From assembly GCA_030426785.1 (NCBI GenBank), contig JAUHXY010000012.1, forward strand, positions 1 to 34,002: a stretch of DNA of 34,002 nt. The letters are read 5' to 3'. The number at the start of each line of letters is the position of its first letter. Positions within the stretch are counted from its first letter, which is position 1. The position numbers were made by a program, and so were the translations under genes. This document shows positions 1 to 34,002 of the stretch, in pieces. Source of the DNA: a bacterium. GTDB taxonomy: Bacteria; Planctomycetota; UBA1135; GCA-002686595. The notes under the pieces are model-generated. The model was not told the DNA's origin and ran no database searches. It saw only the letters and a program-made list of their open reading frames with translations.

Positions 1-1
1 G

Positions 2-295
2 GCCAACAGCAAGATGGCGGCCATGGCTAAGTGCTTCGCCACCGACGTGGCTATGGAGGTCGCCACCGACGCGGTGCAGGTCTTCGGCGGATACGGCTTC
101 ATGGAGGACTACCCGATCGCCAAGTTCTTCCGCGATGCCAAGATCCTCTCGATCTACGAAGGCACCAACCAAATTCAGCGTTTGGTCATCGCCCGCCACA
201 TGATCCGTGAGGCGGCCGAGCTGGACCACCTGCAGGAGTACATTCCCACCGAGACCCAACAGCCCTACTACGAGGGCGAACCGGCCAACGCCTAA
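2..295 (+). CDS. acyl-CoA dehydrogenase, C-terminal part (5' end outside window)
   Basis: Open frame from the window edge; [40 protein letters not shown] is the typical acyl-CoA dehydrogenase C-terminal signature. Confidence 0.93.
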
Positions 296-328
296 GGGTT
301 TCCAACTAGGCCCCGAGCTGGGGGCCGC

Positions 329-369
329 CGCGCGGGCGGGAGTGGGGGAGTCCCGCTCTCGCCCGCGCG
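329..369 (+). terminator. strong hairpin downstream of the acyl-CoA dehydrogenase gene, probable terminator
   Basis: cgcgcgggcg (329-338) pairs perfectly with cgcccgcgcg (360-369); the stem extends inward with G.U wobbles; T-containing sequence follows but no clean U-tract directly after the stem. Confidence 0.5.
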
Positions 370-548
370 TTCGGTTCGGGGGGGTTTTCCCGCTCTTTCT
401 TTTCGGCCCGTCGTCCCCGCGGTGGGCCGCTTCCATTGCCTGCGACTCGACTGTAAATGCGACTTCGAAGCGGGGTCGATTTGTAAGGGAGGAGTAAGGG
501 CTGAATCCCCTGTTATCGGCCCTGCGAACCCCTAGATGCCTGACAAGC

Positions 549-647
549 GGGCATTATTGCCCCCATAGTCAAAAATTTGCAGGTCTTACGGAAACGTAAG
601 GCGTCCTTTCCGCTTCCTATCCGTAAGGGCATTGGGCCAATCGGCCC
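549..647 (+). promoter_or_regulatory. structured 5' leader of the sigma factor gene with three short perfect hairpins
   Basis: gggca-ttat-tgccc (549-562), cttacg-gaaa-cgtaag (585-600, GNRA tetraloop), gggcc-aatc-ggccc (634-647). Confidence 0.35.
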
Positions 648-730
648 GGGGAGACCTCCGCAGGTTTCCACGGGGAGAAATTGGAGAGAGCGCCAACCCC
701 CTGGCGCAGCACGGCAGAAGGAGAGCGTCC

Positions 731-1849
731 ATGAAGAAAACCCTCAAAATCGAAAACATCGACGACCGGCTCACCCAGTGGGCGGACCAGCCGGAGATGT
801 TTGAAGCCCGAGCCAAGCGGCTAGCCAAGCGCTGGAACCGCGACGGGATCGCATTGGAACTGGCCTCCCCCGACTCGTGGCGCCAGCCCCATGACGACAT
901 GCCCACCGGGCGCGTCGCATCGATCGAAGAGCAGTTGCGTCGCGAGATCGATTGCATCCTGCCGATGGAGCGGGAGGAAGAAGCCGCTCTGGCCCGCCGC
1001 ATCGAGTTTTCGCGCTACCTGTTGGCCGACGCCCTCAAGGCGGAAGGTCTGACGGAAGAGGACCTCGAAGGAGCCTCCGAAAACTCTCCTTGCGACCGCC
1101 TAGCCGGCCACGTGTGCCTGCGCTGGATGGAATTGCAGGCGCAACGGCGTGAGCTGGTCGAACGCAACCTGTACCTCGCCTTGATCAACGTCGAGCGCTA
1201 CGCCCACCTGGGCGTGCAGCGACTGGACCTGATCCAGGAGGGCAGCGCGGCCCTGTTCCGGGCCGTGGATGGCTTCGATTGGCGCCGAGGCTTGCTCTTC
1301 CGCACCTACGCGGTGCACTGGCTCTTCCAGGCCTTCCGCAGCTACCTGTACAACTACTCGCAGGCGGTCCGCGTGCCGGTCTACATGCAGAAAGCCCTCA
1401 AGCACGTGCGCGAAGCGCTCGGACGCTTGGGCCATGACGCCACGCCGGAACGCATCGCCGACGAAACGGGTCTGCCGATCCACCAAGTGGAGGCGGCGCT
1501 GGAAGCCAACCGTTCGACCCTGTCCCTCGACGCCCCCATGGGCAACGCCGACGGTGACAGCGGTCTCGCCGACCTGATCGGTGCCAAGGACGATGGCGAT
1601 CCCTACGACGCCTCCATGGAGGACGGGTCGATCGAAGAATCGGTCGAAACGGCCCTGGGCGAGCTGTCCGAACGGGAGCGCTTCGTGGTGGCACGCCGCT
1701 TCGGCCTGCTCGGGGACGACCCGCACACCCTGGCAGAAGTGGCCAAGGAGATGGGCGTCTCCCTCGAGCGCGTCCGTCAGATCCAGGTACGCGCCCTCGG
1801 GAAGATGAAGACCCCCAAGCTGCGCGCGGCGGTCGACCCCTTCCTGTAG
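731..1849 (+). CDS. RNA polymerase sigma factor, sigma-70 family (RpoD/RpoS-like)
   Basis: Region 2-like segment (VQRLDLIQEGSAALFRAVDGFDWRRGLLFRTYAVHWLFQAFRSYL) and region 4-like ELSERERFVVARRFGLLGDDPHTLAEVAKEMGVSLERVRQIQVRALGKMK. Start at 731 chosen for the AAGGAG at 718-723; the ORF track extends to 632. Confidence 0.9.
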   Translation: MKKTLKIENIDDRLTQWADQPEMFEARAKRLAKRWNRDGIALELASPDSWRQPHDDMPTGRVASIEEQLRREIDCILPMEREEEAALARRIEFSRYLLADALKAEGLTEEDLEGASENSPCDRLAGHVCLRWMELQAQRRELVERNLYLALINVERYAHLGVQRLDLIQEGSAALFRAVDGFDWRRGLLFRTYAVHWLFQAFRSYLYNYSQAVRVPVYMQKALKHVREALGRLGHDATPERIADETGLPIHQVEAALEANRSTLSLDAPMGNADGDSGLADLIGAKDDGDPYDASMEDGSIEESVETALGELSERERFVVARRFGLLGDDPHTLAEVAKEMGVSLERVRQIQVRALGKMKTPKLRAAVDPFL

Positions 1850-1895
1850 AGCGAGGCCAGAACGCCTATGGCTGCCACCCGGATGGCGGCGCGAA

Positions 1896-1936
1896 GCGGG
1901 GGGTGCGCTAGATGGCGCGCCCCCCGCGTTGTTTGG
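1896..1936 (+). terminator. intrinsic terminator-like hairpin after the sigma factor gene
   Basis: gcggggggtgcgc (1896-1908) pairs with gcgcgccccccgc (1915-1927) with one G.U, followed by gttgtttgg. Confidence 0.6.
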
Positions 1937-2057
1937 CCCTTTGCACGCCCTTAGTGGGTCCTGTTCCCGTCCGTTTTCCGGCGGCCGGGAAGCCCACCGG
2001 CGTAGAGCCAGACCCCCCGATCTGTTACCCTCCTCGGCTGGCTTCGCCGCATCGATC

Positions 2058-3107
2058 ATGTCTCAGCCCCCTCCCCCCAGCACACCGATTGACTTCGCGG
2101 CGGACCCCGTGGCGAAGCCCGGGTCCGTGCCGACCTCCGACCGTCGCTCCCAGGGGTCGACGGCGAAAGGCGTGGAGGGTCGCAAGCCCACCTGGTTGAA
2201 GGTGCCGTTGCCGGGCGGAGACGGCTACGCCAAGCTCAAAACCTTGGCCCGCGACCTCAACCTGCACACGGTTTGCGAAGAGGCCCGTTGTCCGAACATC
2301 GGCGAGTGTTGGAAAGGCGATCACGCCACCATGACTTTGATGGTGCTCGGGGACGAGTGCACCCGCCGCTGTCGTTTTTGCGCGGTGAAGACCGTGCAGA
2401 AGGCGGCTCCGCCCGATCCGCAGGAGCCCCAAAACGTGGGGCGCGCGGTCGGAGCGATGGATCTGGGTTACGTGGTGATCACGAGCGTCGACCGGGACGA
2501 TTTGGCCGATGGTGGCAGCGCTCACTATGCGGCCTGCATCGAAGCGATCCGCGAGCACTCCCCGCGCACCGTCGTCGAGACTTTGATCCCCGACTACCGC
2601 GGCAGCGACCTCGCAACTTTGATGGCCGCCCGGCCGGACGTGCTGGCCCACAACGTGGAAGTCGTCTCGCGCCTACAGCGCCGCATTCGCGATCCGCGCT
2701 GCAGCTACGAGCGTTCCCTCGAAACCCTGGTGCAAGCCAAGCAGCACTACCCGGGTGTTTTTACCAAGTCCTCCCTGATGGTCGGATTGGGCGAAACCGA
2801 AGAGGAGGTGCGTTTGGCCTTGCAGCTTCTGCGGGACGCGGACGTGGACTTCGTCACCCTCGGCCAGTATCTGCGCCCCACGCCGCAGCACGCTCCCGTG
2901 CGCGCCTGGATCACGCCCGAACAATTCATGGATTACGAGATCATGGGGCGCGACATGGGTTTCGCCTATGTGGCCTCCGGTCCGCTCGTGCGCTCGAGCT
3001 ACAAGGCGGGAGAATTCTTCGCCGCCCGCTTGGTGCAACAACGCCGCGCCCAAGAAGAACGCAACCAAAGCCCAGCCGGCAATCCTCCCTTCCAACCCCG
3101 ACCGTAA
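2058..3107 (+). CDS. lipA: lipoyl synthase
   Basis: Radical SAM motif CTRRCRFCAV, N-terminal cysteine motif CEEARCPNIGECW, and VITSVDRDDLADGG, LMVGLGETEEEV, YLRPTPQHAPV, VASGPLVRSSYKAGEFF. Start at MSQPPPP (2058) is an estimate. Confidence 0.97.
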   Translation: MSQPPPPSTPIDFAADPVAKPGSVPTSDRRSQGSTAKGVEGRKPTWLKVPLPGGDGYAKLKTLARDLNLHTVCEEARCPNIGECWKGDHATMTLMVLGDECTRRCRFCAVKTVQKAAPPDPQEPQNVGRAVGAMDLGYVVITSVDRDDLADGGSAHYAACIEAIREHSPRTVVETLIPDYRGSDLATLMAARPDVLAHNVEVVSRLQRRIRDPRCSYERSLETLVQAKQHYPGVFTKSSLMVGLGETEEEVRLALQLLRDADVDFVTLGQYLRPTPQHAPVRAWITPEQFMDYEIMGRDMGFAYVASGPLVRSSYKAGEFFAARLVQQRRAQEERNQSPAGNPPFQPRP

Positions 3108-3143
3108 CGCCCCGCCCCTTTCCTCGCGGGGAAAGGCCTTCGC

Positions 3144-4271
3144 ATGCAAACCACTCAGTCCACCGAACCCTTCCGCGTGATCTCCGGCGACGGAAGCGTG
3201 GGCAACCACCAAGTTGCCTTGACCGACGAGCAGTTGGTCCACTGTTACCGCACGATGTTGACCGTGCGCGCCTTCGACGACGTGTGCATGAAGCTGCAAC
3301 GCTCGGGCCGTATCGGGTTTTCGGTGCCCAACAAGGGGGTTGAGGCCTGTCAAGTGGGTGCGGCCAGCGCCCTGCGCCAGACCGACTTCTTCTTCCCGAG
3401 CTACCGCGACTTCGGTATGGCCCTGTACCACGGGGTGCAGCCGGTCGAGATGATGCACAACATGTTCGGCAACGCGAAGGACTCCGCGCTGGGCCGGCAG
3501 ATGCCCGTGCACTTCTCCTTTGTCGAGCCGATCAAGTTCTTTTCGATCTCCTCGCCCATCGGTACGCACCTGCCGCAAGCGGTGGGCGCGGCCCGCGCGT
3601 TCCAAATGCGCGGCGAAGATCACGTGGCGCTCGTCAGCTTTGGCGACGGCGGCACCTCGAGCCTCGGATTTCACAGCGCTTTGAACTTCGCGGGCGTTTG
3701 GAAGGCTCCGGTCATCTTCTTGTGCCAAAACAACGGCTGGGCGATCTCCTGCCCGGCCGAAGAGCAAACCGCTTCCGACGGTTTCGCCATCAAAGGCCAG
3801 GCTTACGGCGTCCCTGGGATCAAAGTCGACGGCAACGATGTGCTCGCTATGCATCAAGCGGTGAGCGAAGCCGCGGAGCGCGCCCGCCGCGGCGAAGGCC
3901 CGACTTTGATCGAAGCGGTGACCTACCGCATGGGCGGCCACTCGACCTCCGACGATCCCTCCAAGTACGTGCCCAAGGAAATCTTGGACCAATGGGCCGA
4001 GAAGGATCCGGTGCAACGGTTCCAAAGCTTCTTGAAGCAAAAGGGCCTGTGGTCGGAATCCTTGGAAGCCGACCTGACGCGCGAAGCCACCGAAGGCATT
4101 TCGGCCGCCGCCAAGGAAGCCGAAGCGACCGGTGCTCCCGGCCTCGAAACCATCTTCTCCGACGTGTACGCCGAACTGCCCGCGCACCTCCGCGCGCAAG
4201 GCGAAGCCGCGTTCGACCTGGCGCGCCGCAAGGGCAGCGCCGATGCCGGCGACGGCGCTTTCCCCCTCTAA
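3144..4271 (+). CDS. thiamine pyrophosphate-dependent 2-oxoacid dehydrogenase E1 component, alpha subunit (PDH/BCKDH-like)
   Basis: TPP-binding motif GDGGTSSLGFHSALNFAGVWKAPVIFLCQNN; phosphorylation-loop region YRMGGHSTSDDPSKY. Confidence 0.94.
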   Translation: MQTTQSTEPFRVISGDGSVGNHQVALTDEQLVHCYRTMLTVRAFDDVCMKLQRSGRIGFSVPNKGVEACQVGAASALRQTDFFFPSYRDFGMALYHGVQPVEMMHNMFGNAKDSALGRQMPVHFSFVEPIKFFSISSPIGTHLPQAVGAARAFQMRGEDHVALVSFGDGGTSSLGFHSALNFAGVWKAPVIFLCQNNGWAISCPAEEQTASDGFAIKGQAYGVPGIKVDGNDVLAMHQAVSEAAERARRGEGPTLIEAVTYRMGGHSTSDDPSKYVPKEILDQWAEKDPVQRFQSFLKQKGLWSESLEADLTREATEGISAAAKEAEATGAPGLETIFSDVYAELPAHLRAQGEAAFDLARRKGSADAGDGAFPL

Positions 4272-4339
4272 GCCAACCCGTCAGCTGCCCCCTTCCTCAG
4301 CGAACCCTCTGCCTTAGCGCGCTTCCCCACGCACCCTCC

Positions 4340-5314
4340 ATGCCCACCCTCACTCTCATCCAAGCCGTCAACGACGGCCTCAAAGTCGCCATGCGCCAGG
4401 ACGAGTCCGTATTGGTCTTCGGCGAGGACGTCGGCCCGAAAGGCGGCGTGTTCTTGGCGACCGAAGGTCTCACCGCGGAATTCGGGAAGGAGCGCTGTTT
4501 CGACACGCCCTTGTCGGAAGACGGCATCGTCGGCACGGCCATCGGCATGGCGGCGAACGGCCTGCGCCCGGTCTGCGAGATTCAGTTCCAAGACTTCATC
4601 TTTCCGGCCTTCGACCAGATCGTGTCGGAGGCGGCGAAGCTGCGCTACCGCTCGGGCGGTCAGTACACCGCCCCCATGGTGATCCGCACGCCCTACGGTG
4701 GCGGTATCCGCGGCGGTCTGTACCACAGCCAATCCGGCGAGGCGTACTTCACCCACACCGCGGGCCTCAAGGTCGTCATCCCGTCCACGCCTTACGACGC
4801 GAAAGGCTTGTTGCTCGCTTCCATCGCAGATCCGGACCCGGTGCTCTTCATGGAGCCCAAGGCCCTCTACCGCCACCTGAAGGCCGACGTGCCCGAAGGC
4901 CACTACACGGTCGACCTCTCCACCTTGCGCCAAGTGCGCGAAGGGGACGACGTGACCGTGTTCTGCTACGGCTCGATGGTTCCGGTGGTGGAAAAGGCCG
5001 CCAACAAGGCTGCGGAACAAGGCATCCACTGCCAAGTGGTCGACCTGCGCACCCTGTTGCCCCTCGACGAGCAAGGCGTGCTAGAAGCGGCCCGCAAGAC
5101 CGGCCGGGTGGTCGTGGTGCACGAAGCGCCGCGCTTCTGCGGATACGGCGCCGAGATCAGCGCCATCATCGCCGAGAACATCATCGAATACATGGAAGCC
5201 CCGATCCGCCGCGTGACCGGCTTCGACACCCCGTTCCCGAACACCCTCGAACATCACTACCTGCCCGACGAACGCCGGGTCCTCGACGCGATCGAAGAAG
5301 TCGCGAAGTACTAG
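4340..5314 (+). CDS. 2-oxoacid dehydrogenase E1 component, beta subunit
   Basis: VFGEDVGPKGGVFLATEGL, FDTPLSEDGIVGTAIGMA, FIFPAFDQIVSEAAKLRYRSGG, VVVVHEAPRFCGYGAEI. Starts at MPTLTLIQAVNDGL inside the longer ORF that begins at 3698. Confidence 0.95.
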   Translation: MPTLTLIQAVNDGLKVAMRQDESVLVFGEDVGPKGGVFLATEGLTAEFGKERCFDTPLSEDGIVGTAIGMAANGLRPVCEIQFQDFIFPAFDQIVSEAAKLRYRSGGQYTAPMVIRTPYGGGIRGGLYHSQSGEAYFTHTAGLKVVIPSTPYDAKGLLLASIADPDPVLFMEPKALYRHLKADVPEGHYTVDLSTLRQVREGDDVTVFCYGSMVPVVEKAANKAAEQGIHCQVVDLRTLLPLDEQGVLEAARKTGRVVVVHEAPRFCGYGAEISAIIAENIIEYMEAPIRRVTGFDTPFPNTLEHHYLPDERRVLDAIEEVAKY

Positions 5315-5339
5315 AACCCCTAGCACCACCATCATCCCA

Positions 5340-6971
5340 ATGATCGAATTCAAACTCCCCGACATCGGCGAGGGCGTGGCCGAAGGCGAAATCGTGCAAT
5401 GGCTCGTGAAAGAAGGCGACCAGGTCGAAGAGCACCAGCCGGTGGTCGAGGTCATGACCGACAAAGCCACCGTGGAAGTGCCTGCGCCCGCCGCGGGCGT
5501 GGTGAGCAAGTTCCTGGCCCAGGAAGGTGACACCATTCCGGTGGGGGACGTGATCTTCCATCTGGACAACGGCGCCGGCGGCGCGGCCCCTGCACCCGCT
5601 CAGGAGTCGGCTCCCGCACCGGCAGAAGCCCCTGCGGAGGCTCCGGCGGCGAGCGCGAACGGCAGCGTCCCCTCGGGCGGCGGCCAAACCATCGAGTTCA
5701 AGCTGCCCGACATCGGGGAAGGCGTGGCCGAAGGGGAAATCGTGCAGTGGCTCGTCGAAGAAGGCGCGTCCGTGCAAGAGCACGACCCCGTCGTCGAGGT
5801 CATGACCGACAAAGCCACGGTGGAAGTGCCCGCGCCCGTGAGCGGCACCATCGTGAAGCACTTAGCGGCAGCTGGCGATACCGTGCCGGTCGGCAGCGTG
5901 ATCTTCCACCTGGCCACGGCTGGCGGTGGCGCGGCGGCGCCCGCGAGCGCAGCGGCACCGGCCGCTCCCGCGCCGGCGGCCCCGTCCCACAGCGCGCCCA
6001 GCGCCGCTCCTTCGGCGCCCATTCAGCGCCCGGGCGGCAAGGTCCTCGCCGTGCCCAGCGCGCGCCGCGTGGCGCGCGAGATGGGCATCGACTTGGCGCA
6101 AGTGCCCGGTTCGGGTAACAACGGCGTGATCCGTCGCGCTGACGTGGAAGCCTTCGCCAAGAACGGCGGTGGCGCGGCGGCTGCGGCTGCCCCCGCAGCT
6201 CCCGCAGCGGCCAGTACTCCGACGGCTTCGCAAGCTCCGGCTCCCGCTTGGCAACCTCCCTCGAAGGAGGAGATTCGTGTGCCCTTCCGCGGCGTGCGCC
6301 GCAAGATCGGCGAAGCGATGGTGCGCTCGAAGTTCACCGCGCCGCACTTCACCGTCGTCGAAGAGGTCGACGTGACCGAGTTGGTCAAGGTGCGCGAGGT
6401 GGCCAAAGCCATCGGTGCCAAGCAGGGCATCAAAGTGACCTACATGCCCTTCATCATGAAGGCGGTGGCGAACTGCTTGATGCGCAACCGTATGTTGAAC
6501 GGCTACTTCGACGAAGCGGGTGGTGAAATCATTCAGCCCGGCCAGGTGAACTTGGGCATCGCGACCGACACGCCCAACGGTCTCATCGTACCCGTCATCC
6601 CGAGCGCGGAAACCAAGAGCATGTTGGAGCTGGCCGCCGAACTACAAGGGTTGGCCGAGCGCACCAAAGCGGGCAAGGTCAAGCCGCAGGAACTGAAGGG
6701 TTCAACGTTCAGCATCACCAACGCAGGCAACATCGGCGGCACGATCGCTACTCCGATCATCAATCACCCCGAGATCGCGATCCTGGGCGTGCACCGCATC
6801 GTCAAGCGCCCCGGCGTGGTCGAAGGACCCGACGGAGATCGCATCGAAGTGCGTCAATACATGAACTTCTCGTGCAGTGTGGATCACCGTTTGGCCGACG
6901 GCGCCGATGGCGCGCGCTTCTTGGCGGATCTGCGCCTCGTGCTCGAAAACCCGGGCTTGATCTCCCTGTAG
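5340..6971 (+). CDS. 2-oxoacid dehydrogenase E2 component (dihydrolipoamide acyltransferase) with two lipoyl domains
   Basis: Two EVMTDKATVEVPAP lipoylation motifs, Ala/Pro linkers, peripheral subunit-binding domain (AVPSARRVAREMGIDLAQVPGSGNNGVIRRADV), catalytic DHRLADG. Confidence 0.96.
   Translation: MIEFKLPDIGEGVAEGEIVQWLVKEGDQVEEHQPVVEVMTDKATVEVPAPAAGVVSKFLAQEGDTIPVGDVIFHLDNGAGGAAPAPAQESAPAPAEAPAEAPAASANGSVPSGGGQTIEFKLPDIGEGVAEGEIVQWLVEEGASVQEHDPVVEVMTDKATVEVPAPVSGTIVKHLAAAGDTVPVGSVIFHLATAGGGAAAPASAAAPAAPAPAAPSHSAPSAAPSAPIQRPGGKVLAVPSARRVAREMGIDLAQVPGSGNNGVIRRADVEAFAKNGGGAAAAAAPAAPAAASTPTASQAPAPAWQPPSKEEIRVPFRGVRRKIGEAMVRSKFTAPHFTVVEEVDVTELVKVREVAKAIGAKQGIKVTYMPFIMKAVANCLMRNRMLNGYFDEAGGEIIQPGQVNLGIATDTPNGLIVPVIPSAETKSMLELAAELQGLAERTKAGKVKPQELKGSTFSITNAGNIGGTIATPIINHPEIAILGVHRIVKRPGVVEGPDGDRIEVRQYMNFSCSVDHRLADGADGARFLADLRLVLENPGLISL
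5343..5920 (+). repeat. internal duplication encoding the tandem lipoyl domains (copies start near 5343 and 5691)
   Basis: atcgaattcaaactccccgacatcggcgagggcgtggccgaaggcgaaatcgtgcaatgg versus atcgagttcaagctgcccgacatcggggaaggcgtggccgaaggggaaatcgtgcagtgg; both copies contain gtcatgaccgacaaagccac. Confidence 0.85.
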
Positions 6972-7014
6972 CCTCGCGTCACCGCTCCCGTCTCCCTCGA
7001 CCCGCTTCGCGCCC

Positions 7015-8124
7015 GTGCCCCAGTTGATCCAACTGATCGATCCGCAAGGCCAGGTCCTCGGCGAACTGCCGGACCTGTCCGCGGACCGGCTGAAAGAGCT
7101 ATTCGTGCACATGCTGCGCGTGCGGGTGACCGATGGCCGCATGCTGACCTTGCAACGCGCAGGGCGCATCGGTTTTGTCGGCACTTCGACAGGGATGGAA
7201 GCTTCCCAGATCGGCTCGGCTGCGGCGCTCCAACCGCAGGACTGGCTGTGGTCGGGTTTGCGCGAGGGGGGCGCGGCGGTCATGCGCGGCCTGCCGCTCT
7301 CCGAATACGTGGCGCAGATGTACTGCAACGCCAACGACACGGCGAAAGGGCGGCAGATGTGCAACCACTTCCAGCACAAGGGGTCCCATTACCCGAGCTG
7401 GTCGTCGGTGATCGGCACGCAGATCCCTCACGGCGTGGGGGCGGCCCTGGCCAGCCAGCGGCGCGGTGAAGACGCGGTGCACGCGATCTACTTCGGAGAC
7501 GGTGCCACCTCGAGCAACGGTTTCCACAGCGGCATGAACTTCGCCGCCGTTTGGAAGGTTCCGGCGGTGTTCGTGTGCGTTAACAATGGCTGGGCCATTT
7601 CGGTTTCGGCCAAGCAACAAACGGCGGCAGAGTCCTACGCCCACAAAGCGAGTGCCTACGGCATGCCCGCGGCGCGCGTGGACGGCAACGATTTGTTGGC
7701 TTGTTATGCCACCATGCAGGCTGCGGTGGCCCGGGCCCGCTCGGGCGAAGGTCCCAGCTTGGTCGTGTTGGAGACCTACCGCATGATGGGGCACTCCTCG
7801 AGCGACGACCCGAGCAAGTACCGCGACGAGGCCGAGGTGGAACACTGGCGCACGCGCGATCCGATCGCGCGCTTTGAGCAGTATCTGCTCGCCAATCAAA
7901 TCCTAGAAGACGGTGAGCGTGCCACGATCGAGGCGACCTTGACCGCCGAAATCGATCGCGTCATCCACGAACAGGAGAGCGCCGATCCGATGGCGCTGAA
8001 GACCCTGGTGGAGGACGTGTACGCCGATGTGCCCAACCACCTGAAACGTCAGTACAACGACTTCATCGAAGTCGCCGAGCGCCATGGAGATGCCCAGCCG
8101 GGCGACGGCGCTTTCCCCCTCTAA
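7015..8124 (+). CDS. second 2-oxoacid dehydrogenase E1 alpha subunit paralogue (GTG start)
   Basis: GDGATSSNGFHSGMNFAAVWKVPAVFVCVNN and YRMMGHSSSDDPSKY; C-terminal GDGAFPL identical to the first E1-alpha. Confidence 0.92.
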   Translation: MPQLIQLIDPQGQVLGELPDLSADRLKELFVHMLRVRVTDGRMLTLQRAGRIGFVGTSTGMEASQIGSAAALQPQDWLWSGLREGGAAVMRGLPLSEYVAQMYCNANDTAKGRQMCNHFQHKGSHYPSWSSVIGTQIPHGVGAALASQRRGEDAVHAIYFGDGATSSNGFHSGMNFAAVWKVPAVFVCVNNGWAISVSAKQQTAAESYAHKASAYGMPAARVDGNDLLACYATMQAAVARARSGEGPSLVVLETYRMMGHSSSDDPSKYRDEAEVEHWRTRDPIARFEQYLLANQILEDGERATIEATLTAEIDRVIHEQESADPMALKTLVEDVYADVPNHLKRQYNDFIEVAERHGDAQPGDGAFPL

Positions 8125-8157
8125 GTCCCAGCACCGAGCCCTTCCGGGCTCAACCCT

Positions 8158-9570
8158 ATGAGCACTCCCCGCAAAGTTGTCGTCATTGGAGCCGGTCCGG
8201 CAGGTTACGTCTGCGCCATTCGTTTGGCGCAGCTCGGCCAAGAGGTCACGGTGGTGGAAAAGGAGTTCCTCGGGGGCACCTGCTTGAACGTGGGCTGCAT
8301 TCCCTCGAAGGCGCTCATCGCGGCCGGCAGCCTGATGGACAAACTGGCCCACGCCAGCGCCATGGGCATCACCGCGGAAAACGTCAAGCTCGACGTGCAC
8401 CAACTGGTGGAGTGGAAGCAGGGCATCGTTGGCAAGCTGACCGGCGGTGTGGGCGGATTGCTCAAGAACCACGGCTGCAAAGTCATCATGGGCAGCGCCA
8501 GTCTGGTCTCGAAGAACCAGGTCAAAGTGAAGTCGAGCTCGGGCGAAGAAACCTTGCAAGCTGACGACATCGTCATCGCCACCGGCTCGATCCCGATCGA
8601 AATCCCGGGGTTCGCCTTCGACGAAAAGGACGTGTGGTCCTCCACCGGTGCTCTCGCGCCCGAGAAGATCCCCGGACACATCGTGGTGATCGGAGGCGGT
8701 TACATCGGCCTCGAACTTGGCATGATGTACCGCAAGCTGGGCAGCCAGGTCACCGTCTTGGAAGCCACCGGCGGTGCCTTACCGGGGCAGGAGCGCGATT
8801 GCGTCAAGCAGATCGAGCGCAGCCTGAAGAAGCAGAAGATCAAACTGATGACCGAAACCTTTGCGCAAGGCTACGAGCGCAAGGGCGACAAACTGCTCGT
8901 CAACGTCAAGACCAGCAAAGGCAACGAAACCGTCGAGTGCGACCAAATCCTGTCCACCGTCGGCCGGCGCCCGTACAGCGAAGGCTTAGGCCTCGAAAAC
9001 GCCGGCCTGAAAGTGACCGAGCGCGGTTTCTTGCAGGTCGATAAGCAGATGCGCACGAGCGTTCCGAACATCTACGCGATCGGTGACATCGCTGGGCAAC
9101 CCATGCTGGCTCACAAGGGCAGCAAGGAAGGCCTCGTCGCCGCCGCGGTGATCGCGGGACAACCGGAGGAGTACGACGTGCGCTGCGTGCCTGCGGTCAT
9201 CTTCACCGCCCCGGAGATGGCTTCGGTGGGTCTGACCACCGAAGAGTGCGAGGAAAAGGGCCTCTCGATCGTCAGCGGTCAATTCCCGTTCGCTGCCTCG
9301 GGTCGCGCGATGAGCCTGATGGAAACGGACGGCTTCGTGAAGATCATCTCCGACGCAGAAACCGACGAGGTGCTCGGCGTACACATGGTGGGTCCCGAAG
9401 TGACCGAATTGATCGCGGAGGCGGCCTTGGCCATCGAGATGGGCGCCACCACCGAAGACATCGCGCGCACCATCCATGCCCACCCGACCTTGCCCGAGGC
9501 GATGATGGAGGCCGCGGAGGCCGTGCACCACATGGCCGTGCACATCTACCAAAAGCCGAAGGGCCGTTAG
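8158..9570 (+). CDS. lpdA: dihydrolipoyl dehydrogenase (E3)
   Basis: Redox-active GGTCLNVGCIPSKAL, FAD motif GAGPAGYVCAIRLAQLG, second dinucleotide motif GGGYIGLELG, C-terminal HAHPTLPEAMMEA. Confidence 0.97.
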   Translation: MSTPRKVVVIGAGPAGYVCAIRLAQLGQEVTVVEKEFLGGTCLNVGCIPSKALIAAGSLMDKLAHASAMGITAENVKLDVHQLVEWKQGIVGKLTGGVGGLLKNHGCKVIMGSASLVSKNQVKVKSSSGEETLQADDIVIATGSIPIEIPGFAFDEKDVWSSTGALAPEKIPGHIVVIGGGYIGLELGMMYRKLGSQVTVLEATGGALPGQERDCVKQIERSLKKQKIKLMTETFAQGYERKGDKLLVNVKTSKGNETVECDQILSTVGRRPYSEGLGLENAGLKVTERGFLQVDKQMRTSVPNIYAIGDIAGQPMLAHKGSKEGLVAAAVIAGQPEEYDVRCVPAVIFTAPEMASVGLTTEECEEKGLSIVSGQFPFAASGRAMSLMETDGFVKIISDAETDEVLGVHMVGPEVTELIAEAALAIEMGATTEDIARTIHAHPTLPEAMMEAAEAVHHMAVHIYQKPKGR

Positions 9571-9579
9571 GCCTATCCC

Positions 9580-10233
9580 ATGGGTTCCGTCCTGATCGTG
9601 TGTCCGCTGGGGCGGCGACCCTATGGGGAGATCCACGCACTGCAGCAGGAACTCTTGCGCGATCGCATCGCGGAGAAGATTCCCGACACCCTACTGTTGG
9701 TTGAGCACGACGAGGTCGTGACCCTGGGCCGGGGCACCCCGGACGGGGCGGCGGATGCGGTTTCGGTCCCCGTCGTGCCCGTAGAGCGCGGTGGCGAGGC
9801 GACTTATCACGGTCCGGGCCAGATGGTCGCTTATCCGATTCGCTACCTGCCGGAAGGGCAACGGGACCTGCATGCCTATTTGCGGCAGCTCGAGCAGGTC
9901 ATGATCGACGTGTTGGCGGAGCATGGCGTCGAGGGTCGGCGAGAACCCGGCAAGACCGGGGTTTGGATCGAATCGAAGAAGGTTGCCTCGATCGGGGTGG
10001 CCGTGCGCCGGTGGGTTACCTGGCATGGAGTGGCCCTCAACGGGACCACAGCGCTCGAAGCGTTCCGCGACTTTCAGCCCTGCGGACTGTCCTCGGAAGT
10101 CATGACGCGCTTGGCGGATCACTCCACGAGGCCTTGTGATCCGGAAGCTCTGGGCGAGCAATTCCGCTCTCACTTCGCCAAGCGCTTCGGTTATTCGATG
10201 GTGGAAATTCGTTCCGACCAGGGCTCAGACTGA
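9580..10233 (+). CDS. lipB: octanoyltransferase (lipoate biosynthesis)
   Basis: GGEATYHGPGQMVAYPIRYL, KTGVWI..KKVASIGVAVRRWVTWHGVALN. Confidence 0.95.
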   Translation: MGSVLIVCPLGRRPYGEIHALQQELLRDRIAEKIPDTLLLVEHDEVVTLGRGTPDGAADAVSVPVVPVERGGEATYHGPGQMVAYPIRYLPEGQRDLHAYLRQLEQVMIDVLAEHGVEGRREPGKTGVWIESKKVASIGVAVRRWVTWHGVALNGTTALEAFRDFQPCGLSSEVMTRLADHSTRPCDPEALGEQFRSHFAKRFGYSMVEIRSDQGSD

Positions 10234-10579
10234 GCGAAAAGCAGCCCACTTGCGGCACCGGAGAAACGGCTCGTCTCGGTTTGCGATACGAGACACCGAA
10301 AGCGCTCACTTGCTCTAAGTCAGCATCAGATTCGAATCCTCGGGCACCGAAGAAAGCGGGGTCACTGCCCCTGTAGAGCCGACCCGAAACGCGGTCGGAA
10401 CCCCCGATGTCTCTTCCTGCCCCGTCCGTTGCCCTACGTCGCACCCGAGTTTTGCGGGTCGATTGCGGCGCGGAGAGAGACCGCGGCTCGCGGGTGCGTG
10501 GCGTCCTGAGAGGGAAACCAACCGTCCACGAAATCCGCTGGGAGCCCACGCCGAGCGGTCTGCTGCCCTGGAGCTCGCA

Positions 10580-12598
10580 TTGAACGTCAACACTTTCGAA
10601 GAGATCAAACTCACCGGTAACCTGCCTTCCCCAGCCGGCGTCGGAGTCCGCATCCTGGAGCTCACACGCTCCGAGGAATACAGCGTCGATGACATGGGCG
10701 CTGCGATCATGACGGACCCGTCCCTGACCGGGCGCATCCTGCAGTTGGCCAACACCGGAGAACGCACGGGATCCAAGCCCGCGACGACGGTGGAAGAAGC
10801 CATCATGCGACTCGGGAGTCGCATGGTGCGCGACCTGGCTCTCGCGTTTTCGTTGGTCTCGGAACGTAGCACGGGTGCCTGCCAGGCCTTCGACTACGAG
10901 CAATACTGGTCGGCTTCGTTGGGCCGAGCGGTCAGCGCCCAGATCATCGCGCGTCGACTGGGAGAGAAGCGCCCCGAAGAGGCCTACATCTGCGGCCTGG
11001 TTGGCGACGTGGGACGTTTGGCCCTGGCTTCGGTCTACGCCGACTCCTACGGCAAGCTGCTGACGACCTGCCACTACTGCACCTTGGACGAGCTGATCGT
11101 CAAGGAAAACGAAGTCTTCAAAATCGATCACGCACAGATCGGGCGCTTCATGTTGCTGGACTGGGGTTTGCCCGACCTATTCTGCGACGCCTCTCTCAAA
11201 TACGCTTCCGAGCGTTCCTTGAAGAACCTGCAAGAGATCGAAGATCTGGCCGACATGCTGCGCGTGGGCTATTGGATCGGCGAGGCACTCGTCACCAGCG
11301 AGGATGCGCCCCCGTACTCCTGGCGCGTGATTGGCGATGAGTTGAAGCATGCGATGCGCTTGCTGGATATGAACGAAGCCCAATTCACTTCGTTTGCCAA
11401 CAGTTGCTCGAAAGAGTGGGTCATGTGGGGCAAAGCCTTCGACGTCTCCACCGGTGACGGCCAGAAGTTTCAAGACGTCTTCCGCTGGGTCGCGGAGCAT
11501 TGCCAAGCCGAACGACCCTCCGAAGCCGGTGCTGAGGATCTTGTTGTGGTTTCCACGGAAGCTACGTCCTCGACCAAGGCTGAGACCCCGAAAGCACCGA
11601 CCCCAAAAGAACGTCCAGCGAACGCGGTCCGCGTGATCGCGATCGGTCCGAACGCGATCGCGGCGGCACAAGGATGGGAAACCACCGCTCCGGATGGCTA
11701 CGAATTCCAATACGTCACAACGAGCGAGCAAGGCATGAAGGTGACCCTGAAGTGGGGCGCCGACATCGTCCTGGCCGACGAAAAGATGGATCAGCTCGAT
11801 GGGGTGCAGATCTGCAAGAGTCTGCGCAGCAACGATCTCGGATCGAGCTTGTACTTGATTGTGGTGGGACAATCTCCCTCCAAGAGTCGCGGTTTGGCGG
11901 CCTTCGCGGCTGGTGCGGACGACTTTGTCGAGTTGCCCAGCCCCTTGGAGGTGCTCGGTGCGCGCATCGCTGCCGGTGGCCGCGTCGTGGCCCTGCAACG
12001 CCGGGTGGAGCGCGACAAAGCCACCATGATGCGCCAAGTGGCGGAACTGGGCGTGCTCACGCGCAAGTTGCGTGCGACCGCTCTGACCGACGCGCTCACC
12101 GAGTTGCCCAACCGTCGCTACGCCATGAAACGGCTCGAAAGCGAGTGGTCTTCCACCAAGCGCACCGGGCGTCCCATCAGCGTTGTGATGCTCGATGTGG
12201 ATCACTTCAAAAGCGTCAACGACACGTTTGGCCACGACGTGGGCGATGAGGTCCTGAAAGAAACCGCAAAGATCATCCAGTCCTCGATTCGCACGTCCGA
12301 TGAAGCTTGCCGGATCGGCGGCGAGGAGTTCGTCGTGATCTGCAAAAACACCGACGAGCACGATGCTGCAGTGGTGGCCGAACGCATTCGTTCCGCTCTG
12401 GAGGAGCACATCATCCAGGCGGGGGGAATGAATCGTCCAGTCACCGCGAGCCTAGGCGTCGCCGGATACGTCCAGAACATGGCGATGGTCGCCGAACTGC
12501 TCAAGCAGGCCGACGAAGCTGTCTACGAAGCGAAGCGCCGCGGCCGAAACCAATGGGTCTTGTCCAGCGATGTAGAGAAGCTCCGCAAGAGCGCCTAA
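10580..12598 (+). CDS. HDOD - degenerate receiver - GGDEF protein (putative diguanylate cyclase)
   Basis: N-terminal HDOD-like region (LPSPAGVGVRILELT...DPSLTGRILQLANT), receiver-like middle, GGDEF domain with RIGGEEF and upstream RxxD (RTSD). Proposed TTG start aligns with the paralogue N-terminus and has GGAG upstream; the ORF track extends to 10463. Confidence 0.85.
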   Translation: MNVNTFEEIKLTGNLPSPAGVGVRILELTRSEEYSVDDMGAAIMTDPSLTGRILQLANTGERTGSKPATTVEEAIMRLGSRMVRDLALAFSLVSERSTGACQAFDYEQYWSASLGRAVSAQIIARRLGEKRPEEAYICGLVGDVGRLALASVYADSYGKLLTTCHYCTLDELIVKENEVFKIDHAQIGRFMLLDWGLPDLFCDASLKYASERSLKNLQEIEDLADMLRVGYWIGEALVTSEDAPPYSWRVIGDELKHAMRLLDMNEAQFTSFANSCSKEWVMWGKAFDVSTGDGQKFQDVFRWVAEHCQAERPSEAGAEDLVVVSTEATSSTKAETPKAPTPKERPANAVRVIAIGPNAIAAAQGWETTAPDGYEFQYVTTSEQGMKVTLKWGADIVLADEKMDQLDGVQICKSLRSNDLGSSLYLIVVGQSPSKSRGLAAFAAGADDFVELPSPLEVLGARIAAGGRVVALQRRVERDKATMMRQVAELGVLTRKLRATALTDALTELPNRRYAMKRLESEWSSTKRTGRPISVVMLDVDHFKSVNDTFGHDVGDEVLKETAKIIQSSIRTSDEACRIGGEEFVVICKNTDEHDAAVVAERIRSALEEHIIQAGGMNRPVTASLGVAGYVQNMAMVAELLKQADEAVYEAKRRGRNQWVLSSDVEKLRKSA

Positions 12599-12626
12599 TC
12601 CCAAACCCCACCGCAAGGTTCCCCGC

Positions 12627-14672
12627 GTGATTCAAAAGCGATTCGACGAAATCCGGCTCACTGGAGCCCTCCCTTCGCCCTCCGCGATTGGTCTACGCAT
12701 TCTAGAGCTCACGCAGGATGAGAATTACGAGCAAGCGGACCTGATCCAGACGATCATGGCCGACCCGGCCTTGACCGGTCGCGTGCTGCAGATGGCGAAC
12801 AGCGCGTTGCACGGCGGCGGCATGCCGATCGAGACGGTGCGCGAGGCTTCCATGCGCCTGGGTTCGAAAGCGCTGCGGGCTTTAGCGCTCGGATTTTCCC
12901 TGGTGGAGCAAAAGGGCTCGGGCCCCGTGGGTGGCTTAGACCACCACGCGTTTTGGTCCCGTTCTCTCGCCACAGCGGTGGCGACCAGCGTCCTGTCCTA
13001 CGAGTGTCGCGCCTGGTCTCCGGCCGAAGCCTTTACCTGCGGGCTCCTGGCGGATATCGGAAAACTGGCCTTCGCCAACCTGTACCCCCAGAAGTACGAG
13101 CGCTTCATGAACCTGCCGCTCGCCTTCCACGATTGGCGTTTGGCGAAGCTCGAGTCGTGCGCGTTTGGCGTCAACCACGCCGAGGTCGCTAGTCTGATGA
13201 TGGAGGATTGGGGCCTCTCGCGAGCCCTGAATTACGCGGCGCTGCACGTGATCAACAAACCCACGGGTCCCATGCCCAAGGCGTCCGACGGAGGGGCGGA
13301 ATCCCTCACGCGGGTGCTACGCGCGGGTCGCGCCATCGCGGACGTGTTGACCCTCGATCGCGACACCGGCGAAAAGCTGTGGTTGCCAGCGTTCTTCCGT
13401 CTGGAGCAAATCGCGGAGGAGATCGAAGTGCCGGTGGAGCAGCTCTACCGGCTCGGGAACCAAATCGTGCCGGCTTGGCAAGAGTGGGGTGCCTTGTTGG
13501 GGGTGCCTTCCGGCCAGGCCCTCGATTTCGAAGTCGTGGCCCAAGAACTCTCTACCGCTGGCGTTACGGCGAAAGAAGATCCCGCCACGGTGGAGCCCAG
13601 CGAAGCGCAGTGCAACGACCTGCGCGAAATGGCCGGAGAGGAACCGCAAGCCGCGGAAGAGGTGCGCGCCGAAGAATCGGATGACTCCGCCACCCGCGTG
13701 CTGCTGATCGACGATGATGAGCAAATGCTGCGGCTCCTAAGCCACTACCTGCAGCGCGCCGGCTTCGAAGTCGCCACTGCGGATACCCCCAGGGACGGGC
13801 TGCGCAAAGCGGTTTCGCTGATGCCGCACATCGTGGTGACCGACTGGATGATGCCGGGCATGACGGGGATCGAACTGTGTCGCGCCTTGCGCGAAACGCC
13901 GGCCGGCAAGCGCATGTACGTGCTGCTCGTCACCGCGCGCGGTGACGACACCCAGGTGCTCGAAGCCTTCGATGCGGGCGCGGACGACTACATCGTCAAG
14001 CCCTTCAACCCGCGCATCCTGGTCGCCCGCGTGCGCGCGGGCCAGCGGGCCGTCGAGATGCGTCAGAAGGTCGAATCGTCGGAGAAACTCCAGCAGCGCC
14101 AGATCGCCCACATGGCCATCATGACGCGCAAGTTGCGCCAAGCGGCGCTGACAGACGTGCTCACCAACCTTCCCAACCGTCGCTACGGCATGAACCGTTT
14201 GCAGGAGGAGTGGGAAAACGCCACCCGCATGCAGCGTCCCATTTCGGTGGCGATGATGGACATCGACTTCTTCAAACGCGTCAACGATCAATACGGCCAC
14301 GACGCAGGGGATGCGGTGCTCGTCCATTGTGCCGAAGTCTTGCGCAACGGAGTGCGCCGCGGGGACGTGCTGGCCCGTTTGGGCGGTGAAGAATTCCTGC
14401 TGATCCACGTGGGGGCGACGCTGGAAGAGGCGCGCAAGACGGTCGAACGCCTGCGCACCGCGGTGGAGGAGATCGTGATCAAGCATCACCCCGAAGAGTT
14501 GCGCATCACCATGAGCTTCGGTGTGGCCGAACGCAGTCCGGATCACGAGACGATCGACGACCTGATGAAAGACGCGGACAACGCGCTCTACCAGGCCAAA
14601 GAACAGGGCCGCAACCGCGTCGTCCTGCACCGCCCCGCGCCCCCGGACGGGGAACTGCGCAAGGGCGCCTAG
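12627..14672 (+). CDS. HDOD - receiver - GGDEF response regulator (putative diguanylate cyclase), GTG start
   Basis: HDOD-like N-terminus paralogous to the previous gene; canonical receiver VLLIDDDEQ...VVTDWMMPGMTG...LVTARGD...GADDYIVKPF; GGDEF with RLGGEEF and RRGD I-site. Confidence 0.93.
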   Translation: MIQKRFDEIRLTGALPSPSAIGLRILELTQDENYEQADLIQTIMADPALTGRVLQMANSALHGGGMPIETVREASMRLGSKALRALALGFSLVEQKGSGPVGGLDHHAFWSRSLATAVATSVLSYECRAWSPAEAFTCGLLADIGKLAFANLYPQKYERFMNLPLAFHDWRLAKLESCAFGVNHAEVASLMMEDWGLSRALNYAALHVINKPTGPMPKASDGGAESLTRVLRAGRAIADVLTLDRDTGEKLWLPAFFRLEQIAEEIEVPVEQLYRLGNQIVPAWQEWGALLGVPSGQALDFEVVAQELSTAGVTAKEDPATVEPSEAQCNDLREMAGEEPQAAEEVRAEESDDSATRVLLIDDDEQMLRLLSHYLQRAGFEVATADTPRDGLRKAVSLMPHIVVTDWMMPGMTGIELCRALRETPAGKRMYVLLVTARGDDTQVLEAFDAGADDYIVKPFNPRILVARVRAGQRAVEMRQKVESSEKLQQRQIAHMAIMTRKLRQAALTDVLTNLPNRRYGMNRLQEEWENATRMQRPISVAMMDIDFFKRVNDQYGHDAGDAVLVHCAEVLRNGVRRGDVLARLGGEEFLLIHVGATLEEARKTVERLRTAVEEIVIKHHPEELRITMSFGVAERSPDHETIDDLMKDADNALYQAKEQGRNRVVLHRPAPPDGELRKGA

Positions 14673-14735
14673 GGCGGCTGGGAGACGACCCGCGCGGTGC
14701 AATCCGAGCGGCGATCCAGTACACTCCCCGCCCGC

Positions 14736-14812
14736 GGGCCCTTAGCTCAGTTGGTTAGAGCAGTCGACTCATAATCGATTGGTCCGGAGTTCGAGTCTCC
14801 GAGGGCCCACCA
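14736..14812 (+). tRNA. tRNA with CAU anticodon, probably tRNA-Ile2 (lysidine-modified)
   Basis: Full cloverleaf: acceptor gggccct/agggccc, D-arm gctc...gagc, anticodon arm gtcga-ctCATaa-tcgat, T-arm cggag-ttcgagt-ctccg, encoded CCA. GACTCATAATCG matches the known tRNA-Ile(CAU) anticodon-arm pattern. Confidence 0.93.
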
Positions 14813-14842
14813 GCTTGGCGACCATCGAGTCGGTGGGTCGCA

Positions 14843-14876
14843 AGGAAAGAAAGAAGGGCCGCGGTTGCGGCCCTTC
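14843..14876 (-). terminator. intrinsic terminator of the minus-strand coiled-coil gene
   Basis: Perfect 10-bp stem gaagggccgc-ggtt-gcggcccttc (14853-14876); on the minus strand it is followed by TTTCTTTCC. Confidence 0.8.
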
Positions 14877-14901
14877 GGTGGTGGGTACGAGTCGTCTGGG
14901 A

Positions 14902-17900
14902 CTATTGGCGCACCTTGTGGTGCTTGTCGTGTAGGCGTTTGGCCTTGGAGACCCAGCGCTCCTTCTTGATGCGGTCGAGGGGCACGTCGATCTTTTCGGC
15001 GAGCAGTTCGAGCTTGCGCGGCGTGTCGACGGCCGCGAGGCGCTTGAAGGTGGTGATGCCCGCGTCTTCCAAGAGCTTGGCGTAGCTCGGACCGATCCCG
15101 GTGATCTCCTGTAGGTTGTCCTTGGCGGCAGGCCGCTTGGTCGCGGCTTTCTTGCTGCTCGCCTTCTTGGCGGTCGTTTTTCGGGCGGCGGTCGAAGTGC
15201 TCTTGGCCTTCTTGGCGCTGGCCTTGGAGGTGCTGGCTTTCTTGGGGCTCGCCTGCTTCGTCTTCGCCGGAGCAGCGGCCTCTTGGACAGCCGTAGCGCC
15301 GGACGAACTCGCCGCAGCGGAGCCTGAAGGAGCACTCGGCTTCGAGCTCTCCGTTTTGGGCTTCGTGCTCGCCTGGGCCGGACCTTCCAACTTGCGCTGC
15401 AAGCGGGCGATTTCCGCCTCGCGCAAGCGCACCGTCTTCTCGGCTTGCTTCGCCTGACGTGTGAGATCTTTCACCTTGAGCTCGTAGCCGGTCATCTGCG
15501 TGTGCGCCGACTTCAGCTTCTGCTCGACCTGGTGCAGCTTGAGCTGCCCGGCGCGGTGCTGGGTGGCCATGGCACTGCTTTGGGTCTTGGCCTTGGCCAT
15601 CTCCTCCTTCAGCTCCTGGCTTTGGGCCTTGAGGATCTCGATCTTCTGGTCGCGGTTTTCGCACATGCGCTGGGCTTTGGCGAGTTCGCGTTCGACGCTC
15701 TGCAGCGTCTTCTTGCCGTCTTTGAGGGCGGATTCCTTTTCCGCGAGTTGCGCGCGTTCCGTTTCCAATTCGGCGAGCAGCTTGGCCCGTTCGCTTTCGC
15801 TTTGGGTCTCCAGCCCTTCGAGCTCTTGCTTGGCTTCCACCAAATGGGTTTCGGTGCGCTCGATGCGCTCAGGCAGGATGGAGAGGTGCGAGACCTGCGA
15901 GCGCAGGGTCTCGATTTCGCTCTGCAACGACTCGACCTGAGCGTCCCGCTCCTTGAGCAGGGCCGGCAGGGGCTCCAGTTCAAAGACCCGTTGGCGCAGG
16001 CTTGAGATCTCTTCCTTCGAAGAATCGCCTTGCTCTTGCACGCGTTCGGTGAGCAAACGCACTTCCGCTTCGCGCTCGGCCAACTGCAACTGCTTGGGTT
16101 CCAATTCGCTCAAACGCTTTTGGAGATCGGCGATTTGCTTGCGCGAAGAATCGCCCAAGTTCTTGAGCTCCGCCTTCCAGGCCTTGGCCTGGGTTTCGGA
16201 CGCGGCCAGCTTGGCTTCGAGCGGGGCCACGCGCTTGGCTTGGGCGCGCAGTTCCTTGATCTCGGCCCCGGTGCTCTCCTGCAACATGGCGAGCTTGGTC
16301 TGGGCTTCCTCCAAGGACTTTTCGCGCTGCGCCAATTGCGCCGGCAGGGGATCGAGCTGCTCGAGGCGACTCTGCATTTGGGCCATCTCCATGGCCTGTT
16401 GCTCCTGGCTGCGGTCCAAGCTGCTGCTGAGCTGCTGGACGGCGGCACGCGACTCGTTGAGCTCCTTTTCGAGGGGCTCCAAAGCTTGCACGCGCTCCTG
16501 CAGTTTGCGCACGGTGTTGGTGCGTTCTTCCGCCAATTCGTCGTAGCGCTCGCGCAGGTCGGTCAATTGGGCTTCCGCCTCGGCGCATTGCTCTTCGAAC
16601 GGCTCCAGTTCGACCAAACGCTTCTCCAAGGCCGCAATCTGCTTGGTGGTTTCGAGTTGCACCTCCTGCAGGGTGGCTTGCGTGCCTTGTAGTTCTGAGC
16701 TGGTGGACTGGGCGCGTTGCTCGAACGGCTCGAGATAACCGACGCGCTTTTGCAGGGCTTCGATCTGCTCGCGGCTCGTGCTTTGCAGCTCCTGCAATGC
16801 GGCCTGCGTGCTCGCTAACTCTTCGGCCGTCTCCTGTGCCTCGAGCTGGAAGGGTTCCAGTGCGTTCACCCGTTCTTGCAGTTCCGCGATGCTGGTTTGG
16901 CTGACCCGTTCCAGTTCGGCGTGTTGGCTCTGTAAGGTTTGCAGCGCCGTCTGCGTCTCCTTGGCCCGCGCTTCGAACGGCGCCAATTGCTTCACCTGCT
17001 GCTCGAGCTTCGCGATCGTCGCTTGGCTTTCGCGCTGCAGAGTCTCGTGCTCCTTGCGCAGGGCGCGCAATGCCCCTTGAGACTCCGTCGCGCGCGACTC
17101 GAACGGCGCCAGCTTGGAAACGCGTTGCTCCAAGGTCGCGACGGCGGACTGGTGCTTTTGCAACAAAGCCTTGTGCTCGCCCTGCAGGGAATGCAACTCG
17201 GTACGGGTCTTAGAGAGCTGGCTCTCGAGGGGTTCGAGCACCGCCACGCGCGAAGACAACTCGCGCACCTGCTGCTCGCTCTCCTTCTGCAGGTTTTGGT
17301 GAGCGCGGCTCAGGTCCGCGAGGGCGCGCGAGCGCTGCTCCAACTGCTCGGGCATCGGGCGCAGGTTGCGCATGCGCTCGTGGAACCATGTGGTTTGGGT
17401 CTGAGTGCGGTCGAAGAGCATCTGGTGCTTGCGCCGCAGGTCGGCCAGCTCGCGGCTGCGGGCTTCCAGTTCCTTGGGCAGGCGGCTCATGTTCTCGAGC
17501 TGCTCTTCCTTCTCCTTGAGCTGCACGATTTCCCGGGCTTGCTGCGCGACCTCTTCGCGGGCCTCCTCCAAGCGCGCCTCCAGGTCATCACGCTCCCGGG
17601 AAAGCTCCCGGAACACGTTGGACTTGCGCTTCGACTCGCCGGAGGCCGCCTCGACCTGGTTTTGCAGGGCGACGACCTTCTTGCGCAGGTCGGCGGTGGT
17701 GTTCTCGCGCTGCTGGAGGCTGAGCTCCAGTTGCTTTTTGAGGGCTCCCGAGTCCTGCAGGGTCTGCTGCAGCTCGGCGATCTTGGCCACGTGTCCCTCG
17801 AAGGTGGCCTTGATCTTGCGCACCTCGATGTTGTTTTGGTTGAGGGCTGCGACCGCGGCCTCGCGGTCCGCTTCCGCCAAACGGAACTTGCGGTCCCACA

Positions 17901-18006
17901 ACTCCTGCTGCACGCGGCGCGTGCGGGTGTTGCGCTGGAGTTGGAACAGGTGCCACGTGAAGCCCCCAAGCAGGACCCCTCCCAGGATCAAGAATAGTTC
18001 TTGCAT
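14902..18006 (-). CDS. membrane-anchored coiled-coil repeat protein with H1-like basic linker and C-terminal helix-hairpin-helix domain
   Basis: N-terminal hydrophobic segment LFLILGGVLLGGFTWHLF; long heptad-rich region; Lys/Ala/Ser-rich tract (KTKQASPKKASTSKASAKKAKSTSTAARKTTAKKASSKKAATKRPAAK); C-terminal LQEITGIGPSYAKLLEDAGITTFKRLA of HhH type. Confidence 0.9.
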   Translation of the reverse strand: MQELFLILGGVLLGGFTWHLFQLQRNTRTRRVQQELWDRKFRLAEADREAAVAALNQNNIEVRKIKATFEGHVAKIAELQQTLQDSGALKKQLELSLQQRENTTADLRKKVVALQNQVEAASGESKRKSNVFRELSRERDDLEARLEEAREEVAQQAREIVQLKEKEEQLENMSRLPKELEARSRELADLRRKHQMLFDRTQTQTTWFHERMRNLRPMPEQLEQRSRALADLSRAHQNLQKESEQQVRELSSRVAVLEPLESQLSKTRTELHSLQGEHKALLQKHQSAVATLEQRVSKLAPFESRATESQGALRALRKEHETLQRESQATIAKLEQQVKQLAPFEARAKETQTALQTLQSQHAELERVSQTSIAELQERVNALEPFQLEAQETAEELASTQAALQELQSTSREQIEALQKRVGYLEPFEQRAQSTSSELQGTQATLQEVQLETTKQIAALEKRLVELEPFEEQCAEAEAQLTDLRERYDELAEERTNTVRKLQERVQALEPLEKELNESRAAVQQLSSSLDRSQEQQAMEMAQMQSRLEQLDPLPAQLAQREKSLEEAQTKLAMLQESTGAEIKELRAQAKRVAPLEAKLAASETQAKAWKAELKNLGDSSRKQIADLQKRLSELEPKQLQLAEREAEVRLLTERVQEQGDSSKEEISSLRQRVFELEPLPALLKERDAQVESLQSEIETLRSQVSHLSILPERIERTETHLVEAKQELEGLETQSESERAKLLAELETERAQLAEKESALKDGKKTLQSVERELAKAQRMCENRDQKIEILKAQSQELKEEMAKAKTQSSAMATQHRAGQLKLHQVEQKLKSAHTQMTGYELKVKDLTRQAKQAEKTVRLREAEIARLQRKLEGPAQASTKPKTESSKPSAPSGSAAASSSGATAVQEAAAPAKTKQASPKKASTSKASAKKAKSTSTAARKTTAKKASSKKAATKRPAAKDNLQEITGIGPSYAKLLEDAGITTFKRLAAVDTPRKLELLAEKIDVPLDRIKKERWVSKAKRLHDKHHKVRQ
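15979..17490 (-). repeat. twelve consecutive 42-codon (126-bp) units encoding the coiled-coil repeats
   Basis: Counted by hand from residue 173 to 676: units start MSRLPKEL, LRPMPEQL, LEPLESQL, LAPFESRA, LAPFEARA, LEPFQLEA, LEPFEQRA, LEPFEEQC, LEPLEKEL, LDPLPAQL, VAPLEAKL, LEPKQLQL, each 42 residues. A truncated unit (LEPLPALL..., 31 aa) follows. Confidence 0.9.
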
Positions 18007-18299
18007 GATCGTCCTTCCGGATCATGGGGGAACCCTAGGTACCGTACCTACCCCTTCGAGTTCGCGTTCGGACCCCCCCGACCGATGGGCCGATCCTAGC
18101 GATTGAACCCCTTGGATTCCCGATTTCCTTAATAAGGTGACGCGAGAATGGGTTTGTGGCCCTCGACTGGGTCGGAAGAGGCCGTGGGTGGGGGCCGGAA
18201 AGGCTTGCGAGAGGGGGCGAATCTACCCAGGAGAGGCGCGAGAGCCCTTCGCATGCGCGTCTTGCGCGGTACCATCGGGCGCTTCCCACCCCGCTCCCC

Positions 18300-18815
18300 G
18301 TGCGTAAAATCCTTCTCTCCCTAATCGCGATCGCGGCCCTCACCCTGGCCGTTCTGGTCGGCTTTTCTCAGCGTCCGGGGACGGTGGGGTTGGTGGATGG
18401 GGCCTTGCGCGCTTGCGAGAGCGGTGCCTGTGTCAACAGCCAGCTCGGACCGCCCGAACATCGCGTGGAACCCCTGTTCGTCGCGTCGGTGGGGCCCCAG
18501 GATCCCCCGGAAGCGGCTCCGGCGGCCGTGGCGGAAGCCTGGCGGGGCTTGCAGTACCTGCTGGCCCAAGACTCCCAGGGGCGCATCAACCACGTGGAAG
18601 GTCCTTGGATGGCGGCCCAGTGGCGTGCTCCGGTGTTGTTTTTCACCGATGACGTGGAGTTTTTGCGGCTCGATGGGGCCGGCGTGATCCATGTGCGTGC
18701 CGCGAGCCGCTTGGGCCCCTTCGGCATGGGCACCCACCGCGCAGCGGTCGAAACCCTGCGCGAGCGTCTTGCGGAAACCCTGCAGGCCGGTTTGCCGAGT
18801 CCCGAAACCCCGTAG
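18300..18815 (+). CDS. DUF1499-like protein with N-terminal signal/TM segment (GTG start)
   Basis: Hydrophobic N-terminus ILLSLIAIAALTLAVLVGF; ACESGACVNSQ and VIHVRAASRLGPFGMGTHRAAVETLRERL resemble the DUF1499 pattern. The ORF track extends upstream to 18156. Confidence 0.7.
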   Translation: MRKILLSLIAIAALTLAVLVGFSQRPGTVGLVDGALRACESGACVNSQLGPPEHRVEPLFVASVGPQDPPEAAPAAVAEAWRGLQYLLAQDSQGRINHVEGPWMAAQWRAPVLFFTDDVEFLRLDGAGVIHVRAASRLGPFGMGTHRAAVETLRERLAETLQAGLPSPETP

Positions 18816-18823
18816 GCATCGCC

Positions 18824-21328
18824 ATGGCCCGCGAGCGCTTGCCCATCGATGGGCTCCTGCCCGAGGTGATCGCCAGCCTGCGCGCCCACCCGAACCTGGT
18901 GCTGGAAGCGCCGACGGGGGCGGGCAAAACCACGCGCGTGCCACCGGCGCTCTTGGACGAGCTCTTCGAAGGGGGCCCTGACACGGTCATCCTGGTGGAG
19001 CCGCGCCGCTTCGCCGTGCGCGCTGCGGCTCGCCGCATGGCCGCCGAGCGTGGGGAACGAGTGGGTGAGACGGTCGGTTACAGCGTGCGCCTCGATCGTC
19101 AGACCAGCGCGGCGACTCGCGTGCTCGTGGTGACCCCAGGCATTCTGCTGCGCCGCTTGCTGGACGACCCGTTCCTCGAAGGGGTCGGGGCGATCGTCTT
19201 CGACGAGTTCCACGAACGCGGTTTGGACGCTGACCTCGCCCTCGCTGCGGCGCGCCAAATCCAACGATCGGTGCGTCCGGAGTTGCGCTTGGTGCTCATG
19301 TCGGCCACTTTGGACGCGACGCGCTTGCAGGCTTGGCTCGGGACCGAAGCCGGCCCCGCAGCGCGGCTCGTGTCCGAAGGCCGTACCTTTCCGGTCGTGG
19401 TGCACCACCGGCCCGCCCCGCGTGAGGCGCGCCTCGAAGACTCGATCGCGGCCCTCGTGCGCGCCGCCCACGATGCCGTCGATGGCCACTTGCTGGTCTT
19501 TCTGCCCGGACGGGGCGAGATCCGCCGCTGCGCCCAAGCCCTCGAAGGCGCCGCCCAACAACGCAACGTCGAGCTGCTCGAGTTGTACGGTGAAATGAAT
19601 CCGCGCGATCAGGATCGCGTCATGGAGCCGAGCACCCGCCGGCGTTGGATCCTGGCGACCAACGTGGCGGAGTCGTCGGTCACCGTGCCCGGCGTCGTGG
19701 GGGTCATCGACAGTGGGTTGCATCGACGCATGGAGCAGGATCCCGCCAGCGGCTTGGATCGTTTGGTGCTCACGCGCATCAGCTTGGCTTCCGCGCAGCA
19801 GCGCACCGGTCGAGCGGGGCGCACCGCGCCCGGCCAAGCTTGGCGTTTGTGGGCGGCCCACGAGGAAGGTGCTATGGCACCTTACGATCCGCCCGAAGTG
19901 CGTCGCGTGGACCCGACCCAAGCCATCCTGTGGCTGCTCGCGTTCGGGGAATCGGATCCGGCCGCCTTTGCGTGGTTCGAAGCACCCTCCGAAGTGCATT
20001 TGCGGACGGCCTTGGAGCTGCTGCAACGCTTGGGCGCTTGGCGACCGGGCGTGGGGCTCACCGAGCGTGGCAAGGCGCTGGCCGAACTGCCGTTGCATCC
20101 GCGCCTCGCCTGTTTGTTGCTCGAAGGCGCGCGGTTTGGCGTATTGCCGCGGGCGGCGCTCGCGGTGGCTCTGTGTTCCGAGCGTTGGCCCTTCGACGAC
20201 CTGCAGCGCGAAGCGCAGCACCACTCGGATTCGGACCTTTTGGACGCGGTCGAAGCGTTGGAGGGATGGCGCGATCGAGGCACGCGCCACGCGGGGGTGC
20301 GTCCGTTGCGGGTCGGGCCCGCCAAGACTCTGCTGCGCTTGGCACAGCGTTTCGAACGCATGGTGCCGAAGTCGAAATCAGCGCGAGGCGGCTCACCCGA
20401 CGAGGGACTCCTGCGCGCGATCGCCTGGGCCTTCCGCGACCGTTTGGCCGTGCGGCGGGCCCAAGACCCGACGCGCGCCCTGCTGGTGGGGGGCCGCGGC
20501 ATCCGCATCGCTCCGCAGAGCGCGGTTCACGACGCCCCATGCTTTGTGGCGGTCGAGGTGGTGCAAGCCCACGGCGAGGCGTCGACGCGGGTGCTTTCGC
20601 GCGTCGATCCCGATTGGTATGAGCCGGAAGCGCAGGACACGGTCGAAAGCATGCGTTTCGAACCCGAGGGCCAACGGGTGCAGGCCTTTCGCCAGCGACG
20701 AGTGGACGGCTTGGTGCTCGAAGAGAAACCGGTGCCGATCGAGGACTGGGAGGCGGCGCGCACCTGTTTGGTGGAGGCGGCCCGTCGGGCCGATCCGGTG
20801 CCCTTGCCCCTCGACGATCCGGCGGTGGCCTCGTTTTTGGAGCGGGTGCGCTTTTTGGCCCACCACTTGCCCGAAGAGCCTTGGCCAGACCTCAGTCGGG
20901 AGGCATGCCTCGAACTCCTGCCGGACTTGGCCCACGGCCTCAAGAGCTTTGCGGAGTTGCGTCGCGCGCCGCTGTTGGAGCATTTGCAAGCTCGCCTGAA
21001 TCGGCATCTCACGCAACTTCTGGCGCGCGAAGCCCCCGCTCGATTGACCCTGCCAAACGGTCGCCAAGCGCGCCTGACCTACGAAGGCGACAAAGCGCCC
21101 GTCCTCGCGACGCGCATCCAAGACCTGTTCGGGTGGGAGCAAACCCCGCGGGTGGCGCGAGGCCGAGTGCCCGTCTTGCTGCATCTTTTGGCTCCGAACG
21201 GCCGGCCCCAACAGGTGACCGACGACCTGCAGAGCTTCTGGGATACGACCTACGCCGTCGTGCGCAAGGACCTGCGCCGACGCTATCCCAAGCACGCTTG
21301 GCCCGAGGATCCCCGTTCGCTGCGCTAG
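18824..21328 (+). CDS. hrpB: ATP-dependent helicase HrpB (DEAH/RHA family)
   Basis: Walker A APTGAGKTTRVP, DEFHERGLDADL, SATLDATRL, ATNVAESSVTVPGV, QRTGRAGRTAPG, HrpB-type C-terminus. Confidence 0.95.
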   Translation: MARERLPIDGLLPEVIASLRAHPNLVLEAPTGAGKTTRVPPALLDELFEGGPDTVILVEPRRFAVRAAARRMAAERGERVGETVGYSVRLDRQTSAATRVLVVTPGILLRRLLDDPFLEGVGAIVFDEFHERGLDADLALAAARQIQRSVRPELRLVLMSATLDATRLQAWLGTEAGPAARLVSEGRTFPVVVHHRPAPREARLEDSIAALVRAAHDAVDGHLLVFLPGRGEIRRCAQALEGAAQQRNVELLELYGEMNPRDQDRVMEPSTRRRWILATNVAESSVTVPGVVGVIDSGLHRRMEQDPASGLDRLVLTRISLASAQQRTGRAGRTAPGQAWRLWAAHEEGAMAPYDPPEVRRVDPTQAILWLLAFGESDPAAFAWFEAPSEVHLRTALELLQRLGAWRPGVGLTERGKALAELPLHPRLACLLLEGARFGVLPRAALAVALCSERWPFDDLQREAQHHSDSDLLDAVEALEGWRDRGTRHAGVRPLRVGPAKTLLRLAQRFERMVPKSKSARGGSPDEGLLRAIAWAFRDRLAVRRAQDPTRALLVGGRGIRIAPQSAVHDAPCFVAVEVVQAHGEASTRVLSRVDPDWYEPEAQDTVESMRFEPEGQRVQAFRQRRVDGLVLEEKPVPIEDWEAARTCLVEAARRADPVPLPLDDPAVASFLERVRFLAHHLPEEPWPDLSREACLELLPDLAHGLKSFAELRRAPLLEHLQARLNRHLTQLLAREAPARLTLPNGRQARLTYEGDKAPVLATRIQDLFGWEQTPRVARGRVPVLLHLLAPNGRPQQVTDDLQSFWDTTYAVVRKDLRRRYPKHAWPEDPRSLR

Positions 21329-21487
21329 GCGTGGGGGGGGAAGCCGCGGTGCATCGCATTGAGCCGCGGCGGGACTCATAGCGAGAGGAAGGCGCACAGC
21401 GAGACGAGCCTTCGGTGCGGTCGCAGGCGCGACCCGACCGGCGGGTCCGTAGGGGGATACGGTTTTTTAGTCGAACCGCACACTGCC

Positions 21488-22063
21488 ATGAACCGACCAG
21501 CCGTACCGCTTTGGGCTATCGCCTTCGCCCTCTGTTTGGGTTCCTGCCGGAGCCTAGAGCACAAGACCGCCATCGAAGGCCGCTTCGAAATGGTCGAGAC
21601 CGATGAGGAACTGTATCAAGACGCGGGCGAGCCGGTGGGGGGCTCCGTCGCGCTGCTCTCGATGCCGATCCAGGGGGCTTCGCACCGCCTCGGATGGGAG
21701 ATTGGAGTGGGGCGCAGCGAAGACTCTTTCGACCTCGCGCTGGGGGAATACACCCTGCAATCCGAGGATGCTTGGGTGGGCTTGCGCTACAGCTTCCTGG
21801 ACGGCCATTGGCGTCCCTACGTGAGTGCGGGAGCTCAATTCACCCAACACGAAGTGACCCTCGACTTCATGGGGGTGGAGACCATCCGGCGCACCGACGA
21901 CATCGGACCCTATGTGGAGGCGGGTCTGCAGTTGCGCTTGTCCCGTGCTCTGCACGTCTCGCTCGGGTATCGGGAAACGATCGGTTTGGAAGGATCGCTG
22001 CCCCCCCTGGACCTGGATTTGGACAGCAGCCGCTCCTTCTTAGGCTTCGGCTGGAGCTTCTAA
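21488..22063 (+). CDS. outer-membrane beta-barrel-like lipoprotein
   Basis: Lipobox-like LCLGSC after a hydrophobic signal; alternating amphipathic strands; terminal aromatic FLGFGWSF. Confidence 0.65.
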   Translation: MNRPAVPLWAIAFALCLGSCRSLEHKTAIEGRFEMVETDEELYQDAGEPVGGSVALLSMPIQGASHRLGWEIGVGRSEDSFDLALGEYTLQSEDAWVGLRYSFLDGHWRPYVSAGAQFTQHEVTLDFMGVETIRRTDDIGPYVEAGLQLRLSRALHVSLGYRETIGLEGSLPPLDLDLDSSRSFLGFGWSF

Positions 22064-22123
22064 GGCCGTCGCAGGCGGGGTTTCCCATGACCCGCTGAGC
22101 GCGAACGAGTAGCCTACGCGCCG

Positions 22124-23611
22124 ATGAGCGCCGCCCCTTCGTTTCGCAAATCCGCCGCCGTCATGGTCGTGCGGTCGACCGACCGCGGTGCGGAAGTGTT
22201 GCTCGTGCAGCGCAACCCGAAGCTGCGCTTCTTTGGCGGCTACTGGGCGTTCCCCGGAGGCGTGGCGGACCGCATGCCGGATGGCGGACGGGAGGACTTC
22301 CTCACCTGCGCCGCGCGGGAGTTGTTCGAAGAAACGGGCCTGCACTTTGCCCCCGAGTTGCGCGCTCTGTCCCCCGCGCACCGCACCGCGCTGCGCCGAC
22401 GATTGCTGGAAGAGGAGGGCTCTGCAGCGCGACCGACCGTCGCTTGGCACGTCGACGCCCCGCTGCAACCCCTGGGACAACTGCGCACCCCCGCGTTCGC
22501 GCCGGTTCGCTATCGCACCCAGTTCTATCGTTGCGATCTGCCCCCTGGGCAAGAGCCCGAGATTTGGCCAGGAGAGCTCGCTGCCGCCGAGTTCGTCGGT
22601 GTGGAGAAGGTGCTGGCGCAGTGGCGCCGGGGCGAACGTTTGATCGTACCGCCCGTGCGCACTCTGCTCGAGTGTTGGCACGAGGCCGGTGCAGAGGCCT
22701 TCGCGGAGCACGCCCGTGTGCGTTGCGAGGCGTTTGAGTCCGGGGCGATCGCTCCGATCATGAATTCTCCGGGCATCTGCATGATTCCGTTGCGCACCCC
22801 GACCGTGCCACCTGCGACGACCACCAACCACTATTTGGTGGGGCACGAGCGTTTGGTCTTGATCGATCCCGGCACGCCTTATCCCGAGGAGCAAGCGCGC
22901 TTGATGGGATTCCTCGACGAGCGCATCGCGCGCGGAGCTCGGTTCGAAGCCTTGGTGCTGACCCATCGCCACCACGATCACGTGGCCGCCGTGCCCGCCT
23001 TGGAGCGGCGCTACGGAGTGCCCGTTCTCGCCCACGCGGATACTCTGGCCCAACTACCGTTTGCGGTGCAGCGTCCCGTGGAGTGCCACGACGGGCAGCG
23101 CATCGAACTTGGCGCCGCACCCGACGGGTCTCCCCATTGGGCGCTGGTGGCGCTGCACACGCCGGGGCACGCTGCTGGGCACTTCGTCTTCCGGGATACG
23201 CGCTACGGGGCCATGCTGGGCGGGGATTTGGCTTCCACCATGTCGACGATCGTGATCGAGCCGCCGGAAGGTCACCTCGCGACCTATCTGGACAGTTTGC
23301 AGCGGGCTATCGACGCCAAGCCGGGCTTGTTTTACCCGGCTCACGGCCCCGTGGCCCGGGATGGCGTGGCGTTGCTGCGCGGATACCTGCAGCACCGACG
23401 GGTGCGGGAGGAGCGTTTGGTGGCGCTGCTAGCCGACCGCGCTTGGGAGGACGAACAGGAATTGGTCGAGGCGGTGTACACCGACGTGGCGCCGGAGGTG
23501 CACGGTTTGGCGCTGCATTCCCTGCGTGCGGGTTTGATCAAGTTGGAGGAAGAGGGCCGCGCGAGGCGTGGGGAACGGGGTTGGGTCGGGGTTGGCGAGG
23601 GGGCTGCCTAG
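22124..23611 (+). CDS. Nudix hydrolase - metallo-beta-lactamase fusion protein
   Basis: Nudix region GGYWAFPGGVADRM...REDFLTCAARELFEETGL; MBL motifs THRHHDHVAAV, HTPGHAAGHFVF, LGGDLAS, and a LACTB2-like C-terminal tail. Confidence 0.88.
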   Translation: MSAAPSFRKSAAVMVVRSTDRGAEVLLVQRNPKLRFFGGYWAFPGGVADRMPDGGREDFLTCAARELFEETGLHFAPELRALSPAHRTALRRRLLEEEGSAARPTVAWHVDAPLQPLGQLRTPAFAPVRYRTQFYRCDLPPGQEPEIWPGELAAAEFVGVEKVLAQWRRGERLIVPPVRTLLECWHEAGAEAFAEHARVRCEAFESGAIAPIMNSPGICMIPLRTPTVPPATTTNHYLVGHERLVLIDPGTPYPEEQARLMGFLDERIARGARFEALVLTHRHHDHVAAVPALERRYGVPVLAHADTLAQLPFAVQRPVECHDGQRIELGAAPDGSPHWALVALHTPGHAAGHFVFRDTRYGAMLGGDLASTMSTIVIEPPEGHLATYLDSLQRAIDAKPGLFYPAHGPVARDGVALLRGYLQHRRVREERLVALLADRAWEDEQELVEAVYTDVAPEVHGLALHSLRAGLIKLEEEGRARRGERGWVGVGEGAA

Positions 23612-23739
23612 GTGGACCTCGAGCGGAGTTCGCCGTCTCTAACCATCCCTAGCCCCCGCCCGCCCGGGTTGAGACCGGTCCCAGCCTCGCGGGTGGCAGC
23701 GAATGGTGTAAGGGATGCGTTGCCCGCGCACCTGCGTGC

Positions 23740-24650
23740 TCAACGGCCCGCCAATTCCGCACGGTAGCGCCGGCGTGCCAACGCAGCTTCCCGTTTGGGC
23801 TCCGTCAAACGGAACACCTGCGCGCGCAACTCGGGCAACGACCAACGCACCTGTTCCTCCCGCAAACCCCAATCGGCGCGCACGACTTGATCCATGACGG
23901 TCACCAGCAAAGCCAAACACGCGTCGAGTTTGGGGTGCAACAGATCCACCTGCAGAATGCGATCCATGGGGCCTTCCAGGGTTTGACCGTGGGGCAAGAG
24001 CATCGGTTCCCCTTGTCCCAACGCTTCCAGGAATCCTGAGATGGGTACGAGCACGACGTGGTCGCGCTCGGCGGCCCATTCCCGGACACGCGCATTCATG
24101 GCGGCGCGGGTGCTCTCGTCTGGGATCATCGAGGGGAACACGATGGGGCCCTTCAGAATCTCGTGACGGCCCTGCAGCGCGCGGCGAATGTCGGGGTAAT
24201 CGCCGATGACGATGGGGCAAGACAAGCGCTCCAACTCGCGCAAACCTGCCTCAAGCCCTTGCAAGCGATCCTGTTCCCGGTCCCAGTGAAACGACATGCC
24301 GTACCAAAACAGGAAGTCTGCGGCGATCACCAAGGTGGGGTCATGGGCCACCGCTTGGTCCATGAGCATGCGGCCGTTGTAGCGTGGGCTCAGGAAGAAG
24401 GGATTGAAACCTAGGTTGAGGGTTTCCGGTTGCGGATCCACCCACGCGGCGTCCACGAGGCGAGCGAAAGGGGTCGCCACCTCCAGTTCTTTGCACAACC
24501 CCAGGCCCGCCGACAAGCTGGCGCCCATCACGACCACCCGTTCGGTTAGCGCCGGGGGAGCGGATTCCTGGGCGCGGGCGGCGGGGGCGCTCGTCCAGCA
24601 AACACTGACGGCGGAGAGGGTGACCAGCAACAGGAGCGAGAGGGTGCGAT

Positions 24651-24654
<4 letters not shown>
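23740..24654 (-). CDS. secreted SGNH/GDSL hydrolase-like protein
   Basis: Signal peptide MNRTLSLLLLVTLSAVSVCWTSAPAARA; block I-like VVVMGASLSAGLG; C-terminal DLLHP possible D-x-x-H block. Confidence 0.65.
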
Positions 24655-26120
<1,466 letters not shown>

Positions 26121-26266
26121 GATCGTCGCGGGGCGGTTTGCGGTGTTGGGGTGGAAGTGCAGCGCGCCATGGGGGATCATAAGGGGCCGGTCGAGCCGCG
26201 CCCAGCGCGGGCCAGCCTTCTTGGTGGCTCCGGCCACCGTTCCCGAATCGCCCCACGACTCACCCG

Positions 26267-27079
26267 ATGAAATCCCCGCGCATCGTCCTGATCACCGGCG
26301 CGACCGGCGGCATCGGTGGTGCGTTGGCCGAGGCCTTCTTGCAGGCGGGCGACCACGTGGTGCTCGCCGGTCGACGCCAGGAGGCTTTGGAGGCTCGGCA
26401 AGCAGAGCTCGGTTCCCCCGAACGCACGGGTCTCGTCGTGATGGATGTGGCCGATCCCGCGTCGATCCACAGCGCACTGCAAACCGTACACGAGCGTTGG
26501 GGCCACCCCGAGATCTTGGTGAACAACGCGGGCATCGCGATCAGCGCGCCCTTGCGCAAAGGCGAAGAGCTCGCCGAAGCGCACATGGCGGTGAACTATC
26601 ACGGACCGCGCCGCTTGCTGGAGGCCTGCTTGCCCGATCTGCTCGCCCAGGGCCGCGGTCACGTGGTGCAAATCGCCTCCTCCGCCGGTTTGTACGGGTA
26701 TTCCTACACCAGCGCCTACTGCGCCTCCAAACACGCCTTGCTGGGGTACACGCGGGCGGCCTCCCTAGAATTGCGCTCGAAGGGCATCGCCTTGCACACC
26801 TTATGCCCGCACTTCGTGGACAGCCCCATGACCCAAGCGAGCATCGAGCGCATCCAACAAACCACCGGCCAAAGCGCGAACGAAGCGCGTGCGGCTTTAG
26901 AGGCCATGAATCCCGACGGGTGCTTGGTGGCGCCGGAGCAGATCGCCGATCTCGCGGTGGAGTGCTGCGCCCGTGCCAAGAGCGGCGATGTTTGGGAGTT
27001 GACCGGTGAGAAGGTCGAAGCGGTCGCTTCGGGCTTCGCACTCGATCCGCCGCGTCCATCCAGCGAATCAACCTCATGA
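26267..27079 (+). CDS. short-chain dehydrogenase/reductase
   Basis: TGATGGIGGALAEAF, NNAGIAISAPL, YCASKHALLGY. Confidence 0.93.
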   Translation: MKSPRIVLITGATGGIGGALAEAFLQAGDHVVLAGRRQEALEARQAELGSPERTGLVVMDVADPASIHSALQTVHERWGHPEILVNNAGIAISAPLRKGEELAEAHMAVNYHGPRRLLEACLPDLLAQGRGHVVQIASSAGLYGYSYTSAYCASKHALLGYTRAASLELRSKGIALHTLCPHFVDSPMTQASIERIQQTTGQSANEARAALEAMNPDGCLVAPEQIADLAVECCARAKSGDVWELTGEKVEAVASGFALDPPRPSSESTS

Positions 27080-27528
27080 AAATGGAAATCATTCAGCCCC
27101 ACGGGTGGGCCGCGCCCAAGGGCTACTCCAACGGAATCTTGGTCAGCGGTCCTTGCCGTTGGTTGCACGTAGCGGGCCAAATCGCCTGGGATGCGCAGGC
27201 CCGCTTGGTGGGTGGACCCGAGTCTGCATCGGCGGAGGGGGCGGCGCGCGGCGGCCACTTCGGCAAGCAGTTCGCCCAGGCTTTGCGCAACGTCGTCGAC
27301 GTGGTGCGCAGTGCGGGCGGGCAACCCGAACACTTGGTCAGCATGACCGTGTACGTCACCGACAAACAGGCCTACCTGAACGACCTGCCGGCCGTGGGCC
27401 AAGCTTGGCGCGAGCTGGTGGGGCGCCACTACCCGGCCATGGCGCTGGTCCAGGTGGCGGACCTGTTGGAGGAAGGCGCGATGGTCGAAATCGAGGCGCG
27501 AGCGGCCTTGCCGGAGGCGGACGCCTAG
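27076..27528 (+). CDS. RidA family (YjgF/UK114) protein, probable enamine/imine deaminase
   Basis: GYSNGILVSGPCRWLHVAGQIAWD...AQALRNVVDVVRSAGGQPEHLVSMTVYVTD; ATGA overlap with the SDR gene. Confidence 0.88.
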   Translation: MKMEIIQPHGWAAPKGYSNGILVSGPCRWLHVAGQIAWDAQARLVGGPESASAEGAARGGHFGKQFAQALRNVVDVVRSAGGQPEHLVSMTVYVTDKQAYLNDLPAVGQAWRELVGRHYPAMALVQVADLLEEGAMVEIEARAALPEADA

Positions 27529-27598
27529 CCACGGCAGGCAGCGAAAAACATCCCCCTGGGTACCGTCTGCGGGGCGGATTTGCGATGGTAGGAGCGCC

Positions 27599-28438
27599 AT
27601 GAAAACCGCTTCCAGCCAATCCGCCAAGATCGACCCCGAACACTTCGACTACGAAGAGAAGGACGGCGTCGGCATCATCCGCCTCAATCGGCCCGATCGG
27701 CTCAACGCGTTGACGTTCGACTCCTATGCGGAGCTGCGCGACCTGTTCGTCACCCTGCGTAGCCGCGATGCGGTGCGCGCGGTGTTGTTGACGGGCACGG
27801 GCCGGGCCTTTTGTTCAGGCGGCGATGTGAAGGACATCATCGGACACTTGTTCGACGTGCCCGATCACAAGCTGTATGCCTTCACGCGCATGACCTGCGA
27901 CCTGATCGAGAACATGCGTCGCCTCGAGAAGCCGATCGTGGGGGCCCTCAACGGCACGACCTGCGGAGCGGGTGCGGTCATGGCGGCGGCCTGCGATTTG
28001 CGCATCGGAGCGGAGTCCGCCAAAATCGCGTTTCTGTTCACGCAGGTAGGGCTTTCAGGGGCCGACATGGGGGCGGGGTGGCTCTTGCCGCGCATCGTGG
28101 GACTTGGGCATGCCAGCGAGTTGTTGATGCTGGGCGAGTTCCTCTCGGCTCAACGCGCTTACGAAATCGGCTTGTACAACCAAGTCGTGCCCGGAGAGGA
28201 GCTGCAAGCCAAAGCCTGGGAATGGGCGCGCAAGTTGGCTCAGGGGCCGACCATGGGGCTCGCGGTCACCAAGCGCATGCTGAACGCCGAAGCCTCCATG
28301 TCCCTCGGCGAAGCCATGCAAGCGGAAGGCTGGGTACAGGCAGAATGCATGAAGCATCCCGACTACAAAGAGGCGTTCGACGCGTTCATCGAAAAACGCC
28401 CGAAGAACTTCGCCTCCAAGGTTTCCGATCGTCTCTAG
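27599..28438 (+). CDS. enoyl-CoA hydratase/isomerase family protein
   Basis: LNRPDRLNALTFDSYAEL, RAFCSGGDVKDI, EKPIVGALNGTTCGAGAVMAAACDLRIG, FTQVGLSGADMGAGWLLPRIVG. Confidence 0.95.
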   Translation: MKTASSQSAKIDPEHFDYEEKDGVGIIRLNRPDRLNALTFDSYAELRDLFVTLRSRDAVRAVLLTGTGRAFCSGGDVKDIIGHLFDVPDHKLYAFTRMTCDLIENMRRLEKPIVGALNGTTCGAGAVMAAACDLRIGAESAKIAFLFTQVGLSGADMGAGWLLPRIVGLGHASELLMLGEFLSAQRAYEIGLYNQVVPGEELQAKAWEWARKLAQGPTMGLAVTKRMLNAEASMSLGEAMQAEGWVQAECMKHPDYKEAFDAFIEKRPKNFASKVSDRL

Positions 28439-28441
28439 GTC

Positions 28442-29602
28442 ATGAATCTCTCCGAGTTGGAGGCGTTTGCGCGCACGGCCGCTGAGCGCATCGAAGCGGT
28501 CGAAGGCGAAGGCGAGCAAGCCCAGGTCGCTTTGCAGGTCCTGGCGGAAGGCGGTTGGCTGCGGTGGACCGTGCCTGCGGCGTGGGGTGGCGCGCAACAC
28601 GCGGGCGTCTCGGCCGAACGCATTGGCGTGCGCGCTTTGTGCGATGCACGCAAAACGTTCACTTACGCGTCGGGCATGCTGGACGTGATGTTCGTGGAGC
28701 AGGGGCTCGGCTCGTTTCCAATCGCTTTGGGGGCGGCGCAAGGTGATCGGGCGCCCTGGATGGAAGCGGTGTTCCAAGGCGTTTTGGCCGGCACGACCAT
28801 TTCAGCGTTTGCCCTCACCGAAACCGGTGCGGGCAGTGATTTGGCCGCGGTCGCGACCCGCGCGGAGGGAAACGCGGAACAGGGCTGGGTGTTGAACGGC
28901 GAGAAAACCTTCATCTCGAACGCAGGCATCGCGGGCTTCTACACGGTGCTCGCGCGCACCCAGGGCCAACCTGGGGATCGCGACGGGTTGAGCATGTTCT
29001 ACGTGCCTGCCGAGGCCGAAGGGGTTTCGGTGGAACGTTTTGCCGTCATGGCGCCGCACCCGATTGGTACCGTGCGTTTCGAGGGCGTGCGGCTGGAACC
29101 CGACCAATGCTTGGGCGCGCCCGGGAAGGGCATGGCCATCGCGCTCGGGACCTTGGCGACTTTCCGGACTTCGGTGGCGGCAGCTGCTTTGGGCTTCTCG
29201 CGTCGGGCCTTCGATGAATCGGTGCGGCATCTCGAGCAGCGGGTGCAGTTTGGGCGGCCGCTATCCGCCTTCCAGGGGCTACGCTTCGATTTGGCCGAGA
29301 TGGACGTGCGTCTGCGGGCGGGCGAACTGTTGATGCAGGAGGCGGCCGAATTGGTCGACCTCGAAGTGGACTCGGGCACCGAGGTGGCGCGGGCCAAATA
29401 CTACGCGACCGAAAACGCTTCTTGGATCTGTGACCGGGCGGTGCAACACCTGGGCGGGCTCGGGGTGAAGCGCGGCCAAATCGTGGAGCGTTTGTACCGT
29501 GAAGTGCGGGCGCTGCGGATTTACGAAGGGACGAGCGAAGTCCAAAAGCTGTTGCTCGGCAAAGCGGCACTCGAGCGTTTCCGCGAACGCAGCGTGGACT
29601 AA
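28442..29602 (+). CDS. acyl-CoA dehydrogenase family protein
   Basis: [88 protein letters not shown]. Confidence 0.95.
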
Positions 29603-29607
29603 TACCT

Positions 29608-29994
29608 ATGGCGAAGTTTCACAAACACATCCTGGTTTGCACCCACGAGCGGGCCGTCGGCAACTCCCGTGGTTGCTGCTTGCACTCCGATGGGGAGAAG
29701 GTCCTCGAAGCCTTCCGCAAATGGATCGCGGACCATGGTTTCAGGCGCATGATCCGGGCCAACCGCTCGGGGTGCCTGGATCAATGTGCGAAAGGGAGTG
29801 TTGTGGTCGTGTATCCCGACAACGTCTGGTACGGGGGCGTGAAGCCTTCCGATGTTCCCAAAATCATGCAGGAACACGTCCTGGGAGGCCGTTTGGTCGA
29901 GAATTTGCAAATCCCAGACGTCGAGTTGACGGGGATTCCCCTCGACAATCCGTCCATCGAGGGAGAAAATGCAGGGCCTGCCGCCCCCCTGTAG
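29608..29994 (+). CDS. thioredoxin-like [2Fe-2S] ferredoxin-domain protein
   Basis: CTHERAVGNSRGCC...RANRSGCLDQCAKGSVVVVYPDNVWYGGV, the cysteine layout of thioredoxin-like [2Fe-2S] proteins. Confidence 0.82.
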   Translation: MAKFHKHILVCTHERAVGNSRGCCLHSDGEKVLEAFRKWIADHGFRRMIRANRSGCLDQCAKGSVVVVYPDNVWYGGVKPSDVPKIMQEHVLGGRLVENLQIPDVELTGIPLDNPSIEGENAGPAAPL

Positions 29995-30091
29995 GCGCTT
30001 CCCGCACTGAGCGCCCTGTTCCTTCGGGATAGGCACGTTGGGGCCCGCTTTCCCGATCGCCCGGAAAAGGGAAGACCGATCCAAATCTTTT

Positions 30092-30811
30092 ATGGCTGTA
30101 CCTTCGGATGTTGCGCGCTTGGACGGGGAGTCCAAGGCCCTGTTGCTCAAGATTCTCGAACGCTATGCGTATCGCCAACGCATGGTCGTGAACGTGATGG
30201 GGCATGGCTTGAAGTTTTTGCCCAACTTGGACGACAAGCGCGGTTTCCTCGAAGAGCTCGACCACGCGTTCCACGTGTTGGCCGAGATCGAACGTCTGTA
30301 CGGGGCGTTCGGCGGTGCAGAATTGATGATGGCTATCCGGCCGCGCATGGAGCGCATTCCGTACCCCGAGTCTCGCCAAGAGTTGGCGATTGGGCTCGCC
30401 TTGGTGCGCCGTGCGGCCCGCATTTCCGCCCGTAGTTTCGACGGCTGCGTTTCGAAGGAGTTCGAAGCCCTGGCGAAAACGGTGCTCAACGCTCCCGACA
30501 ACTCCGAAGAAGAGGAAAACCGCTTCATCGAGTTCGCTCAGGACGAGTCCAACCGCCCGCAGGCCCAGAAATATTGGGATCGCTGGCTCGTGCTCGGTCT
30601 GTTGTCGCTGGGCCGCCCAGGTGCGGCCGGGGACGCCAAAGCCATGTCCACCGGCGTGCGCACGGTCTCCACCGACGAGGTGGTGCGCAACTTCCTGGAG
30701 GAGTGCGATCGCCTGCGCGGCGCCTGCGGCTTGGAGCGCACCGACCTGACCGTGTCGGGGGTGCAGTTGCCCGAAGATTTGCGCGGGCGCTACCACACGC
30801 ACGGTCTGTAG
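30092..30811 (+). CDS. hypothetical protein; possible PaaA/PaaC-like (phenylacetyl-CoA epoxidase family) ferritin-fold protein
   Basis: FLEELDHAFHVLAEIERLYG resembles the PaaA segment [20 protein letters not shown], and a W-rich C-terminal KYWDRWLVLGLLSLGRP can be aligned to RFWWPALMMFGP. Alignment made from memory by eye. Confidence 0.4.
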   Translation: MAVPSDVARLDGESKALLLKILERYAYRQRMVVNVMGHGLKFLPNLDDKRGFLEELDHAFHVLAEIERLYGAFGGAELMMAIRPRMERIPYPESRQELAIGLALVRRAARISARSFDGCVSKEFEALAKTVLNAPDNSEEEENRFIEFAQDESNRPQAQKYWDRWLVLGLLSLGRPGAAGDAKAMSTGVRTVSTDEVVRNFLEECDRLRGACGLERTDLTVSGVQLPEDLRGRYHTHGL

Positions 30812-30963
30812 GGGGCTCGGGTAGCGGAGCCCGCCACGGCTGACCCTCCAGCCCTCCTAGCAGGGCCGCCGATGCGGTCCAGCGCAGCGGCTCCGCGGCA
30901 GACATCCGCGGTTGGGCTTGGCACAATACGGGGCCGCTTCGGCATCGATCCGGACACCCCGCT

Positions 30964-32166
30964 ATGAGCCAACCCCACGACCCCCATCGCTGGCGGTCCC
31001 AGTTTCCGATCCTGGAGACCAGTACCTACCTCGTCAATCACAGCCTGGGGGCGATGCCCCAAGGCGTTTACGACCGCCTGCAGGCCTATGCCGATCAATG
31101 GGCCACGCGCGGCGTGCGGGCTTGGTCGGAAGGCTGGTGGACCTCGGCCGTCGACGTGGGCAACGTGCTCGGGCGGCTGATGAACGCTCCGCACGATTCG
31201 GTGGTCATGCACCAAAACGTATCGGTCATCCAATCGATGATTGCGAACGCGCTCGACTTCTCGGGGGCACGCAACAAGGTGGTCTACACCGACCAAAACT
31301 TCCCCTCGAACATGTACGTCTGGGAAGGCTTTCGCCGCCTGGGCGCACAAATCGAGGTCGTTGCGAGCCAAGGGGAGGGCATCGTGCCCACCGAAGCCTT
31401 GCTAGCGGCCATCGACGAGCAAACCTTGATCGTGCCGATCAGCATGGTGTGCTTCCGCAACTCCTTCTTGCAGGACGTGCAAGCCGTCTGCGACCGCGCT
31501 CGCGAGGTGGGGGCGTTGGTCTTGCTCGATACCTACCAGGCACTCGGCACCGTGCCCATCGACGTGCAAGCTTTGGGCGTCGACATGCTTTGCGGGGGAT
31601 CGGTCAAGTGGCTGTGTGGTGGTCCCGGCGCGGGCTACCTCTACATGCGCCCCGAGTTGATGGATTCCATGCATTCGCGCGTGACCGGATGGGCGGCCCA
31701 TGAGGACCCTTTTGCGTTCGAAGAAGGACCGCAACACTACGCCAAAGGCCCGATGGGCTGGATGCACGGCTCGCCCGGCGTGCCCTGCTACCTCGCCGCC
31801 CAAGAGGGGTACGAATTGGTCCACCAAGTGGGCGTGCAGGCCATTCGCGATTGGTCCATTCGCTTGAATGACCGTCTGGCGGAGAGCTTGCGCGACAAGG
31901 GCTTCCACATCTTCGGACCCCAAAAGGCACAGCAGCGCGGCGGAACGGTGACCGTGGGCCTGACGGAGGACGAGAACGGACCCGCTTTCGTGCGCGCCCT
32001 CGCGGAGCGCAACATTTTGATCGACAACCGCCCGGGCGCGGGACTGCGCATCAGCCCGCACTTCTACACCCTCGAAGAGGAGCTCGACGAACTCGTCGAC
32101 GCGCTCGTGGAAATCCGCTCCAGCGGTTCGTGGAAACCGCTCGTGACCCAATCAGCGGGGTACTAA
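30964..32166 (+). CDS. class V aminotransferase-fold PLP enzyme, kynureninase-like
   Basis: TSTYLVNHSLGAMPQGVYDRL (compare kynureninase YLxGNSLG), LLDTYQALGTVPIDVQALGVDMLCGGSVKWLCGGPGAGYLYMRPEL with the expected PLP lysine in SVKWL. Confidence 0.8.
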   Translation: MSQPHDPHRWRSQFPILETSTYLVNHSLGAMPQGVYDRLQAYADQWATRGVRAWSEGWWTSAVDVGNVLGRLMNAPHDSVVMHQNVSVIQSMIANALDFSGARNKVVYTDQNFPSNMYVWEGFRRLGAQIEVVASQGEGIVPTEALLAAIDEQTLIVPISMVCFRNSFLQDVQAVCDRAREVGALVLLDTYQALGTVPIDVQALGVDMLCGGSVKWLCGGPGAGYLYMRPELMDSMHSRVTGWAAHEDPFAFEEGPQHYAKGPMGWMHGSPGVPCYLAAQEGYELVHQVGVQAIRDWSIRLNDRLAESLRDKGFHIFGPQKAQQRGGTVTVGLTEDENGPAFVRALAERNILIDNRPGAGLRISPHFYTLEEELDELVDALVEIRSSGSWKPLVTQSAGY

Positions 32167-32168
32167 GC

Positions 32169-33032
32169 ATGGGTTGGCCGGGACTGAATTTGTTCGATCT
32201 GCGCCAAGGGGAAACCCTGCTGGAGCGCTACCGCATCGACGCGGCGTTGGCCCACGGGCCGCTCTCGGCCCGTTTTCGGGTGCAGGATCTCGAAACGGAC
32301 GAACCGAAGGCGCTCGAAGTCTTCATGTCCGGCTTGTTCGAAGGCCACGGCCAGGCGGCGTTTTTTGCTGATCGGGTGCGCGCTTTCGGCAAGGTCACGA
32401 GTTCCATCGCACTGCCTACCGAGCGCATTGAGGTGACCGAAGGGGGGGATGTGCTGCGCTTGAGCACTTGGCCCCAAGGCCAAGACCTGCGCACGCGCTT
32501 GGCCGAAAACGGTCCGCTCTCGCGCAGCCAGGCGATCCAGATGGGCGAGGCGCTGCTCGAAGGCGTGAAGGCGTGGCACGACAGCGGTTTCGCGCACGGG
32601 GATATCAAGCCCAGCAACCTGTACCTCGAGGAAGGTGGCGTCAAAGCGGCCGAAGGGGGAGTGACCGCCGCGTTGTGGCGCGCCCAGCACATGGGGGCGC
32701 GCACCTCCTTGATCGGAACCCCGTTCTACGCACCCTTGGAGCAGTTTAGCGGCGAGGTTCCGGGTCCGGGTTCGGATCTGTACGCCATCGGAACGGTGCT
32801 GTACGAAGCTTTGTCGGGTGCCTTGCCTTGGGCGGGCAAGGGTTTCATCGAGGTGTTCCAGTCGAAGATGGCCGACAACCCGCCGCCGATCGAATCCCGC
32901 GCGCCCAACCTGCGCGTGGGTGCCGCGCTAGAAGAGGTGATCCGCCGCAGCATTCGCGCTCGCCGGGACGAGCGTTTCGCCGGGGCGCAGGAGTTCTTGG
33001 AGGCTTTGCGCGCCGCCAGGTCCGCTTCCTGA
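32169..33032 (+). CDS. protein kinase-fold protein, predicted pseudokinase
   Basis: Catalytic-loop-like AHGDIKPSNLYL, activation segment TSLIGTPFYAPLEQFSG, GSDLYAIGTVLYEALSGALPW. The VAIK lysine position reads KALEVF and the DFG position reads EGG. Confidence 0.8.
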   Translation: MGWPGLNLFDLRQGETLLERYRIDAALAHGPLSARFRVQDLETDEPKALEVFMSGLFEGHGQAAFFADRVRAFGKVTSSIALPTERIEVTEGGDVLRLSTWPQGQDLRTRLAENGPLSRSQAIQMGEALLEGVKAWHDSGFAHGDIKPSNLYLEEGGVKAAEGGVTAALWRAQHMGARTSLIGTPFYAPLEQFSGEVPGPGSDLYAIGTVLYEALSGALPWAGKGFIEVFQSKMADNPPPIESRAPNLRVGAALEEVIRRSIRARRDERFAGAQEFLEALRAARSAS

Positions 33033-33119
33033 TCGGGCCGCTGCCCACGCTCTCTCTTCGCCCGAATTCCCTCCCAGCTACGTTGCTCCCCAGCGTTTCC
33101 TAACCGCGTTTCCTATCCC

Positions 33120-34002
33120 ATGACCGCTGCCCTGTTCCCGCTGGACTTGCCCGAGCGCTTCAATCTGTGCGAGTACTTTCTCGACCACAACGTGGCTGCG
33201 GGGCGTGGGGACAAAGTGGCCCTGATCGACGAGCAAGGGACCTGGACCTTCGCACAGCTCGTCGATCGGGTGCAGCGCATGGCGGTGGTGTTGCGCGAGG
33301 CCGGCGTGCGGCCGGAAGACCGGGTTTTGATCGTTTTGCCGGATGCATGGCCTTTTGCGGTGTCGTTCTTTGCCACCTTGCGGGTGGGTGCGGTGTTCGC
33401 CATGGTCAACCCCTTGCTGAAGGCGAAGGATTTCGAAGCCTACCTCGCCTACACCAAAGCTCGCGCCGTGATCACCCATGCACGCGTGTTGCCCGAAATC
33501 GAAGCGGCGGCGCAGGCTTCGCCGCATTGCGACGCGCTGTTCGTGGTCGGGCAACCCGAGCATGCGCGCAGCCTGGAACATGCCTTGGAAGGCGCGGATC
33601 CGGCTTCGCCCTTGGCCGCTGTCGAACCCACCGGTCCGGACGATTTGGCCGGATGGTTGTTCACGTCGGGCTCGACCGGGCGTCCGAAGGGATGTGTGCA
33701 CGTGCACCGCGATTTCGCCTATTCGACGGAGACTTATGCGTTGCAAGTGGCCGGCTACCGCGAAAGCGACGTGTGCGTTTCCGTCCCCAAACTATTCTTC
33801 GGATACGCGACGGGCACCAACCTGATGTTTCCCTTCCGGGTGGGGGCGACGGTGGTGCTCTTCGAGGGGCGTTCTACCGCGGAAGCGCTGCTCGACCAGA
33901 TCGAGCAACACCGGCCGACTTTCATGACGGGGGTGCCCACGCTGCTCAACAACATGCTCGCATCGGAACGCATCGATGGCGCGGACCTGTCGAGCTTGCG
34001 GG
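33120..34002 (+). CDS. benzoate-CoA ligase-like AMP-dependent synthetase (runs off window end)
   Basis: FTSGSTGRPKGCVHVHRDF AMP-binding motif; NLCEYFLDHNVAAGRGDKVALID and PKLFFGYATGTNLMFPFRVGATVVLFEG are typical of the benzoate/2-aminobenzoate-CoA ligase branch. Frame open to the window edge, so it is absent from the ORF track. Confidence 0.85.
   Translation, partial: MTAALFPLDLPERFNLCEYFLDHNVAAGRGDKVALIDEQGTWTFAQLVDRVQRMAVVLREAGVRPEDRVLIVLPDAWPFAVSFFATLRVGAVFAMVNPLLKAKDFEAYLAYTKARAVITHARVLPEIEAAAQASPHCDALFVVGQPEHARSLEHALEGADPASPLAAVEPTGPDDLAGWLFTSGSTGRPKGCVHVHRDFAYSTETYALQVAGYRESDVCVSVPKLFFGYATGTNLMFPFRVGATVVLFEGRSTAEALLDQIEQHRPTFMTGVPTLLNNMLASERIDGADLSSLR

Follow-up and report, generated by a model that had tools for sequence, protein, structure and literature searches.

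Proline-punctuated 42-residue units in a predicted membrane-anchored coiled-coil protein of the Saltatorellus family

What keeps a bacterial coiled coil at a period of exactly 42 residues while its sequence diverges, and what could such a protein do? The question is raised by a planctomycete gene in a window of 34,002 nucleotides, which is the whole stretch of DNA analysed here (contig JAUHXY010000012.1 of assembly GCA_030426785.1). The initial annotation of this gene described twelve back-to-back units of 42 residues, each taken as six heptads and nearly all with a proline at position 3. It proposed that the prolines would kink or segment the coiled coil and that selection acts on the spacing of the units.

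The gene and its array of 42-residue units

The gene was assigned on the basis of its open reading frame, of orthologues with the same architecture and of the neighbouring HrpB gene. It encodes a predicted single-pass membrane protein with the following layout.

14902..18006, minus strand: whole gene; open reading frame of 1034 aa, predicted single-pass membrane coiled-coil protein
17941..18000, minus strand: predicted N-terminal transmembrane helix, residues ~3-22, GG-rich (from the sequence and conserved N-terminal alignments)
17491..17934, minus strand: N-terminal coil, residues 25-172, with the family signature RRVQQELWDRKFRLAEADREAAVAALNQNN (from alignments)
15979..17490, minus strand: twelve 42-aa units, residues 173-676; unit 1 with proline at position 5, units 2-12 with L/V-x-P at positions 1-3
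15886..15978, minus strand: unit 13, residues 677-707, 31 aa; 11-aa deletion relative to the orthologues of genomes G001 and G002
15391..15885, minus strand: terminal LSILP unit and C-terminal coil, residues 708-872
15121..15390, minus strand: basic tail rich in K/A/P/S, residues 873-962, pI 10.9
14905..15120, minus strand: putative C-terminal helix-hairpin-helix (HhH) domain with a GIGPSYA hairpin, residues 963-1034

No lysine or arginine precedes the transmembrane helix, which is followed by the stretch RNTRTRR. By the positive-inside rule, the C-terminal part of the protein is predicted to be cytoplasmic. A Pfam scan of the 1034-aa protein returned no family above its cut-off, and an NCBIfam scan returned matches to the coil or the tail only, all far under cut-off; neither collection gave a match to any cytoskeletal family. 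Furthermore, the phage collection searched contained no match to the protein. An SMC/Rad50 annotation was rejected, as Pfam gave no SMC match and the NCBIfam matches were confined to the coil (79.7 bits vs a cut-off of 567 bits). The likeness to SMC/Rad50 is thus one of weak coil-only profile matches, and the planctomycete protein has neither ATPase heads nor a hinge.

The count of twelve exact units held, as positions 15979-17490 on the minus strand comprise 12 x 126 bp in frame. Proline occupies position 3 in 11 of the 11 units after the first, and unit 1 (MSRLPKEL...) carries it at position 5, as annotated. The 42-residue period was also recovered from the self-similarity of the protein, which peaked at lags 42, 168, 84 and 126. 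The score at lag 42 was 1.45 vs a null of 0.205 ± 0.085 (z = 14.6) obtained from 2000 shuffles that preserved the heptad register; the shuffle maximum was at most 0.65 at any lag, and none of the shuffles reached half of the observed score. Shuffling of whole heptad blocks gave z = 13.4 at the same lag. Amino-acid identity among the units averages 28% (19-52%), and the DNA of adjacent units is 31-61% identical. Tandem Repeats Finder did not detect the 126-bp array in the DNA because the units are too diverged.

The array was found to run beyond the end first given for it, since a matching unit 13 follows the twelve exact units and is itself followed by a terminal unit opening with L-S-x-L-P (LSILP). 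The 31-residue unit 13 had been read as an 11-residue deletion. Comparison with orthologues bears this out: those of G001 and G002, which belong to the same genus, keep the full 42 aa at this place, and when either is aligned with the window protein the latter has a gap of 11 aa.

Core phase and the unit proline

Large hydrophobic residues of the window units occupy positions 1, 4, 8, 15, 18, 22, 25, 33, 36 and 40, and position 29 is mostly S, T or A across the units of the family. This pattern departs from a regular heptad core, which would be spaced 3-4-3-4 throughout: successive core positions are twice four residues apart at 25-29-33 (a 4-4 step) and twice three residues apart at 40-43-46 (a 3-3 step, centred on L-x-P-L). 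The two phase steps cancel, leaving 12 core steps per 42 residues and an average of 3.5. Therefore, the description of each unit as six heptads is right as a sum or an average, and fails for the unit itself, in which one 3-3 and one 4-4 step interrupt the heptad.

Proline is normally disfavoured in coils. In this family, P3 carries more information than any other column of the unit (3.56 bits) and is present in 81% of family units. It is also the most conserved site between orthologues (85 of 87 units, 98%, vs a unit mean of 66%), the other conserved unit sites being L1 (97%) and L8 (92%). To model the junctions, AlphaFold was given five units together with 21 aligned repeats and orthologues. 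The model is one helix spanning residues 4-221 of 222, unbroken across the five junction prolines, with a mean pLDDT of 90.8 and no marked drop at internal junctions; single-chain coil predictions are biased toward long helices, and a monomer model from AlphaFold is no proof of a rod or of a dimer. Segmentation of the coil by the prolines is thus unsupported, because the model passes through them as one uninterrupted helix at a pLDDT of about 91.

Distribution and length changes across the family

A single-sequence search of genome contigs gave no matches, and an alignment of the N-terminal region was needed to find relatives. With an N-terminal profile, the protein was found in 38 of the 81 genomes from the GTDB family to which the window belongs, and with a broader profile in 40 of the 81. 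This Planctomycetota family is that of Saltatorellus ferox Poly30 ('Planctomycetes bacterium Poly30'). In the rest of the order, the broader profile gave only one marginal match (E 3.7e-4). Orthologues were accepted on the N-terminal profile together with the conserved HrpB neighbour wherever the flank sufficed. In most related loci by far, the coil gene has a divergently transcribed neighbour encoding the HrpB helicase, and DUF1499 often lies between the two; among the loci without HrpB are short contigs that extend barely or not at all beyond the coil gene in that direction. This synteny supports orthology, and the neighbours DUF1499 and HrpB offer no functional link. In 12 profile-negative genomes of the family, inspection of the region upstream of HrpB revealed no coiled-coil gene. 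A match in the unit search outside the family (G322) was a false positive, a chemotaxis-type protein. In another family of the phylum, locus L134 (G392:C188) encodes a coil, a basic linker and the same HhH C-terminus, with no clear 42-residue period.

The window also contains, on the plus strand, a NUDIX domain fused to a metallo-beta-lactamase and BLACT_WH (22124-23611), which lies near HrpB in several related genomes. Two adjacent paralogues with HDOD, response-regulator and GGDEF domains are found at 10463-14672 (+), the receiver of the first gene being a weaker, partial match. A 2-oxoacid dehydrogenase cluster at 1929-10233 (+) comprises two E1 genes, one on each side of a double-lipoyl E2 gene, together with an E3 and with genes resembling lipoyl synthase and lipoyl ligase.

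An iterated, ungapped 42-column profile found 258 units in the family, and 162 of 224 successive gaps were exactly 42. This spacing recurs in many genera. The array is shared by most orthologues, in which about 5-21 units were detected, and lag 42 was the best lag in most members, above shuffles. Two same-genus relatives have more units than the window protein and G004, a relative from another genus, has fewer, while G011 and G008 are members without a 42-residue array. One same-genus orthologue of 1342 aa (L012, 1249-5274) contains near-identical recent 42-aa copies and runs of N, and its unit count is uncertain.

Comparison of unit length among orthologues showed that 42 is not the sole spacing. 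In G061 (L067; G061:C526), the spacing is 42 aa twice and then 49 aa six times, each unit opening with L-E-P or L-K-P. Unit length can therefore shift by a heptad and spread through duplication, as has apparently happened in this lineage. A Saltatorellus subclade has composite spacings of 71 and 66 aa, and the difference in length between its members amounts to exactly one block of 71 aa. Uniformity within arrays must be due in part to duplication of units. We do not claim that all variant lengths (24, 31, 38, 49 and 53) preserve phase; nearly half of integers qualify, and 29 and 33 misfit.

We observed a strong difference between the coil and the tail in how length changes. Across 14 close orthologue pairs, 21% of 9,775 aligned coil positions are substituted, and the coil length differences are 210, 84, 84, 71, 91, 38 and one compound 7/36, where 210 equals 5 x 42 (divided by the aligner into 28+182) and 71 is a single event present in two pairs. 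In the basic tail of the same pairs, 28% of 1,110 positions are substituted and 16 indels of 1-16 aa were counted; the pairs share events, so that the indel counts are not independent, and the contrast between coil and tail is nonetheless large. Nearly all coil indels between close orthologues are whole units.

The idea that spacing is under constraint thus gains support, with coil changes essentially unit-sized against the 16 small indels of the tail and with 42 recurring across genera. Whole-unit changes alone could be obtained by unequal recombination; it is the lack of 1-6 aa indels in the aligned coils that indicates selection. Depletion of indels within coiled coils has a precedent in synaptonemal-complex proteins, whose sequence likewise diverges while length is kept (PMC8598163). 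Those coils keep their total length, whereas that of the planctomycete rod varies in whole 42-aa steps. The planctomycete coil adds to this precedent in that the length changes it does show nearly always comprise complete repeat units.

The basic tail and a possible membrane-anchored rod

A basic C-terminal segment is present in 32 of the 32 members examined (pI 9.3-12.0). The HhH domain occurs in many members and is missing from several orthologues and some genera; the transmembrane helix and the basic C-terminus are kept even in orthologues that lack it. Its identification combines a sub-threshold Pfam HHH_5 match (20.1 bits vs a cut-off of 27), an alignment in which the GIGP hairpin is conserved, a model submitted to fold search, and profile matches to PDB entries. 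HhH profile matches were to the RadA N-terminal region (E 3.8e-6) and to HhH segments of DNA polymerase beta and ribosomal L32e, and the best PDB profile matches were the complex I 41-kd subunit and the reaction-centre O chain. The fold search ranked RadA N-terminal best (probability 0.99, E 0.33), with E-values that are non-significant (>0.1).

The tail most likely binds nucleic acid. The complex I and reaction-centre accessory subunits are the closest solved relatives of the HhH domain, and in such complexes a domain of this kind does not necessarily bind DNA. Family models of L21, NuoE and the phasin PhaH match the same K/A-rich linker and HhH tail at the C-terminus; in the planctomycete protein this module ends a membrane coiled-coil rod, and its HhH part is dispensable in some genera. 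A further HhH protein is encoded in the same genome (L010; G000:C7, about 230-510, minus strand), with an acidic E/V-rich stretch preceding the domain.

The period could simply be the relic of tandem duplication of a segment that happened to be six heptads long, maintained by the generic selection against phase breaks that acts on coils, with no special role for 42, for the prolines or for rod length. We consider this account possible, if on balance unlikely. The known depletion of indels in other coiled coils (PMC8598163) fits it, as do the freely varying unit number, the near-identical recent copies in G002, and the 49-aa units of one orthologue and the 71- and 66-aa spacings of one clade, which show that 42 is not obligatory. 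A mere relic fits poorly with a proline that is better conserved than any other residue of the unit and has the highest information content of all positions, and the conserved non-heptad phase pattern is not expected of a plain heptad relic. It is far less probable that each unit forms a separate helix, with a turn at each proline and the helices folded back on one another in bundles like those of spectrin or EzrA. The fixed place of the proline in each unit and the length of a 42-aa helix, about right for bundle repeats, would suit such a fold. However, the model is one 218-residue helix with no break at five junctions (subject to the single-chain bias), the core hydrophobics run on across the junction (L40, L1, L4), and Pfam gave no spectrin or EzrA match.

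A filament-forming cytoskeletal scaffold of the FilP/Scy or crescentin-like type, membrane-attached and with lateral registration set by the 42-aa repeat, perhaps tied to the cell-shape changes of Saltatorellus, appears doubtful. The length of the coil, its low identity, its periodicity and its regular phase shifts would be in keeping with it, as would the occurrence of the protein in a family with members described as shapeshifting (PMC11481906). Against this, only 40 of the 81 family genomes have the protein, the Pfam and NCBIfam scans gave no cytoskeletal match, and the conserved basic tail and HhH domain suggest nucleic acid rather than self-assembly. Scy has a 51-residue repeat. More generally, scaffolds of the FilP/Scy/DivIVA type have regular non-heptad coils with hendecads (PMC9858780), and the planctomycete protein resembles them as a long bacterial coiled coil departing regularly from the heptad. 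It differs from them in its period of 42, the prolines at the phase shift, the transmembrane anchor and the basic tail.

The streptococcal M protein offers another comparison. It is an extracellular protein of rod architecture, anchored to the wall at its C-terminus. Its C-repeats are units of 35-42 aa in a coiled coil (PMC4911098), and the likeness thus lies in tandem units of this size in the alpha-helical coiled coil of a membrane- or wall-attached rod. In contrast, the planctomycete protein is predicted to be membrane-anchored at its N-terminus and is probably cytoplasmic, with one conserved proline per unit and a basic or HhH-containing tail; no sequence match between the two was found. 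In a literature search for a 42-residue coiled-coil repeat, the M protein was the only case found, and no description was found of this planctomycete family or of a coil repeat of 42 aa in which a proline is invariant.

Taken together, the architecture, the periodicity, the conservation of proline and spacing, the unit-wise change in length and the continuous model helix lead us to favor a cytoplasmic, membrane-anchored rod with a basic, probably nucleic-acid-binding tail, which could link the membrane to the nucleoid as a spacer or tether of adjustable length (probability about 0.5). The rod is well supported, while the tether, like the topology, the oligomeric state and the nucleic-acid binding, is what we infer from these features. 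In such a rod, the single N-terminal helix would sit in the inner membrane, and the long coil would project into the cytoplasm, probably as a parallel coiled coil. Its 42-residue units would lie in fixed phase, each spanning about 6.2 nm if the helix is straight. At the L-x-P-L start of each unit, two three-residue core steps would coincide with the proline, and the 4-4 step near position 29 would compensate for them, so that the same helical face returns after exactly 42 residues. Gain or loss of whole units would then alter the length of the rod, which would carry the basic, often HhH-containing tail and hold it off the membrane.

A more specific proposal, which we put forward tentatively and regard as rather unlikely, is that the rod is a clade-specific membrane-to-nucleoid ruler, whose reach is given by the number of proline-punctuated, self-compensating phase-shift modules of 42 residues and is tuned in ~6 nm steps with the coil undisturbed. 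If this were true, evolution would tune the distance between membrane and nucleoid without disturbing the coil. It is unusual, and open to test, that the best conserved residue of a coil should be a proline, placed at a short core spacing that another part of the unit offsets. Furthermore, the family provides a natural series of rods, with about 5 to 21 detected units, suited to testing coiled-coil length as a molecular ruler. The cell biology of the Saltatorellus clade is largely unexplained, and the protein is also a candidate for a structural component of these cells.
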